Below are positions 1 to 64,000 of a stretch of DNA of 64,000 nucleotides, piece after piece. The stretch's first letter is position 1. Each line of letters starts with the position of its first letter. A program made the translations under genes and the position numbers. The notes beneath the pieces are model-generated. The model saw nothing but the letters and a program-made list of their open reading frames with translations. It was not told the origin of the DNA and ran no database searches. The DNA comes from Phormidesmis priestleyi ULC007 (lineage in GTDB: Bacteria > Cyanobacteriota > Cyanobacteriia > Leptolyngbyales > Leptolyngbyaceae): contig NZ_MPPI01000009.1 in assembly GCF_001895925.1 (NCBI RefSeq), forward strand, positions 27,869-91,868, read 5' to 3'.

Positions 1-3000
1 CTGAATCCCTTCCAGGGATTGAAACTAACACATAGTCATTCGGATCAGACGGCTCATCAAGCGTTCCAAAGAGCCTGAATCCCTTCCAGGGATTGAAACT
101 CGATAAATCGCTCAACGCGATCGCGCATCCAAAGAGTTCCAAAGAGCCTGAATCCCTTCCAGGGATTGAAACGCTCAAATCGCCGCCCAAGTCGTTGACG
201 CGCGACTGTTCCAAAGAGCCTGAATCCCTTCCAGGGATTGAAACTGAAACAGACAGACTCGTATTGCAGGCATCGCGCGTTCCAAAGAGCCTGAATCCCT
301 TCCAGGGATTGAAACGAGAGAGTCTTGCAGCCCTGAGATGTTGGCGATCGGTTCCAAAGAGCCTGAATCCCTTCCAGGGATTGAAACATCACGAACCCTC
401 CCCCCAATTGATTCGAGAGTTCGTTCCAAAGAGCCTGAATCCCTTCCAGGGATTGAAACGCGATGAGCGAGTACAACGCGAGGGGAACACTGGGTGTTCC
501 AAAGAGCCTGAATCCCTTCCAGGGATTGAAACACTCTATTTTGGCTACACCACCAGCGCCAGCGTTCCAAAGAGCCTGAATCCCTTCCAGGGATTGAAAC
601 AAATTATCAGCTAGTGGAATCAATTCTTTGCTCGAAAGTTCCAAAGAGCCTGAATCCCTTCCAGGGATTGAAACTGAGAGTCGATAGAGGGGCGCGATCG
701 TAGTCACGGGTTCCAAAGAGCCTGAATCCCTTCCAGGGATTGAAACGCAGTCGGGTGCGGCAATCTCAACCATTTCAGGGCGGTTCCAAAGAGCCTGAAT
801 CCCTTCCAGGGATTGAAACGGGAACAATAAGGGCGAACCCTTTAGCTGAGTCGCCCAATGACGTTCCAAAGAGCCTGAATCCCTTCCAGGGATTGAAACG
901 ATTAATTGGACGGCTCCAGGGGCGGCGATCGGCTCGTTCCAAAGAGCCTGAATCCCTTCCAGGGATTGAAACCGGGGGCTTGGGGCATGATGGGGTGAAA
1001 TACTAAGTTCCAAAGAGCCTGAATCCCTTCCAGGGATTGAAACGCCATAGGTCTAAGCGATCGTGCCCCTTTTTCAGGTTCCAAAGAGCCTGAATCCCTT
1101 CCAGGGATTGAAACTGAAGTCGAATCGCAGATTCAGCAAAAGCCTTATGTTCCAAAGAGCCTGAATCCCTTCCAGGGATTGAAACCAAACATCCGCACCG
1201 CAAACCGAGCCGGATAAGCGGTTCCAAAGAGCCTGAATCCCTTCCAGGGATTGAAACGAATCACAACATCAGCAAACAGCTTGTGAGCCAAGGTTCCAAA
1301 GAGCCTGAATCCCTTCCAGGGATTGAAACGCAACAATCCAAAACTGTCAGTTGTGGTGAATGTGTTCCAAAGAGCCTGAATCCCTTCCAGGGATTGAAAC
1401 GTACCGATGAGACAATCGGATCGCCTCATGACATCGTGAAAGCGGTTCCAAAGAGCCTGAATCCCTTCCAGGGATTGAAACAGAAAAATCAAGGCGGCTC
1501 AGAAAGTGGAAGAGGGGTTCCAAAGAGCCTGAATCCCTTCCAGGGATTGAAACTTAATCGTGGGAACTGCGGTGAGCGTAATCGCAGCAGGTTCCAAAGA
1601 GCCTGAATCCCTTCCAGGGATTGAAACGAAGCTGTAAACCCTGTGTTGGCGAGGTTGGTTGCCGTAACGTTCCAAAGAGCCTGAATCCCTTCCAGGGATT
1701 GAAACGAGATTGTGCGAGATGGCAAACGCAGTGGCGCGATCGCGTTCCAAAGAGCCTGAATCCCTTCCAGGGATTGAAACTCGACAAACTGAATGCCGTG
1801 CTGTTCACACAGTTGCTTGATGTTCCAAAGAGCCTGAATCCCTTCCAGGGATTGAAACTGATTTAGTCAGACGCAGTAGAAAGGTCTACTCACGTTCCAA
1901 AGAGCCTGAATCCCTTCCAGGGATTGAAACAGGACAACAAACCAGCTTACACACGCATCCGGGCCAACGTTCCAAAGAGCCTGAATCCCTTCCAGGGATT
2001 GAAACTACAAAGTGCCATAAAATTAGACAACCTGAAAACGTTCCAAAGAGCCTGAATCCCTTCCAGGGATTGAAACGTAGAGTGCGACGGTCAAGCTGAG
2101 TACGCCATTTTTGGTTCCAAAGAGCCTGAATCCCTTCCAGGGATTGAAACGTTTTGAATCTGGCGCTGAGACGTGGTGCCGCCTCTGGTTCCAAAGAGCC
2201 TGAATCCCTTCCAGGGATTGAAACGTCAAATTCTTACAGACTCGATCGGGGGCTTGAAGTTCCAAAGAGCCTGAATCCCTTCCAGGGATTGAAACGGATA
2301 ACTATGATATTTACGATCGACAACGCCTCACGTTCGTTCCAAAGAGCCTGAATCCCTTCCAGGGATTGAAACCAGTTTTCGCAGGGTCGAGGGCAGTATC
2401 AAGATCTGAGTTCCAAAGAGCCTGAATCCCTTCCAGGGATTGAAACTGAAACTGATGAATTAGCCCATACTTTGAGAGCGCGTTCCAAAGAGCCTGAATC
2501 CCTTCCAGGGATTGAAACCTGGTATCAGCAGGGCGATCAAAGAGGACATTTTTGTTCCAAGTTGTTCCAAAGAGCCTGAATCCCTTCCAGGGATTGAAAC
2601 GTCGAAGATCTAGTTGGCAAAGACAAGATCACGATCGTTCCAAAGAGCCTGAATCCCTTCCAGGGATTGAAACTTCGACAGATGGTCAGTGGTACGCCCC
2701 CGATCTTTGGTTCCAAAGAGCCTGAATCCCTTCCAGGGATTGAAACCACACCGTCCGTAAGCTTGCCCCAGTGGGTTGAGGTTCCAAAGAGCCTGAATCC
2801 CTTCCAGGGATTGAAACAGCACCAGATCGCAGCCTCCTCCCGGGTAGAAGCCAACAGTTGTTCCAAAGAGCCTGAATCCCTTCCAGGGATTGAAACAACG
2901 CAGTTGCCCAAGGACTGATTGGTAATATCGGCGGTTCCAAAGAGCCTGAATCCCTTCCAGGGATTGAAACAAGGGAGATGCCTAAACGATCTGCTTCACC

Positions 3001-6000
3001 TCTCGCAAGTTCCAAAGAGCCTGAATCCCTTCCAGGGATTGAAACATCCGCACTTCCATTGGCAGAGACACGCCTTTACCGTTCCAAAGAGCCTGAATCC
3101 CTTCCAGGGATTGAAACTAGAAATATTGATTGCCCCATTCAAATCAGCATCGCCGTGAGTTCCAAAGAGCCTGAATCCCTTCCAGGGATTGAAACGCGTG
3201 TTCCCATCTAGCGATCGTCAGGTGGCACCGCGTTCCAAAGAGCCTGAATCCCTTCCAGGGATTGAAACCTCACATTCCGCCCGACCCTGCTTGGGGAATC
3301 TACCCCGTTCCAAAGAGCCTGAATCCCTTCCAGGGATTGAAACACGCCAGAACGGGAGACACCGAGTTAGTCATCCTGTTCCAAAGAGCCTGAATCCCTT
3401 CCAGGGATTGAAACAAAGGCTTCATTCGTTGATAGCGATTTTCTGCCTAGTTCCAAAGAGCCTGAATCCCTTCCAGGGATTGAAACAGGGTACGATCGCG
3501 CGACCTCCGATTTTTATCAAGTTCCAAAGAGCCTGAATCCCTTCCAGGGATTGAAACAAGAGACTGAAGTTGAGATCGTTCGAGCGATAGAGACGCTGTT
3601 CCAAAGAGCCTGAATCCCTTCCAGGGATTGAAACCTTAAGGAATTCACAATGGATACTCAAACTCTCACGTTCCAAAGAGCCTGAATCCCTTCCAGGGAT
3701 TGAAACCAATAACGCCACCTACAGCTAAAAATACCTGGGTTATTTGGTTCCAAAGAGCCTGAATCCCTTCCAGGGATTGAAACGAGCATTAATCCGACCT
3801 GCGCCGATTCCATCCGCTCGTTCCAAAGAGCCTGAATCCCTTCCAGGGATTGAAACTTGGATCGCCCTGTGTAACTCGATGGTTTCTTGTAGTTCCAAAG
3901 AGCCTGAATCCCTTCCAGGGATTGAAACGCCCTGAAGGATTTAGCCCCATCAATGGCAAAGGCGGGGCGTTCCAAAGAGCCTGAATCCCTTCCAGGGATT
4001 GAAACTAAACTAGCTTAAGATATTCTAGGTAACATATCTAGTTCCAAAGAGCCTGAATCCCTTCCAGGGATTGAAACCCTGAGATGGGTGAAGCTCCTGT
4101 AGAAGACCCCAGGTTCCAAAGAGCCTGAATCCCTTCCAGGGATTGAAACAATGAATTGGATATGCTCCGAAAACATATCCATAGCAGTTCCAAAGAGCCT
4201 GAATCCCTTCCAGGGATTGAAACCCTGATGTAACTATTGGGATGTATGTAGATAAAGAGGTTCCAAAGAGCCTGAATCCCTTCCAGGGATTGAAACTCAG
4301 GCAACCACTGGGCAGCGCCCGTGCAGGCAGGTTCCAAAGAGCCTGAATCCCTTCCAGGGATTGAAACGTCATCTGGGTTATCCATTAGCATCTGTGATCA
4401 TCGTTCCAAAGAGCCTGAATCCCTTCCAGGGATTGAAACACTAAGTCAGGTAACAACAACACCACTGCAATTGCTACAAGTTCCAAAGAGCCTGAATCCC
4501 TTCCAGGGATTGAAACTTCTTGTGTGTTCGGTTTAGTGTGCCCAATTCTCTGGTTCCAAAGAGCCTGAATCCCTTCCAGGGATTGAAACACTTTAAGGTT
4601 TTGCACCCAACAACCCCCTTAACTGTTCCAAAGAGCCTGAATCCCTTCCAGGGATTGAAACGTCTCCATCCAGACTTGATGAATACAAAACCATACCGAA
4701 CGCTAGTTCCAAAGAGCCTGAATCCCTTCCAGGGATTGAAACGTCTCCATCCAGAACAACCGTAGCCTTACTTTCAAAGTTCCAAAGAGCCTGAATCCCT
4801 TCCAGGGATTGAAACCAGCATTCGCAACAGTGCGGAGATTTCGACCTCTTTGTTCCAAAGAGCCTGAATCCCTTCCAGGGATTGAAACATAGTAATACAT
4901 GTAAGCAGCAAGCTGGTCAAAGTGTTCCAAAGAGCCTGAATCCCTTCCAGGGATTGAAACAAACTAGTTTTAGAAACCAAGAGTAATGATCTGGCGTTCC
5001 AAAGAGCCTGAATCCCTTCCAGGGATTGAAACATGCACTTGAAGGATACGAATGAGGTCAGTGAAGTTCCAAAGAGCCTGAATCCCTTCCAGGGATTGAA
5101 ACAATAGCTTCTACTACGATGGATGGACTAAAGTAAGTTCCAAAGAGCCTGAATCCCTTCCAGGGATTGAAACCCCTTCTGTTGAAGGCAAGACTATTGC
5201 AGAGTTGCCCAGGTTCCAAAGAGCCTGAATCCCTTCCAGGGATTGAAACACCTAACTTTCCCTGCAACACTTGAGTTATCTGGTTCCAAAGAGCCTGAAT
5301 CCCTTCCAGGGATTGAAACAGGGATAGAGATAGCAGGTCACCGATACAACGCTGACAGTGGTTCCAAAGAGCCTGAATCCCTTCCAGGGATTGAAACTCA
5401 AGTTCAGTTATTTTTCAAGTTTCAGAATCGTTGTTCCAAAGAGCCTGAATCCCTTCCAGGGATTGAAACATCGAGATATTCGATAAAATTGAAAATGAAC
5501 AAGAGTTCCAAAGAGCCTGAATCCCTTCCAGGGATTGAAACATTGATGGGGATTGGTACGGGAACGTACGAGGTGTTCCAAAGAGCCTGAATCCCTTCCA
5601 GGGATTGAAACAGATTCAGTCGGTGCTTCTGAAGGTTTAGGTGATGTTCCAAAGAGCCTGAATCCCTTCCAGGGATTGAAACTTACTCACGGGGGTCTGG
5701 GGGGGGGGGACTGGAAGGTTCCAAAGAGCCTGAATCCCTTCCAGGGATTGAAACTAGCCTATCGAGAGATTGAAAACAATTGAAAATCGTTCCAAAGAGC
5801 CTGAATCCCTTCCAGGGATTGAAACTTCCAATCATCGAGCCAATCGCCGGGAGGAACAAGTTCCAAAGAGCCTGAATCCCTTCCAGGGATTGAAACGTAA
5901 AAGTCTGGCGTGTAGACCATGCAACATAGATCCGCTAGTTCCAAAGAGCCTGAATCCCTTCCAGGGATTGAAACTGAGACTGATGCAATGGCGTGGCATG

Positions 6001-9000
6001 AACTCACGAAAGTTCCAAAGAGCCTGAATCCCTTCCAGGGATTGAAACACCAGTAACCGAGAAGGGCACCAACTTACAGTGGTTCCAAAGAGCCTGAATC
6101 CCTTCCAGGGATTGAAACTGGGAATAAAGTAGCAACGAGCGGGACATTGCGTGTTCCAAAGAGCCTGAATCCCTTCCAGGGATTGAAACTAAAGACATTG
6201 GGACGCTGGTGGCAAGACTTCCTAGTTCCAAAGAGCCTGAATCCCTTCCAGGGATTGAAACCACTGAGAGGAAACTAGGGAATGTCATTATCCAAGGTTC
6301 CAAAGAGCCTGAATCCCTTCCAGGGATTGAAACGGGAGTCAATGTGAAACGAGCGCAACAGATACTTGGTTCCAAAGAGCCTGAATCCCTTCCAGGGATT
6401 GAAACCTCTCAGGGTTCGCTAACTCTCCACTCACTGCCGTGTTCCAAAGAGCCTGAATCCCTTCCAGGGATTGAAACAATGGAGAGGTTGTAGCCAGTAC
6501 TTTAGAATGGAATGTTCCAAAGAGCCTGAATCCCTTCCAGGGATTGAAACTAGACCCAACACTGAACGGGACTATTGTTCACATGGTTCCAAAGAGCCTG
6601 AATCCCTTCCAGGGATTGAAACTGAAGACCCTTGCACGTAAAGCCATCTACTGAGAAGTTCCAAAGAGCCTGAATCCCTTCCAGGGATTGAAACCGTAAG
6701 CTCTGGGCTATGCTTCGCTCCTTGGTTGGTTCCAAAGAGCCTGAATCCCTTCCAGGGATTGAAACGCCGGGAGGAACAAGGGAAATCGCATCATTAAAAG
6801 TTCCAAAGAGCCTGAATCCCTTCCAGGGATTGAAACCACTCAGTACGACTTCCCAATACGGAGTGTTTGGGTTCCAAAGAGCCTGAATCCCTTCCAGGGA
6901 TTGAAACCTACATTCCAGTTGAGTTTGCTACTGAGGAGAATGTTCCAAAGAGCCTGAATCCCTTCCAGGGATTGAAACTCAGAAGACTAGACAACTCATC
7001 GATGAAGCAGCAAGTTCCAAAGAGCCTGAATCCCTTCCAGGGATTGAAACAGAACCCACTTGCTCCCATTGACATCACACTCCCGTTCCAAAGAGCCTGA
7101 ATCCCTTCCAGGGATTGAAACGCAACTCCCACAACAGTAGGGTGGTCAACCATGTCTGTTCCAAAGAGCCTGAATCCCTTCCAGGGATTGAAACCTACAA
7201 ACTCCCTTGACTGCCAAAAAGCGCCTCAAGTTCCAAAGAGCCTGAATCCCTTCCAGGGATTGAAACTTGTAGTTATTGCGAGGGAATGAAGGGGAGATAG
7301 TGTTCCAAAGAGCCTGAATCCCTTCCAGGGATTGAAACATGGGTAGCGAGAGTAGCGATAGCGCCACTCTAGCGTTCCAAAGAGCCTGAATCCCTTCCAG
7401 GGATTGAAACAATATTTTGGCGGTTGAGTGGCTCTGGGAGGATGGGTTCCAAAGAGCCTGAATCCCTTCCAGGGATTGAAACAGCAGTATTGGCAGGATT
7501 GCCCAAGCCAGTATCAGGTTCCAAAGAGCCTGAATCCCTTCCAGGGATTGAAACTAATTACTATCCCACTAATTCATCATCATCAGTAGTTCCAAAGAGC
7601 CTGAATCCCTTCCAGGGATTGAAACGATGCGAGAACGACTGGAGGACGAAGAAAGAGCGGTTCCAAAGAGCCTGAATCCCTTCCAGGGATTGAAACAAAA
7701 CTGCTCACCCGCTAACCCTATCGAGATCACGTTCCAAAGAGCCTGAATCCCTTCCAGGGATTGAAACAGGACGAGAAACACTGACAGAATGCCCCATTAA
7801 AGTTCCAAAGAGCCTGAATCCCTTCCAGGGATTGAAACGCAGATGGATTGTCGAGGTGTGAGAGTTGCAATATGTTCCAAAGAGCCTGAATCCCTTCCAG
7901 GGATTGAAACCTCGTTGGCCAAGGCTGGGTGAACAATGCTAAACGTTCCAAAGAGCCTGAATCCCTTCCAGGGATTGAAACGTCGTTCACCTCCTGGATG
8001 AACAACCCCATTCTCAGGTTCCAAAGAGCCTGAATCCCTTCCAGGGATTGAAACTTCATTGTTCCTCCATCCCCTACGGCTTGGGGCATTTGTTCCAAAG
8101 AGCCTGAATCCCTTCCAGGGATTGAAACGACGAAGGGACTTATGGCGGCGAGGTAACTGTTTCGTTCCAAAGAGCCTGAATCCCTTCCAGGGATTGAAAC
8201 TCGTCAGGCGGTAATGCAGATTAGATTGCGCCGAAGTTCCAAAGAGCCTGAATCCCTTCCAGGGATTGAAACCAAATAATTCTCGCACACAATAAACTTT
8301 AGGGGCGTTCCAAAGAGCCTGAATCCCTTCCAGGGATTGAAACTCAATACAAAAACCCTAATTAAAGCAAAATCCTAATGTTCCAAAGAGCCTGAATCCC
8401 TTCCAGGGATTGAAACAGACGAATTTCTCGCTCGTATCCAGCCGTAAGGCGTTCCAAAGAGCCTGAATCCCTTCCAGGGATTGAAACGATATTTTCTTGC
8501 GAGGTATCTAATTCACCTCGTACGTTCCAAAGAGCCTGAATCCCTTCCAGGGATTGAAACAATTCTAAATCTGCAATTTCTTTCTCTGTTAGGGTAAAGT
8601 TCCAAAGAGCCTGAATCCCTTCCAGGGATTGAAACTTTAGGCTGCGAACGTTGAGCGTGACAATCTCTGGTTCCAAAGAGCCTGAATCCCTTCCAGGGAT
8701 TGAAACCTAGCCGACGAGCAAGCCGCGCTAACGAATCGACCGTTCCAAAGAGCCTGAATCCCTTCCAGGGATTGAAACCTGACTGCTCTGAAGAGTTGGG
8801 ACGCGATGTTAATTACGTTCCAAAGAGCCTGAATCCCTTCCAGGGATTGAAACGCAGCCAAATACCTCAGATCTAAAAATCAGGAAGTTCCAAAGAGCCT
8901 GAATCCCTTCCAGGGATTGAAACAGAGATAAATGAAGAGGTAGAGGCGATCGCGAGATGGATTCGTTCCAAAGAGCCTGAATCCCTTCCAGGGATTGAAA

Positions 9001-11561
9001 CCAATTTTATGGCGGCATTCACCCTGATTTTGAAACGTTCCAAAGAGCCTGAATCCCTTCCAGGGATTGAAACGAAAACAGTATCCTGATTCTGGACGTA
9101 AACGTCTGAGTTCCAAAGAGCCTGAATCCCTTCCAGGGATTGAAACTCGATATAGGCTTTGCAGCAGCTATCGGAGGAGCGCGTTCCAAAGAGCCTGAAT
9201 CCCTTCCAGGGATTGAAACCTTTAACGCTTTCCTGCTGCTGGTGCGAAGCGAAGGTTCCAAAGAGCCTGAATCCCTTCCAGGGATTGAAACGCTGAACTT
9301 GGCGGCTCTCCAGGGGGCAAGGAATCAGGTTCCAAAGAGCCTGAATCCCTTCCAGGGATTGAAACGAAATTCCGGGCATGGGTACACCCGACGCGGATCA
9401 GTTGTTCCAAAGAGCCTGAATCCCTTCCAGGGATTGAAACGGGAAGGATGCCCCGATATCGCTTGCAGCAAGAGGCGTGAAGGTTCCAAAGAGCCTGAAT
9501 CCCTTCCAGGGATTGAAACGCCATGAATAATCAGCCGCATTTTGCTCTAATAGGGTTCCAAAGAGCCTGAATCCCTTCCAGGGATTGAAACGAGTACGAG
9601 TCCGTAGCTGCCATCGCGGTAGGTCGGAATGCGTTCCAAAGAGCCTGAATCCCTTCCAGGGATTGAAACTAAGGGACGATCGCGACTTCTGGATAGACGA
9701 GTTTGTTCCAAAGAGCCTGAATCCCTTCCAGGGATTGAAACAGATACAGAATCCGCTTATAAGAAAGGCAGTCATGTTCCAAAGAGCCTGAATCCCTTCC
9801 AGGGATTGAAACTGCGGAGTCGATTAGCTCATTTAATGGCGGCAACTCTGTTCCAAAGAGCCTGAATCCCTTCCAGGGATTGAAACATGACACCGAGCGA
9901 TCTCTTAACATTCAAGTGCCCGTTCCAAAGAGCCTGAATCCCTTCCAGGGATTGAAACCTAGATCCTGAAGTGCAAAGAGCGATCGAGGGCAAGCGTTCC
10001 AAAGAGCCTGAATCCCTTCCAGGGATTGAAACGACTCGGACTCAGAATTTTGAGAGGCTTTAGAGGAGGTTCCAAAGAGCCTGAATCCCTTCCAGGGATT
10101 GAAACGGAAGTTCTGAAGCTAGTCGCACAGGGATTAACAGGTTCCAAAGAGCCTGAATCCCTTCCAGGGATTGAAACAAGACTTTCTCACGAGATGCTGA
10201 CAACATCTCGGCAGTTCCAAAGAGCCTGAATCCCTTCCAGGGATTGAAACGGATCGTCGAACGAGAGATGAGGAGGGCGATCGCGGTTCCAAAGAGCCTG
10301 AATCCCTTCCAGGGATTGAAACGGTTCTAGGCGTTGCCCTGACCACCGCATGGGGTTCCAAAGAGCCTGAATCCCTTCCAGGGATTGAAACGAAATTATG
10401 GGACTCGCTGCCGTGCCGCCCAGGGGTTCCAAAGAGCCTGAATCCCTTCCAGGGATTGAAACATCTAGCAAAGTTTGCCAGTAGAGACGATCGCTAAAGT
10501 TCCAAAGAGCCTGAATCCCTTCCAGGGATTGAAACAGAAATGAAACTAAAGGCTCTACCTATCACGTTGATTGTTCCAAAGAGCCTGAATCCCTTCCAGG
10601 GATTGAAACCAATCTGAGCTAGAGAAGATGTCGAAAGCTGCGAGTGGTTCCAAAGAGCCTGAATCCCTTCCAGGGATTGAAACACGATCTCCGGGGGTAG
10701 AACTGCCCATGAGCTTAAGTTCCAAAGAGCCTGAATCCCTTCCAGGGATTGAAACGCAGTGCAAGCTGGATCGATCGGAGACTTCCTTGAAGTTCCAAAG
10801 AGCCTGAATCCCTTCCAGGGATTGAAACAACCCCATTGCGCGAAGAAAAGGCATTCGATGTTTGGGTTCCAAAGAGCCTGAATCCCTTCCAGGGATTGAA
10901 ACTGCCATTATTACAACCACATTTCACCTCAATTTTAGGTTCCAAAGAGCCTGAATCCCTTCCAGGGATTGAAACCAAGCGCTGGCAACGGTGCAGCAGC
11001 TAGGACATCCCGGTTCCAAAGAGCCTGAATCCCTTCCAGGGATTGAAACTGGGTGTGACTTCGAGAAAGCAACGATCGAGCTTGAGTTCCAAAGAGCCTG
11101 AATCCCTTCCAGGGATTGAAACGAACTCATCGATAAAGCACAATCGAAGGGCCGCAAGGTTCCAAAGAGCCTGAATCCCTTCCAGGGATTGAAACCCAAG
11201 TAGTAGCCAAATTTGTGCAACTCAAGCCGTGTTCCAAAGAGCCTGAATCCCTTCCAGGGATTGAAACGCATTATTCAGTCGGCGCTGATCATCGTGGCTC
11301 AGTTCCAAAGAGCCTGAATCCCTTCCAGGGATTGAAACGGTTTTGGGCATCAGAACTGATACCCTCGATCGCGATTGCTCGTTCCAAAGAGCCTGAATCC
11401 CTTCCAGGGATTGAAACCGAGTCGCTGCTCTGCCTGTACACGGTAGATATTCGTTCCAAAGAGCCTGAATCTCTTCCAGGGATTGAAACAGAGTAGATGC
11501 TTGAGTACTTGGGATTAGACATTAGTTCCAAAGAGCCTGAATCCCTTCCAGGGATTGAAAC
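1..11561 (+). CRISPR. Giant CRISPR array, 159 repeats and 158 spacers
   Basis: The 37-bp repeat starts GTTCCAAAGAGCC and ends GGGATTGAAAC. It has an internal stem AATCCC/GGGATT around a 5-base loop. I counted 159 copies; the first is cut by the window edge (bases 1-25). The mean period is 73 bp and spacers run about 32-45 bp. By eye all repeats are identical except the one at 11453-11489 (C to T at repeat position 20). The ATTGAAAC end is the usual 8-nt crRNA handle, so transcription should run left to right. The single variant lies next to the right end, which suggests that end is the old trailer and that the leader and newest spacers lie off the left edge. Repeats of this length and 3' end accompany type I-D and III systems in cyanobacteria; the subtype is inferred. 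No cas gene is in the window. Confidence 0.99.
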
Positions 11562-11635
11562 TCGTCTAATCGCAGTGCCCACAGTCAGGAATCACCGCTC
11601 CTTTAGGACGGTGAGGATGTCAAGAAACCTCTATC
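11562..11635 (+). mobile_element. IS200/IS605-type right-end remnant beside the CRISPR trailer
   Basis: Right after the last repeat one frame reads the short tail QESPLL followed by a stop (11586-11606). This resembles the conserved C-terminus of TnpB proteins in cyanobacterial IS200/IS605 elements. The stop lies inside a hairpin, CACCG-C-TCC / TTTA / GGA-CGGTG (11593-11613), followed by GATGTCAAG, the layout typical of the right end of such elements. No other part of a transposase is present, so this is at most a fossil end. The match is from memory of the family and is short. Confidence 0.45.
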
Positions 11636-11712
11636 AGCGGAACGAGGAAAAGCTTCAGAAGCTGTGGCACTGTGAGTAATAGGTGCTGTGTCACGAATTC
11701 TTTTTATAAAGT

Positions 11713-12672
11713 ATGTATACCGAAGAAAAAAAAGTTACTCAACTCGCTACTCTAGATAGCTTTGCTTACTCTGCGATCGAGAAACATTTTAAGAAATCAA
11801 TCAAACACGAGTCAGACGTTCTCGACGACAAAGATCCCGAATTGCTGCATCAGATGCGAGTGGGGTTGCGTCGTCTGCGAACTGCCGTAGACGTTTTTGA
11901 CTTTGCGGTAGACTTGCCGAAGCCAATTAGCGATCGTACCATCAGCAAAATTGCTCACTCACTGGGTGCGGTCAGAGATCTCGACGTGCTAACCGCAGAA
12001 CTCAACAGTCAGCAACAAAGCAGTTTGCCGATCGCAGAGCAAAATCGACTAGAAACGCTGCTTAAGAAAATGAACAAACAGCGCAAACGAGATTTTGCTC
12101 ATCTCCAGCAAACCCTCAAGGGATCAGACTACGATGCCCTCAAAGATGCCCTTAAAGGTTGGTTAAAAAAGCCTCACTATCAGTCGATCGCTCAATTGCC
12201 AATACAAGAAGTGTTGCCAGATTTATTGCTGCCGCTCATCAGTGAAACATTGCTGCATCCCGCCTGGTTAGTGAATGCGAACTTTGAAAATGGAGCGGCG
12301 ATCGTTCATTCTATTCATCCAGAAATGCTTGATGACTTTATCAAACAGCATGGCCCTACTCTGCATGACCTCCGCAAACAGATGAAGCGGGTTCGTTATC
12401 AAACAGAGTTGTTTGTTGACTTCTATGACTCAGCTTACGCCGAGCAAATTGAGGACTTTAAAGCCATCCAAGAAGTGTTGGGGCAGATTCAAGACAGGGC
12501 TGTGCTTCAAGGTTATTTAGGATCTCAGATCAAGGAATCAGTTCAAGATGTGTATCCTACTCTGTCAAAACAGCTTGACCAAAAAGTTGCTGATGCACTG
12601 CGAACTTGGCAGACCTTACAGCAGCGCTATCTAGATCCAGAATTTCGGAAGAAGTTGCGATCGCTTATATGA
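11713..12672 (+). CDS. CHAD domain-containing protein
   Basis: The 319-residue protein shows the conserved histidine and arginine pattern of a CHAD domain near residues 45-60 (LLHQMRVGLRRLRTA) and a second half-repeat near 215-235 (LHDLRKQMKRVRYQTE). CHAD domains are alpha-helical with basic grooves that bind inorganic polyphosphate, and they often localise proteins to polyphosphate granules. There is no CYTH triphosphatase domain, so this is a stand-alone CHAD protein. The ATG follows an AT-rich stretch about 150 bp beyond the CRISPR array. It has no obvious link to the array and is probably an ordinary neighbour of the trailer end. Confidence 0.9.
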   Translation: MYTEEKKVTQLATLDSFAYSAIEKHFKKSIKHESDVLDDKDPELLHQMRVGLRRLRTAVDVFDFAVDLPKPISDRTISKIAHSLGAVRDLDVLTAELNSQQQSSLPIAEQNRLETLLKKMNKQRKRDFAHLQQTLKGSDYDALKDALKGWLKKPHYQSIAQLPIQEVLPDLLLPLISETLLHPAWLVNANFENGAAIVHSIHPEMLDDFIKQHGPTLHDLRKQMKRVRYQTELFVDFYDSAYAEQIEDFKAIQEVLGQIQDRAVLQGYLGSQIKESVQDVYPTLSKQLDQKVADALRTWQTLQQRYLDPEFRKKLRSLI

Positions 12673-12877
12673 AGTTCATTGAAATGGACTAAAACTTTGA
12701 CTCAGTGTTCTTCAGAGCACTTTCGCTATTAGCCAGGAAATTCATTTCCCGGTGGGCTGAACCAAAGCGATATGACACAAAATATTAGACATACTCTTAA
12801 AATCATCGAAAAATAGGAGCCTCAAAATTAGCAGCGCCAGCAGTTGCTAACCTCAAGACTCCTCAAAACCAGTCAGA

Positions 12878-13486
12878 TTACCAGCCGAAGTTAGATGAGA
12901 AAGCTCTCGAATCAGTGACATCTTTGACAGGTTGGGAATCTGATCGATCGCTTTGTGCCTCCTCTCGAATTCGCGTCTCCGTGCAGAATGAGGCAGTGCT
13001 AAAGCCGCCAAACCGTTTAACCGTTCCACTCCGAATTCTCACATCTGGGCTGGCAAACCAGAAGTGTTCTTTAGAACTCATCGTTTCATATTCTGTAATC
13101 AGCACCAGTCCGTCTTCGTCATCCATCTCATAGCGCCCAATCACGGGCACGATTTCGGCATAGCCAACTTCTCGCAGCAATCTGCCGTTGCGGGGGTTAT
13201 CTTCGTCGGGCACCAGCACAAACACGGTCGAGCCTTCGTGATTTTCTTCGCTGGAGCGATCCCACGCCATTGTGCCCATCCATTGCACTTGTGCGCCTCC
13301 GACCGCCAAGCTGGGGTCAACGTCGTGCAGTTTGCAAATTTCAAGAATTTTAGGATCGTCTACTGACAGCGCTTCAACCGCAATCTCTGACTCGCCGCCT
13401 TCCGATCGCTTGAATGCTAGATGGTGAGTGGTGCGCTGCGACAACCACTTGCCAGCACTCAGTTGAAAAAACTCCATAACATTCAT
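12878..13486 (-). CDS. cpcS: Phycobiliprotein lyase, CpcS/CpeS family
   Basis: The 202-residue protein begins MEFFQLSAGKWLSQRTTHH (after an MNV start) and contains the YETMSS and KRFGGFSTASFCTE segments typical of CpcS/CpeS lyases. These are lipocalin-like beta-barrels that attach phycocyanobilin to a cysteine of phycobiliprotein subunits. The last ~35 residues are polar and low in complexity. It is a single gene, not next to phycobilisome structural genes. An alternative ATG two codons downstream is possible. Which of CpcS, CpcU or CpeS it corresponds to cannot be settled by eye. Confidence 0.88.
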   Translation of the reverse strand: MNVMEFFQLSAGKWLSQRTTHHLAFKRSEGGESEIAVEALSVDDPKILEICKLHDVDPSLAVGGAQVQWMGTMAWDRSSEENHEGSTVFVLVPDEDNPRNGRLLREVGYAEIVPVIGRYEMDDEDGLVLITEYETMSSKEHFWFASPDVRIRSGTVKRFGGFSTASFCTETRIREEAQSDRSDSQPVKDVTDSRAFSSNFGW

Positions 13487-13677
13487 CTAAGCTTGACTCC
13501 TGAGACTTTCGTGAGTTGAGGTTGGCAAATTAAGCACAAATGACTAGAGAACCCCGTTCTCTCTCACCTGCAAAGACCTCTCTCATGATAAAACGTTTGC
13601 TGCTTTGATTTAGTTGAGGCAATCGTGACACTTTAAATAATTGTTCGGGCTTCAGCCGCGATCGATCTGACCCAGCC

Positions 13678-14295
13678 TCACTTCACCACGACGGTCTGAC
13701 GACTGAGAAAACGTCCTTCTAGAGACATTTGCACCTGCCACACGCCTACCGCAGAGCGGCGATCGAGTCGATAAAAACAATTGGTTGTCCAGGATGATTT
13801 CTCGATCGGTTGAGTTTGGTAGTTACTTTGCTGAACCACTTGCCCAGTTGGATTAATCCAATCACACGTTAAGCCTAAGCGATCGCCGAGGGGCACATCT
13901 TTTAAGGTGACTTGATAAAACACCTGAGAATTCTTTTGACGATCAATTTCTCCGATATTGGTCTGACTGTTTTTTGTGAGCGTAACGCGATTTTGAGTGA
14001 CAGCAATTCGCGCAATTTCTTGTTGATATTGCTGATGAAAAATCATTGCAGCCGCAGTTGCACCGATCAGCGTAGTGGCGATCGCGCTCCCAATCAGCCA
14101 GATTCGTTTTTGCTGTCTTGCCAGCGCTTTACGTCGCGTTAGCTGCACAAGGGCATCGTCTAACAAATCATCGGGCAAGTTGAGTTCTTGCAAAACCTGT
14201 TTGACTTGTAATGACAACTCTTTGTCACGTTGTTTTGATTGCCCAACTTCAGCAACCACTTGCGCTAATTGCGTTTGGGTGATGCGAGTATCCAT
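13678..14295 (-). CDS. Single-pass membrane protein of unknown function
   Basis: The 205-residue protein has a charged, helical N-terminal region (1-60). It is followed by one transmembrane helix near 66-90 (IWLIGSAIATTLIGATAAAMIF) and a C-terminal domain of about 110 residues. That domain contains the phrases VTLKDVPLGDRLGLTCDWINPTG and VGVWQVQMSLEGRFL, which look like a beta-sandwich. I do not recognise a named family. It lies 90 bp from the next gene on the same strand, 14385-14648, and may share its transcript. Confidence 0.7.
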   Translation of the reverse strand: MDTRITQTQLAQVVAEVGQSKQRDKELSLQVKQVLQELNLPDDLLDDALVQLTRRKALARQQKRIWLIGSAIATTLIGATAAAMIFHQQYQQEIARIAVTQNRVTLTKNSQTNIGEIDRQKNSQVFYQVTLKDVPLGDRLGLTCDWINPTGQVVQQSNYQTQPIEKSSWTTNCFYRLDRRSAVGVWQVQMSLEGRFLSRQTVVVK

Positions 14296-14384
14296 AGCAG
14301 ATGCAATATTCGATCTCGATTGCCCCTATTCAATCATGTCTAGTGAAGTTCGTGACAAAAATTTTAGCGCCTCATTTCTTGTGG

Positions 14385-14648
14385 TTACGACACTTCACAG
14401 ATCTCATCGGTCTTGAGTAAGATTTCGCCATAGTCAGGAATCCAAGCTAACCAGTGATCATCGGCATATTGGCACAGCAGCCAAGCCTCATCAAAACTAA
14501 ATGCAGTCGGCGGATTTAATAACTTCACCCACGTGGACGGCGCAAACTTGGGTAATCGCGCCCGTCTTTGAATCTCCCACGCGAAAGAACTCGTCGTCTC
14601 GTCTTGAGACGTGAAGGGTGGGATAGAACAGAAGTTAGTTTGAAGCAT
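14385..14648 (-). CDS. Small conserved hypothetical protein
   Basis: The 87-residue soluble protein is rich in aromatics and acidic residues (AWLLCQYADDHWLAWIPDYGE). It has no signal peptide, membrane segment or recognisable motif. Composition and codon use look like a real gene, and it is colinear with the downstream membrane protein at 13678-14295. The start is the first ATG of the frame. No function is proposed. Confidence 0.65.
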   Translation of the reverse strand: MLQTNFCSIPPFTSQDETTSSFAWEIQRRARLPKFAPSTWVKLLNPPTAFSFDEAWLLCQYADDHWLAWIPDYGEILLKTDEICEVS

Positions 14649-15031
14649 AAATTAAAATCCTTTAACGCGAGAAGGCAACGCAAGGTTTAGACCAAAAACT
14701 GCTGTGCAGAGAAAAGACATTTATATTTTGTCATTCCGTATCTTATGCTACAGTTTTTTGATTTTAAAATCATCTTTTATCTTAGAAGTTTACGAAGTTT
14801 TACCTTTCGTTGAACTGAGCGTTCATCTGCAAAGAAGACAGCGGCACGTCGATCGCGTCACATCCAATCGCTGAATAGCGAGATGATTGGGTAGGGGCAA
14901 TCCCCCCGTGGTTGCCCTCCGTCAGGGGTGGGCAGACCCCTACAGCCATTTCATCCCCGCATTCTGCAACGCCTCCTACCCAATAGAACGAATTGCTATA
15001 CGATCGAGGCTTCCTTATTTCAGCATCTACT
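14649..15031. other. Intergenic region with AT-rich segment and MITE copy
   Basis: Bases 14649-14866 are AT-rich and contain no recognised site beyond whatever promoter serves the small gene on the minus strand. Bases 14867-14973 are a MITE-like repeat (separate entry), which ends about 58 bp before the ABC transporter start. Confidence 0.6.
14867..14973. repeat. MITE-like dispersed element, copy 1
   Basis: About 105 bp closely matching 18965-19080. The shared core runs from GTAGGGGCAATCCCCCCGTG through GCCATTTCATCCC. The right end ATTCTGCAACGCC is, with one mismatch, the reverse complement of the left end GGCGTTGCTGAAT of copy 2, giving terminal inverted repeats of about 13 bp. There is no coding capacity. 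It sits directly in front of the ABC exporter gene. Confidence 0.75.
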
Positions 15032-16807
15032 ATGTCTGCCGTCGCTGCCTCAAACCCTCTGCAACGCCTGCTGCGCTACAGCCGCCCTCATCGTGCTCAA
15101 GTTTGGCAAGCCAGCCTTTGCTCGGTGCTCAACACAATCTTTGACTTGGCACCGCCTTATCTGATCGGCATAGCAGTCGATGTCGTTGTCAAGCGAGAAT
15201 CATCTTTGATCGCAAGAGTCGGTGTCACCAGCATCATCGGACAATTGGCGGTGTTGTCATTGCTGACCTTCTTAATTTGGGGTCTAGAATCGCTGTTTCA
15301 ATATGCCTACGATCGGCTTTGGCGAAACCTGGCACAAACCTTGCAGCATGAGTTGCGGCTTGATGCCTATAGCCATTTGCAAGAGTTAGAACTGAGCTTT
15401 TTTGAAGAGCAAAGCACCGGAACACTGCTCTCGATTATCAATGACGACATCAACCAGCTAGAGCGATTTCTCGATAGCGGTGCCAATGATATTTTGCAAT
15501 TTTTCACTACGATCGTGTTAGTCGGCGGCACCTTTTTGGCATTAGCGCCTGGGGTTTCGTGGTTTGCAATGTTACCGATTCCATTCATTGTGTGGGGTTC
15601 GATCGCGTTTCAAAAACGTCTCGCCCCTCGTTATGCAGACGTGCGCCAGCAAGCCAGTTTAATTAACAGCCGATTAGCTAACAATTTGTCAGGCATTGCC
15701 ACAATCAAAAGTTTTACGGCTGAAGATTATGAACGCGATCGGGTTGCGGCTGAGAGTGAAGCTTATCGTCGCAGCAATCGTCGAGCCATTGCGTTAAGCG
15801 CTGCGTTTATTCCTTTGATTCGCATTCTTATTTTAGTTGGCTTTACTGCCACCCTTTTTTTAGGTGGCATCGAAGTGGCAAACGGACGGCTCTCAGTTGG
15901 CACCTACGGATTTATGGTGTTCATCATTCAGCGATTGCTGTGGCCCTTTACTAGTTTAGGGAAAACAATGGATCAATATCAACGGGCGATGGCATCGGTC
16001 AATCGGGTGATGAATTTGTTAGATACGCCGATCGCCATCCCCACGGGCGATCGCTCATTGCCAGTTCATCAAGTGCGCGGTGAAGTCAGTCTTGAACACA
16101 TCACCTTTGCTTACCAAGGTCGCAGTCCTGCGTTAGAGGATTTATCTCTACATATTCCAGCCGGACAAACGATCGGAGTTGTGGGCGCAACGGGGTCAGG
16201 AAAAAGTACGCTGGTGAAATTACTGCTGCGATTTTATGAGATTCAGCAGGGGCAAATTTTGCTCGACGGCATTGACATTCGTGAACTGCGACTGCGTGAT
16301 TTGCGCCGCTGCATCGGCTGGGTGAGTCAGGAAGTGTTTCTCTTTCATGGCACCGTTGCCGACAACATTGCCTATGGAAGTTTTGATGTCATGCGCGAAG
16401 AAATTACGCGATCGGCAAAGCTCGCAGAAGCGCACGAATTCATCATTGAGTTGCCCGACGGATACGACACGATTATTGGCGAACGGGGTCAAAAATTATC
16501 GGGTGGGCAACGACAGCGACTTGCGATCGCCCGTGCCCTCCTCAAAGATCCGCCAATCCTAATTTTGGATGAAGCCACATCTGCGGTCGATAACGAAACC
16601 GAAGCCGCCATTCAGCGATCGCTGGAATACATTACTCAAGATCGCACCACGATCGCGATCGCTCATCGCTTATCCACAATTCGTCATGCCGATCGTATTT
16701 ACGTGATGGATCATGGACGCGTGGTTGAGCAAGGCACCCACGAGACGCTGCTTAACCACGATGGAATTTATGCGGCGCTGTGGCGACTGCAATCGGGCGT
16801 TAAATAG
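15032..16807 (+). CDS. ABC exporter, fused membrane and ATPase domains
   Basis: A half-transporter of 591 residues. The first ~320 residues form a type I ABC membrane domain with about six helices. The last ~240 form the nucleotide-binding domain with Walker A GATGSGKST, signature LSGGQRQRLAIARAL, Walker B ILILDEATSAVD and the H-loop AHRLST. Proteins of this MsbA/BmrA-like group export lipids or drugs as homodimers; the substrate cannot be read from sequence. The frame is open from a TTG at 14993. I prefer the ATG at 15032 because the upstream codons look non-coding and overlap a repeat-derived region. The gene stands alone. Confidence 0.93.
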   Translation: MSAVAASNPLQRLLRYSRPHRAQVWQASLCSVLNTIFDLAPPYLIGIAVDVVVKRESSLIARVGVTSIIGQLAVLSLLTFLIWGLESLFQYAYDRLWRNLAQTLQHELRLDAYSHLQELELSFFEEQSTGTLLSIINDDINQLERFLDSGANDILQFFTTIVLVGGTFLALAPGVSWFAMLPIPFIVWGSIAFQKRLAPRYADVRQQASLINSRLANNLSGIATIKSFTAEDYERDRVAAESEAYRRSNRRAIALSAAFIPLIRILILVGFTATLFLGGIEVANGRLSVGTYGFMVFIIQRLLWPFTSLGKTMDQYQRAMASVNRVMNLLDTPIAIPTGDRSLPVHQVRGEVSLEHITFAYQGRSPALEDLSLHIPAGQTIGVVGATGSGKSTLVKLLLRFYEIQQGQILLDGIDIRELRLRDLRRCIGWVSQEVFLFHGTVADNIAYGSFDVMREEITRSAKLAEAHEFIIELPDGYDTIIGERGQKLSGGQRQRLAIARALLKDPPILILDEATSAVDNETEAAIQRSLEYITQDRTTIAIAHRLSTIRHADRIYVMDHGRVVEQGTHETLLNHDGIYAALWRLQSGVK

Positions 16808-16850
16808 GGGCACGGCATGGCATAGGGACACGGCATGCGATGTCCCTACA
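16807..16850. repeat. Short palindromic repeat (GGGCACGGCATG family)
   Basis: Just after the ABC gene stop lies GGGGCACGGCATGGCATAGG followed by a second, diverged copy, GGGACACGGCATGCGATGTCCC. It belongs to the same family as the palindromes at 35253-35272 and 56008-56028. It overlaps the last codons of the minus-strand DUF2237 gene and may act as a bidirectional transcript end. Confidence 0.6.
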
Positions 16851-17217
16851 GATTGATTGCGTGTTCCTGCAATACCTCTAGCGCAACCACGTTGAGAGCC
16901 GCCTCGTGAGTGGCAGACAGCACGATCGGAGGCGCAACCCCAGAGTCGAGTGCCTCCTTCCAGCGAGAAACACACAGACACCAGCGATCGCCTGGCTTTA
17001 AACCCGGAAACTCAAACATTGGCATGGGTGTGCTCAAGTCGTTACCCTCAGATTTTGTGTAAGCGAGAAATGCTTCAGTCACTTGGGCGCAGACGACGTG
17101 CGTTCCGACATCTTGCGCCCCGGTTTCACAGCAACCATCGCGAAAAAAACCAGTCATCGGAGACGTACTGCATGTCTCCAAGGTTTTACCTAATACATTC
17201 TTCGCGTCTGTCATCAC
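16846..17217 (-). CDS. DUF2237 family protein
   Basis: The 123-residue protein matches the DUF2237 layout: NVLGKTLETCSTSPMTGFFRDGCC near the start, then THVVCAQVTEAFL, and the central GLKPGDRWCLCVSRW. It ends with a PPIVLSATHEAAL segment. Several conserved cysteines suggest metal or redox chemistry, but the family function is unknown. There are two adjacent start codons (17217 and 17214). It is monocistronic, ending within a palindromic repeat shared with the convergent ABC gene. Confidence 0.9.
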   Translation of the reverse strand: MMTDAKNVLGKTLETCSTSPMTGFFRDGCCETGAQDVGTHVVCAQVTEAFLAYTKSEGNDLSTPMPMFEFPGLKPGDRWCLCVSRWKEALDSGVAPPIVLSATHEAALNVVALEVLQEHAINL

Positions 17218-17695
17218 AGAGACTCCTAATTTTTAGACTCTTTTTGCAGAATGATTCAACTCAGTCAATTCAGCAGAACCCCATCAGAATAAAGCCTTCT
17301 GCATACAGTAACTCAACTATTATTGGATGATTTTGTAAATAATCAAAAGCCCCAAGTGCTCAGGAACTTAGGGCTTTATTCATGCTAGACGCGTTCTTTT
17401 AGAGAGGAGAGTTTAACAACAACCTGACGCATTTGCTATTGACTAAAACTTAGCAGTCTCTCATCTCAAATGAGCCAGTCTTAAGGCTTGGTAACATCTC
17501 ACTCTATAGTAGGAAAGTAGACGAAAACCTTTCAACCGAGTGCGCCTTGAGAGAGACGGAATTCGATACGATCGCCGCGATCGTGCGGGTGAAAATGCTT
17601 GTCCATTCAACTTTTTTGACTGGGATTTTCTCGATCGTCATCAAGACAACTAAAACGTAGCCCGAACAATGTGCAGTTTTATTTAATTCACGATC
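17218..17695. other. Intergenic region, one hairpin, otherwise nothing recognised
   Basis: About 480 bp between two minus-strand genes. It contains the terminator-like hairpin at 17346-17376. The rest has only isolated CGATCG cores and no open frame or motif I can support. Confidence 0.5.
17346..17376 (-). terminator. Terminator-like hairpin
   Basis: The inverted repeat AAGCCCCAAGT / ACTTAGGGCTT has one mismatch and an 8-9 base loop. Read on the minus strand it is followed by a T-rich run (TTTTGATTATTT). It lies well downstream of the minus-strand reductase gene and upstream of DUF2237, so it could insulate the two. The plus-strand side lacks a T run. Confidence 0.55.
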
Positions 17696-18913
17696 CTAAG
17701 AATTGAAGGCTAGGAAAAAAGTTGCGCCCACCGATCGCTTTAATTTTCGCATCGCTCGACCCGCCATATCCGTAAATAATAGATCTCCATAAAGAAGCTG
17801 GGTTGCCATCCGAGTGGCTCTTTCAGATTTAACGCCATATTTATAGCAAGCGCCCGTCCATTGATAAAAGACTTGGGCAAGCGTCAAGGCGGCATCAAAG
17901 TTGGCGGCAAATTCAGCGTGAATGCGATCGGTGTATTGGTCCGCTGCCTCATCTACTAAACATTGAGCGGCGATTGTGCCACTTTTAACCGCATGCAGAA
18001 TGCCATCTCCAAATAGAGGATTGATCAATCCGGCGGCATCTCCCACTAATAAAATTCGTCCTTCATGAAGCGGTTCTTTGCCATTCCACGTCGGCAAGGG
18101 GTGAGCGTGAAAGCGGGCTTGGTCGCGATCGATCTGCAATCCCATCGCTTCGACATATTGAAAAATGGTTTGCTGCAAGTCTGCTCGTAGGGTGCGAGTG
18201 TTGCGGGCATCTTTACGATCGGGTCGAAACACTCCTGCACCAATATTCAGGTGATCGGCTTTAGGAAAAATCCAGGCATAGCCGCGCTTGATGGCTCCAT
18301 ATTCTAAATGAGCTACATCAGGACGCAATTCAGCATGACCGTCGCCCCACTGGTGAGGATGCTCAATTTCCATCGCTAAGGCGATCGCGCGATTTTGCCG
18401 CAGTCGAGTTGATTTGACCGTTACCCCATTGGCTCCATCGGCCCCAATCACATATTTAGCTTTGGCGACAAAGTGACTGCCTGTTTTGATGGCTTGAGCC
18501 GAGACTTTGATGCCGTCTGACTCGACTTCGAGCGATCGGACTGCCAGCCCATCTCGCAATTCTGCGCCCGATTTCACAGCTCGCTGGGCAAGGGCATTGT
18601 CAAAAATCGATCGCTGCACCATCCACAATAAAAGCTGTCGATCAACACCCGGCGGATTGATGGGTGCGAGATAAGCATCATCAAAATTCCAGGTGTGGCG
18701 CATGTGAGTGACTTGAGATTCGACAAACGCCTCTGGTGCCAAATCTCGCAAGCTATTTTGCATCACCATCGGCATGCCACCTCCACAGGTCTTATGACGA
18801 GGCAGAAATTGCTTTTCTAGCAAGGCAACTTTTAGCCCCGCTTTTGCGGCTTCTGCGGCTGCCATTGTTCCAGCGGGCCCGGCACCACACACCACAAGAT
18901 CGTAATTCAACAT
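17696..18913 (-). CDS. FAD-dependent oxidoreductase, geranylgeranyl reductase family
   Basis: The 405-residue flavoprotein starts with the dinucleotide-binding motif GAGPAGTMAAAEAAKAG. It has the family KTCGGGMP segment near residue 42 and a GD motif near 290 (ILLVGDAAGLINPLFGDGI). This family includes ChlP/GGR, which reduces geranylgeranyl groups for chlorophyll and tocopherol, and related lipid reductases. Cyanobacteria carry several paralogues, so the exact substrate is uncertain. The C-terminal ~80 residues are helical and may contact membranes. It is a single gene. Confidence 0.88.
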   Translation of the reverse strand: MLNYDLVVCGAGPAGTMAAAEAAKAGLKVALLEKQFLPRHKTCGGGMPMVMQNSLRDLAPEAFVESQVTHMRHTWNFDDAYLAPINPPGVDRQLLLWMVQRSIFDNALAQRAVKSGAELRDGLAVRSLEVESDGIKVSAQAIKTGSHFVAKAKYVIGADGANGVTVKSTRLRQNRAIALAMEIEHPHQWGDGHAELRPDVAHLEYGAIKRGYAWIFPKADHLNIGAGVFRPDRKDARNTRTLRADLQQTIFQYVEAMGLQIDRDQARFHAHPLPTWNGKEPLHEGRILLVGDAAGLINPLFGDGILHAVKSGTIAAQCLVDEAADQYTDRIHAEFAANFDAALTLAQVFYQWTGACYKYGVKSERATRMATQLLYGDLLFTDMAGRAMRKLKRSVGATFFLAFNS

Positions 18914-18964
18914 AGTCTTGGCTTGACAGCTAAAGGGTCGATCTTTAGCCTAGTACACAAAGGA

Positions 18965-19080
18965 GGCGTTGCTGAATAGGGAGGATTTGGTAGGGGCAAT
19001 CCCCCCGTGGTTGCCCTCCGTCAGGGGTAGGCACGGGAGCGCTACCCCTACAGCCATTTCATCCCGTTGTTCTGCAATGG
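18965..19080. repeat. MITE-like dispersed element, copy 2
   Basis: This is the second copy of the element at 14867-14973. Its left end is GGCGTTGCTGAAT and its right end GTTCTGCAATGGCC. It shares the CAATCCCCCCGTGGTTGCCC core and carries a longer central segment (GGCACGGGAGCGCTACCCC). The same left-end sequence recurs at 27695-27707 (diverged) and 32421-32433. Confidence 0.75.
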
Positions 19081-19135
19081 CCACAAAGGAAACCTTTCTC
19101 GATCGGGGCCAGTGGATTGGACGGTTAGAAATTTT

Positions 19136-19312
19136 CTATCGCGGAATGACTACGATCGCCGCTTTCTGTTTTGAAGATGACTCTTGAGAGCGATCTTCAA
19201 TTTTTGACGCTAGATCCGGCATCTCTTGCCAGCAGTGAGAACAAAACCAGTAGATTTCTCCATGCCGAACATGACGCAGCAGTTTTCCTGCACAACAAGG
19301 ACATTTAGGCAT
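19136..19312 (-). CDS. Small zinc-ribbon-like protein
   Basis: From the ATG at 19312 this encodes 58 residues beginning MPKCPCCAGKLLRHVRHG, with a second pair in WFCSHCWQEMPDL. The two CxxC pairs (CPCC and CSHC) form a treble-clef or zinc-ribbon pattern. The frame is open further upstream to 19366, but those 18 residues are hydrophobic and unlike the rest. Short proteins of this type occur in cyanobacteria without known function; nucleic-acid or protein binding is only a guess. Confidence 0.65.
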   Translation of the reverse strand: MPKCPCCAGKLLRHVRHGEIYWFCSHCWQEMPDLASKIEDRSQESSSKQKAAIVVIPR

Positions 19313-19718
19313 GACTTTTAACTCACTTTTAATCAAAAACGAATGGAAAACAAACAAGATTGCCATAAATCAGCCCTCCTCGATCACATTAAATCTGGAG
19401 GGGGATCATTATCATCAGCAGGTCTACCCATTTTCTAGAGTAGTATCCCTACTCTATTGATTAAGTTTATTTTCGCCTTTGCAATGAGTTAAACGCGAGA
19501 CATCTTATGGTTGGATTAAGAATAGAGAAAAATCTCGGAATTTAGCTTGAATCGCTTGCTAAGATTAGAAAGTTTTTAATGAAAATGTTGTTTTGCATAC
19601 CATATTTATTCTTAATTATGTCTTCAGAATGATGTGGTTAAAAATGCCTTGAAGCAAACCCCAAAAAATTGCCTGTTCATCTCTAGGTGTATTTGCCCAA
19701 ACTAAGTTGAAATAATTG
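19313..19718. other. AT-rich intergenic region
   Basis: About 400 bp between the zinc-ribbon gene and mgtC. It is AT-rich with several short A/T runs and must hold the promoters of both divergent genes. I see no open frame, strong hairpin or named operator. Confidence 0.5.
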
Positions 19719-20198
19719 ATGGAGTCTTATTCGATTTCCCCCAACAACTGGGTCGGAATTATCTTGCGATTGAGTTTAGCGCTGGTGGTCGGCGGCGCGA
19801 TCGGGTGGAACCGTCAACAACGACACAAAGCAGCTGGGCTAAGAACTCACATGCTAGTTAGCCTCGGAGCCGCACTGTTTGTCATGATTCCTTTACAGAG
19901 CAGTGCTCATTCAGGTGATGCGGTCAGTCGTGCCATTCAAGGAGTCGCCACTGGAGTTGGCTTTTTAGGAGCCGGAGAAATCTTGCATTTGTCGCGTCCC
20001 ACTTCTGCCAACCCTAAAGTCAAAGGACTCACCTCTGCCGCCTCTATCTGGGTCACTGCTGCGTTAGGAATCATTTCAGGCTGTGGCTGGTGGCAACTCG
20101 CTGTCTCAGGAACCATGATGGCTTTAATTACTCTCGGATTAGTGAAAATGTTAGAGAACCATTCATTCATCCACCACAGTGAAGAGGAAAATGAATAA
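19719..20198 (+). CDS. MgtC/SapB family membrane protein
   Basis: The 159-residue protein matches the MgtC N-terminal domain. It has [35 protein letters not shown] in the first third, then [15 protein letters not shown] and [19 protein letters not shown]. About four to five transmembrane helices are predicted. MgtC proteins help cells grow at low magnesium and modulate ATP synthase in enterobacteria. The cyanobacterial homologues are uncharacterised and lack the C-terminal ACT-like domain, as here. The TTG one codon before the ATG is less likely to be the start. Confidence 0.9.
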
Positions 20199-20323
20199 GA
20201 CCTTTGGCTGCAAGCCGCTAATCTTCGATCGATGACTTATGATTGGGAACATGAAAAATTCTCCTTTTAACAAGAGCGGACTTAGAAGAGATCTGACATC
20301 GCCCTGCATAGTGAAAGGCTGAA

Positions 20324-22003
20324 ATGGGTCAAGAAATTTCTGCGAGTCGTCGGTTTGGGATGGAAAACCCTCGCTTTGAAGCCTGGGTCGATCGCGGCTG
20401 GCTTCTAGGATTATTCGTTGCAGCAGTGGTGCTATTGGGTATAAATCTCGGAGACTTACCGCTCAGAGATTGGGATGAAGGCATCGTCGCTCAGGTGGCC
20501 CGTGAAATGTGGCGATCGCCCTTTCCCTCTTCAACCTGGCTCTATCCCAAAGAGTTGACCGGAACGCCCTATTTTAACAAGCCGCCTCTAATGCACTGGT
20601 TAGTAGCACTCACCTACTCGATCGCAGGCGTGAGCGAACTGACCACTCGCCTACCAGGCGCGATGCTGACGGCATTTTCGGTGCCGATGATGTATTGGCT
20701 CGGAAGAGAAGTTTTTTTCCAACGCACGGCAGCGATTTTTTCGGCGTTGGTCTACCTCACCTGGCTGCCCGTCGCGCGACAGGGACGGCTGGCAATGCTC
20801 GATGGAGCCGTGCTGTGTTTCTTTTTGCTGATGATGGCGTGTTTGCTGCGATCGCGGCGAGATTTACGCTGGGGTTTAGGCGTAGGGATCGGCGTGGGGC
20901 TGATCTGCCTCACCAAAGGCATTTTAGGGCTTTTGCTTGGCGCGATCGGGCTGCTGTTTCTGATCTGGGATACGCCTCGCCTGTTGACCAGCCGCTATCT
21001 CTGGCTCGGCATTGCGATCGGAGCGGTTCCGATCGGGCTATGGTATGGCGCTCAGTGGTCGCACTATCACCAGCAGTTTATTGATGCCCATTTGCTCAAT
21101 CAATCCCTAGTGCGAGTTTGGGGAACGGTCGGCAATAATAACGGCCCGGTTTGGTATTATCTGTGGGAAATTCTGAAATTTGGCTTTCCGTGGCTGCTGT
21201 TTTTGCCCCAGGGGTTACGCCTCGCCTGGGAAAATCGGGGCTTAAGCTGGGCGCGTCTAGCACTCGTCTGGAGCGGTGTTTATCTGCTCGTCATTTCGGC
21301 AATGCAGACTAAGTTACCCTGGTACGCCTTGCCCATTTATCCTGCTTTGTCGCTGATGGTGGGCGCTCAACTGAGTCGCATGTGGAACCCTTTGAAGATG
21401 GGAATTCGGCAACAGCGCCCGATCGTTCATGCTCGTATCTGGTTCGCAGTGTTTGCGGTGTTTGCATTTGTGGCATGGGGCTTAAGTGCCTACTTCACCT
21501 TTTTTGCCCCTCAGCAAGACCTTCAGCTTGTTTCCTCCACATTGGCGCTCACCGTCACTGTCACCGCAATTTTAATTCTTCGGCAAGACACTCAGTTTAT
21601 CTCGGTGCTGATCTGGGGCACTTATCTGACTTTGATGGTGCTAATGATGTCGAGTCATTGGGTCTGGGAGTTAGCCGAATCCTACCCGGTGAAACCTGTG
21701 GCGGATATGATTCAACGTTATACGCCTCGCGGTCAGACGATTTACACGTCTTATCCCTATCACCGTCCCTCGCTAAATTTTTATAGCGATCGGGCAGTCG
21801 TTCCTGCCTCTGAAGCAGAGTTGCAGCAGCGATGGAAGACTGACCCTCACCCTTACCAACTGTTGAGATCTTCGGCGTTGGGCTACTTGCCTACTAAACA
21901 GACTCAACTGCTAGAGATGCAAGAAGGATGGATTTTGGTGACTCGCAATTCGCACTTTAAGCCGATGGTAAGTGCCAGTCGCCACAAAAGCAGGAAATCT
22001 TGA
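20324..22003 (+). CDS. GT39/ArnT-like membrane glycosyltransferase
   Basis: The 559-residue multi-pass protein has the GT39 (PMT/ArnT) N-terminal signature LPLRDWDEGIVAQVAREM. The DE pair lies in the first extracytoplasmic loop, followed by YFNKPPLMHWLVAL and TRLPGAMLTAFSVPMMYWLGR. Around a dozen helices are visible, then a soluble C-terminal domain near 480-559. Such enzymes transfer sugars from polyprenyl phosphate to lipids or proteins on the outer face of the membrane; the acceptor is unknown. A second ATG lies at codon 13. Its stop directly abuts the stop of lspA on the other strand. Confidence 0.88.
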   Translation: MGQEISASRRFGMENPRFEAWVDRGWLLGLFVAAVVLLGINLGDLPLRDWDEGIVAQVAREMWRSPFPSSTWLYPKELTGTPYFNKPPLMHWLVALTYSIAGVSELTTRLPGAMLTAFSVPMMYWLGREVFFQRTAAIFSALVYLTWLPVARQGRLAMLDGAVLCFFLLMMACLLRSRRDLRWGLGVGIGVGLICLTKGILGLLLGAIGLLFLIWDTPRLLTSRYLWLGIAIGAVPIGLWYGAQWSHYHQQFIDAHLLNQSLVRVWGTVGNNNGPVWYYLWEILKFGFPWLLFLPQGLRLAWENRGLSWARLALVWSGVYLLVISAMQTKLPWYALPIYPALSLMVGAQLSRMWNPLKMGIRQQRPIVHARIWFAVFAVFAFVAWGLSAYFTFFAPQQDLQLVSSTLALTVTVTAILILRQDTQFISVLIWGTYLTLMVLMMSSHWVWELAESYPVKPVADMIQRYTPRGQTIYTSYPYHRPSLNFYSDRAVVPASEAELQQRWKTDPHPYQLLRSSALGYLPTKQTQLLEMQEGWILVTRNSHFKPMVSASRHKSRKS

Positions 22004-22480
22004 TCACTTGGCTGAAGTCCGATCGCTGCCATCCGGTGCTTTGCGAAAAGCGGCAACCAGCAGACAAAAAATGCCCACGTTGATAAAAGCATCTGCCAGA
22101 TTAAACACCGCGAAGTTAATCAGCCGCACATCTATAAAATCGACGACGTGACCCAGCACAAAGCGATCGATGCCATTCCCCAGTGCCCCACTTAAAATAA
22201 ACCCGTAGCCCAACTGCTCCCACCGCTCAAATCGAGGGCCAAACCACGCCAGGGCCATCAGTCCCACGCTAACGGCAAGTGACAGCCATCGCAGCCACAC
22301 GCTGCCCTGAAAGAGGCTAAACGCGGCTCCCTGGTTGATCACATAAGTGATGTGAAAAACGCCTGGCAGCAGCGGAATCGTTTGACCCAGCGTCATTGTC
22401 TTCACAACCCAGAGTTTTGTAAAGCGATCGAGGATCAGACCTACGATCGCAGCCAGCCAGAAAAAACGATTTTTGAACAT
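22004..22480 (-). CDS. lspA: Lipoprotein signal peptidase (signal peptidase II)
   Basis: The 158-residue protein with four transmembrane helices removes signal peptides from prolipoproteins in the plasma membrane. The family motifs are present: DRFTKLWV near residue 18, GNGIDRF near 101-107, VVDFIDV with the catalytic aspartate at about 114, and FNLADAF with the second at about 130. It lies 19 bp downstream of bioY on the same strand, so the two are probably cotranscribed. Confidence 0.96.
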   Translation of the reverse strand: MFKNRFFWLAAIVGLILDRFTKLWVVKTMTLGQTIPLLPGVFHITYVINQGAAFSLFQGSVWLRWLSLAVSVGLMALAWFGPRFERWEQLGYGFILSGALGNGIDRFVLGHVVDFIDVRLINFAVFNLADAFINVGIFCLLVAAFRKAPDGSDRTSAK

Positions 22481-22499
22481 TCAGGAGAGGGATCGAGGA

Positions 22500-23129
22500 C
22501 TAATAAAACATTAAACGACGCATTGCAAACGCCAGCACCGTCACAGCACACACGACCGCAAATTGTCCGGGTAGAGGAGTGAGAGAATAGGTTTTCAGAG
22601 CATCCCACAATGATAAAGCCTCTGCATCAGCCCACTTCAGCCCATAGGACAAAAATAAGTAGAAGATTCCAGTTAGATGAATGACTAACAGCCCGCAGAA
22701 ACAGCTAAAGGCTAGAGATTCTAGACGAGGAGGCGTTTTGAATGCGAGATATCCACACAGCCATGCGCCGGGAATGAAGCCCAGCAAATAGCCAAAGCTA
22801 GGCTTGCTAAAATAGTGAATTCCGCCGCCGTCGCTAAAGATTTCAAACCCGGCCAACCCCAGCAATAGATAAGCAATTTGGGAAATGACCGCCGCGTTTT
22901 TTCCGCCCAGACAGCCGACTAGCAGCACGGCTCCGATCTGGTAACTCACGCCCAAAAAGTGGAGGGGAACCGTTTGGGGTGTCCAAGTCCACGGCGCATC
23001 GGCGATCGAAGCCTTGAGCAGTGTGCCTCCGATCGTCAACAATAGGCCAGTCAACGCCCACAGCATATCGGTGAGCGTAATCGTGGGTCGGGTGGTAGTC
23101 AGTCGTGAGGAAGAAGTTGACCGCGGCAT
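22500..23129 (-). CDS. bioY: Biotin transporter BioY
   Basis: The 209-residue S component of an energy-coupling-factor biotin transporter. Typical BioY segments include the QTVPLHFLGVSYQIGAVLLVG stretch, the FSKPSFGYLLGFIPGAWLCGYLA stretch and a glycine-rich GGGIHYF loop. About six helices. It faces bioB divergently with a 116-bp gap, consistent with coordinated control of biotin uptake and synthesis. The ECF ATPase and T subunits are not in the window. It is followed by lspA. Confidence 0.93.
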   Translation of the reverse strand: MPRSTSSSRLTTTRPTITLTDMLWALTGLLLTIGGTLLKASIADAPWTWTPQTVPLHFLGVSYQIGAVLLVGCLGGKNAAVISQIAYLLLGLAGFEIFSDGGGIHYFSKPSFGYLLGFIPGAWLCGYLAFKTPPRLESLAFSCFCGLLVIHLTGIFYLFLSYGLKWADAEALSLWDALKTYSLTPLPGQFAVVCAVTVLAFAMRRLMFY

Positions 23130-23245
23130 AGTGATTGAAATTGTATCACTGGGTTAGAGATCAAAATTTTTGCATTCTCTAGACGCTGACAGACTGCTAA
23201 TCTAAATAGCTAGGAGTTTTGAATCTTCCCTGACGTTTGAATGCT

Positions 23246-24187
23246 ATGTTGACCTCTTCGATCGCGCCCATCGCCAAAATTTATCATCAGCCTCTGCCCG
23301 ATCTGCTGTTTGAGGCGCAGCGAGTGCATCGAGAGCATCACGATCCGCGGGCGGTGCAGATGTGTACGCTTAGTAGTATCAAAACGGGAGCTTGTCCAGA
23401 AGATTGCGGCTACTGTTCTCAGAGCGTGCATCACCAAACGGATTTGAAACCAGAACCGCTGATGGATCTTGAAAGCGTGGTGGCTGAAGCTCAGGTCGCA
23501 AAAGCAGCCGGATCAACGCGCTTTTGTATGGGAGCGGCTTGGCGAGAAGTGCGAGACGGTGCCCAGTTCGATCGCGTCCTTGATATGGTACGTCAGGTTG
23601 CCGCGCTGGATCTCGAAGTCTGCTGCACGTTAGGAATGCTCAAACCTCATCAGGCAAAACAACTCAAAGAAGCAGGACTGACTGCCTATAATCACAATCT
23701 CGACACGTCACCCAGCTATTACGAGAAAATTATCACGACTCGCACTTATCAAGATCGACTGGAAACGATTCGTGCCGTTAGTGAAGCCGGAATCTCGGTC
23801 TGCTGTGGCGGCATTGTCGGACTTGGTGAATCGGTTCAAGATCGGTTAGATTTGCTCGAAGCGCTGTCAAACTTGAATCCTCCACCTGAATCGGTGCCGA
23901 TCAATTGCTTGGTTCCCGTGGCAGGAACTCCGCTTGAAAATGCGCCTGCGATCGACGCGATCGAGCTTGTCCGCATGGTTGCCACCACTCGAATTCTGTT
24001 TCCAAAGGCAATGGTGCGACTGTCAGCCGGGCGACTAGAGATGAGCGACGAACTGCAAGCGCTGTGCTTTTTAGCGGGTGCAAATTCGATCTTTACAGGT
24101 GCGGTGCTGCTGACCACGCCAAACCCGGAGCGATCGCAGGATGAACGACTGCTCGATCGTTTAGGAATGGTGCCCAAACCGCTTTAA
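23246..24187 (+). CDS. bioB: Biotin synthase
   Basis: The 313-residue radical SAM enzyme inserts sulfur into dethiobiotin in the last step of biotin synthesis. The radical SAM cluster motif CPEDCGYC follows [10 protein letters not shown] near residues 45-60. Later come YNHNLDTSP and the [11 protein letters not shown] segment, which belongs to the family core. I take the ATG at 23246; a TTG three codons upstream is also open. Its stop overlaps by 4 bp the stop of the convergent Uma2 gene. It is divergent from bioY. Confidence 0.97.
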
Positions 24188-24759
24188 TCGCTAAAAAGAT
24201 TCAGCTTTAAGACAAATTCAGGTAGGGTATCTTCGCCTGACAAGTCACTAGGGAGATTCAAGACTTCAACGGGGCGACGGAACCGATAAATTTCCACTCG
24301 CTGATCTTGAGGATTGATCAGCCAACCTAACTGCACACCATTGTCTAAATACTCTTGCATCTTGTCTTGCAGGTCTTGCAGATCGTCGGTTGCGGATCGG
24401 AGTTCAATCACAAAATCGGGCGCGATCGCCGGAAACTTGCGGCGCTGAATCGGTGTTAAAGCGTCCCATCTTTGGCGCTGAATCCAGGCGGCATCGGGCG
24501 ATCGATTCGCTCCATTGGGGAGTTTAAAAACAGTGGAAGAACTAAAGACAATCCCAAGATTTGTATGACGATTCCAGATGCCCAGATCAGTGATGAAGTC
24601 AGCTTCTCGTCTGCCGCTTTCTCCGCCTACAGGTGGCATGACGATCAGTTCTCCTGTTTGAGTGCGTTCAAATCGAAAGTTTTGATTGCGGCGACATAAT
24701 TCATAAAACTGGTCATCTGTCAGGTTAACTGTGTCTAGATTTAAGGTCAAAGCATTCAT
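24184..24759 (-). CDS. Uma2 family protein (DUF820 putative restriction-like endonuclease)
   Basis: The 191-residue protein has the Uma2 layout common in large cyanobacterial gene families. It starts with [20 protein letters not shown], then [18 protein letters not shown], and the PD-(D/E)xK-like core SPDAAWI ... [14 protein letters not shown]. It ends with [17 protein letters not shown]. These proteins have a nuclease fold, but their role is unknown and many are solitary, as here. It lies 38 bp from lpxD on the same strand, upstream-to-downstream order lpxD then this gene. Confidence 0.92.
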
Positions 24760-24797
24760 GATTTTTCCTGCTTTAGTCTGATGAGAATCTAGATCAT

Positions 24798-25844
24798 TTA
24801 ATCGATGCCTAAGTGCTTTTTGATTTGCTTAATCGAGAGATACATCTCATATAAGCGGTGATACATTGCAGAAGCTTTGAGATAAACTTTATGCTCGACG
24901 GCAGGATATCCTGAAACGGTTTGTCCGGCGGGGACATCTTTGTGAACGCCCGCCTTGGCAGACGCAACTGAGCCATCGCCCATTTTGGCGTTATTGGCAA
25001 CGCCGACCTGCCCCGCGAGAATAACGCGATTGCCGATTTGAGTGCCGCCTGCAATGCCGCAACCCGACGCAAACGCACAGGCTTCACCGACTTTTACGCC
25101 ATGCCCGATTTGCACGAGATTATCGATTTTGGTGTTGCGACCGATGCGAGTCTCACCCACAGCAGGACGATCGATCGCAGAATTACAGCCCACTTCAACC
25201 CCATCTTCTAGCACGGTGTAGCCAGATTGCTCCATCTTGAGCCAGCCCTCGCGAGTCGGCACAAACCCAAACCCTTCAGAACCGATGACTGCACCGCAGT
25301 GAATCACGCAATCAGCCCCGATGTGAGTGCGTTCTTGAATCGAGCAATTCGCATGAAGGACAGTCCGATCGCCAATCTGCACGTCAGGATAAATCACAAC
25401 ATTGGGATGGATGACGACACCCGCGCCAATTTTTGCCCCAGTTTGGATGACGACATTCGCCCCGATCGCGACGTTTTCGCCAATCTCAGCGCTGGGATCG
25501 ATCACTGCCGTGTGATGAATCACAGGCGCGGGTTTAAACGGATGATAGTAGAGCGCGATCGTTTGAGCAAAGGCGAGTCGTGGATGACGAACCGACACCC
25601 AGGCAATGCCACGAGCCTCGGCTTTTGCCTGCAAGTCTTCGTTAGATGGAAGAATTAAGGCACTAGCGGCAGTCGATCCGATCAACACTGCAAACTTGTT
25701 GCTTTCTGCATAGCTGATTGTGTTAGGAGTCGCTTCGTCGATCGCGGCAACCCCTGCGATTTCAGGATCGCTATCTGAGTGAGTGGTCAAACTGTGAGCC
25801 ACGATCGAGGAACCAAGTTTCTCAATAATTTCGCTAAACTTCAT
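24798..25844 (-). CDS. lpxD: UDP-3-O-acylglucosamine N-acyltransferase
   Basis: The 348-residue protein has an N-terminal uridine-binding domain (1-100), a left-handed beta-helix of hexapeptide repeats (105-310) and a C-terminal helical tail. The active-site histidine lies in the conserved NLVQIGHGVKVGE segment near residue 255. LpxD adds the N-linked acyl chain in lipid A synthesis. Many cyanobacteria keep lpxACD-like genes although their outer-membrane lipid differs from enteric lipid A. No other lpx gene is adjacent. Confidence 0.94.
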   Translation of the reverse strand: MKFSEIIEKLGSSIVAHSLTTHSDSDPEIAGVAAIDEATPNTISYAESNKFAVLIGSTAASALILPSNEDLQAKAEARGIAWVSVRHPRLAFAQTIALYYHPFKPAPVIHHTAVIDPSAEIGENVAIGANVVIQTGAKIGAGVVIHPNVVIYPDVQIGDRTVLHANCSIQERTHIGADCVIHCGAVIGSEGFGFVPTREGWLKMEQSGYTVLEDGVEVGCNSAIDRPAVGETRIGRNTKIDNLVQIGHGVKVGEACAFASGCGIAGGTQIGNRVILAGQVGVANNAKMGDGSVASAKAGVHKDVPAGQTVSGYPAVEHKVYLKASAMYHRLYEMYLSIKQIKKHLGID

Positions 25845-25884
25845 CGCAAATGCAGTTAAGATTGACGACCATTTACCCTACACC

Positions 25885-27315
25885 CTACACCGTATCCCCC
25901 GCACGTCTCAAGAAAGCGGCACATTCGACGTGGGCAGTTTGGGGAAAGAAGTCAGCAGGCTGCACACGCTGAAGCTCATATTCGCCCTCAGCGCAAAATA
26001 GCTTGAGGTCACGAGCCAGGGTCGCCGGGTTGCAGCTCACGTAAACAATGCGCTCAGGTTTCATGTGTCGAAGCGTCTCGATCACAGAGCCATCACAGCC
26101 CTTGCGAGGCGGATCTAACAGCACGATATCGGGTTTCATCTCTAGCGCGGGCAGACCTGTTTCAACGGTTCCGGTGAGAAAGATGACGTTTTCGATGTGA
26201 TTGAGTTCGGCGTTGATTTTGGCTTGCTCGACGGCTTCGGGCTGGACTTCTAACCCGATGGCGGTCTTGACTTTTTGAGCGATCGGCAGCGTCAGCGTCC
26301 CAATTCCGCTATAGGCATCGACAAAGGTCTCGGTGCCTTGCAGATCCAACTCATCCAAAATCACCTGCATCAGGGCTTCGGCTTGCTCGGTGTGAACTTG
26401 AAAGAACGTATCGGGGAGAATTTGGAACGTCAAACCCAAAAAGCGCTCGTGTAAGTGAGGTTGACCCGCAATGCAGCGAGTTTCTTTGCCAAAGATGCCA
26501 TTGGTTTTGGCACCATTCACGTTGAGAGAAACCCCGACTAGATCGGGATAGCGATCGAGCCAGTCTTGAGCCTGATCATTCAACCCAACCAGGTTTGCAT
26601 CTTTGCACACGAGGGTAAGCAGCATTTCTCCAGTGCGTCGTCCGATTCTCAAACTAAGGTGACGCACTTTACCACGATGAAGTTTCTCGTCATAGATGCC
26701 CCAGCCGCGTTTTTGAATGTCTAGTTTGACTTCTGCCAATAGCGGATTCAATCGCTGATCTTGAATCGGACATTGATTGAGGTTGATGAGTTGATGACTG
26801 CCTTTTTGATAATATCCGGCTTGCACCTGCCCAGTAGCAGAGCGAGTGATGGGGTAAGTCACCTTGTTTCGATAAGCCAAAGGCTCGGCAACATTTAAAA
26901 CAGGATTGACGTTCAGATCTCTGAAACCGCCGATTCGCTCTAACGCTTGGACAATTTGATTGCGTTTTGCCTCAAGCTGATAGTCATAATCGACGTGCTG
27001 CCACTGACAGCCGCCACACTTATCGGCAACAATGCAACTCGGTCTAATGCGGTGAGGAGAGCGGGTTAAAAGCTCGTGAACCTTGCCATTGGCGTAAGTG
27101 GGCTTGGTGCGGATCAGACGAACGATCGCGCGATCGCCCGTGACAGTATCAGGAACGAAAACGACGCGCTCTCCGAATCGACCCACGCCATCGCCGCCCT
27201 CTGTAATGTCGGTAATGTCAACTTCGACCAGTTCTCCTTGCCGCCATAGGTCAATCACAGGCTCAGTTGGGGTAGATTCTGATTCAAAAGGCAGTTGTAA
27301 GTCGGAGATGGTCAC
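25885..27315 (-). CDS. rlmD: 23S rRNA (uracil-5-)-methyltransferase, RlmD-like
   Basis: The 476-residue protein begins with a TRAM RNA-binding domain (about 25-90). The [4Fe-4S] cysteines lie in CIVADKCGGCQW near residues 92-104. The SAM-dependent methyltransferase core carries DAYSGIGTLTLP and the nucleophile motif VYVSCNPATLARDL. The family forms 5-methyluridine in 23S rRNA (RlmD/RumA) or tRNA (TrmA); the cluster cysteines and TRAM domain favour RlmD. It is 40 bp upstream of lpxD on the same strand. Confidence 0.92.
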   Translation of the reverse strand: MTISDLQLPFESESTPTEPVIDLWRQGELVEVDITDITEGGDGVGRFGERVVFVPDTVTGDRAIVRLIRTKPTYANGKVHELLTRSPHRIRPSCIVADKCGGCQWQHVDYDYQLEAKRNQIVQALERIGGFRDLNVNPVLNVAEPLAYRNKVTYPITRSATGQVQAGYYQKGSHQLINLNQCPIQDQRLNPLLAEVKLDIQKRGWGIYDEKLHRGKVRHLSLRIGRRTGEMLLTLVCKDANLVGLNDQAQDWLDRYPDLVGVSLNVNGAKTNGIFGKETRCIAGQPHLHERFLGLTFQILPDTFFQVHTEQAEALMQVILDELDLQGTETFVDAYSGIGTLTLPIAQKVKTAIGLEVQPEAVEQAKINAELNHIENVIFLTGTVETGLPALEMKPDIVLLDPPRKGCDGSVIETLRHMKPERIVYVSCNPATLARDLKLFCAEGEYELQRVQPADFFPQTAHVECAAFLRRAGDTV

Positions 27316-27822
27316 AGAGAATATTCCTGGTCTGATATAAACAGATCCCTATTCTCGCTTTTCTAATCGACATATGACCGAACTCGCTGAAGTCTTGCAA
27401 TTTATCGCAACGATCGAGCAAAAAATCTGGGCAAGTCTGCTTAGGATCGTGGATTAAATAACCTGTAAAAGTCCTCTGATTTGTCATCGCCGAGACTTTT
27501 GCCCCCTAAATCCCCCACGAGTGAGGGACTTTGAAGCCAGAGTCTTAGCTCAAAGTCCCCCAGAATGGGGGATTTAGGGGGCTGAAGCCGACCCAAACGC
27601 AGCGACAAAGATTGGTGTACACCGTAGCTCCTTAGGGAGATGGCGAGAAGTTACACCTTAATAAATCCACGTTCCTTACGAAATTGCAAATATTGGCGTT
27701 GCCTGATGGTGCTCTGAATTGAGGCTAAATTGTGTTGTTTTATCTTAAGCAAACGCTTTCTGTCAAATACTAGTGATACGCTATTATGTTCGGAAATAAC
27801 ACCCGTATTTTGGAGGCTTGTA
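27316..27822. other. Intergenic region with repeats
   Basis: It contains the palindromic repeat at 27501-27582. Beyond it is a mosaic that resembles the region after the kinase gene. TAAATCCACGTTCC near 27663 is the reverse complement of GGAACGTGGATTTA near 32406, and ATTGGCGTTGCCTGATGG near 27693 matches ATTGGCGTTGCTGAATGG near 32419. The GGAGG at 27812-27816 is the ribosome binding site for the next gene. No open frame is supported. Confidence 0.6.
27501..27582. repeat. Palindromic dispersed repeat, copy 1
   Basis: Inverted arms GCCCCCTAAATCCCCC and GGGGGATTTAGGGGGC with inner arms AGGGACTTTG and CAAAGTCCCCCA around a short variable centre. It can fold into one long cruciform or RNA hairpin. 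Copies are also at 32518-32600 and 38704-38784. This is typical of cyanobacterial REP- or MITE-like sequences; no coding capacity. Confidence 0.85.
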
Positions 27823-30800
27823 GTGTCTATAGACTCGGCATCCTCTTTCCTTCAAACAGAAATAATTCTAGAGAAAATCGCGGAAATCACTCTCCACATT
27901 CAACAGGGTCGGGAACTAGAGGACATTTTACAGTGGACGATCGCTGATGCCAGGGCACTTCTGCAAACCGATCGCGTTCTCATTTCTCGCTTCCTAGAAA
28001 ACCAGGATGCGGTCGTTGCCTTTGAGTCTGTCGGTGCAGATTGGACACCGATTCTCGGACAACTCATCTATGACCCCTGCTTTAGTGCAACTTGGGTCGA
28101 ATACAAGCAAGGGCAGACTACCACCCTCTCAGACACTCACAGCGGGACGATCGACCCTGGCTATGTCCAACTTCTGAAAGGGTTACAGGTGCAAGCCAAC
28201 CTGGTGGTGCCGATTTTCAACCAGGGCACCTTGTGGGGTTTATTGATTGCCCATCACTGTCGCAGCCCGCGTGCGTGGCAACCCTTAGAGGTGCAGTTAT
28301 TGCAGCACATCGCTCTGCAACTAGGGGTTGCCACTCAACAGGCAGAACTGCGCCAACGCCAGCAATATTTAGAAAGCCAGCTTGAGCAGCACACGGTTGA
28401 CCGCCAACAATCTACGATCGCTTTAACAGATCCAAACGGTGATATTTCTGGCTTTATTGGTACAGTTGCCGACCTCAACGATCGTCAGCGAAAAGAAGAC
28501 CTGATCCAAGATATTGCTCAAGGCGTTTCAGCAAAAACTGGCGAGGCATTCTTCCATTCGCTGGTGCAATATCTGACTCGCTTATTGGGCATGGATCAAG
28601 CCTTTGTGTTTGAATTAATTACGCCTGAAACCAAGCGAGTTAAGATCATTGCTGGGTTAAGTGATGACCAGGTTCTAGATGGGTTGGAGTGTCCCTTGGT
28701 AGGCACCCCCTGCGAACAGGTGTTTGAGCAGGGCTTTTGTATTTATCCTAACAACGTTCAGCAACTCTTCCCAGAAGCTTTGGCATTGAAGGCTTTGGGA
28801 GGAGAGAGCTATGTGGGCATTCCCCTGGTGAGTTCGTCTGGAGCGGTCATTGGCTCGATTTGCGTGATCAGTAACCAGGCGATCGCCAACGTCCAGTTTA
28901 TTCAAGAAGTCTTGACAATTTTTGCCGTGCGAGCCGCCTCCGAGCTAGAACGTCGGCAATCAGAAGCCATACTTCGTCGCTATGAGCGGATTGTTTCCGC
29001 CACCCCCGATATGGTGTCGCTGATCGATCGTAACTATCTCTACCAAGTCGTTAACCAGAGCTACCTAACCTGGAATCAGAAAACCTACGATCAAATTGTT
29101 GGACATTCTGTCAGCGATTTATTGGGGCAAGAACTTTTTGAGACTGTTCAGCCCTTAATGGATCGCTGCCTTGCAGGAGAACTTCAGCAAATCTTGGAGA
29201 CATGGCAGAACTATCCAGATGGACAGCGACGCTATATCAGAGCCACCTATTCCCCCTACCTAGAACTAGACGGCACAATCTCCGGTGTGGTGGTCAACGT
29301 CCACGATCTAACCGACCTAAAACTTGTTGAAGAAGCCCTGCGGGAGAGCGAAGAGCGGTTTCGTCAAATGGCGACTAGCATCCATGAAGTGTTTTGGCTA
29401 ACGGACATCAATTCCACCCAAACTATTTATGTCAGTCCAATTTATGAGGAGATCTGGGGACGCAGTTGTGCCAGTCTTTATGAGCAACCTAGATCGTTTC
29501 TAGAACCTATTCACCCAGACGATCGCGCCCACGTTTTAGACACCCTTGAGCAGCGGCCACAAACTGGCTTTAACCACGAATATCGCTTAGTTCGCCCTGA
29601 TGGAACGATTCGCTGGATCTGGGAGCGGGCTTTTCCAGTAGCAGATACTACAGGACATCCTTACCGTTTGGTCGGGGTTTCCCAAGATATTACCGATCGC
29701 AAAGCCGTCGAAACTGCATTAAAGGAGTCGCAACAGCACTACCAAAACCTAATAGAAAATTCTCCCGATATCATTGAACGGTTTGATCCTCAACTCCGGC
29801 ATCTTTTCGTCAGTTCAGCCCTCACCAAACTGACTGGAATCGCAACCGAGTCCTTTATAGGCAAGACCTGCCGTGATTTAGGCATGGATGCGGCCATGGT
29901 CAACACTTGGGAAGCAGCAGCCGGGTCTCTGCTGTCCACAGGTCAAAAGCAAATCATCGAATTTGAATTGCCGACGCTTAACGGGTTGCGCTCTTTTGAG
30001 ATGGCGATCGCTCCAGAGTTATCAGATCAACAAACGATCGAGTCGATTCTCTGTATCTCTAGAGATGTGACCGATCGCAAAGCGTCTGAAATTGCCCTAC
30101 GAGAGCAGCAACAGTTTACGGAACAGATCGCCCAATCTACCCTGGCAATTCTTTATGTATACGACCTAATTGAGCAGCGTAATATCTATACCAATCAACA
30201 GGTTGAAAAGGTTTTAGGGTATTCTCCAGAGGAGATTCAGGCCATGGGCGATGCGCTCTTTTCGCTGCTGGCTCATCCAGACGACCTGCCTAGAATGATG
30301 GCAGGTCAGCAGCGTCTTTTGACGGTTCAGAATGACGAATTTGTAGAAACGGAATACCGGATGCGGCACAAGACTGGAAGCTATCGCTGGTTGCTCAGTC
30401 GCGATCGCATCTTTAACCGCACTGCCGAGGGGTTGCCAACGCAGTCGTTGGGTGTTGCCACTGACATCACAATCCTCAAAGAAACTCAGGTTGCCCTGTA
30501 TCAACAAGCAGAGCGTCAACGGTTGCTGATGGCGGTTGCTCAACGGATTCGTCAAACGTTAGATCTACACGACATTCTCGGTACCACAGTGACCGAAGTT
30601 CGGCAGTTCTTGCAGACAGATCGGGTGGTGATCTATCGGTTTGAACCCGACGGGAGCGGCATCGTCATTGCAGAATCGGTGACAGAGGGCTGGCGATCGA
30701 TCTTGGGAATGCAAATTACCGCTTCCTATTTTGTGGAAATCCAAGGACAACTCTACGAGCAAGACAGAGTTAAGGCAACCGATGATATTTACACCGCTAA

Positions 30801-32370
30801 TCTAGATCCTTACCCGGTGTCACTGTTAGAGCAAATGCAGGTGCGGGCAAGACTGATGATGCCAATTCTACAAGACAATCAACTGTGGGGGTTGTTAGTT
30901 GCCCAGCACTGCCGATCGCCCCGACAGTGGGAAGCCTCAGAAATTGAACTGCAACAACAACTGGCAACCCAGATTGCGATCGCCATTCAACAAGCCGCTC
31001 TCTACCAACAGTCGCAACAAGAACTCGCAGAACGCCAACGGGCAGAAACCGCTCTACAACAGCTCAACCAAGAACTAGAACAACGAGTGCAAGAGCGCAC
31101 TCAATCCCTGCACCAACGGGCAGAACAGGAGCGGTTGCTGCGCTTGATCATTCAAAATATTCACCGCTCTCTCGATCTAGAGGAAACCCTCGCTGCCGTA
31201 CTCAGCGAAACCCGCCAGACCCTCAGAGCAGATCGGGTCGCGGTTTATCAGCTTAACCCTGATTGGAGCGGCAGTTTTGTGGCAGAGTCGGTCGGTGCAG
31301 GGTGGGTGCCTTTAGTGCTGCCGGGCATCCAAAAAGTTTGGCAAGATACCTACTTGCACGATACTCAGGGCGGACGCTATCAGAATAACGAAACCCTTGC
31401 AGTTAATGATATTTATACGATCGGGCATCACCCGTGCCACATTGATCTGTTAGAACAGTTTCAAGCAAGAGCCTATGTGCTCGCCCCCATTTTTCTAGAC
31501 GATCAGCTTTGGGGGTTACTTGCCGTCTATCAAAACAGCAGTCCTCGTGAGTGGCAAGGTTGGGAGATTAGTCTGATCCGACAGATTGGCATCCAAACCG
31601 CGATCGCCCTGCGCCAATCCTATTTATATCAGGCTGCCCAAGCACAGGTGAAAGAACTAGAGCGCCTCAGTCAACTTAAAGATGACTTCCTGAGCACCGT
31701 CTCCCACGAACTGCGATCGCCGATGTCTAGCGTTAAGATGGCAACCCAAATGTTGGAAATTACTTTGCAAGATTTGGGCGTATTGGATGATGAATCCAAC
31801 GCTATCAACCGCTATTTCAAAATTCTGGAAGAAGAAGGACAACGCGAGGTCAATTTAATCAACGATCTGCTGGATCTGGCGCGACTTGATGCCGGGACAG
31901 ATCCGCTCAATCTCACTACTATTGCGCTCCAGTTTTACATTCCTCACCTGGCAGAGTCATTTGTCGAACGCACCCACCAACAACAGCAGCAATTAGCCAT
32001 CCAAATTCCTGACGATCTGCCAGACTTCATAACCGATTTGCCCTACCTCGGACGCATTTTGACCGAACTCCTGCACAATGCCTGTAAATATACCCCCCCC
32101 GGAGAAACCATCACGGTGTCTGTTCAACTTGCCGCCTCAGCTCTAGAGATTTGTGTCAGCAACGCGGGTGTCGAAATTCCGGCCGCAGAATGCGATCGTA
32201 TCTTCGACAAGTTCTACCGCATTCCTAACAGTGATCCCTGGAAACATGGTGGCACAGGGCTGGGGTTAGCTCTGGTGAAAAAGCTCACCGAACGATTGGG
32301 CGGTCACATCCACGTTGAAAGTGACTGTGGACAAACGACCTTTATTCTAGAGTTCGGGTTGTTCACATAA
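27823..32370 (+). CDS. Multi-GAF/PAS sensor histidine kinase with a cyanobacteriochrome-type GAF domain
   Basis: I start at the GTG at 27823, six bases after a perfect GGAGG, giving 1515 residues; the frame is open from 27730. Domain order: GAF1 (15-175), GAF2 (226-379), PAS1 (386-498), PAS2 with PAC (511-626), PAS3 (636-754), PAS4 (766-886), GAF3 (896-1064), coiled coil (1064-1105), GAF4 (1101-1276), HisKA with His1295 in STVSHELRSP, and HATPase (N-box LLHNACKYTPP, G-box GGTGLGLALVKK). Only GAF4 has the bilin-binding Cys-His pair (PCHIDLLEQF, Cys1205). It also has VWQDTYL and GGRYQNNET, as in red/green cyanobacteriochromes. GAF1 and GAF3 have Tyr or Pro at that place. There are no membrane segments and no response regulator nearby, so the partner is unknown. 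Confidence 0.93.
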   Translation: MSIDSASSFLQTEIILEKIAEITLHIQQGRELEDILQWTIADARALLQTDRVLISRFLENQDAVVAFESVGADWTPILGQLIYDPCFSATWVEYKQGQTTTLSDTHSGTIDPGYVQLLKGLQVQANLVVPIFNQGTLWGLLIAHHCRSPRAWQPLEVQLLQHIALQLGVATQQAELRQRQQYLESQLEQHTVDRQQSTIALTDPNGDISGFIGTVADLNDRQRKEDLIQDIAQGVSAKTGEAFFHSLVQYLTRLLGMDQAFVFELITPETKRVKIIAGLSDDQVLDGLECPLVGTPCEQVFEQGFCIYPNNVQQLFPEALALKALGGESYVGIPLVSSSGAVIGSICVISNQAIANVQFIQEVLTIFAVRAASELERRQSEAILRRYERIVSATPDMVSLIDRNYLYQVVNQSYLTWNQKTYDQIVGHSVSDLLGQELFETVQPLMDRCLAGELQQILETWQNYPDGQRRYIRATYSPYLELDGTISGVVVNVHDLTDLKLVEEALRESEERFRQMATSIHEVFWLTDINSTQTIYVSPIYEEIWGRSCASLYEQPRSFLEPIHPDDRAHVLDTLEQRPQTGFNHEYRLVRPDGTIRWIWERAFPVADTTGHPYRLVGVSQDITDRKAVETALKESQQHYQNLIENSPDIIERFDPQLRHLFVSSALTKLTGIATESFIGKTCRDLGMDAAMVNTWEAAAGSLLSTGQKQIIEFELPTLNGLRSFEMAIAPELSDQQTIESILCISRDVTDRKASEIALREQQQFTEQIAQSTLAILYVYDLIEQRNIYTNQQVEKVLGYSPEEIQAMGDALFSLLAHPDDLPRMMAGQQRLLTVQNDEFVETEYRMRHKTGSYRWLLSRDRIFNRTAEGLPTQSLGVATDITILKETQVALYQQAERQRLLMAVAQRIRQTLDLHDILGTTVTEVRQFLQTDRVVIYRFEPDGSGIVIAESVTEGWRSILGMQITASYFVEIQGQLYEQDRVKATDDIYTANLDPYPVSLLEQMQVRARLMMPILQDNQLWGLLVAQHCRSPRQWEASEIELQQQLATQIAIAIQQAALYQQSQQELAERQRAETALQQLNQELEQRVQERTQSLHQRAEQERLLRLIIQNIHRSLDLEETLAAVLSETRQTLRADRVAVYQLNPDWSGSFVAESVGAGWVPLVLPGIQKVWQDTYLHDTQGGRYQNNETLAVNDIYTIGHHPCHIDLLEQFQARAYVLAPIFLDDQLWGLLAVYQNSSPREWQGWEISLIRQIGIQTAIALRQSYLYQAAQAQVKELERLSQLKDDFLSTVSHELRSPMSSVKMATQMLEITLQDLGVLDDESNAINRYFKILEEEGQREVNLINDLLDLARLDAGTDPLNLTTIALQFYIPHLAESFVERTHQQQQQLAIQIPDDLPDFITDLPYLGRILTELLHNACKYTPPGETITVSVQLAASALEICVSNAGVEIPAAECDRIFDKFYRIPNSDPWKHGGTGLGLALVKKLTERLGGHIHVESDCGQTTFILEFGLFT

Positions 32371-32780
32371 TGTCTATGCTCGATCGTCAAGAGTTGATTG
32401 ATTAGGAACGTGGATTTATTGGCGTTGCTGAATGGTGACATGAATTGCAAGATTCACCCTCTCCTTTTGGGCTACTGTGTGTACACAAATTGCTTTAAGT
32501 TCGGATGGCTGGGGTTTGCCCCCTAAATCCCCCATTCTGGGGGACTTTGACCCCAGACTTTCAGTTTCAAAGTCCCCCAATTTTGGGGGATTTAGGGGGC
32601 AGAAGCCGCTCATAACGAAGCGAAAGGACTGATGTCTACACGGTAGTCTTTTGAGAGGGAACAAGAATTCTAGCTCCCTTCTCCTGTGGGATGAGGGCAG
32701 AAGATCCTTAGAAGTGGGCATCAATCCGTGTCTTGGGGAACATTGACAGAGACAATAACTCCCTCCCTCTCTGGACACGA
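32371..32780. other. Intergenic region with repeats
   Basis: It contains AGGAACGTGGATTTATT (from 32404), the MITE-type end GGCGTTGCTGAAT (32421-32433), the palindromic repeat copy at 32518-32600, and a GGGAACAAGAATTCTAGCTCCC hairpin near 32658-32680. The minus-strand open frame across 32416-32832 is made of repeat sequence and is not a gene. Confidence 0.6.
32518..32600. repeat. Palindromic dispersed repeat, copy 2
   Basis: Same arms as copy 1 (GCCCCCTAAATCCCCC / GGGGGATTTAGGGGGC) with TTCTGGGGGACTTTG and CAAAGTCCCCCAA inside. It lies about 150 bp after the kinase gene and 180 bp before the permease-kinase gene. Confidence 0.85.
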
Positions 32781-35252
32781 ATGAATCAGCCATCGATTCC
32801 TGCTTTTTCCCTGCCTCGCAGTTTAACGTCACTCGAAACCTGCGGGTTTGGTTTTAGCGGCTTGCTTTTGTGGTTAGGCACTGCGCCCGCAATGCACGCC
32901 GCTTTAGGATCTCAAGCCATCTGGGTTTGGCTACCGGGAACGATCGTCGGCATTTTGCTGAATCTGCAAGTCAAACGCTTGGGAACCCATTTTCCAGACG
33001 TGGCCGGCGGCACACCCAACTACACGACTCGCCTGCTTCAGCGCTTTCCGGCGATCGCTCGCTATAGCGCGATCGGCTACCTGTTGGGCTGGATCTCTGT
33101 GCCGCCGATCAATGCCATCATTCTGACTGACTTAATTCAGGCAAATTTGGAGCCGTTGGGAATTGCTTGTCCCATCATGCCGCTTCGCATTGGCTTTGCT
33201 ATTTTGCCCTTTATTGTGGCGTTTAGCGGTACGCGGACGTTGGGCATTTTGCATACCTTCTTTGTATTTCCAGCGATCGGGTTTCTCGTCACCTTTTGTC
33301 TACAAGGCATCGGCTGGCTCAGTCTTGCCCCAACTAGCCCCGGTCTGCTGCCAAACACTTGGCCGGGCATTAGCGCCATCGATTGGATGAAGTGGTTCTT
33401 TATTGCCGTTTATGCCGTTTATGGCTGTGAGACGGCTTCTTCGTTTGTTGCCGATAGCCGCAAACCGACTGTGACGCTCCGTTGTTTAAGCGTCACGGCT
33501 GGATTCATTCCGATCGTTTATTTCGCGGGGTCTTGGGTGGTCATGCGGTTAGCAACCCAAGCTGGATTAGGGGACAGTGCTTATCTCAACCTGGTGGCAG
33601 CAGCCCAGCCATTCTGGGGCGTTCTTACCCCTGCGCTCGTGACCTTTTTGATTACGTCTGGCTGTCTCCTGAGTTCTGCAACAGCCGTTTCTAACTGCCC
33701 TCGCATTTTGTATCAATTGGCAAAAGATGGATATCTGCCCCCCGTATTCTCTGCCGTTTCGCGTCGGGGTGTACTTGAACCCAGCCTGATTTTTACGCTA
33801 TTGCTGAGTCTACTTTGCCTGGTGTGGGGAGACGTTGCCCGCGTTGTGATGGTCACAGGAACAGGCTATCTAACGTCTATGATGGCAATCCACTGGGGTT
33901 TATGGATCTGCCGCAATCGACCAGAAACGCGGTGGTCTTGGTTATCACTCGGCTTCTTTGGGATGGAGGCTGCTGTTTTAGTGATTGGCGGGTTGGCATG
34001 GGGCTGGCAAGATTTATTGATTGGCTTACTGCTGCCGTTGGCTGTTGGGATGACAGCAGTATGGCTGCCTCGTCTGCACTTTGCACCGTTCCAGATCAAT
34101 TGGTGGCTACAGCGCGATCGTCAACCACTTCGCGCACCTAAAGCTGATTGGATCGCCTTGCAAGTGACAATTCTGATCATCTTAGTGTGTGGTGCGGTCA
34201 GCATTGGCTGGTTAGTGAGAGCGAGACTTGAACGTCACGGCATGGGTAGCCATATGGCGCTGTTTAGCATTTTGCTGATCACCATTGCCTTTGTGGGTGT
34301 GGCGATCGCCTGCTGGACAAGTCTGCCTCAAATTGCTGCCATTACTGAATCACGAGAAGAAGTCGAACGGACTCTGAGTGATTTACAGCGAACGCAAACG
34401 CAACTGGTGCAGGCAGAGAAAATGTCGAGTTTAGGACAGTTAGTAGCAGGTGTTGCCCATGAAATCAACAACCCTGTCAACTTCATCTACGGCAACCTGA
34501 TCCATGTGCGAGAATACTCCCAAGATTTGCTGAAGCTGATCCAACTTTACGAGCAACACTATCCAAACCCCATACCCGAAATTCAAGCCGAATCTGAAGC
34601 GGTCGATCTGGAGTTTTTGCAAGAGGATCTGATCAAAACGCTCGATTCTATGAAAATTGGCACCGATCGCATCCGTCAGATCGTGTTGAGCTTACGCAAC
34701 TTCTCCCGACTGGATGAAGCCGAATTTAAAGAAGCCGATATTCACGAAGGCATTGACAGCACTTTGTTAATCTTGCAACATCGTCTCAAAGCGCGATCAG
34801 ACCGTCCAGAGATTCAGTTAATTAAAGACTACAGTGATTTACCGCCAGTAGAATGCTATCCCGGCCCGTTGAATCAGGTGTTGATGAATGTTCTGGCAAA
34901 CGCGATCGATGCATTAGAAGAAAGTAACGCGCAACAAACCTATCAGGAGATTGAAGCCAAGCCTAACCAGATTACAATTCGGACATTGTTGCTGGATGCT
35001 GAATGGGTAGAAATTGCGATCGCCGACAATGGACAGGGAATGCCTGAAGCGGTTCAGCAACGTATTTTCAACCCATTCTTTACCACAAAACCCGTAGGCA
35101 AAGGAACAGGCATGGGAATGTCGATTAGCCATCAAATCATTACCGGAAACCATAGCGGCAATCTGAAATGCCTCTCTAGTCCTGGGGCTGGAGCCGAGTT
35201 TGTGATTCAAATTCCGATTCGACAACCCGCTTGTGAGAGAACGATCGTGTAG
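32781..35252 (+). CDS. APC-type permease fused to a sensor histidine kinase
   Basis: The 823-residue protein is a transporter-kinase fusion. Residues ~15-400 resemble an amino acid-polyamine-organocation permease (GFGFSGLLLWLG; AGGTPNYTTRLLQRFP; an AVYGCETASSFVADSRKP segment like helix 6 of the family; SSATAVSNCPRILYQLAKDGYLP). Two more helix groups reach about 530. A coiled linker leads to a HisKA with His560 in GVAHEINNPVNF. The ATPase domain follows with N-box LMNVLANAIDAL, G1 IADNGQGMPE and FFTTKPVGKGTGMGMSIS. The logic resembles CbrA-type SLC5-kinase sensors, but the transporter family differs. It likely senses or transports an amino acid or polyamine. I choose the ATG at 32781 over the TTG at 32733. 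No response regulator is adjacent. Confidence 0.92.
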   Translation: MNQPSIPAFSLPRSLTSLETCGFGFSGLLLWLGTAPAMHAALGSQAIWVWLPGTIVGILLNLQVKRLGTHFPDVAGGTPNYTTRLLQRFPAIARYSAIGYLLGWISVPPINAIILTDLIQANLEPLGIACPIMPLRIGFAILPFIVAFSGTRTLGILHTFFVFPAIGFLVTFCLQGIGWLSLAPTSPGLLPNTWPGISAIDWMKWFFIAVYAVYGCETASSFVADSRKPTVTLRCLSVTAGFIPIVYFAGSWVVMRLATQAGLGDSAYLNLVAAAQPFWGVLTPALVTFLITSGCLLSSATAVSNCPRILYQLAKDGYLPPVFSAVSRRGVLEPSLIFTLLLSLLCLVWGDVARVVMVTGTGYLTSMMAIHWGLWICRNRPETRWSWLSLGFFGMEAAVLVIGGLAWGWQDLLIGLLLPLAVGMTAVWLPRLHFAPFQINWWLQRDRQPLRAPKADWIALQVTILIILVCGAVSIGWLVRARLERHGMGSHMALFSILLITIAFVGVAIACWTSLPQIAAITESREEVERTLSDLQRTQTQLVQAEKMSSLGQLVAGVAHEINNPVNFIYGNLIHVREYSQDLLKLIQLYEQHYPNPIPEIQAESEAVDLEFLQEDLIKTLDSMKIGTDRIRQIVLSLRNFSRLDEAEFKEADIHEGIDSTLLILQHRLKARSDRPEIQLIKDYSDLPPVECYPGPLNQVLMNVLANAIDALEESNAQQTYQEIEAKPNQITIRTLLLDAEWVEIAIADNGQGMPEAVQQRIFNPFFTTKPVGKGTGMGMSISHQIITGNHSGNLKCLSSPGAGAEFVIQIPIRQPACERTIV

Positions 35253-35272
35253 GGGCACGACATGTCGTGCCC
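35253..35272. repeat. Perfect 20-bp palindrome
   Basis: GGGCACGACATGTCGTGCCC is a perfect inverted repeat between the convergent permease-kinase and solute-binding genes. It belongs to a family with 16807-16850 and 56008-56028. It could act as a bidirectional terminator but has no T run. Confidence 0.75.
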
Positions 35273-35294
35273 TCATGCGGATCTGTCGCAAATG

Positions 35295-36302
35295 TTAGAG
35301 AGATTTTACGAGAGAATCATCGTAGAGCGTCTTGACATCAAGCGGCTGTGGAACCACTTTGAAATCATAGGCAGCTTTTGCAACCAGTTCAAAACTCTTG
35401 ACAGCGTTGTTTGAGTTGTCAGCGTTGAACCCAATCGTTTTGTTGCCCTCGATATCGAACAGTGTGATTCCGGTCAGTTGTTCGCGTAACTCTTCAGGTT
35501 TAATTCCCAGTTTTCCTGAGGCAGCGGCGATCGCATCTGCGTCTCCTGCTTTTAACAGGGTGATTCCTTGATTCGCTGCTTTTAGAAACGAGAGTAATTC
35601 GGCTCTGCGATTTGCAATTAAGCTAGGGCGCGTAATCAAAACATCGGCAATCAAATTGGTGCCTTTAGTGCTAAAAATGACTTCTCCACCGCCTTCTTTT
35701 GCCGCTTTAGCGAGAAACGGCTCATAGGTCACGGCTGAATCGACGCGCTTGGCGCTAAATGCTGTCGCTGCATCGGGTGCAGGCAGATCTTTAATGCTGA
35801 CATCCTGTTCGGTCAGTCCACCTTTTTCGAGGTATGCCCGCAGCAAAACTTTCTCGAACAAAACGTCTTCACGCGCCAGCGTTTTGCCCTTCAAGTCTGC
35901 CGCAGACTTAATTCCGCGTCCGATAATGCCATCCGAACCGTTTGAGTAATCGCACAGAAATATGATCTTCAGCGTGGGATCTTTCCCAGCCATTTGAATC
36001 GCATCTCCGGCTGTCAGCCAAGCCAGATCAAGCTTGCCAGACAGAAATGCTGTAATTTCCTCGGTGTTTGACTGAAACAAAATGTCTTGAATTTTGAGTC
36101 CGGCTTGAGTATAAAAGTCTTTCTTCACTGAGACATGATGCCCAGAGTAACCAGACCAAGGGTTAGTGCCAACAGTGAGTGTTTGAGGTTGGGCAGAATT
36201 ATTTGCCGCATTGTTATTGCCTGATTGAGGAGAGCAAGCAACTATCCAAAACAGAGCAACTAATGCAAATGCAATCAGTTTGATAGAACGAAACTTAAAC
36301 AT
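35295..36302 (-). CDS. ABC transporter solute-binding lipoprotein, probably for guanidine
   Basis: The 335-residue protein has a lipoprotein signal peptide (LIAFALVALFWIVAC, lipobox ending at Cys23). The mature part resembles NitT/TauT/SsuA-type binding proteins: GTNPWSGYSGHHVSVKKDFY, LDLAWLTAGDAIQMA, LKGKTLARED, VDSAVTYEPFLAKAA. It captures the substrate at the outer face of the membrane for the ATPase at 36654-37475 and the permease at 37806-38660. The substrate is inferred from the guanidine-I riboswitch directly upstream. Riboswitches of this class are established sensors of guanidine, and such transporters are associated with them. It is convergent with the permease-kinase gene. Confidence 0.9.
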   Translation of the reverse strand: MFKFRSIKLIAFALVALFWIVACSPQSGNNNAANNSAQPQTLTVGTNPWSGYSGHHVSVKKDFYTQAGLKIQDILFQSNTEEITAFLSGKLDLAWLTAGDAIQMAGKDPTLKIIFLCDYSNGSDGIIGRGIKSAADLKGKTLAREDVLFEKVLLRAYLEKGGLTEQDVSIKDLPAPDAATAFSAKRVDSAVTYEPFLAKAAKEGGGEVIFSTKGTNLIADVLITRPSLIANRRAELLSFLKAANQGITLLKAGDADAIAAASGKLGIKPEELREQLTGITLFDIEGNKTIGFNADNSNNAVKSFELVAKAAYDFKVVPQPLDVKTLYDDSLVKSL

Positions 36303-36358
36303 CTAAGACTTCCTTTGGGAACGTGAAACAAATGACAAAAGACCTCGGTTTAGCAATC

Positions 36359-36520
36359 AAAAAGCCCGAAAGAGCCGTAACAGACTATGGCTGTTAAGCG
36401 TCTCTCCCGGGCTTTTGTCCCGCCGTGTGACTGCCTGCTCTAATGCAGACAGTTTGCTTCTCTCGGACCAGTCATTAAACCTTGCATTGCTTAATTGAGG
36501 CTTAATCGGAACCCTAGAAG
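36359..36520 (-). promoter_or_regulatory. Guanidine-I (ykkC) riboswitch with terminator expression platform
   Basis: On the minus strand the conserved blocks appear in order: CTAGGGTTCCG (around 36506-36516), CTGGTCCGAGAGAAGC (around 36458-36473), ACACGGCGGGA (around 36417-36427) and AAAAGCCCGGGAGAG (36402-36416). Downstream, CTCTTTCGGGCTTTTT (36359-36374) can pair with AAAAGCCCGGGAGAG to make a terminator that ends in a T run. That last block is also part of the aptamer, so guanidine binding should prevent the terminator and switch the downstream binding-protein gene ON. The leader ends about 57 bp before its ATG. Confidence 0.95.
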
Positions 36521-36653
36521 CCATAAATTGTTCTAACGCGGAAAGGATTTCTTTAATGAGACAAGTGACTGCTCCTAGTTGCTGAGTCTAATGTCACTAT
36601 TTGTAACACGCAACAACCAGAAAAAAGTATCTCAGATCACAGTTTTGCTACGG

Positions 36654-37475
36654 TTATTCGCGCAGCGACTGTAAAATCTGCCGCTTAATTTCGATAAACT
36701 CAGCCGATAACTTCGTTTCTAAATCGCGCTGTTCGGGCAGCCCGATCGCAACTTCTCGCTTCATCCGTCCTGGCGACGTACCCATGACGTAAACTCGCTG
36801 CGACAGAAAAATTGCTTCTTCGACATCGTGGGTAATCATCAGACCCGTGACGTGCGTTTGCTCCCAGAGTTCTAACAAAAATTGCTGCATTTGCTCTTTG
36901 GTTTGAGCATCCAACGCGCCAAACGGCTCATCCATCAATAAGACGGCTGGCTCGTTGGCTAGGGCACGGGCGATCGCGACTCGCTGCTTCATGCCACCCG
37001 ACAATTGTTTGGGATAAGATTTGGCAAACTGAGTTAAGCCCACCACATTTAGATAATAATCAATGCGATCACGCTGCTCGGCTTTGGGCATTTTGCGAAG
37101 CTGTAACCCAAACGCAATGTTTTGTGAAACAGTCAGCCAAGGATAAAGCGTGTAGTTTTGAAATACCATGCCGCGATCGGAGCCAGGCCCAGTCACGGGT
37201 CGCCCATCAACTAACACACTTCCCGTAGAAGGATTGATTAGCCCGGCCACAATATTCAATAGGGTTGATTTGCCGCACCCCGAAGAACCCACTAGACAGA
37301 CAAATTCTCTTGGAAAAATCTGAAGATTGATATCCTCTAGCACCGTCATTGAGCTACCTTGAAGCGCAAATGACTTAGACAAGCCACGAACTTCAAGCTT
37401 GGGAGGAGTCGGCGCAAGATCGGCGGCAGCAGGCTCAGTCTGTCCCCGTAAGTCTTGCGATCGGGTATCAAGCAT
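36654..37475 (-). CDS. ABC transporter ATP-binding protein (NitT/TauT family), guanidine cluster
   Basis: The 273-residue ATPase has Walker A GSSGCGKST, the Q-loop in VFQNYTLYPWLTVSQN, the signature LSGGMKQRVAIARAL, Walker B LLMDEPFGALD and the H-loop MITHDVEEA. It belongs to the nitrate/sulfonate/taurine-type importers. It lies upstream of the riboswitch, with the binding protein after it. The permease is divergent across a 330-bp gap. So only the binding protein appears to be directly under riboswitch control unless a longer transcript exists. Confidence 0.92.
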   Translation of the reverse strand: MLDTRSQDLRGQTEPAAADLAPTPPKLEVRGLSKSFALQGSSMTVLEDINLQIFPREFVCLVGSSGCGKSTLLNIVAGLINPSTGSVLVDGRPVTGPGSDRGMVFQNYTLYPWLTVSQNIAFGLQLRKMPKAEQRDRIDYYLNVVGLTQFAKSYPKQLSGGMKQRVAIARALANEPAVLLMDEPFGALDAQTKEQMQQFLLELWEQTHVTGLMITHDVEEAIFLSQRVYVMGTSPGRMKREVAIGLPEQRDLETKLSAEFIEIKRQILQSLRE

Positions 37476-37690
37476 GATTAAGTTTCCAAGATGGAGCAGT
37501 GAAAGGGAGATTCTTCATCAGTTAAATAGATACGATCGCTTCATAGTGTCATTTTAGATACATAAATAGGCAGTTGCCCGATAAACTCAAACAAATTTGC
37601 TGAACCCGATGAAGTCCAGAAATTTATATGGTGATAATAATCAAAAATATCCTATCTCATCATTTTGCTTAGTCGAAAAGATTTTATCGA

Positions 37691-37731
37691 GTAGCCTTTG
37701 ATACAAAAAAGCGTGAGAGTCTCCTTAAACT
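37691..37731 (+). promoter_or_regulatory. NtcA-type promoter in front of the permease gene
   Basis: GTA-N8-TAC at 37691-37704 (GTAGCCTTTGATAC) is a perfect NtcA core. TAAACT at 37726-37731 fits the -10 form TAN3T, separated by 21 bases, close to the canonical 22-24 of NtcA-activated promoters. The expected transcript start is near 37738, leaving a leader of about 70 bases to the GTG at 37806. As the core is palindromic, NtcA bound here might also affect the divergent ATPase gene. NtcA activates nitrogen-scavenging genes under ammonium shortage. Confidence 0.7.
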
Positions 37732-37805
37732 GAGGGGAATGTCATTGATTGTTGACGTTGTATTCCATCACAGTTAGTTGTGTAACTTGATAAAGGATTA
37801 ACTCA

Positions 37806-38660
37806 GTGGCTAATGCGAGTCTCGATTCTGCTAGTTCTCCTGATCGCCAACATCACTATCTCAAGCCTTCGGTCTTCTGGAGCATTCGCCAAGGATTCTC
37901 GCGCCGATTAGCCGCTTTAATTGTGATCGTTTCGTTGGCGGTTCCGCTCTTATTGTGGGCGATCGTTAGCTATGCCAAGCTAGTGCCGCCGATATTTTTG
38001 CCCACTCCCACGGCGGTGTTGCAGGCGGGGGTTGATATGTTTATAAACCACGATCTCCTGTCAGATGTGATCGTGAGTTGCAGTCGAGTGTTGGCGGGGT
38101 TTATAGCCGCAGCCGCGATCGGCGTACCTATGGGCATTGCGATGGGCACGTTCTACAGCATGAATAGTCTGTTTGCGCCCTTTGTGGGAACAGTGCGATA
38201 TATGCCTGTGACTGCGTTTGTGCCACTGATTGTGATTTGGGTTGGGTTGGGTGAAGAATCAAAAATCTTGATCATTACGCTGGGCGTTGTTTTATATAAC
38301 GCGATCATGGTTGCCGATGCGGTTAAATTTATTCCCAGCGAGATGATTAATGTTGCCTATACGCTGGGTGCGAATCGGCGGGATGTTTTGTTTAAAGTGA
38401 TTATTCCGGCAACGTTTCCGAGTGTGTTGGATACGCTACGGGTGAATATTTCTGGCGCATGGAATTTTTTGGTGATTGCCGAATTAGTGGCGGCTCAAAG
38501 CGGTTTAGGGTTCAGAATCATTCAGGCACAGCGATATTTGCAGACTGAAAAAGTGTTGTTCTGCATTCTGTTAATTGGCGTGATCGGACTGGCGATCGAT
38601 TACGGTTTGAGTTGGCTCTCAAAAGTTCTCACGCCCTGGGCAGATCAAACTCGACATTAA
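37806..38660 (+). CDS. ABC transporter permease (NitT/TauT family), guanidine cluster
   Basis: The 284-residue inner-membrane permease has about six helices after a cytoplasmic N-terminus. The family segments are visible: LVPPIFLPTPTAVLQAG, AAAIGVPMGIAMG, VPLIVIWVGLGEESKILIITLGV and the EAA-like loop AYTLGANRRDVLFKVIIPATFPSVLD that contacts the ATPase. The GTG start is preceded by AAGGA at about ten bases. It completes the importer made with the ATPase and binding protein on the opposite strand, and it is served by the NtcA-type promoter. Confidence 0.92.
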   Translation: MANASLDSASSPDRQHHYLKPSVFWSIRQGFSRRLAALIVIVSLAVPLLLWAIVSYAKLVPPIFLPTPTAVLQAGVDMFINHDLLSDVIVSCSRVLAGFIAAAAIGVPMGIAMGTFYSMNSLFAPFVGTVRYMPVTAFVPLIVIWVGLGEESKILIITLGVVLYNAIMVADAVKFIPSEMINVAYTLGANRRDVLFKVIIPATFPSVLDTLRVNISGAWNFLVIAELVAAQSGLGFRIIQAQRYLQTEKVLFCILLIGVIGLAIDYGLSWLSKVLTPWADQTRH

Positions 38661-38703
38661 CGTCAGTTCGACGAGTTTTTTCGCTTCGTTCTCAGCGGCT
38701 TCT

Positions 38704-38784
38704 GCCCCCTAAATCCCCCATTCTGGGGGACTTCAAACCCGATTTTCAGTTCAAAGTCCCTCACTTGTGGGGGATTTAGGGGGC
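38704..38784. repeat. Palindromic dispersed repeat, copy 3
   Basis: Arms GCCCCCTAAATCCCCC / GGGGGATTTAGGGGGC with TTCTGGGGGACTT and CAAAGTCCCTC inside, the same family as copies 1 and 2. It lies between the convergent permease and glutamine synthetase genes and could end both transcripts. Confidence 0.85.
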
Positions 38785-38833
38785 GTTCCAGAGGTGCAAC
38801 CGCAGCGAGGGATCTCATCGAATTCACGTGACA

Positions 38834-40192
38834 TTAGAAAAATTTTAGATATCGCTGGGTTTCCCAATCAGATACATGATTGTGATACTCAAACCATTCT
38901 TGAGTTTTGAAGTCTACATAAGTTTTATACATCAAAGATCCCATCACGGTTTCACTGAGCGGATCGGTTGCAAATGCCTCGATCGCTTCCCCCAGCGTTC
39001 GCGGCAGTGTTTTAATGCCCATCTCTGTGAGTTTTGCCGACGTGCAGTTATACATATTTTCAGTATGCGGCTCACCGGGATCTAGATTTTCTCGAATGCC
39101 TTCTAAACCAGCCGCCAGAATCATTGCAGCCCCTAAATAAGGGTTACTTGAAATATCGGCGGCTCGACACTCGACCCGTCCGCCCCCTAGTGGAATGCGT
39201 AGCATATTAGTTCGGTTGTTGTTGCCATAGCAGATATAGACAGGTGCCCAAGTAAACCCAGACATACTACCTCGCGCGATCAGGCGTTTGTAGCTGTTCA
39301 CCGTTGGCGCAATCACTGCACAAATTGCGGGCGCATGGCGCAACACACCCGCGATAAACTGATAGCCCAATTTTGACAACCCACAGTGACGCGAATCTTG
39401 ACGATCGATAAACAAATTCTCTCCCGTTTTCAGATCTGCCAGCGACATATTGTAGTGAGCACCGCTTCCAGTTCGATTAGCAAACGGTTTAGGCATAAAC
39501 GTTGCAAAATAACCGTGCTTACGGGCAATCTCTTTCACCATTAATCGAAAAAACGTTAAGCGATCGGACATCGTGAGCGCATCGGCGTAAGCAAAATCGG
39601 TTTCAAACTGACCATTGCCATCTTCATGGTCAAATGAATAAACATCCCAACCCAGATGATTCATCGCCTGCACAATTTCATCGACCCAAGCGTAGTTGTC
39701 GAGCAATCCTTGAAGGTCATAGCAAGGCTTTGCTAGACGATCGCGATCGCTAACCGGAGCTGCCCCTCCAGCGTCGTCTTTGAGAATAAAAAATTCTGTC
39801 TCAATGCCTAGATTAAACTGAAACCCCAGACCGGCCGATTGCTGCAAAACCGATTTGAGAATGCTGCGACAACACGCTTCAAACGGTTTGCCCTGCAAAT
39901 ATAAATCACTGGCAAACCAAGCCATCTCTGAGTTCCAGGGCAAAATCGTGGCACTCGCGGGATCGGGCATTGTCGCAACTTCATCGTCGTTCACGGCTTG
40001 AGGAACCCCGTCTAAAGCGGCTCCCGTGAATAACTCTGACCCTTGCATCATCGAGTCAAAATGCGTCAACGGCACCATTTTCGCTTTACACATGCCGTGA
40101 ATATCGACAAAACTTGCGATCGCATACTTCACCCCTTGCGCTTCTAGAGTGGTTTTTAGTTGCTGCAATTCTGGAGTGGATTCGTGACTCAT
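38834..40192 (-). CDS. glnT: GlnT-type (type III-like) glutamine synthetase
   Basis: The 452-residue enzyme has the glutamine synthetase fold. It has an N-terminal beta-grasp with FVDIHGMCKAKMVPL, the metal-site LGIETEFFIL near residue 125, DHEDGNGQFETDFAYAD near 190, FMPKPFANRTGSGAHYNMSL near 245 and RVECRAADISSNPYL near 345. Type III/GlnT members ligate ammonia or amines to glutamate; some act on methylamine or other amines rather than being the housekeeping enzyme. It follows the creatininase-family gene by 62 bp on the same strand and sits beside the guanidine transporter, which suggests a role in using released nitrogen. Its true substrate is not evident. Confidence 0.9.
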   Translation of the reverse strand: MSHESTPELQQLKTTLEAQGVKYAIASFVDIHGMCKAKMVPLTHFDSMMQGSELFTGAALDGVPQAVNDDEVATMPDPASATILPWNSEMAWFASDLYLQGKPFEACCRSILKSVLQQSAGLGFQFNLGIETEFFILKDDAGGAAPVSDRDRLAKPCYDLQGLLDNYAWVDEIVQAMNHLGWDVYSFDHEDGNGQFETDFAYADALTMSDRLTFFRLMVKEIARKHGYFATFMPKPFANRTGSGAHYNMSLADLKTGENLFIDRQDSRHCGLSKLGYQFIAGVLRHAPAICAVIAPTVNSYKRLIARGSMSGFTWAPVYICYGNNNRTNMLRIPLGGGRVECRAADISSNPYLGAAMILAAGLEGIRENLDPGEPHTENMYNCTSAKLTEMGIKTLPRTLGEAIEAFATDPLSETVMGSLMYKTYVDFKTQEWFEYHNHVSDWETQRYLKFF

Positions 40193-40254
40193 TGATTTTT
40201 TAATGAAGTTAGTTGGTGACTATTAGAACACGTCTGGCACGATCGACAGCGATT

Positions 40255-41022
40255 CTAACGGGGTTTTTCAATCATGGCGTGTTGCAGTTGTGTACTCAGT
40301 TCAGCAATACACGCGGCTAAAATGGCTTGTCCAAACGCTTCATCTGCCTGACTCGGATTTCCGACTCCTCCATGAACGCTTTCTTGATCGACAGTGTAGG
40401 CAAAGAAACAGTGCGCCGATCGATCGGGTTCATCCACTGCCCGATCCATCTGCACCAAATCGGGTCGCAGAGCCAACATTACCGACGTTTCTGCACAGTT
40501 CGCGTGAAAATTCACCGCATCGTGATGATAAAACTCGTGAATCTTGGGCGAGATTTCCCACAGCGTTTAGCGCAAAGCGCAACTCCGCAGGAACCGCAGC
40601 GCAATTCGCAACTCAGGATAGCGATGACGGACGTTTTCTAACCCACAGCGCAACGGTGCCCAATTCGTCACATGCCCATTCAGAAGCAGTAATCGAGAAA
40701 ACCCTGCACTCGCTACCCACTCTGCAATTTCTAGAACGATCACCGCCAAGGTTTCGGGTCTGAGAGAAAGCGTTCCTGCCCACTTTTTGGAGTGACCTAA
40801 CGAACAACCATCAGGCAAGGCTGGCAACACTGGAATTCCAGTTTGAGCAGAAACGCCATGCGCCACTGCGGTTGCTGAAAACGTATCGACTCCAACAGGT
40901 AAATGTAGCGCGTGTTGTTCGGTTGCCCCGATCGGAAGGATGACTAAATTAATGTCTCGATCGCGCAGTTGCGTAATCTGCTCCCACGTTAATTCTTCCC
41001 ACAAAACAGATTTAGATGGCAT
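40255..41022 (-). pseudogene. Creatininase-family amidohydrolase interrupted by an in-frame stop
   Basis: One continuous frame encodes a creatininase-family enzyme. The N-terminal half has metal-site motifs GATEQHALHLPVGVD, GHSKKWAGTLSLRPET and NGHVTN. The C-terminal half has WEISPKIHEFYHHDAVNFH, ANCAETSVMLALRPDLV and GGVGNPSQADEAFGQ. A TAA at 40567-40569 breaks it between RIALR and LWEISPK. The 27 bases 40567-40593 look like an insertion that keeps the frame but adds the stop. The total of about 255 codons is normal for the family, whose members hydrolyse creatinine, formamides or related amides. Unless the stop is read through, the product is truncated to 151 residues and probably inactive. 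Confidence 0.85.
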
Positions 41023-41218
41023 GAAGACTCCTGAACTAAGTTACTCAGATCTTGCACCCGTATCAACGATTTCCCAATCACCCGCCCCGACTTAAAATTC
41101 GAGCTAAACGTATTGATGAGAATATACAGCCGTAAAACGCAGTCTTTCTCTAGATAGACGTTTTTCACTCGATCGATCGGCATGATTTTGAGCACGCTAC
41201 ATTACCAAGATTACTCCC

Positions 41219-42832
41219 ATGACCCAAACCGAAGCGGTTGTTGCTCAGTTCAACGAGTTGCAGAACGGAGAAAAACGGCAAGTAACCGTCGGCGAAACCG
41301 CTGTTTTGCTGATTCGTCACGATAATCAGGTTTATGCTTTGGGAGCCTACTGTACTCATAACCAAGCGCCATTAGTTCAGGGCGTAATCCACGATGATCA
41401 TATTGTGTGTCCTTGGCACAACGCTTATTTCAACATCACAACAGGCGACCAACAAGAACCACCGGGTTTAGATTCGCTACCGCAATACTCGCTCAGAATT
41501 GAAGACAATCAAGTCATCGTCACAGTTCCCGATTCGGCAGCGGGTAAAAGAACGCCGGACATGGTGCAGTATGACCCCGCGATTGATCCGCGCACCTTTG
41601 TGATTTTAGGAGCTGGAGCCGCCGGAACTCATGCCACCGAAACGCTGAGAGTTGTAGGCTATCAAGGTCGGATTGTGATGGTGACACGCGATGACAAGCT
41701 ACCTTACGATCGTACGACACTCAGCAAGAACTATTTCACAGGCAAAGCTACCAAAGAGAAAATACTGTTGCGATCGCCTGCGTTTTATGAGCAGCATCAC
41801 ATTGAAGTACAGCTTAATCAAACTGTTCAGAATGTAAACGTGAATACGAAGACAATCACGTTTCAAAACGGAGAAACGCTTATTTATGATTCGTTATTGA
41901 TTGCAACTGGCGGTCAACCACGTCAGTTAGAAGTTCCGGGTGCAGACTTACAAAATGTCTTCACGCTGCGGAGTTTTGCGGACTGCGAACGTATCCTCAA
42001 ATCGGCTCAAAATGCGAGTCAAGCGGTGGTTGTCGGGTCTAGTTTCATTGGCATGGAAATTGCATCAGGACTCACCCAGAAAGGCGTAAAAGTCACCGTT
42101 GTTTCTCCAGCTTCGTTGCCGTTTGAGAAGACTTTGGGAGCAGAACTTGGACAGCTTTTTCAGCAAGTTCATGAGGAAAAGGGTGTGACCTTCCAAATGG
42201 GCAGGAAAGTCACGCAATTAGAAGGTGCAGGCGCGGTTCAAACCGTTGTCCTCGACAATGGCGGTAGCTCCGCTGCACAGAGTGTTCGCTTGCCTGCGGA
42301 TTTAGTTGTGGTTGGCATTGGTGTGCAGCCTGTGACCGATTTCATTACTGGAATTGACCTACATCCCAAAGATCAAAGTGTTCCGGTCGATGAGTATCTT
42401 TGTGCGGCAGAGGGCGTGTATGCTGCCGGAGATATTGCTCGTTATCCAGATTGGCGCACCTCAGATTCAATGCGGGTTGAACATTGGCGGATTGCAGCAC
42501 AACACGGGCGGATTGCCGCTTACAACATGGCAGGAAAACCGACAAAGTTCCGAGGCGTTCCAGTGTTTTGGAGTATGCAGTTTCAGTTTCCCATTCGCTA
42601 TGTCGGACACGCGACAGAATGGGATGAACTGATTGTAGATGGCGACCTAAATCAGCGAGAGTTCATCGCATTTTATGTCAAAGATAATCAGGTGTTAGCA
42701 GCAGCCAGCAGCAAGCGAGATACCGAAACTGCCGCGATCGCAGAGTTGCTGCGACTCAACCAAATGCCGACTCCCGACGAGTTACGTCAAGGACAATTTA
42801 AGCTAATATATCCTGCTCTACTGAGTAATTAG
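41219..42832 (+). CDS. Rieske ferredoxin fused to FAD/NAD(P)-dependent oxidoreductase
   Basis: The 537-residue protein begins with a Rieske [2Fe-2S] domain (1-105) whose ligands are in CTHNQAPL (Cys45, His47) and CPWH (Cys64, His67). A pyridine-nucleotide-disulfide reductase domain follows with GAGAAGTHATETLR near residue 130, a second dinucleotide-binding motif VVGSSFIGMEIASGL, and EGVYAAGDIARYP near 400. The order matches AIFM3-like reductases. They probably pass electrons from NAD(P)H through FAD to the cluster and then to an unknown partner. A NACHT gene starts four bases after its stop. Confidence 0.93.
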   Translation: MTQTEAVVAQFNELQNGEKRQVTVGETAVLLIRHDNQVYALGAYCTHNQAPLVQGVIHDDHIVCPWHNAYFNITTGDQQEPPGLDSLPQYSLRIEDNQVIVTVPDSAAGKRTPDMVQYDPAIDPRTFVILGAGAAGTHATETLRVVGYQGRIVMVTRDDKLPYDRTTLSKNYFTGKATKEKILLRSPAFYEQHHIEVQLNQTVQNVNVNTKTITFQNGETLIYDSLLIATGGQPRQLEVPGADLQNVFTLRSFADCERILKSAQNASQAVVVGSSFIGMEIASGLTQKGVKVTVVSPASLPFEKTLGAELGQLFQQVHEEKGVTFQMGRKVTQLEGAGAVQTVVLDNGGSSAAQSVRLPADLVVVGIGVQPVTDFITGIDLHPKDQSVPVDEYLCAAEGVYAAGDIARYPDWRTSDSMRVEHWRIAAQHGRIAAYNMAGKPTKFRGVPVFWSMQFQFPIRYVGHATEWDELIVDGDLNQREFIAFYVKDNQVLAAASSKRDTETAAIAELLRLNQMPTPDELRQGQFKLIYPALLSN

Positions 42833-42836
42833 CTCG

Positions 42837-43901
42837 ATGCTCAGACGCAGGAGTTTCGATTTGCCCCCTGATTTCTTTCAGTCTTATCTGAATTCGATTT
42901 GTCAGCATTACGCGCAATGGTGTCGGGTTTACACACTAACAGATGTTGTCGGACAGGCTTCGAGTCAAGGATCGCCCACCGTTCCAATGTGGGATTTGGG
43001 ATTGAAGGTGCAGACGATCGATCGTGACAAAGACCCAAAAACTAGCGAATCGAAGACCAAACGATTCACGGTGTTAGAAGGATTTCGCAAATATGCAGCC
43101 GATCACGTCTTATTAGTGGGGCAACCGGGTTCAGGAAAATCGACCGCGTTGGTGCGGTTACTGATCGAAGAAGCACAGAAAGCACAGCAGGATTCATCAG
43201 CGCTGATTCCCGTTCTGGTGGAGTTGAGGTATTACCAAGATTCGGTGCTGGAGTTAATGCGATCGTTCTTCAAAACTCATAATCTGTTGCTCGACCTCTC
43301 TACGATCGAAACTCTATTATTTGAAAGACGATTTCTGCTGCTGATAGATGGGCTGAATGAGTTGCCGTCAGAAGAGGCACGATCGCAACTTTCAGCACTT
43401 CGGCGCGACGATCGAAAAGTACCTATGATTTCCACCACGCGAGATTTGGGAGTCGGCGGCAATTTGAATCTGACCCGCAAGCTAGAAATGCAGCCGCTGA
43501 CTGAAAAGCAGATGCAGGAGTTTGTACAATCGTACCTTCCCACTCGAGATACCTTGCTGCGACAGTTGGGCGATCGCCTGCGGGAGCTTGGTCAGACCCC
43601 GTTGCTACTGTTGATGTTGTGTTCAGTCTTTGCAAACAACCAAACCCGAGTGCCACCTGATTTGGGTTCTGTGTTTCGGGAGTTTACGCAAATCCACTAT
43701 TGCAAGCTAAAAGAGGATGCGCCTGTCGCAGAGGGTTCGCGCGAGTATTGGGCAGAAATGCTGCAAGTGCTGGCATGGAAAATGACTCAGAGAAAGTCAG
43801 CAACAGAATTGCAGGTGGAGATCGAGATGGTGCGATCGTTAGAGCTTTCGCAGATGGTTGAGATTCATTTGTTGGGGGTGGGGCGATCTGAAAATCAATG
43901 A
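42837..43901 (+). CDS. NACHT-family NTPase, C-terminally shortened
   Basis: The 354-residue protein has a NACHT module: Walker A GQPGSGKST near residue 100, Walker B LLLIDGLNELPS near 165, ISTTRDLG (sensor-like) and the MQPLTEKQMQEFVQSYL segment. Cyanobacterial NACHT proteins normally continue with helical or repeat sensor domains, often to 700 residues or more. Here the protein ends soon after EYWAEMLQVLAWKMTQRKS with LLGVGRSENQ. So the sensor part is missing and the gene may be a remnant. Prokaryotic NACHT proteins are STAND NTPases with roles in phage defence. Its stop overlaps the hicB start (ATGA). Confidence 0.82.
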   Translation: MLRRRSFDLPPDFFQSYLNSICQHYAQWCRVYTLTDVVGQASSQGSPTVPMWDLGLKVQTIDRDKDPKTSESKTKRFTVLEGFRKYAADHVLLVGQPGSGKSTALVRLLIEEAQKAQQDSSALIPVLVELRYYQDSVLELMRSFFKTHNLLLDLSTIETLLFERRFLLLIDGLNELPSEEARSQLSALRRDDRKVPMISTTRDLGVGGNLNLTRKLEMQPLTEKQMQEFVQSYLPTRDTLLRQLGDRLRELGQTPLLLLMLCSVFANNQTRVPPDLGSVFREFTQIHYCKLKEDAPVAEGSREYWAEMLQVLAWKMTQRKSATELQVEIEMVRSLELSQMVEIHLLGVGRSENQ

Positions 43902-44119
43902 AGCAGTTCAAAATCATTATCGAAAAACATCCTGATGGATACGTCGCTTACCCGATCGGGGTCGTTGGTGCGATCGTCGGGCAAGGTGACACCAACGAAG
44001 AAGCCTTATCTGATGTGAAATCTGCGATCGCCACCTACATCGAAGTTTTTGGCAAAGAAATCCTAGAAGACACCTCACCTGTAGAGATTTTCATTGACGA
44101 AGCAGCGATCGCGGTCTGA
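43898..44119 (+). CDS. hicB: HicB-like antitoxin
   Basis: The 73-residue protein has the HicB/UPF0150 fold pattern: FKIIIEKHPDGYVAYPIGV, then a glycine-rich turn GQGDTNEEALSDVKSAI. It is the antitoxin of a type II toxin-antitoxin pair and would bind HicA. The ATG overlaps the NACHT stop by 4 bp, and the TGA overlaps the ATG of the hicA remnant (TGATG), a normal hicBA arrangement. No C-terminal DNA-binding domain is present. Confidence 0.85.
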   Translation: MKQFKIIIEKHPDGYVAYPIGVVGAIVGQGDTNEEALSDVKSAIATYIEVFGKEILEDTSPVEIFIDEAAIAV

Positions 44120-44253
44120 TGGTCAAGTTTCCAGTTGATGCTCCCAGAAATCGAGTCACCAAAACCTTTGAGTCAATGGGCTTCCGAATCGTTCGTGGAC
44201 GAGAACACACGCCCATCTGCAAAAAATTGTATCTTTGCAGTCAACCCTTATGA
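44119..44253 (+). pseudogene. hicA: Truncated HicA toxin
   Basis: The first 31 codons read MVKFPVDAPRNRVTKTFESM then GFRIVRGREHT, matching the N-terminus of cyanobacterial HicA proteins (dsRBD-like mRNA interferases). The active-site histidine region should follow. After about 44211 the similarity stops and the frame runs into group II intron-derived sequence, ending at TGA 44251-44253. The toxin therefore lacks its catalytic part, leaving HicB without a working partner here. Confidence 0.8.
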
Positions 44254-44607
44254 TGGCAACTGGACTTATTGGAGTCAACGAAGAGGAAATTACCCCGGAA
44301 CGTCTCAAATGATGGCATTAGCTCTCAAAAGACAGAAAGGGAAATGTCCTGAATGTGGATTACACTTTCACCCGGAAGATCAAATAGAAATTCATCACCT
44401 GGATGGAAACTATAGGAATAACCGGAAGGAAAATTTGACCGCTACCCATCGTCACTGCCACGACCGGATACACGGTGGATTAAGCATTCTTTCACAACAA
44501 TTAAGTACCCATGCCAAGGGTCAACTCGGAGAGGAGCCGGATGAAAGAAAACTTTCACGTCCGGTTTTGAAGCCAAGCCGGGAGGGCGATCTCCCGGCTT
44601 AGGTTAG
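44212..44607 (+). mobile_element. Group II intron, 3' fragment (HNH remnant plus domains V and VI)
   Basis: Domain V is at 44534-44569. It starts GAGCCGGATGAAAG, has the loop AAAA and ends CTTTCACGTCCGG; the AGC triad and the AC bulge are in place. Domain VI follows, with arms AGCCGGGAG / CTCCCGGCT and a tail TTAGGTTAG ending near 44607. Upstream, 44231-44602 encodes the C-terminus of an intron-encoded protein. The 5' half of the intron and the reverse transcriptase are missing, so it cannot splice or move by itself. The left junction cuts hicA. I cannot find the rest of hicA after the 3' end, so a deletion or recombination is likely. Confidence 0.9.
44231..44602 (+). pseudogene. C-terminal HNH endonuclease remnant of an intron-encoded protein
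   Basis: This stretch reads NPYDGNWTYWSQRRGNYPG, then LALKRQKGKCPECGLHF and IEIHHLDGN followed by ENLTATHRHCHDRIHGG. That is the maturase-to-endonuclease end of cyanobacterial group II intron proteins, with the HNH histidines and the zinc cysteine pair. The reverse transcriptase and most of domain X are missing. The frame is open further upstream, but those codons are hicA read out of frame. The nominal stop falls within domain VI. Confidence 0.88.
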
Positions 44608-44817
44608 CGGCTTTACGCATCACGACTTGTAAAAAAATCGATTAATCTACCGATTTCAGCCTGAAATTCTTAAACTGATAGAGAGCTTAGTTTTTTACAC
44701 GGCTTAAGATTAGAAGGCTCTGGTTAATTTAGTAGGTTTCTTTCTACGATCGGCGGTGTGGGCTAACGTATAGGTAGCACACCCTTTTGTATACACATCA
44801 AGAGGAAAGACAGAATT

Positions 44818-45618
44818 ATGGGATTATTTGACAGAATCAGCCGCGTGGTTAGATCGAATGTCAACGATATGGTGAGCAAGGCTGAAGACCCAGAAAAGAT
44901 TCTGGAACAAGCTGTCATCGATATGCAGGAGGATCTGGTGCAGTTGCGTCAGGCAGTTGCTAGCGCGATCGCGAGTCAAAAACGCAGTGAGCAGCAATAT
45001 AACCAGGCGCAAACGCAGTCGAATAATTGGCAGCAAAAAGCCCAGCTTGCGCTGCAAAAAGGCGACGAAAATCTTGCCCGCGAAGCCCTGCTCCGCAAAA
45101 AAACTCACGCTGACACGGCAACGACTCTCAGGACTCAACTCGATCAGCAAGTCACCCAGGTTGACACGCTCAAGCGCAGTTTAATCGCTCTAGAAGGCAA
45201 AATCTCTGAAGCGAAAACCAAGAAAGATATGCTGCGGGCACGGGCCAGTGCTGCCAAAGCTCAAGAGCAATTGCAGAACACCGTCGGAAATCTGGGCACA
45301 AGCAGCGCAATGGCAGCCTTTGAGCGGATGGAAGAAAAAGTCTTGACCCTAGAAGCGCGATCGCAAGCGGCGGCTGAGCTGGCAGGTGCCGATTTAGAAA
45401 GCCAATTCGCAAGGCTAGAGTCGGGAGATGTTGACCTCGAACTCGAAGCCATGAAGGCGCAAATGCTGGCTCCGGGCACGCCTCAAAATCAGGCTCAGTT
45501 GCCCGGAACTGCACCCGCTGAGACGACTCCTCAACCCAAGACAGCCGCGTCTCCTCAAGATCAGCAAGTCGTTGACGCAGAGTTAGAAGACCTGAAAAAG
45601 CAACTCGATCAGCTTTAA
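44818..45618 (+). CDS. vipp1: Vipp1/IM30 (PspA family) membrane-remodelling protein
   Basis: The 266-residue protein begins MGLFDRISRVVRSNVNDMVS, the amphipathic helix of the PspA/ESCRT-III family, followed by a long coiled coil to about residue 215. A proline/alanine-rich linker and a short helical tail (VVDAELEDLKKQLDQL) follow. That tail distinguishes Vipp1 from PspA. Vipp1 forms rings and rods on thylakoid and plasma membranes and is needed for thylakoid upkeep. A GAGGAAAG ribosome site precedes the ATG and a clear terminator follows the stop. Confidence 0.95.
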   Translation: MGLFDRISRVVRSNVNDMVSKAEDPEKILEQAVIDMQEDLVQLRQAVASAIASQKRSEQQYNQAQTQSNNWQQKAQLALQKGDENLAREALLRKKTHADTATTLRTQLDQQVTQVDTLKRSLIALEGKISEAKTKKDMLRARASAAKAQEQLQNTVGNLGTSSAMAAFERMEEKVLTLEARSQAAAELAGADLESQFARLESGDVDLELEAMKAQMLAPGTPQNQAQLPGTAPAETTPQPKTAASPQDQQVVDAELEDLKKQLDQL

Positions 45619-45640
45619 GATTGCTGCGATTTACCTCTAG

Positions 45641-45678
45641 AACTCCGACTTCTCAAAGAAGTTGGAGTTCTTTGGTTT
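45641..45678 (+). terminator. Rho-independent terminator after vipp1
   Basis: The hairpin AACTCCGACTTC / TCAAA / GAAGTTGGAGTT has one mismatch and is followed by CTTTGGTTTT. It lies 23 bases after the vipp1 stop. Confidence 0.85.
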
Positions 45679-45760
45679 TAAGGTTTCTTGCAAAAGCCGC
45701 CAGCATCGGAGAGCTAAGGCTTTAGAATTATGAACGGATGTTAATAACAGTGATGCCGAT

Positions 45761-46090
45761 ATGAGTAGCGTTCGGGTAATTGGGGATAACGAATTTGAGA
45801 CAGAAGTCTTGAAAGCCGATCAGCCCGTGCTGGTTTACTTTTGGGCTTCGTGGTGTGGCCCTTGTCGGTTGACGGCTCCTTTAGTTGAAAGCATTGCATC
45901 TAGCTATGGCGATCGCTTAAAGGTGATCAAGATGGAAGTCGATCCAAACCCTCAAAGTGTCTCTCAGTGCAAAATAGAAGGTGTTCCCGCGTTTAGATTT
46001 TTTGAAAGCGGCGAAGTGAAAAAAGCCAGCGAGGGCGCAATCACCAAACAAAAACTAGAGGATTTTGTGCTGTCTCAGCTTTCGGCGTAG
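45761..46090 (+). CDS. Thioredoxin
   Basis: The 109-residue protein has the active site WCGPCR (Cys32, Cys35), the partner motif DPNPQSVSQCKIEGVPAF with cis-Pro, and a normal thioredoxin length. It is a general dithiol-disulfide reductase of the cytosol. The cyanobacterial subtype (m, x, y or a divergent form) is unclear; the TAPLV after the active site differs slightly from classic TrxA. It lies 76 bp before the aminotransferase start on the same strand and may be cotranscribed. Confidence 0.93.
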   Translation: MSSVRVIGDNEFETEVLKADQPVLVYFWASWCGPCRLTAPLVESIASSYGDRLKVIKMEVDPNPQSVSQCKIEGVPAFRFFESGEVKKASEGAITKQKLEDFVLSQLSA

Positions 46091-46166
46091 GTTACATTCA
46101 CTTAAAGCGATACACTTTAAACCTGACTTCTGTCGTCTCAATGCTGATCCGCGATCGCAAAGGCGT

Positions 46167-47330
46167 ATGCAATTTGCCACCCGTTTAGAACCGCTACAAG
46201 TCAACGTCTTTGCTGACATGGATCGGGCAAAAACCAAAGCCAAAGCAGCCGGACGTGATGTCATTGATCTGTCACTGGGATCATCTGATTTACCCACTCA
46301 GCCCCATGTGCTGGAGGAGATCGAGCGATCGCTTCATGATCCCAGCACGCATGGCTATCTTTTGTTTCACGGCACTCAGGCATTTCGTCAAGCGGCTGCT
46401 AATTGGTACACCCAAAAATTCGGCGCTGCGATCGATCCAGAGACGGAGGTATTGCCCCTGATCGGCTCTCAAGAAGGCACTGCCCATTTGCCACTCGCAA
46501 TCTTGAATCCAGGTGATTTTGCGCTGCTGCTCGATCCGGGTTATCCATCTCATGCGGGTGGGGTTCATCTGGCAAGCGGTCAAATTTACCCGATGCCGAT
46601 CACCGCCGAAAATGGGTTTCTGCCAGTTTTACAAAACATTCCGCCTCACGTTTTGGCACAGTCGCGAATGATGGTGTTGAGTTATCCCCACAATCCGACG
46701 ACAGCGATCGCGCCGCTCTCTTTTTTCAAAGAAGCCGTCGCATTCTGTCAGCATCACGATCTAGTTTTGGTGCATGACTTCCCGTATGTGGATTTGGTGT
46801 TTAGCGAGACGATCGTGCCCTCGATTTTGCAAGCTGACCCTGATAAAAGCGTCTCGATCGAGTTCTTCACGCTCTCCAAGTCCTACAACATGGGTGGCTT
46901 TCGGGTGGGTTATGCGATCGGCAATGCGAAATTGATTCGAGCACTCAGGTACGTCAAAGCCGCCGTAGATTTCAATCAATATCAAGGCATCTTAAACGGA
47001 GCGATCGCGGCTCTCACAGGTTCTCAAACTGGCACTCAAGAGGCGATTGCAACGTTTCGTCAGCGTCGAGATGTCTTTGTCGGAGCGCTCGATCGCATCG
47101 GATGGAAAGTTCCCACTCCTCAAACCGCACTATACGTCTGGGCAAAACTACCAAAACCCTGGAGCGCAAATTCGATCAAATTCTGCATAGATCTCGTAGA
47201 AGCAACTGGGGTTGCCGTCTCACCTGGTGCAGGATTTGGTAAATCGGGTGAAGGATATGTGCGATTTGCGCTGGTTCATCCATCAGAAATTTTAGAAACT
47301 GCGGTCGATCGCATGGCTCAATTCCTCTGA
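46167..47330 (+). CDS. Class I/II PLP aminotransferase, LL-diaminopimelate aminotransferase-like
   Basis: The 387-residue aminotransferase has the PLP lysine in FTLSKSYNMGGFRVGYAIG (Lys238), SYPHNPTTAIAP for the substrate loop, and HDFPYVDLVF for the aspartate that binds the cofactor nitrogen. The start MQFATRLEPL at 46167 has the family's usual N-terminus; the longer frame from 46065 would overlap the thioredoxin gene. The overall pattern recalls DapL and its paralogues, which act in lysine synthesis or as aspartate/alanine-type aminotransferases. The substrate is uncertain. Confidence 0.9.
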   Translation: MQFATRLEPLQVNVFADMDRAKTKAKAAGRDVIDLSLGSSDLPTQPHVLEEIERSLHDPSTHGYLLFHGTQAFRQAAANWYTQKFGAAIDPETEVLPLIGSQEGTAHLPLAILNPGDFALLLDPGYPSHAGGVHLASGQIYPMPITAENGFLPVLQNIPPHVLAQSRMMVLSYPHNPTTAIAPLSFFKEAVAFCQHHDLVLVHDFPYVDLVFSETIVPSILQADPDKSVSIEFFTLSKSYNMGGFRVGYAIGNAKLIRALRYVKAAVDFNQYQGILNGAIAALTGSQTGTQEAIATFRQRRDVFVGALDRIGWKVPTPQTALYVWAKLPKPWSANSIKFCIDLVEATGVAVSPGAGFGKSGEGYVRFALVHPSEILETAVDRMAQFL

Positions 47331-47540
47331 TCGATGCACTCGTGAAATCGCCCTCAGAAAAGCTTCACACAGCCTTGATAGTAGCCGAGAAAGCTTAATC
47401 AGAACTTTGCCAAAGTCCAGTAGACTTTTTTGTAAATTGGGCAGGATAGAGTAGCCAGATATACACAGCTTCCAAAACGATTTCTGGACTGGGACTGCTC
47501 AGAGTTGCCCCTGCATTTAACTTCACAAAAACGGCGCGAT

Positions 47541-48476
47541 ATGGCAAAAAAACTTTCTCGATTTGCGATTACAAGCGCGATCGTAACGGCAAGTGCAATT
47601 ATGGGCACTCCAGCCTTTGCAGGCACACTATCGGGCGCAACGATCGGCGGCACTCAGCCAACCGACTATCTGATCTACGATGCCAACAACACCAACACGT
47701 TTGAGGTTGCTAAAACTCCAGCAAACCTGGCGAAGGTTTTGGGTGGCAATAGCACCAGCCCGACGGGTAACGTTGAACTCGCCGCCAGCAGTGAAAAACC
47801 TGGCTTCAATTTCACCAAAAACACCAGTCTGACAGGAACCATTGGCGGCAAAGCCATCACCATCAGCAGCCTCACTAAAGATGATTGGAACAGTGCCTAT
47901 AATGGCACCACGTTTGGTCAATCTTGGTTTAATCAAGCAATGACTCAAAACGGGTTTGGTAGCTTGGCGGGCACCAGTGATGGGGTGCAGGTGTTCAATA
48001 TCTTCAAAACCTATGGTGGCTTTGAACGGTTTAGTGACCCCAACATTTCCTATCTAAATCAGAACGACACGACGGGTGAGATTCAAGTCGGCTTGGCAGG
48101 TCACCTAAATGCCAATTCTCTCATCACAAAATCACTCGATGCCTATCTCGCGGGCTTGACTGGAAACTCAGCAGCAACTCAACAGAGCAAAGTCAAGATT
48201 ACTGGGTTAAAAAACCAGTTAGGAGCCAGCACCATTCAAGCCAGCGAGGTCTTTAAGTATACCTACAATGGGGTCACTGATTACGGCTACGGCTTTTCTG
48301 CAACGAAATCTAATCTAGTTGAGAAGAGTGATGGCATCTCTCATAGTGGAAACTACGAAATCAAGATCAAAGGGGTTGCCCCGCCAAAGCATGTTCCTGA
48401 GCCGTCCACTTTGATGGGCTTAGTGGGGTTGGGCAGCTTGCTTGCGTTCAAGCGCCGTCTGCTCAGAAAAGCGTAA
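47541..48476 (+). CDS. PEP-CTERM exported protein
   Basis: From the ATG at 47541, 311 residues. It has a signal peptide (MAKKLSRFAITSAIVTASA, cleaved after PAFA), a long Gly/Asn/Thr-rich beta-type region, and a C-terminal sorting signal: VPEPSTLMGLVGLGSLLAF followed by KRRLLRKA. PEP-CTERM proteins are processed by an exosortase and often end up in the extracellular matrix. The mature part matches proteins I have seen grouped only as cyanobacterial PEP-CTERM family members; no enzymatic motif is seen. A strong terminator follows. Confidence 0.93.
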   Translation: MAKKLSRFAITSAIVTASAIMGTPAFAGTLSGATIGGTQPTDYLIYDANNTNTFEVAKTPANLAKVLGGNSTSPTGNVELAASSEKPGFNFTKNTSLTGTIGGKAITISSLTKDDWNSAYNGTTFGQSWFNQAMTQNGFGSLAGTSDGVQVFNIFKTYGGFERFSDPNISYLNQNDTTGEIQVGLAGHLNANSLITKSLDAYLAGLTGNSAATQQSKVKITGLKNQLGASTIQASEVFKYTYNGVTDYGYGFSATKSNLVEKSDGISHSGNYEIKIKGVAPPKHVPEPSTLMGLVGLGSLLAFKRRLLRKA

Positions 48477-48507
48477 AGCTTTCAGATTCATTCACAAAAT
48501 GCGAAAC

Positions 48508-48531
48508 GGGAGCGAATAGCTCCCTTTTTTT
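48508..48531 (+). terminator. Rho-independent terminator after the PEP-CTERM gene
   Basis: GGGAGC / GAATA / GCTCCC followed directly by seven T residues. Confidence 0.93.
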
Positions 48532-48978
48532 GTGCGCTGAAGGTAGACCGCTCGTTGCTCTCAAAGGTGAGTGGGGAACACTGCGATCGGGAATTCTAAG
48601 TATGCACATCAAAGCCCATTGCCTATCCAAAATCGCTATTAGCGCAGACTTGCCGCCTTTCCTAAATAGTCCCGCGAAACAGTCACGAAAGCCGATATTG
48701 TGATTGACGATCGAACACTACCTGGAGCGAAGCTACCGCATCCTGACAGGGCAACAGAAACCAAAACAAAAGTCGAAGCGACGGGACATGAATCGAGTCA
48801 TATTTGGACTCCCCATTTAGACCCGAACAACACGTCTAGAACATTACTCTTGAAGCTTACTTTGCCGTCGATCGCAGTTTCAACACTTTCACTGTATTTT
48901 AGCCAAAAGTTTGGTTGTGATCGTACCGATTCTGGTCGAAAATAGTAGGTTCTTGCAGCTTTTTTCAAAAGTTTGAAG
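48532..48978. other. Intergenic region, nothing recognised
   Basis: About 450 bp between convergent genes. The 81-codon frame at 48700-48945 has no recognisable motif or ribosome site and its composition is not gene-like. No repeat or RNA element could be identified. Confidence 0.5.
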
Positions 48979-49554
48979 CTACCGCATCGTGCGTGGAACC
49001 CATTGCTGGAAGCTCTCTAAGTGGTTCCAATACGCTAAATATCCGGTGAATGCCCAGATCAGTGCTGCTGCAACTAATACGATCGCGCCAACGAGTCGCC
49101 AAGTGCGATTCTCTCGAAACAACAGTAATGTTGGTAATGCACAAACGCCACCGATTCCGGTCAAGATAAAGCCAATGCTAGAGACTAAGGGTTGGTTAGT
49201 CAGTCCTAGATTTAGTATGCGGATGCCGACAACGATCGCGACTAAGCCCGCAAAAAAACTATAGAGGGCTAAGGCGATCAGATCCCAACCTTGAGCGATC
49301 GCAACAGCGGTGCCAACAAAGAGAATGCCAAATAAAACACTCGTTTCACCAAACGCAATATTGAAGCTGCCTGGGACGGGCCAAGTCAACATCATGTGTA
49401 ACCCTGTGGTTAACGCGATCGCACCTGAAATCCCAAAACCAGGAATCCAGCGTTTCTGATGAGCATCTTCTAACCCAGCATAAACATAATACGCTAGTAA
49501 ACAGAGTCCCGCGACCATGTTAATCAGCATGAGTGTGATGTAGTCGATAAACAT
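48979..49554 (-). CDS. DUF981 family membrane protein
   Basis: The 191-residue protein has about six to seven hydrophobic helices. Its start, MFIDYITLMLINMVAGLCLL, with VPGSFNIAFGETSVLFGILF later, matches the DUF981 pattern. Its function is unknown. It is a single gene with about 400 bp of non-coding sequence upstream. Confidence 0.82.
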   Translation of the reverse strand: MFIDYITLMLINMVAGLCLLAYYVYAGLEDAHQKRWIPGFGISGAIALTTGLHMMLTWPVPGSFNIAFGETSVLFGILFVGTAVAIAQGWDLIALALYSFFAGLVAIVVGIRILNLGLTNQPLVSSIGFILTGIGGVCALPTLLLFRENRTWRLVGAIVLVAAALIWAFTGYLAYWNHLESFQQWVPRTMR

Positions 49555-49957
49555 AGTAACTTCCCTGAAAAGACTTGGATAGATGGGATGACTTCAGAGA
49601 GATAAAAAATCTAGAACTCGGTGTTGGAGTCTCAAACATTGCTAAAAGAGTTATGTTAAAGATTGAATTGTTTGAGTTCACCCTGCGTCTACCTTTAGGT
49701 CAATAATAGTTAGCAGTTAATTACTTTTCTGGTTTATACAAACAATGGTTGCAGAGTATGGAAAAAGCGCATTTGATGCAGGAAGCTGCTGTGAGGCGAC
49801 GAGAATCCTATTTGAGCAAAGAAGGCTCTGAAAAAGGAACCACTTCGTATTAGACTTCCTGCATCAATACTCCGCCCTCATCCTAGCCCTCTCCCCAAAA
49901 AGAGGGAACAGGAGAGTTCTGGTTCCCTTCTCGCCAAGGAGAAGGGTTAGCACATTT
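49555..49957. other. Intergenic region with a CCCTC-type repeat
   Basis: Holds the promoter side of the DUF981 gene and the repeat at 49875-49950. I see no open frame or other site. Confidence 0.5.
49875..49950. repeat. Dispersed CCCTC-type repeat, copy 1
   Basis: CCCTCATCCTAGCCCTCTCC followed by GAGGGAACAGGAGAGTTCTGG and TTCCCTTCTCGCCAAGGAGAAGGG. It contains several nested inverted repeats. It is related to 62239-62344 and in part to 32655-32700. This is a common type of cyanobacterial intergenic repeat, placed at the 3' side of the FMN reductase gene. Confidence 0.7.
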
Positions 49958-50503
49958 CTAATTCACGCCGCGAAGCTTGCGCGTATTGTCCACCAGACTT
50001 TGGGTAAAGAGATCGAACCGTTCAGCAAGTTTGTTGTCTAAGAGTTTGCCGTCTTCATCAAAGGCTTTCCACGCCTGCGCGATGCCGACTTGTTCAGGAA
50101 TCACCCACGCATTCACCCACCGCATAATTAAGCGCAAATCGTTGAGGGCGTTGCTGTTTGCCTGTCCGCCCAAGACGCTGATTAGCCCGGTGACTTTCCC
50201 TGCCATTTCTTCAAAGCCCATTAAATCTAGAGCGTTTTTTAGCACTCCACTGACGCTGCCGTGATATTCGGGGCTTGCTAGCACGATCGCGTCCGCCTTT
50301 TTGACGGCATCTTGCAACCGCTTGACATCAGGGTAGTCAGAATAGTCATCTCCTCCATCGCAGAATGGGAGATCCATTGTTCGCAAATCAAGCAGTGTGA
50401 CCTCAGCGCCCAAGGCAGCCAGGCGATCAACGGCTTGCTGAAGTGCCAGATAGGTGGAGGAACCCGATCGTAAGCTTCCCCCAATTGCAACGACTTTCAC
50501 CAT
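49958..50503 (-). CDS. NADPH-dependent FMN reductase
   Basis: The 181-residue flavodoxin-like enzyme has the phosphate-binding loop GGSLRSGSSTYLALQ near residue 8, ASPEYHGSVSGVLKNALDLM near 78 and GGQANSNALNDLRLI near 112. The family reduces FMN, quinones, azo dyes or chromate with NAD(P)H. In cyanobacteria such enzymes are linked to oxidative stress defence, but the substrate is unknown. It is monocistronic. Confidence 0.92.
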   Translation of the reverse strand: MVKVVAIGGSLRSGSSTYLALQQAVDRLAALGAEVTLLDLRTMDLPFCDGGDDYSDYPDVKRLQDAVKKADAIVLASPEYHGSVSGVLKNALDLMGFEEMAGKVTGLISVLGGQANSNALNDLRLIMRWVNAWVIPEQVGIAQAWKAFDEDGKLLDNKLAERFDLFTQSLVDNTRKLRGVN

Positions 50504-50794
50504 TCTGAATGTTCCTCTTTGTGATTAAAAAGTTTTCTGAAGAGACTCACGCTTTAGTTTGCAAAAATTAGAGCAAAGTTGTCTACGTTAATAGAGATGA
50601 ACTCACGACAAGACTAAAACGAAGTCGTTATGACTACATACAGTCTAACTGTTAAATGAAGAAAGTGTCAAAGATTTTGTGAGCAGTTAAAAGGTGAAGC
50701 TGAGTCGCAGCGATCGAGTCATACTCTAGCGACGAATTTCACGTCAATCATCCTGTGGTAGTCTTAGCAACACATTTGTTGCTTCCTGCTGCTA

Positions 50795-52600
50795 ATGGGC
50801 AGACCGATTTTTATGAACATTCGCGCCGTTTCTTTGGCGATCGCTCACCGTTTTCGATCAGCAGAACTTTGGCTGGTGCTGAGTTTAGCGTTTGCCGCTC
50901 TCTATGGCGGGTTGGCCTTGCAGGAAGCATTTTCTAGCGAATATGTGATTCAGGACGATGCGCGAGTCTATCTAATTTGGATGCAGCGGTTTCTCGATCC
51001 GCAACTCTTTCCGCAAGATTTGATGGCAGATTATTTTCAGTCTGTCACTCCTTGGGGGCTAGGAACGCTCTATCGCATGATGGCAATGGGGATTTCTCCC
51101 TTGGTGTTCAGCAAGCTGCTGCCGTTGGTTCTCAGTCTGCTTGTAGGCTGGTATGGATATCGGTTAACAGTGCAGTTGTTTCCGATTCCGATCGCAGGTT
51201 TTTTTAGCAGTGTGATTTTGCTGCAAAGCTGTTGGCAGCGAGATGATCTTGCCTCTGCATCTCCCCGATCGTTTTGGGAATTATTGCTGATTGCTTTTCT
51301 CTATTACCTAGCGCGACAGGCTTGGATTCTCTTAGCGATTACAGTATTGGTGATGAGCCTATTCTGCCCTCTGTCAGCCGTGTTGATCGCTTTGTTTATC
51401 AGTTTGCGTTGTCTGTGGTTTGTTGGAAGTTCTATTCGAGCTAATCGAGTGAGAAGCCTAAAGCGTTCTTCACTGCGATCGTGGATTGCAGCCGACTGGT
51501 TTCCAAAACCACTGCGCTTAGAATTAGGGATTTTAGTTTTAACGATCGCGGCACTGCTTCCTTATGTGTTGAGTCAGTCAGAGTTCGCGCCCACGGTAAC
51601 AGCGGCTCAAGCCCGCACCATGCCTGAGTTTTTGCCGGGAGGACGATTGCCCTTTTTCTTTCCCAGTTTTTTTGGATTTTGGTTAGATGGCACTGATAGC
51701 GGAATTCAGATTACCGCGAATCCACCTTTGATCACGATCGGGTTATTGTTGCCGTGGCTGCTCAAGTTTCGCCCCCAGATTCCGCTTTTAAAGCAACTGC
51801 GATCGGAATGGAAACTCCTACCGCAGTTGGCGCTATCGGGCGTAGTAGGATTCTTGATCGCTCACATAATGTTTGCCAAACTCCACTTTCCGAGTCGCTA
51901 CACAACTCATAGTTGGCGGGTCGCAATGGCAATATCAGCAGGCATCGTCTTGGCGATCGGGCTAAATTCGCTGCTTAATTGGGCACGGCAAGCCCGATCT
52001 TCTGTTCGCAATCTGCTGGTGCATGGCATGGTTGGAGTATGGATAGTGGCAGCCGCGCTATATCCTCATCTGGTGTGGAAGGAGTTTCCCAAAATGGGTT
52101 ATGTCACGGGCGGAAACCCTGCGCTCTACCGATTTTTGCAAGCTAGCCCAAAGTCCAGCTTGACGGCTTATTTAGGGCTAGACGGCAGTAACTTGCCGAT
52201 GTTTGGTCAACGGTCTACGCTCACTGCTCAAGAATATGCAGTGCCGTTTCATCTGGGCTACTATAATCAGATTCGTCAGCGAACGATCGAGCTTTTAAAG
52301 GCTCAATACAGCCCTGATCTGGCGCTTGCAAAACGACTAATCCAGCAATACCGCATTAACTATTGGCTAATTGATCAAGCTGCATTTAAACCTGAATATC
52401 TCCGAAGTTATCGCTGGTTTCGACTATTTGAACCTGAAACCGGACGTGCGATCGCCTATTTAAAAGCTGGTAAGTTAGGGGCGATCGCTCAAGTCATGCC
52501 TCAATGTCGCCTCACCACAGCAGGCGGAGTCACGATATTAGATGGACAGTGCATTCTCAAACAAAAGCAGATTAGTGCTGCACCCACTGACGCAGTTTAG
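50795..52600 (+). CDS. Polytopic membrane protein of unknown function
   Basis: The 601-residue protein has about a dozen hydrophobic helices in its first 430 residues and a soluble C-terminal part (470-601). An early loop contains YVIQDDARVYLIWMQRFLDP. An acidic pair in the first extracytoplasmic loop recalls GT-C glycosyltransferases such as GT39, but I see no other family signature. The last 29 bp overlap the convergent MenI gene. A second ATG at codon 7 is an alternative start. Confidence 0.8.
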   Translation: MGRPIFMNIRAVSLAIAHRFRSAELWLVLSLAFAALYGGLALQEAFSSEYVIQDDARVYLIWMQRFLDPQLFPQDLMADYFQSVTPWGLGTLYRMMAMGISPLVFSKLLPLVLSLLVGWYGYRLTVQLFPIPIAGFFSSVILLQSCWQRDDLASASPRSFWELLLIAFLYYLARQAWILLAITVLVMSLFCPLSAVLIALFISLRCLWFVGSSIRANRVRSLKRSSLRSWIAADWFPKPLRLELGILVLTIAALLPYVLSQSEFAPTVTAAQARTMPEFLPGGRLPFFFPSFFGFWLDGTDSGIQITANPPLITIGLLLPWLLKFRPQIPLLKQLRSEWKLLPQLALSGVVGFLIAHIMFAKLHFPSRYTTHSWRVAMAISAGIVLAIGLNSLLNWARQARSSVRNLLVHGMVGVWIVAAALYPHLVWKEFPKMGYVTGGNPALYRFLQASPKSSLTAYLGLDGSNLPMFGQRSTLTAQEYAVPFHLGYYNQIRQRTIELLKAQYSPDLALAKRLIQQYRINYWLIDQAAFKPEYLRSYRWFRLFEPETGRAIAYLKAGKLGAIAQVMPQCRLTTAGGVTILDGQCILKQKQISAAPTDAV

Positions 52601-52973
52601 ACGGCAACTCTTTTCTCGATCGACCCACCGGATCAATGCAAACATGACGAGTCGAGGCTCGACTTGCGGGACGATCGAAATCAGCTAACCCAATTTCATA
52701 AATAATCTCAAACTCACTGTCATTAATCGGGTGAGGACTGATTTGCACCGATAAGCGATCGCCACAGTGTAAAGGGCGAAAAAAATCAACATCCGCATGA
52801 ACAATGGGAACGGCAACATCAGAATCTCGAAAGAATGATTTCAGATCAATGCCTGCGGCGATCAAAATTTCTTCGTAAGCTTCATGGCAAATCTTGAGAA
52901 TATTGGCAAAATAAACAACGCCAGCCGCATCAGTATCTTCAAAACGCACCGTTCGTTGATAGATAAAAGTCAT
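52572..52973 (-). CDS. menI: 1,4-dihydroxy-2-naphthoyl-CoA hydrolase
   Basis: The 133-residue hotdog-fold thioesterase has the 4HBT-type active site FEDTDAAGVVYFANILKICHEAYEE near residues 11-35, with the catalytic Asp in DTDAAG. In cyanobacteria this enzyme releases DHNA from its CoA ester in phylloquinone synthesis for photosystem I. It is the last gene of a tight operon; its start overlaps the DUF815 ATPase stop by 4 bp. Assignment rests on the close match to the cyanobacterial DHNA-CoA hydrolase pattern. Confidence 0.88.
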   Translation of the reverse strand: MTFIYQRTVRFEDTDAAGVVYFANILKICHEAYEEILIAAGIDLKSFFRDSDVAVPIVHADVDFFRPLHCGDRLSVQISPHPINDSEFEIIYEIGLADFDRPASRASTRHVCIDPVGRSRKELPSKLRQWVQH

Positions 52974-54286
52974 TGATTTGATGGCTCAAATAGGGCTAAA
53001 TCAGCTTGCAGAAAATCAATAAACTGCCGTGCAGTTCTGCCCGATCGCCCGTTATGTCGAGTTGCCCACTGCAAAGCACGATACTCCAAATCCTGCGGCT
53101 CTAGCGTGATTTTTGCCCGTTGTGCGAGGTGATCAATCATCTTTAAATAAGTGGTTTGATCCGCAGGTTCAAAGGTGAGCGTTAAGCCAAAGCGATCGCT
53201 AAACGATAATTTTTCTTGCACAGTGTCCCAGTGATGAACTTCGTCAGCATCTTTGGGGCGAGGACGATCGTCAAAAAACTCGCGAACTAAATGCCGTCGA
53301 TTTGAGGTGGCATAAACTACGACATTTTGAGGACGAGCCGTGAGATTACCTTCCAGCACAACTTTTAGCGCTTTATAAGCATCATCGTCTTCTTCAAACG
53401 ATAAATCATCGACAAAAATAATAAATTTCTGAGGTAAATTCCGCAATGGCTCAACGATTTCGGGCAGATCTTTGAGTTCAGATTTGCCGACTTCAATCAG
53501 ACGAAGCTGACGATCGTCATACTCTCGCAGCAGCGACTTCACGAGAGACGACTTCCCCGATCCCCGGCTGCCATAAAGCAAAACGTGCAGAGCCGCATGA
53601 CCAGACAGCAGAAACGCTGTGTTTTTGAGCAGCATTTCACGCTGACTTTCATAGCCAATCAAATCAGATGCTCGGAGCGAATCGGGATGAGCGATCGCGT
53701 TCAGTTGCCCATTTTGCCAACGAAATGCCCGATATTCTGCAAAAATTCCCGTCCCAAACTCGCGGTAGTAGGCAGATAACGCTTCTAAAGCTTCCGCCCA
53801 ATCTGGCATCGTTCCTAGCTTAGTCTTTAGCTGTGAGGCGATCTTTTCTGAGTCACTCACCGTCATTTTTTGGGATAACTCATCTGACCAAGCAGTTAAA
53901 TTTTCAGATGAAGTTTGTTGGGTAACCCACTCACAGATTTGCTCACTCCCACAGCCATAGAGACTCTGTAATATCTGTAGGTCGCGCTTTACTGCTTTGA
54001 TCAAGGCAGACGGGAGATCGTCAGCTTTTTGGACGTGACGAGAAAAAGCATTTTCTGCGGTCAGAAGCCGATCGAGCACATATTCCTGCCAGCCTTGATT
54101 GCGTTCAGCCAGTGCCGTAAACCAAGTTCCATAAGCCTGTAGCGCAGCGGAACTGTCTGCACGGGTGAGCGACTGCAACAACTCTAAAAAGGCTTGCCCC
54201 ACCCGATCGCTTAAAATCTCTCGATATACCAGCAATGAGAGTAGATTCTGATGCAGGGTTTGAGGTGCGCTGACTGGAGTATTCAT
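52970..54286 (-). CDS. DUF815 family AAA-type ATPase
   Basis: From the ATG at 54286, 438 residues. The N-terminal ~190 residues are helical. The ATPase part has Walker A GSRGSGKSS near residue 244, Walker B FIIFVDDLSFEEDD near 295, sensor VVVYATSNRRHLVREFF and a helical lid. DUF815 proteins are AAA ATPases of unknown role. The preferred start gives an ATGA overlap with the upstream protease-like gene, and its end overlaps menI by 4 bp. All three are thus translationally coupled. Confidence 0.9.
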   Translation of the reverse strand: MNTPVSAPQTLHQNLLSLLVYREILSDRVGQAFLELLQSLTRADSSAALQAYGTWFTALAERNQGWQEYVLDRLLTAENAFSRHVQKADDLPSALIKAVKRDLQILQSLYGCGSEQICEWVTQQTSSENLTAWSDELSQKMTVSDSEKIASQLKTKLGTMPDWAEALEALSAYYREFGTGIFAEYRAFRWQNGQLNAIAHPDSLRASDLIGYESQREMLLKNTAFLLSGHAALHVLLYGSRGSGKSSLVKSLLREYDDRQLRLIEVGKSELKDLPEIVEPLRNLPQKFIIFVDDLSFEEDDDAYKALKVVLEGNLTARPQNVVVYATSNRRHLVREFFDDRPRPKDADEVHHWDTVQEKLSFSDRFGLTLTFEPADQTTYLKMIDHLAQRAKITLEPQDLEYRALQWATRHNGRSGRTARQFIDFLQADLALFEPSNQ

Positions 54287-55773
54287 AAACTCAACCACGC
54301 CAACACGACTTTAGGTGCAGGCAGAATAATCAGCAGCACTAGAGCCAGCGCTAACAGCCCAATCACATCGCGGACGTTGTTTAACTCAGTGACATCGTTC
54401 AGCGCAGGCTCATCAGTGGCAGGAAGCAGCAATAGCAAAATTGCCCACAGCAGCAAATGTTGTTGGGCAAATGAGAGAACCAGCAGCAGCAATCGAGAAA
54501 TTTGTCCGATCGCGGCTCCGGTGCGCTGCCCAAACATGGCATGCACCATCCGTCCACCGTCTAGCTGTCCGACGGGCATCAAGTTAAAGGCACTAAACAG
54601 CAAGCCAATCCAGCCCGCGACAGCGATCGGGTGCAGATTAATGGCCTTTTGAGCCACCAACTCGCTTCCGAGAGCTAACTTTCCTAACACTGCCAGCACC
54701 ACAGAATATTTAGGATTCAGTGCCTCAAAGCTGAGTAACCCGGCTCCTGGTTTAGGCGGTAGGGCAACCACGCTGGAATGATCTAAGCCCCAAAACAGCA
54801 GGGGGATCGCGATCGCAAGTCCTGCCAATGCGCCAATCACACCCACATCAAACAGCGCTTTGCGGTGAGGAATCGGCGATCGAATCTGAATAAACGAGCC
54901 AACCGTCCCCAAGGGGATCAGCGGCAGGGGAATGACTGGAATGAAATAGGGCAGAGTCGCGGCGATGTGGTAGCGGCGAGTTGTCCAATAAGAACCCAGC
55001 GATCGTATGGCAAAAAATCCCATGATTGCCAGCGCATAGGGCAACCCTTGCACTAATACGGAGGGTTCCAAAGTAGGCTGTTTCCCGGCAATTTCTAACC
55101 CTGCCAGCGTTGTGGTAAGCAGCGTCATTGCCGCTAGACCCAGTGCAATGCCAGGACGAGTCAGCCGTTGATTTTGTCTCGCCTCTACGCTGGCTTGAGG
55201 GTTAGGCACCAGCGCAAAGAAGGGTTTATTATCGTTCAGCCCTTCTTGAAACACGACAAAGAAGCGATCGCCAAATTTTCCTTCGACGTTTTCCTGGATT
55301 GTCTTGTAGGCAACTTCTGGCACGGTGCGTAGCTGTCCCCGACAGATCACGGCTTGCGGACGATATTCAATATTTTGTAAATAATAAATTGACCAGGGAA
55401 AACAGCCTTGTAAACTGGTCTCCTCGGCTTTATTAATAGGGCGCGAAACAGGTTGCTCAACAGGTTGCTCAGATAGCGTTTCTGGGGTCGAAGATGGCGT
55501 TTGGGAAGCCGTATCGAGCGCAGAAGTCGGCGCAATTCGCCCTTTTTGAATTAAGTATAGATAAAGTGCCAAACAGCCCACAAACAGCAAAATGACCAAC
55601 TCTAAGGGCATTCGTCGCTGTGTTCCAAACGCGATCGCCCAAGCGGTGAGCAAAAACGCAGGCATCATGGCAACGAGCCAGAGCACCCAAACAGGAGTGC
55701 GAGTGATTCCGGTCACTCTCTGCACAATAAAATATGTAATCAGTCCTAATACAAATAACCAGATCCAATTCAT
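54283..55773 (-). CDS. Site-2 protease (M50)-like membrane protein lacking HExxH
   Basis: The 496-residue protein has two N-terminal helices, a linker rich in Pro/Thr/Glu, a soluble domain (about 120-205) and a polytopic M50-like core. The second zinc motif region is kept (NLMPVGQLDGGRMVHAMFG near 425), as are LPYFIPVIPLPLIPLGT and IRSPIPHRKALFDVG, which resemble EGY-type proteases. But where HExxH is expected, before YWTTRRYHI, the sequence is RSLGS. Catalysis by the normal mechanism seems impossible. It may be a pseudoprotease, as plant EGY3 is. It heads the operon with the DUF815 ATPase and menI. Confidence 0.88.
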   Translation of the reverse strand: MNWIWLFVLGLITYFIVQRVTGITRTPVWVLWLVAMMPAFLLTAWAIAFGTQRRMPLELVILLFVGCLALYLYLIQKGRIAPTSALDTASQTPSSTPETLSEQPVEQPVSRPINKAEETSLQGCFPWSIYYLQNIEYRPQAVICRGQLRTVPEVAYKTIQENVEGKFGDRFFVVFQEGLNDNKPFFALVPNPQASVEARQNQRLTRPGIALGLAAMTLLTTTLAGLEIAGKQPTLEPSVLVQGLPYALAIMGFFAIRSLGSYWTTRRYHIAATLPYFIPVIPLPLIPLGTVGSFIQIRSPIPHRKALFDVGVIGALAGLAIAIPLLFWGLDHSSVVALPPKPGAGLLSFEALNPKYSVVLAVLGKLALGSELVAQKAINLHPIAVAGWIGLLFSAFNLMPVGQLDGGRMVHAMFGQRTGAAIGQISRLLLLVLSFAQQHLLLWAILLLLLPATDEPALNDVTELNNVRDVIGLLALALVLLIILPAPKVVLAWLSL

Positions 55774-56007
55774 GCGCTGAATTTTAAGAATTTATGATGC
55801 AGTAGATTCCGAAACACCGTCGTAGAGCCTTGTTTAGTCGTTGAGAGATGCCCCGGTAGGATTTAAACCATAGCACTCAACCCACTGCCACCGTTTGCTA
55901 ATAGATTCAATGGGTAAAGTTGCAGAAGCCTAATATTTTTTCGTTCTTTGTAGAATCCTCAACAATCTGGCAAAATCAACAGGGGCGAACCACTTAGGAT
56001 CGCGTAA

Positions 56008-56028
56008 GGGCATGGCACTGCCGTGCCC
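56008..56028. repeat. Short palindromic repeat (GGGCATGGCA family)
   Basis: GGGCATGGCA-C-TGCCGTGCCC is an inverted repeat with one mismatch, related to 16807-16850 and 35253-35272. It contains the first in-frame ATG (56012) of the following gene, which argues against that ATG being the true start. Confidence 0.65.
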
Positions 56029-56116
56029 ATTATCATTGCAAGTAACCGATATTATTCAATTCGCATTCCTTACTATTAGAATTGACAGCCCATCAGTCAA
56101 TATTTTTATAACACCA

Positions 56117-56863
56117 GTGCCTTCAGAACAATTTGCGTCTTCCTCTTCCACTCCTCTTCAGGCTAGTTCATCTCGTCAAAAGGTGTCATCTTCCAAACCG
56201 CCCCGTCTCGTTTTAAGCAGCGATGACGGCTCTTCTCCTCACTTTATTTTTGCGTTTGCGCCCAATCGAGATACGTTGGGTGGAACAGCTTATCTGATTA
56301 TAGAAACAGAAGGCAATATCTTAGTAGACTGCCCTGCCTGGGATGAGGCAAACCAAACCTTTTTGCAAGCGCAGGGGGTGCGCTGGTTGGTGATGACGCA
56401 TCGGGGTGGCATGGGCAAAGTTAGAGACATTCAGCAGGCATTAGGCTGTGAAGTCGTGATTCAAGAGCAAGAAGCCTACTTACTACCAGGGTTAGCGCTG
56501 ACGGTCTTTCGCGAAGAATTGAGCCTCAATCACAGTCGCCTGATCTGGACTTCAGGACATTCTCCGGGTTCTGCCTGTCTCTATCACCAGGCTTGGGGGG
56601 GAGTGCTGTTTTCAGGTCGGCATCTGGTGCCCGATCGTCACGGCAACCCCGCGCCCCTCAGAACTGCCAAAACCTTTCATTGGGTTCGTCAAATTCGCAG
56701 CGTCCAAACGCTATTGGATCAATTCACACCCGACACGCTGCGGTTTCTCTGCCCAGGCGCAAGTATTGGCTTTCTGCGGGGCAAACAAACGATCGCAGAC
56801 CCCTACCCCAAACTGGCTCAACTAGACCTGCAAGCCTGCCTAAAAATGCAGCCAATTCTCTAA
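56117..56863 (+). CDS. MBL-fold metallo-hydrolase-like protein
   Basis: I start at the GTG at 56117, giving 248 residues; the frame is open from an ATG at 56012 inside a palindromic repeat. Features of the metallo-beta-lactamase fold are FAPNRDTLGGTAYLIIETEGNILVDCP, then WTSGHSPGSACLY and GVLFSGRHLV near the end. The usual HxHxDH metal motif is replaced by THRGGMGKV, so metal binding is altered or lost. The stop overlaps the convergent Crp-type gene by 4 bp. Function unknown. Confidence 0.8.
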   Translation: MPSEQFASSSSTPLQASSSRQKVSSSKPPRLVLSSDDGSSPHFIFAFAPNRDTLGGTAYLIIETEGNILVDCPAWDEANQTFLQAQGVRWLVMTHRGGMGKVRDIQQALGCEVVIQEQEAYLLPGLALTVFREELSLNHSRLIWTSGHSPGSACLYHQAWGGVLFSGRHLVPDRHGNPAPLRTAKTFHWVRQIRSVQTLLDQFTPDTLRFLCPGASIGFLRGKQTIADPYPKLAQLDLQACLKMQPIL

Positions 56864-57561
56864 AGCATCAGCCGTTCTAGCGCGTGCGGGTCGGGAATGC
56901 AGAGGGTGTCACGATCGCGCTCAATTAATCCTTTCTTCTCTAATTTGCTCAACACTCTGGTCACCGTTTCTCGCGCTAGACCACTCAGGCTGCTCAATTC
57001 GCGGTGAGGAAGGTTGGGAATCTCGATTCCTCTAAGGCTGCGCTTGCCCTGACCTTCGGCTAAAAACAGCAGAATATCTGACACCCGTGAGGTGCTGTCA
57101 GATTCTCGCAGTCTCAGCCGCCGATTGACCTGTCGCAGACGACGCGCCATGAGTTGAGCCAGTCTGACTCCTGCTTGTGGCTCGTGGTTGAGCAGTTGCA
57201 CAAAATCTTGAGCGGGCATGTTGCCGATCGCCGTCGGAGCCAGCGTGATCACATCGGTCGATCGCGGCACTTCATCTAGGGGTGCCATCTCTCCAAACAG
57301 TTCTCCTTTGCCCAAAATGTTGAGGGTGACTTCCTTGCCGTCGAGGTTATAGGTTCTAATTTTTACCCAGCCCGTCAAAATAAAATAAACAGAGCTTCCC
57401 CAGTCATTTTCTAGAAGAATGACTTGATTTGCAGGGTGGCTTCGCATCACCACATGAGCAGTCGCTTTCTCAATTGCCGCCTCTGGCAACCCGTCAAAAA
57501 AGGGAGCAGAGGTGATCGATTCACTAGAGGAGTTGTCGGGCGAGTTATGCCAATCTTCCAT
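56860..57561 (-). CDS. Crp/Fnr family transcriptional regulator
   Basis: The 233-residue regulator starts MEDWHNSPDN (a GTG 10 codons upstream is also open). It has a cyclic-nucleotide-binding-like beta roll with GELFGEMAPLDEVPRSTDV near residue 85, a dimerisation helix, and a winged helix with LPHRELSSLSGLARETVTRVLSKLEKKGLIER near 180-215. The GExxP..PRS region resembles the phosphate-binding cassette, so cAMP binding is possible. Close relatives occur in many cyanobacteria; it is not clearly NtcA. Its target genes are unknown. Confidence 0.92.
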   Translation of the reverse strand: MEDWHNSPDNSSSESITSAPFFDGLPEAAIEKATAHVVMRSHPANQVILLENDWGSSVYFILTGWVKIRTYNLDGKEVTLNILGKGELFGEMAPLDEVPRSTDVITLAPTAIGNMPAQDFVQLLNHEPQAGVRLAQLMARRLRQVNRRLRLRESDSTSRVSDILLFLAEGQGKRSLRGIEIPNLPHRELSSLSGLARETVTRVLSKLEKKGLIERDRDTLCIPDPHALERLML

Positions 57562-57591
57562 TGGAACTTTAGTTTGAGGGGGGCAGGTCAC

Positions 57592-58097
57592 ACTGAAGAG
57601 CGAAATTTTAGAAAACCTAAATTCAGGGCTGTTCGTTTAGTAGAGCTTATTCCTTAAAATTAGTAGAATTACAGATCAATTAAGCGGATAGGCATGTGTA
57701 GAAGCAAGAGTTTATGGCAATTAATTTATACAGTAGTTAGTCGCTTTTATACAGTAGTTGGTAGCTTAATGACAGATGACGATTCCGTAGTTTGTTTCAC
57801 GATCATCTATCTCAAAAGAGTTGAGGCAGCCGCTACTCCATTAACTAGCGTAAACCACACGACATCATAGCCTAAAGTTTTGCTGACATCCGAGGAAACC
57901 ACAGTTAAACCGCTAAAATTGGACAAACTACAAAAAGCGCTCCGCTATAGTGCTGAAACATCTCAATTTAATACTGAGTTTCTGTCTGTTATCTAGTGAT
58001 ATTTTAGACGCTTTCCGTAACGATGAATTCTTAAAGTGATTCAGGTTTCAAGAAAGGGGTTCCTCAGTTCTGCAAAACTTTAATCAAGGACGCGATC
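57592..58097. other. Intergenic region with direct repeats
   Basis: About 500 bp upstream of two divergent genes. It contains the direct repeats at 57725-57761 and otherwise AT-rich sequence. TCAAGGA at 58083-58089 is the ribosome site for the next gene. No open frame is supported. Confidence 0.5.
57725..57761. promoter_or_regulatory. Two direct repeats spaced by 21 bp
   Basis: TTTATACAGTAGTTAG (57725-57740) and TTTATACAGTAGTTGG (57746-57761) match at 15 of 16 positions and repeat with a 21-bp period, two helical turns. This geometry suits a protein binding side by side. The bound factor is unknown. Confidence 0.5.
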
Positions 58098-59252
58098 GTG
58101 ACTTCTCAGATAGATCAACTTCAGATCCTCATTGACCAAGTTGACAGCGCACTTAGCAAAGCGGTTTCTCGTCTTCCTTGGGCAGCAAGTGGGCAAATCA
58201 ATCAGCAGCGTCAAGTCTTGCAACGAGTGCGTGATTATTTGATTGGGCAGCAACGATCGGCGGCAAATTTTGCTGAAACGACGCAAGAATCTGCGGCGCT
58301 AAATCAGTCAGAAGCTAATGCCCAACAAGTCATGCAGTCTATGACGCAAGAGATCACTGAGTTGCGCTCAACGCTGCTTAGACCCTTGAAATCTGAAGTG
58401 ATCACTCTAACCCAGCAGCGAAATGCGCTGATGCGTCAAGTTCGGCAGCTAGAGGCTCAGATCCACAGCCACGCACTCGAACAATCCGATCCGTCTGCTC
58501 TCAAGTCTTCTCAAGTTGAGCAGTTGCAGACTGTACACGATCGCGCCGATCAAGTGTTGGGCACACTCGACGCTACCTTAAGGATCGTCTTTGATTCGCT
58601 ACAGCAAGATATCGACGCTTACCAAAATTCGCTCTCTCAAGGACTCGCCAAGCTCCATGGCTTAGGGGAGCAGGGAGAAGTTATGTTTACCGAGCTAATC
58701 AGCCGTCTGGCGCAGCAATTGGGTCAAGAATCCTCCCATTTGCAGTCTCAACCTCAATTAGCGGATAGCGGGTTGCCGTTTCAATTAACTCAGAATCCCG
58801 CCCCGTTGATCGGCAATAGCGCGATCGCGGCTAGAGCTACGCATACAGCCTTTGACCCAACGACGATATCGCTTCCTTACCCTGGAACTGAAATACCGAC
58901 TTCTCGCACAGAAACCCCTGAACTATTCTGCAACGAGTCTGATTCTATTCACACGCTCACCGATTTGTTAGAGCAAATAAGTCGTGGAACGCAGGAGCCT
59001 CTTAACGTCGTTTCAGTTGCGCCACCCGCGCTTACAGAAACAACCTACACGCCAGAAGAAGATCTATTGCCTATACACCCTGCTCAGAATGCAGAGCTTG
59101 GCCAGAGTGCTTTAAGTCAAGTTAGTGAGGAGTCTCAGCTAGAAAGAGAGGAGCAAGACGGGACATCTTCTGATTCGGCGGACTCTCAATCATCGTCTTC
59201 TGCCCCTCCGAGTGTGATCAAATTGTCTGGGATGGATGATCTATTTACTTAG
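58098..59252 (+). CDS. Coiled-coil protein of unknown function
   Basis: The 384-residue protein starts at a GTG with AAGGA eight bases upstream. The first ~215 residues are helical with heptad patterns (ELRSTLLRPLKSEVITLTQQRNAL; VRQLEAQIHSHALEQ). The rest is a disordered Ser/Thr/Pro/Glu-rich region ending in a short conserved-looking motif, SVIKLSGMDDLFT. There is no membrane segment. It lies 200 bp before a sugar transferase on the same strand, an arrangement that suggests a link to exopolysaccharide synthesis, but this is inference. Confidence 0.82.
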   Translation: MTSQIDQLQILIDQVDSALSKAVSRLPWAASGQINQQRQVLQRVRDYLIGQQRSAANFAETTQESAALNQSEANAQQVMQSMTQEITELRSTLLRPLKSEVITLTQQRNALMRQVRQLEAQIHSHALEQSDPSALKSSQVEQLQTVHDRADQVLGTLDATLRIVFDSLQQDIDAYQNSLSQGLAKLHGLGEQGEVMFTELISRLAQQLGQESSHLQSQPQLADSGLPFQLTQNPAPLIGNSAIAARATHTAFDPTTISLPYPGTEIPTSRTETPELFCNESDSIHTLTDLLEQISRGTQEPLNVVSVAPPALTETTYTPEEDLLPIHPAQNAELGQSALSQVSEESQLEREEQDGTSSDSADSQSSSSAPPSVIKLSGMDDLFT

Positions 59253-59453
59253 ATAAGAATCTTCAGCCTCGCAAAAAGTGAATCGACAGGGCACCCATCT
59301 AAGGAAGATTTTCTTAAGCCCTATCTGAACTTCATAAAAACTTGAGTCAGTTCAAAGATTGAGCAAATGTCGCCCCTTTTCCTACCGTCTAGGGGGTGAG
59401 GCTGAATATATTGGCAGTGAAGTCAACCTTGTAAAAATTGGCTGCTGCCCGTG

Positions 59454-60170
59454 ATGATGTCTCCTGAAATTTCCTCTCCTTCCTACTCAATCTTGCTTGA
59501 CTGCGCTCAAGAATCTGAGATTTCTGCGATCGAACTTGCGAGTCCCGTTGAATTGGAGGTTCTCCACTCTTCGGCACACAATAAGCTAAAACGACTAATT
59601 GATATTGTGGGTGCTGTAGTTGGCTTGGGCATCACTGCGATCGTGGCAGTTCCTTTAGCGATCGCCATTCAGCGTGATAATCCAGGCCCCGTTTTTTATA
59701 GCCAAACGCGCTGTGGTGTTAAAGGAAAGCCCTTCCGAATTTGGAAGTTTCGCTCAATGGTTGCCGACGCAGAACAGCGAAAGCACCTGGTCGAAAATCA
59801 GGCGAAAGGGCATATCTTTAAAAACGAAAACGATCCTCGAATCACTCGCGTCGGTGCATTTTTGCGTCGCACCAGTCTAGATGAGCTTCCTCAGTTTTGG
59901 AACGTGCTCAAAGGTGAGATGAGCTTAGTCGGAACCCGTCCTCCGACCCTAGATGAAGTCAAAAAATATCAGCCTCATCACTGGGTGCGTCTAAATGTGA
60001 AGCCAGGAATGACTGGAGAGTGGCAGGTCAATGGTCGCTCTAGCGTCATCGATTTTGAGGATGTCGTCAAACTAGATGTTGCTTATCAGCAGAAGTGGTC
60101 AATTGCCTACGACCTGAGATTGATTATTAGCACGATCGAGGTCGTGTTCAAGAAACGGGGTGCTTGCTAA
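59454..60170 (+). CDS. Polyprenyl-phosphate sugar phosphotransferase (WcaJ/UndPP-type)
   Basis: The 238-residue protein has one main helix (KLKRLIDIVGAVVGLGITAIVA), then the bacterial sugar transferase core. Its signatures are GPVFYSQTRCGVKGKPFRIWKFRSM, DELPQFWNVLKGEMSLVGTRPP and KPGMTGEWQVNGRS. These enzymes transfer a sugar phosphate to a polyprenyl phosphate carrier and start exopolysaccharide units at the cytoplasmic membrane. GTG 59451, ATG 59454 and ATG 59457 are all possible starts. A strong hairpin terminator follows 50 bp after the stop. Confidence 0.92.
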   Translation: MMSPEISSPSYSILLDCAQESEISAIELASPVELEVLHSSAHNKLKRLIDIVGAVVGLGITAIVAVPLAIAIQRDNPGPVFYSQTRCGVKGKPFRIWKFRSMVADAEQRKHLVENQAKGHIFKNENDPRITRVGAFLRRTSLDELPQFWNVLKGEMSLVGTRPPTLDEVKKYQPHHWVRLNVKPGMTGEWQVNGRSSVIDFEDVVKLDVAYQQKWSIAYDLRLIISTIEVVFKKRGAC

Positions 60171-60219
60171 TCAAGCCTCACTTTATCGGGCAGCAGCTAC
60201 CTAGTTAAATCTATTGTTG

Positions 60220-60256
60220 AAAAATAGGGATGATCCTTTTCGGATTGTCCCTATTT
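60220..60256 (+). terminator. Strong hairpin terminator
   Basis: AAAATAGGGA-TG-ATCC / TTTTC / GGAT-TG-TCCCTATTTT: a ten-pair and a four-pair stem around a two-base internal loop, with A-rich and T-rich flanks. It can work in both directions. It separates the sugar transferase from pgsA. Confidence 0.9.
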
Positions 60257-60292
60257 TCGTATGCTGAATGCGGATGCCGTTTGCTCAAGCCT

Positions 60293-60814
60293 ATGAATTT
60301 GCCCACCTGGATCACAGTCTCCCGTCTATTGGGGGTGCCCTTTCTTTTATATGGATTGCAAGATCCCACTCCACAAACTCGCTGGATTATGGTGGGTGTC
60401 TTTTTAGTGGCATCAGGAACAGACTGGCTAGACGGATATCTAGCTCGAAGACTCAATCAGGTCACAGATTTGGGCAAGTTTCTAGATCCGCTAGTCGATA
60501 AGCTATTGGTTTTGGCTCCTCTCTTATCACTGATTGAGTTGGGACAGATTCCGGCTTGGGGAGTCTTTATGATTTTGGCGCGGGAGTTGACGATCGCGGG
60601 GTGGCGCGTTGATCCCAACCTACAAAAAGATGCGATTCAAGGGGCAAATTTTTGGGGCAAACTCAAAACCGTGAGTCAAATTGTGGCGATCGCGCTTTTA
60701 ATCGCACCCCTCCCCAACTCATGGCAACTCTTCTGTCTGACTGCCTTCTGGGTCTCAGTTGCCCTAACCTGGATTTCGGGCGCAATTTATTTAGCCCCGA
60801 AGCGAACTAGTTAG
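60293..60814 (+). CDS. pgsA: CDP-diacylglycerol-glycerol-3-phosphate 3-phosphatidyltransferase
   Basis: The 173-residue membrane enzyme makes phosphatidylglycerol phosphate, precursor of the PG needed by photosystems. The CDP-alcohol phosphotransferase motif is complete in DWLDGYLARRLNQVTDLG followed by KFLDPLVDKLL (near residues 45-75). The start MNLPTWITVSRL at 60293 matches the usual N-terminus; the open frame further upstream runs through the terminator hairpin. It overlaps the convergent ChaN-type gene by 8 bp. Confidence 0.95.
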   Translation: MNLPTWITVSRLLGVPFLLYGLQDPTPQTRWIMVGVFLVASGTDWLDGYLARRLNQVTDLGKFLDPLVDKLLVLAPLLSLIELGQIPAWGVFMILARELTIAGWRVDPNLQKDAIQGANFWGKLKTVSQIVAIALLIAPLPNSWQLFCLTAFWVSVALTWISGAIYLAPKRTS

Positions 60815-61733
60815 AAAATTGAGCGTTCCAGAAATAATCGGCGATCGGTCGATCGGATTTGGCAGTCATCTCTTGAGGCGGATTGAGCAAAATTAGCGAC
60901 TGTAAAAGCGCTCCTCGCTGGGTTCTTGGCATTCGCCGAGCCACTCGATTTGGAATTCCGTCACCATAGACGATGTGCCCTTGACCCGCCAACACTACAA
61001 CATTAGTCGTTGGATTGGTGCGAAGAAATTGACTAACCCGATCTGCCATTGTTTCGTCCCAAAGAATCTGGGCTAAAAAGAAGCGATCGAACTGGCTGCT
61101 GTTGCCTTTGCCTTGATGAATTTCTTGATAAATCAGCCGCATTCTCTCTCGATAAGCGTCTGGCTCTGCCAGGATCTCAGACAATGGTGGAATAAATCTG
61201 CGATCTGCCAGAGTCAGGCTTTCTAAGCCACTCCGCGAAACTTTGCGGGTGATTTCGGTCGGTGTATTGAGGGCAATCACAGGGAGCCGATTCTTTTTAG
61301 CAAACCGCAAAATCGGAGCGTAATACTCCCACGGGAAGCCCCAGCGGGTTTCATATTCAGTCAGTTCTTTGAGTTGAGCTTCGGTGATCGTTCCAGCTAG
61401 ATAGCGATCGAGCACCGACTGATAAGGGCGCTGAAACATCTCCATCGCGATCGCCAAATTGGGATTTAACCGATGAAGTGATTGAATAATTGCAAATTGA
61501 GCGCGATGGTCGTCAGCGCGATCGTGGGTTTCGCCCAAATAAACCACGTCTGCCATTGCTAGTTGCTGAAGCACATTTTGCGGGTCGTAGCTCTGTTTTT
61601 GAGGACTAGACACCGAAATTTTAGGCGGTGTGCCCAAAGCTGACTCAGGAGTTTGAGCAAACACAGGAAAGGCGCAGACCAAGATAGCACTTAGAGACCA
61701 CACCCACACTCTGACGAAATAAAGCTTTGACAT
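60807..61733 (-). CDS. ChaN family (heme-binding-type) exported protein
   Basis: From the ATG at 61733, 308 residues. It has a signal peptide (MSKLYFVRVWVWSLSAIL, cleaved after VFAQ), then the ChaN fold: MADVVYLGETHDRADDHRAQ near residue 60, IAMEMFQRPYQSVLDRYLAG near 100, WGFPWEYYAPILRFAKKN and VVVLAGQGHIVYGDGIP near 265. Family members bind heme or iron at the envelope; the cyanobacterial role is unknown. The frame extends 21 codons further upstream without typical features. No lipobox cysteine is seen. Confidence 0.88.
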   Translation of the reverse strand: MSKLYFVRVWVWSLSAILVCAFPVFAQTPESALGTPPKISVSSPQKQSYDPQNVLQQLAMADVVYLGETHDRADDHRAQFAIIQSLHRLNPNLAIAMEMFQRPYQSVLDRYLAGTITEAQLKELTEYETRWGFPWEYYAPILRFAKKNRLPVIALNTPTEITRKVSRSGLESLTLADRRFIPPLSEILAEPDAYRERMRLIYQEIHQGKGNSSQFDRFFLAQILWDETMADRVSQFLRTNPTTNVVVLAGQGHIVYGDGIPNRVARRMPRTQRGALLQSLILLNPPQEMTAKSDRPIADYFWNAQFSN

Positions 61734-61876
61734 TTTGCGATCGGGATGCCTGTATAAATTATGGATGGTGATGGACTCCTCCTTCTGGCTCATCAACTTA
61801 TCACTATTGAAGGAATCAGAGCACGGCTCGATCGACCTATCTTGAAGGTCATCAATAGAGCATTAAGGTAATCACC

Positions 61877-62176
61877 ATGAGCCAAGAATCAAATCCTACC
61901 GCCGCGCAACCTGGCAAAGGTGCTGCCGGAGATCAGTGGGCAGTTCAGACCGCACAGCCGACTAATGTAAATCCTGCTGATGAGCGTATCCCATCTGGGG
62001 TAGATGTTGAACAAAACAAGCACCAATTGGAAGCGGCGGCTCAACAAGAAGAAGACACTGACTTAAAGACGACAGATGGATATGTGATCACTGAGTCGGG
62101 TCAGATCGATAACTTTGCAGTGGAACCCCCAATGTATTACGAGAAGGATGGACAGCGGGTCGAGATCAAAGAATAA
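61877..62176 (+). CDS. Small acidic hypothetical protein
   Basis: The 99-residue hydrophilic protein is rich in Gln, Glu and Asp and mostly predicted disordered, with a conserved-looking end: TTDGYVITESGQIDNFAVEP then PMYYEKDGQR. Start ATG is preceded by TAAGGTAATCACC, a weak ribosome site. It probably is real, given its codon use and compact frame. Function unknown. Confidence 0.75.
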   Translation: MSQESNPTAAQPGKGAAGDQWAVQTAQPTNVNPADERIPSGVDVEQNKHQLEAAAQQEEDTDLKTTDGYVITESGQIDNFAVEPPMYYEKDGQRVEIKE

Positions 62177-62238
62177 TCTAGGAGATCTCCAGAAGAGAAA
62201 ATTTCTAAGGAATGCGGATTGAGTAAGGACTGGATTTA

Positions 62239-62344
62239 CCCTCACCCCAACCCTCTCCCCAAGGATAGGGAGCAAGAGTCTAGAGGCTCCTGCTCTCCTT
62301 GAGAAGACGGGCTAGGCGAGGGCTTTGCCCCACTTCGTGAGGGT
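62239..62344. repeat. Dispersed CCCTC-type repeat, copy 2
   Basis: CCCTCACCCCAACCCTCTCC at one end and CACTTCGTGAGGG at the other, with GGAGCAAGAGTCTAGAGGCT and GCTCTCCTTGAGAAG inside. It is related to 49875-49950 and lies between two convergent genes. Confidence 0.7.
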
Positions 62345-62353
62345 GGCAGACAG

Positions 62354-62956
62354 CTAAAACAAGGTTTCAAAAAGACCAGGAGCGTGCCAGAGAAGATAAG
62401 CGATCATGGCACAGACGATCGTAATCAGCAACGTCACCCCATACGCGATGCACATCAATAAGCCGTCTGACTCTAACATCGCAACGACTAATAACAAAAT
62501 CCCGATGGTGGGGAATGGATTGGTAAACGGAATCGGCGCAATTAGCAAAATCGCTAACCACGTAATACACAACCCATTAAATTGCCAGATATAAGGGTTT
62601 GAAGCAACGCGAGTCAGACGCGGACGAGTGATTTTTTCAAGAATTTTAGTCACCCGTTTGACATTTTGCAACAGTTGTTTGGCAAACGCTTGAGGAAACT
62701 GAAATCGAGCCACTTTTTTAGGGAGCCACGGCGATCGCCGCCCTAATGCCATTTGCATTCCCAATAAAACGCAGCCTGCGCCAGGAATGCCCGTCAGTCC
62801 AGGTGGCACGGGAAACAAAAAAGGCAGCACCAGCAACCCAATCACCAAACTAAAGCCCCGTTCTGAAGTCTCTGACAAAATCGCACCCAGGGTCAACGGT
62901 TGCTCAGAGATGCGTTTTAGCAAAGATTCGATATCTTGGGAGAAGCGCAGGTGCAT
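62354..62956 (-). CDS. ExoD family exopolysaccharide synthesis protein
   Basis: From the ATG at 62956, 200 residues (a start 11 codons upstream is open). The ExoD pattern is clear: LTLGAILSETSERGFSLVIGLLVLPFLFPVPPG near the start, GAGCVLLGMQMALGRRSPWLP, and a C-terminal pair of helices. About five membrane segments. ExoD was named for an exopolysaccharide mutant in rhizobia, but its biochemical role is unknown. Confidence 0.92.
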   Translation of the reverse strand: MHLRFSQDIESLLKRISEQPLTLGAILSETSERGFSLVIGLLVLPFLFPVPPGLTGIPGAGCVLLGMQMALGRRSPWLPKKVARFQFPQAFAKQLLQNVKRVTKILEKITRPRLTRVASNPYIWQFNGLCITWLAILLIAPIPFTNPFPTIGILLLVVAMLESDGLLMCIAYGVTLLITIVCAMIAYLLWHAPGLFETLF

Positions 62957-63075
62957 GATGGGGAAACCGGGATCAGGAGGAGTTAGCAACTATCGTAGCT
63001 TTTACGTTTGAGACCCTAGAAATTCTTCACCTTTCAGAGTCATTTTTCCGGCTTCCCCGAATCTTCGATCGCTGC

Positions 63076-63909
63076 TTAGTCTTCTCCACCAAAGTGAGCA
63101 TCGAGAAAATTGAGCGCGTGATTTCGCAACTCATAATAGTCAGGAGACTGACGGAGTTGGGCCCGATCGCGCGGGTGTGGAAACGGCACGTCTAAGATTT
63201 CACCGATCGTGGCGGCGGGCCCGTTGGTCATTAAAACGATGCGATCGGACATATAGATTGCTTCGTCTACATCGTGAGTAATCATCATCACAGCTTGACG
63301 ATGGCTCTCCCAAATCTCTAAAACTTGACGCTGAAGCTTGCCGCGAGTCAGAGCATCTAAGGCTCCAAAAGGTTCGTCCATCAGCAGCATTTTGGGGCGG
63401 ATTGATAACGCACGAGCGATGCCGACGCGCTGTTTCATCCCGCCCGAAATTTCATCGGGATATTTGTCTGCGGCGGCGGTTAAATTCACCATTGCAATGT
63501 GTTCGTTGACGAGTTCTTTTTTCTCGACGGGCGAGAGATGGGTCAGCACTTCGTCTACGGCGAGTCGAATGTTTTGCCGCACCGTTAGCCAGGGCAGCAG
63601 CGAATATTGTTGAAACACCATCATCCGATCGCAGCCAGGTTTGCGAATTTCTTGGCCTTGTAGTCGGACAGAACCAGAGGTGGCTTTTTCTAACCCTGCC
63701 ACAATTCTCAGCAAGGTAGACTTTCCGCAACCAGAGTGACCGATGACTGAGATATATTCAGTTTCGGCGATCGTTAAATCAATGCCTTTCAGCACCAGCG
63801 ACTCTCGACCATTTTCAGCTTTAAACGATTTGTGCAGGTTCTCAACCTTCAGAAATTCAGACTGATTAAAGTGAGAATGTGACACGTTCATAGCGGTTGA
63901 TTCAATCAT
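63076..63909 (-). CDS. nrtD: Nitrate/bicarbonate-type ABC transporter ATP-binding protein (NrtD-like)
   Basis: The 277-residue ATPase has Walker A GHSGCGKST, Q-loop VFQQYSLLPWLTVRQN, signature ISGGMKQRVGIARAL, Walker B LLMDEPFGALD and H-loop MITHDVDEA. The C-terminal NHALNFLDAHF is like NrtD and CmpD. GGGAG lies eight bases before the ATG. It starts 21 bp after the stop of another gene on the same strand, consistent with the last position of an nrtABCD or cmpABCD set whose other genes lie off the right edge. Nitrate and bicarbonate types cannot be told apart here. Confidence 0.88.
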   Translation of the reverse strand: MIESTAMNVSHSHFNQSEFLKVENLHKSFKAENGRESLVLKGIDLTIAETEYISVIGHSGCGKSTLLRIVAGLEKATSGSVRLQGQEIRKPGCDRMMVFQQYSLLPWLTVRQNIRLAVDEVLTHLSPVEKKELVNEHIAMVNLTAAADKYPDEISGGMKQRVGIARALSIRPKMLLMDEPFGALDALTRGKLQRQVLEIWESHRQAVMMITHDVDEAIYMSDRIVLMTNGPAATIGEILDVPFPHPRDRAQLRQSPDYYELRNHALNFLDAHFGGED

Positions 63910-63930
63910 GACAAAACTCCCAAACTAAGG

Positions 63931-64000
63931 TTAAGACAAATAGAATTGAGTGGGTCGATCGGCACGAATTTCAAAGCTGTTGAGATAGCCCACTGGATCG
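63931..64000 (-). CDS. C-terminal end of an upstream Nrt/Cmp-type transporter subunit (partial)
   Basis: The minus strand reads DPVGYLNSFEIRADRPTQF then YLS and a stop at 63931-63933, and continues off the window edge. Position and sequence suggest the C-terminus of an NrtC-like subunit (ATPase fused to a solute-binding domain) or of a NrtA-like protein. Only 22 codons are visible. Confidence 0.6.
   Translation of the reverse strand, partial: DPVGYLNSFEIRADRPTQFYLS

Follow-up and report, generated by a model that had tools for sequence, protein, structure and literature searches.

The array and its type I-D locus

The filamentous cyanobacterium Phormidesmis priestleyi ULC007 has a very long CRISPR array. 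In the window, the whole 64,000-nucleotide stretch analyzed here, counts of the 37-nt repeat GTTCCAAAGAGCCTGAATCCCTTCCAGGGATTGAAAC in window and genome place the array at 1..11561 on the + strand. The window edge at position 1 falls within a repeat, and the array extends about 3 kb further upstream, to G000:C90:24783. The window contains 157 exact repeats, a partial copy at 1-25 and one repeat with one mismatch, giving 158 spacers. The mismatched copy, the penultimate one, lies by repeat scan at 11453..11489 (+), where the array is oldest. Genome-wide there are 189 repeat copies with at most 3 mismatches, all on the + strand, and the contig itself also gives 189. Traced upstream, the array yields 189 spacers that can be read, of which one is truncated by N and one includes an attached repeat base; two N stretches interrupt the array and may add to the 189 readable repeats.

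A type I-D cas operon and a leader lie directly upstream. The gene order is Cas3', Cas10d/Csc3, Csc2, Csc1, Cas6, Cas4 and Cas1d, with the 37-nt array directly downstream and a putative Cas2, recognized by eye in the sequence that separates cas1 from the array. The type I-D effector families score above cut-off (Cas10d (Csc3), TIGR03174, 1044.7 bits; Csc2, TIGR03157, 370.2; Csc1, TIGR03159, 235.7), as do the separate type I-D Cas3' helicase, Cas6, Cas4 and Cas1d (TIGR03158, TIGR01877, TIGR00372 and TIGR04093). A HepT/MntA toxin-antitoxin pair is located between cas3' and cas10d. The cas order and the position of the 37-nt repeat array resemble those of cyanobacterial type I-D as represented by Synechocystis 6803 CRISPR1, from which the present locus differs in its 189 readable repeats and in the HepT/MntA pair. 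Because the leader and the operon adjoin the array, spacer age rises from left to right; with the leader upstream of the window, the youngest spacers are at the left and the oldest at the right.

Zoning of CGATCG across the spacers

HIP1 (CGATCG) is a motif known beforehand for cyanobacteria. A full scan found it in 18 of the 158 window spacers, at exactly the starts reported in an earlier note on this DNA, and the division into three zones described there was recovered as well. The window part of block A, the younger one (26..3520, +), has CGATCG in 10 of 48 spacers; block B (3558..8886, +) has it in none of 74, with GATC in 7; and block C, the oldest (8924..11524, +), has it in 8 of 36. Block A continues beyond the window with 31 more readable upstream spacers, four of which carry the motif, and the extended array has CGATCG in 22 of 189 spacers. 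In A and C together, 22 of 45 GATC sites lie inside CGATCG, but none of the 7 in block B do (p 0.016); non-HIP GATC was not significantly lower in block B (p 0.09). PMC6604393 assigns CGATCG to the CRISPR repeat in Synechocystis; here, unlike in that account, the motif occurs in the spacers and is absent from the repeat.

The empty run of 74 spacers is improbable, as had been claimed. Only 11 of 200,000 order shuffles of the window spacers reach it (last two spacers merged, n=157), and 21 of 200,000 do so for the extended array. After allowing for spacer GC, motif-masked CpG and length, the run is reached in 150 of 200,000; given the same three properties, 8.3 motif spacers are expected in block B and none was seen (9 of 200,000). 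The runs test proposed earlier for clustering was not significant, with 35 runs and as few in 178,151 of 200,000 shuffles; 18 isolated positives permit a maximum of 37 runs. A best-middle-segment scan on CGATCG was also not significant (5 of 60 shuffles reach it), nor were such scans on any measure (3-5 of 60), and the boundaries from scans on the other measures do not coincide. Among 372 k-mers, only the motif's own substring CGATC ranked higher (z 10.1); CGATCG itself followed with z 6.0 and a family-wise P of 0.05.

Composition and fine structure of the blocks

The density of CGATCG is 5.7 per kb in block A, 7.1 in block C and 4.5 in the host window; the flanks carry the motif at the host rate or slightly above it. 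Block B has 0 per kb, compared to 0.3-0.5 predicted from composition, and its source DNA is non-enriched in CGATCG rather than strongly depleted. With the motif masked, block B and the flanks still differ: in host-likeness with p 0.0008, in GC with 0.002, in CpG with 0.005 and in spacer length with 0.01 (all uncorrected). A and C do not differ from each other in host-likeness (p 0.45), GC (0.94) or length (0.51). Once GATC was masked, a score for host-like versus phage-like composition separated B only weakly from A and C (p 0.05) and did not separate B from the host's second CRISPR locus (p 0.50). We rejected the composition classifier as a marker of phage origin because it is too weak. The second locus has CGATCG in 13 of 89 spacers with a longest gap of 16, and is HIP1-rich throughout.

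Within block B, a sub-block of 34 spacers chosen by eye (5826..8235, +) is unusually even in GC and length. Its GC SD of 0.057 is the lowest of any 34-spacer window (permutation P 0.0245), and its spacer length SD is 1.4, with a variance that differs from that in the remainder of block B (p 0.02). Spacer comparison showed that the spacer at 5826..5859 (+) ends in the same 14 nt with which the spacer at 6766..6799 (+) begins. Their protospacers overlap, so one target was probably acquired twice. The neighboring spacers 4662 and 4743 (4662..4778, +) share their first 13 nt. In the searches made, block B spacers matched no phage genome, and the signs of a single phage are the one overlapping pair and the even GC.

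CGATCG in phages, plasmids and other type I-D arrays

Eight cyanophages were sampled (50 kb of N-1 and 20 kb of each other phage). Four are without CGATCG and four are enriched about 5- to 7-fold; both HIP1-free and HIP1-bearing cyanophages exist. The enriched phages include N-1 and A-1, which we take to be lytic. The whole genomes of Pf-WMP3, Pf-WMP4, TR020 and Lbo402-yong5, phages of Leptolyngbya, Phormidium or Arthronema, have 0 CGATCG, and the Leptolyngbya phage Lbo402-yong5 lacks the motif even though it has an integrase gene. Like block B, the Saffermanviridae (Pf-WMP3, Pf-WMP4, A-4L and TR020) have no CGATCG in the DNA read; their GC ranges from 0.44 to 0.52, and their hosts are Leptolyngbya, Phormidium, Anabaena and Arthronema. 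GATC is absent from Pf-WMP4, TR020 and the A-4L part and occurs 87 times in Pf-WMP3, compared to the 7 sites of block B. In six plasmid stretches, CGATCG density lies between 0.10 and 3.15 per kb, and in five it exceeds the expectation from composition. For example, a Nostoc UHCC 0302 plasmid has 0.30 per kb, and the Leptolyngbya BL0902 plasmid has 0.10 (2 in 20 kb versus 5.8 expected).

Among other cyanobacterial type I-D arrays (46 arrays in 80 retained loci, flank limited to 10 kb), CGATCG occurs in 49 of 1375 spacers compared to 58.6 expected if spacers were host-like, so spacers with HIP1 are usual in such arrays. Comparable zoning was seen in none of the seven arrays having at least 3 CGATCG spacers (lowest P 0.04), and over-dispersion of CGATCG across the other arrays was not significant (2432 of 20,000). 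The Hydrococcus rivularis array has CGATCG in 0 of 110 spacers versus 8.1 expected (P 0.0003, as one of 46 arrays).

Targets of the spacers

A search for targets block by block, as the earlier note had proposed, returned transposon-type targets for block A and no convincing one for block B. On the leader side, seven spacers match TnpA, TnpB or IscB elements; in the transposon-locus comparison, 21 of the 60 target loci owed their inclusion to block A spacers or to phage searches, which favors the block A count of 7/79. The even comparison uses the same 388 genomes for all blocks, with HIP1 aiding seeding in A and C and few candidates scored per genome; full-length matches of at least 80% were found there for 7/79 spacers of A, 0/74 of B and 0/36 of C. 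Five of these seven fall in TnpB or IscB elements. The other matches of at least 80%, u2612 (29/35) and w1186 (28/35), have neither a GTN PAM nor an identified target and may be due to chance.

Spacer w1781 (1781..1821, +) matches TnpB genes, at 34/41 in Nodularia phage kac68v161 and at 32-33/41 in four cyanobacterial genome loci, with the PAM GTT in 4/4. Alignment placed spacer w3118 (3118..3158, +) in a TnpB gene at 36/41 with the PAM GTT, and at a second locus at 32/41 with GTC. The spacer at 3415..3449 (+) aligned with the TnpB gene of the same Nodularia phage at 29/35, without a GTN PAM. Both the counts of matches of at least 80% and the PAMs rest on re-alignment of 29/65 listed non-self places for A, 8/8 for B and 19/19 for C; GTN stands at 14/29 block A loci, 0/8 in B and 2/19 in C. 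By spacer, GTN was found for u1069 at 7/8 loci, w1781 at 4/4, w3118 at 2/2, u2684 at 1/2 and u1735 at 0/4, with 0/9 at other block A loci; the target of u2540 has GTG. A GTN-type PAM, as in type I-D, is thus present at most of the best-supported targets, in line with the GTA and GTC PAMs given in PMC6604393. In block C, spacer w9813 matches a Leptolyngbya plasmid gene at 27/37 with the PAM GTC, slightly above control; the translated match does not hold over its second half, and no Pfam family was assigned to the gene.

For block B, we found no credible protospacer in the phage collection or, by blastn, among 72,556 plasmids, where the long matches run across repeats and were taken for other arrays and the rest are short. 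In 387 other cyanobacterial genomes the matches were confined to 8 weak places, and a GTN PAM was absent from all 8. Viral contigs were scanned four times by pattern, three times on a guessed reading frame, and 735 kb of DNA from phages and viral contigs was compared without gaps; neither approach returned a credible target. Single-sequence terminase scans of viral contigs gave 1, 0 and 2 relatives, and no block B spacer rose above control against the Saffermanviridae phages and the 28 viral contigs found via their terminase, or against the transposon loci (0/74).

Discussion

Two pools of invader DNA are the best reading of the zoning. To that extent the two invader classes of the earlier note stand, given that the flanks are HIP1-enriched, block B is not, and the second locus is HIP1-rich. 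Its assignment of the classes, HIP1-rich plasmids or temperate elements on one side and HIP1-poor lytic phages on the other, is not shown, since CGATCG density in the sample does not follow lifestyle; enriched N-1 and A-1, CGATCG-free Lbo402-yong5 and the poor BL0902 plasmid speak against it.

We consider it probable that this is a time-ordered type I-D array in which HIP1-enriched DNA fed blocks C and A, and non-enriched DNA fed block B between them. Blocks C and A would have been acquired from DNA with a composition like that of the host, as in many plasmids and some cyanobacterial phages. Block B would represent a long period in which 74 successive surviving spacers were acquired from non-enriched DNA; the likeliest donors are one or a few phage lineages without CGATCG, and the even 34-spacer run and overlapping pair of the block may derive from one phage. 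Because a protospacer was found for no block B spacer, we infer rather than observe a phage source. The view of block B as a period of time is likewise inferred. The pattern suggests that, over a long time, the attackers came from another pool of DNA.

Alternatively, block B could be an array segment imported from another strain that met other invaders, recombined via identical repeats. The repeats are identical across the blocks (157 of 158 full window repeats exact), so recombination could occur without a repeat scar, but the one same-genus genome sampled (G095) gave no block B match in a search of limited sensitivity, and we regard import as unlikely. To a similar degree we doubt that block B derives mostly from HIP1-poor plasmids or other mobile DNA. 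Plasmid CGATCG varies widely, as BL0902 and UHCC 0302 illustrate; however, most sampled plasmid stretches exceed expectation, and neither the transposon loci nor the plasmid collection yielded a block B target. A chance gap among sparse positives is very improbable: the runs test, the segment scan and the family-wise P are compatible with it, but the motif was known beforehand, the longest run is reached by 21 of 200,000 shuffles, and block B differs in composition even with the motif masked. Least credible is that A and C, with their host CGATCG rate and host-like composition, were mostly self-acquired from host or near-host chromosomes and only B is truly foreign, since host genome searches returned the array only (query pieces were recovered at their own places in 73/79, 68/73 and 35/36 cases, so a few host matches could be missed) and none of the host's own TnpB loci exceeded control level against the I-D spacers.

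TnpB and IscB are RNA-guided relatives of Cas12 and Cas9, and in the leader-side block A a native type I-D system stores spacers against elements that encode them. We suggest tentatively, as a prospect a little short of even, that HIP1 is a built-in tag distinguishing spacers taken from HIP1-adapted DNA from those taken from HIP1-free phage lineages, with one long excursion here, 74 acquisitions from HIP1-free DNA between two HIP1-bearing phases. Most CRISPR spacers have no known target. If the suggestion is true, the source pool could be read from HIP1 even where no protospacer is known, and a host-specific word present in only some invaders would sort orphan spacers by source pool. With the tag marking the source pool, long arrays would become readable as a dated log of the attacking pool.

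The CGATCG-free block of the array

The 74 consecutive spacers at 3558-8886 (block B) all lack CGATCG, the core of HIP1, a word abundant in many cyanobacterial genomes. The earlier note had reported this run, and it is real; the positions given there for 18 CGATCG-bearing spacers were likewise all confirmed. Block B is flanked by 79 leader-side spacers (block A; 48 in the window at 26-3520 and 31 upstream) and by 36 spacers at 8924-11524 (block C). A longest-run test gave 11/200,000 for the window spacers (n=157, the final two being counted as one) and 21/200,000 for the 189 readable spacers, 22 of which are CGATCG-positive. A scan for the best middle segment selected 3558-9670, but 5 of 60 shuffles scored at least as high. 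When it was ranked among 372 k-mers, CGATCG had a family-wise P of 0.05, and the top-ranked k-mer was its own substring CGATC. The runs test that had been proposed as a refutation found no significant clustering; such a test has little power for a single empty block when the positives are isolated. The zoning is real; apart from it, this is an ordinary type I-D array of great length.

The window opens within this array, which starts about 3 kb ahead of it, at 24783 on host contig C90, and ends at 11561 of the window; 189 repeats are readable, the upstream part being broken by two N stretches. Directly upstream lies a type I-D operon (cas3', HepT/MntA, cas10d, csc2, csc1, cas6, cas4 and cas1), followed by cas2, identified by eye, the leader and the array. 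The ordering of spacers by age along an array is established CRISPR biology. Since the operon and leader lie on the left and the penultimate repeat (11453), on the right, carries one mismatch, the youngest spacers are on the left and the oldest on the right. The closest Cas1 among the 80 loci listed, from Leptolyngbyaceae cyanobacterium CSU_1_3, is 96% identical, and the host is accordingly a probable Leptolyngbyaceae relative. HepT/MntA is a type VII toxin-antitoxin pair situated within the cas locus, in the cas3'/cas10d interval (sequence L009, 7850-8694). Elsewhere in the window, a guanidine-I riboswitch (36402-36528, minus strand) lies between ABC transporter genes for an NMT1-like binding protein and an ATPase, and group II intron domain matches (44531-44660, plus strand) overlap and then follow an ORF with an HNH endonuclease domain.

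Composition of the blocks and of other arrays

Per kb of possible starts, CGATCG occurs at 5.7 in block A (14/79 spacers) and 7.1 in block C (8/36), compared to 4.5 per kb in the host part of the window. Block B has 0 per kb, and because only 0.3-0.5 would be expected from its own composition, it cannot be called depleted; rather, it is without the enrichment shown by the host and the flanks. With CGATCG masked, block B still differed from A and C combined in host-likeness, GC, CpG and length, whereas A and C did not differ from each other in host-likeness, GC or length. CGATCG accounted for 0 of 7 GATC sites in B versus 22 of 45 in A and C.

Across 46 other cyanobacterial type I-D arrays, taken from loci trimmed to a 10 kb flank, 49 of 1375 spacers carried CGATCG, compared to 58.6 expected if spacers were host-like. 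This near agreement indicates that HIP1-bearing spacers are ordinary and that the empty block is the exception. Among the 35 arrays whose expected count was high enough, the spread of CGATCG was not significant (2432/20,000); the array of Hydrococcus rivularis (L129) had the motif in 0 of 110 spacers versus 8.1 expected if host-like. The host's second cas1 is on contig C48, next to genes of type III, a Cmr4-like one that passes its cut-off and a Cmr2-like one that falls below it. Of the 89 spacers in the two arrays there, 13 carry CGATCG, and the gaps never exceed 16.

Spacer targets

The same 388 genomes were searched with all three blocks. Outside the host, 65 places were found for A, 8 for B and 19 for C, of which 29, 8 and 19, respectively, were re-aligned. 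Among the re-aligned places in these genomes, a full-length match of 80% or better was obtained for 7 of the 79 block A spacers, for none of the 74 in B and for none of the 36 in C. The seven include u1069 (see below) and four spacers with targets in TnpB genes (Pfam OrfB_IS605), namely u2684, u1735, w1781 and w3118; no target was identified for the remaining two, u2612 and w1186.

In total, seven block A spacers lie in mobile elements (five in TnpB, one in TnpA and one in IscB), compared to none in B or C. The fifth TnpB spacer, w3415, shares with w1781 a target in a TnpB gene of a Nodularia phage, and u2540 targets an IS200-type TnpA gene adjoining a TnpB gene (25/33, PAM GTG). In 6 of 6 loci tested, the target of u1069 is the HEARO omega RNA of IscB elements, and the adjoining gene encodes RRXRR and HNH domains; u1069 also matches HEARO on an N-1-like viral contig (27/36, PAM GTC). 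These seven spacers support mobile cyanobacterial DNA as the source of block A. Because none contains CGATCG, they do not explain the motif. Cyanophage DNA itself carries such elements: the HEARO RNA lies at 20693-20912 of the N-1-like contig (L225) and the TnpB gene at 8038-9318 of the Nodularia phage (L099).

At the host's second locus, 4 of 89 spacers scored above control. Two of these match TnpB genes, a third falls next to the host's own TnpB gene and the fourth falls in an IscB gene (8.09 versus a control maximum of 8.03). Spacers of both host CRISPR loci match TnpB, TnpA or IscB elements.

CGATCG and GATC in cyanophages and plasmids

CGATCG was absent from four of eight sampled cyanophages (A-4L, Ma-LMM01, Pf-WMP3 and Lbo402-yong5) and about 5- to 7-fold above base composition in the other four (N-1, A-1, kac68v161 and PaV-LD). 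Whole genomes of Pf-WMP3, Pf-WMP4, TR020 and Lbo402-yong5 contained none, nor did the 50 kb of Mic1 examined. Six plasmid stretches had 0.10 to 3.15 per kb, five of them above expectation. CGATCG content seems to follow lineage rather than lifestyle.

Pf-WMP4, TR020 and Lbo402-yong5 also have zero GATC, with 159-192 expected in each. A 20 kb stretch of A-4L had 0 GATC versus 75 expected (cyanophage sequences in this observation: L194, L195 and L105, with L193 and L100). GATC was also missing from 10 of 28 viral contigs found by terminase profile (L199, L201, L203, L204, L206, L207, L209, L210, L214 and L215); L210 and L214 have the same length as the A-4L and Pf-WMP4 records. Taken together, these absences point to selection against the site in the phage lineages concerned.

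Origin of the zoning

Block B has internal features of its own. The end of spacer 5826 and the start of spacer 6766 coincide over 14 nt, the neighbouring spacers 4662 and 4743 begin with an identical 13 nt, and the 34 spacers at 5826-8235 have the most even GC of all 34-spacer windows (P 0.0245). These features are compatible with repeated acquisition from one genome, although they do not prove it. Among the titles and abstract openings of the papers listed, from a largely open-access collection, none presented HIP1 within spacers as a marker of where the invader DNA came from. PMC6604393 is concerned with CGATCG methylation inside type I-D array repeats.

The earlier note had proposed two classes of invader. 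A division of this kind is the likelier reading: on balance, we favor the view that the zoning of this array reflects two pools of invader DNA.
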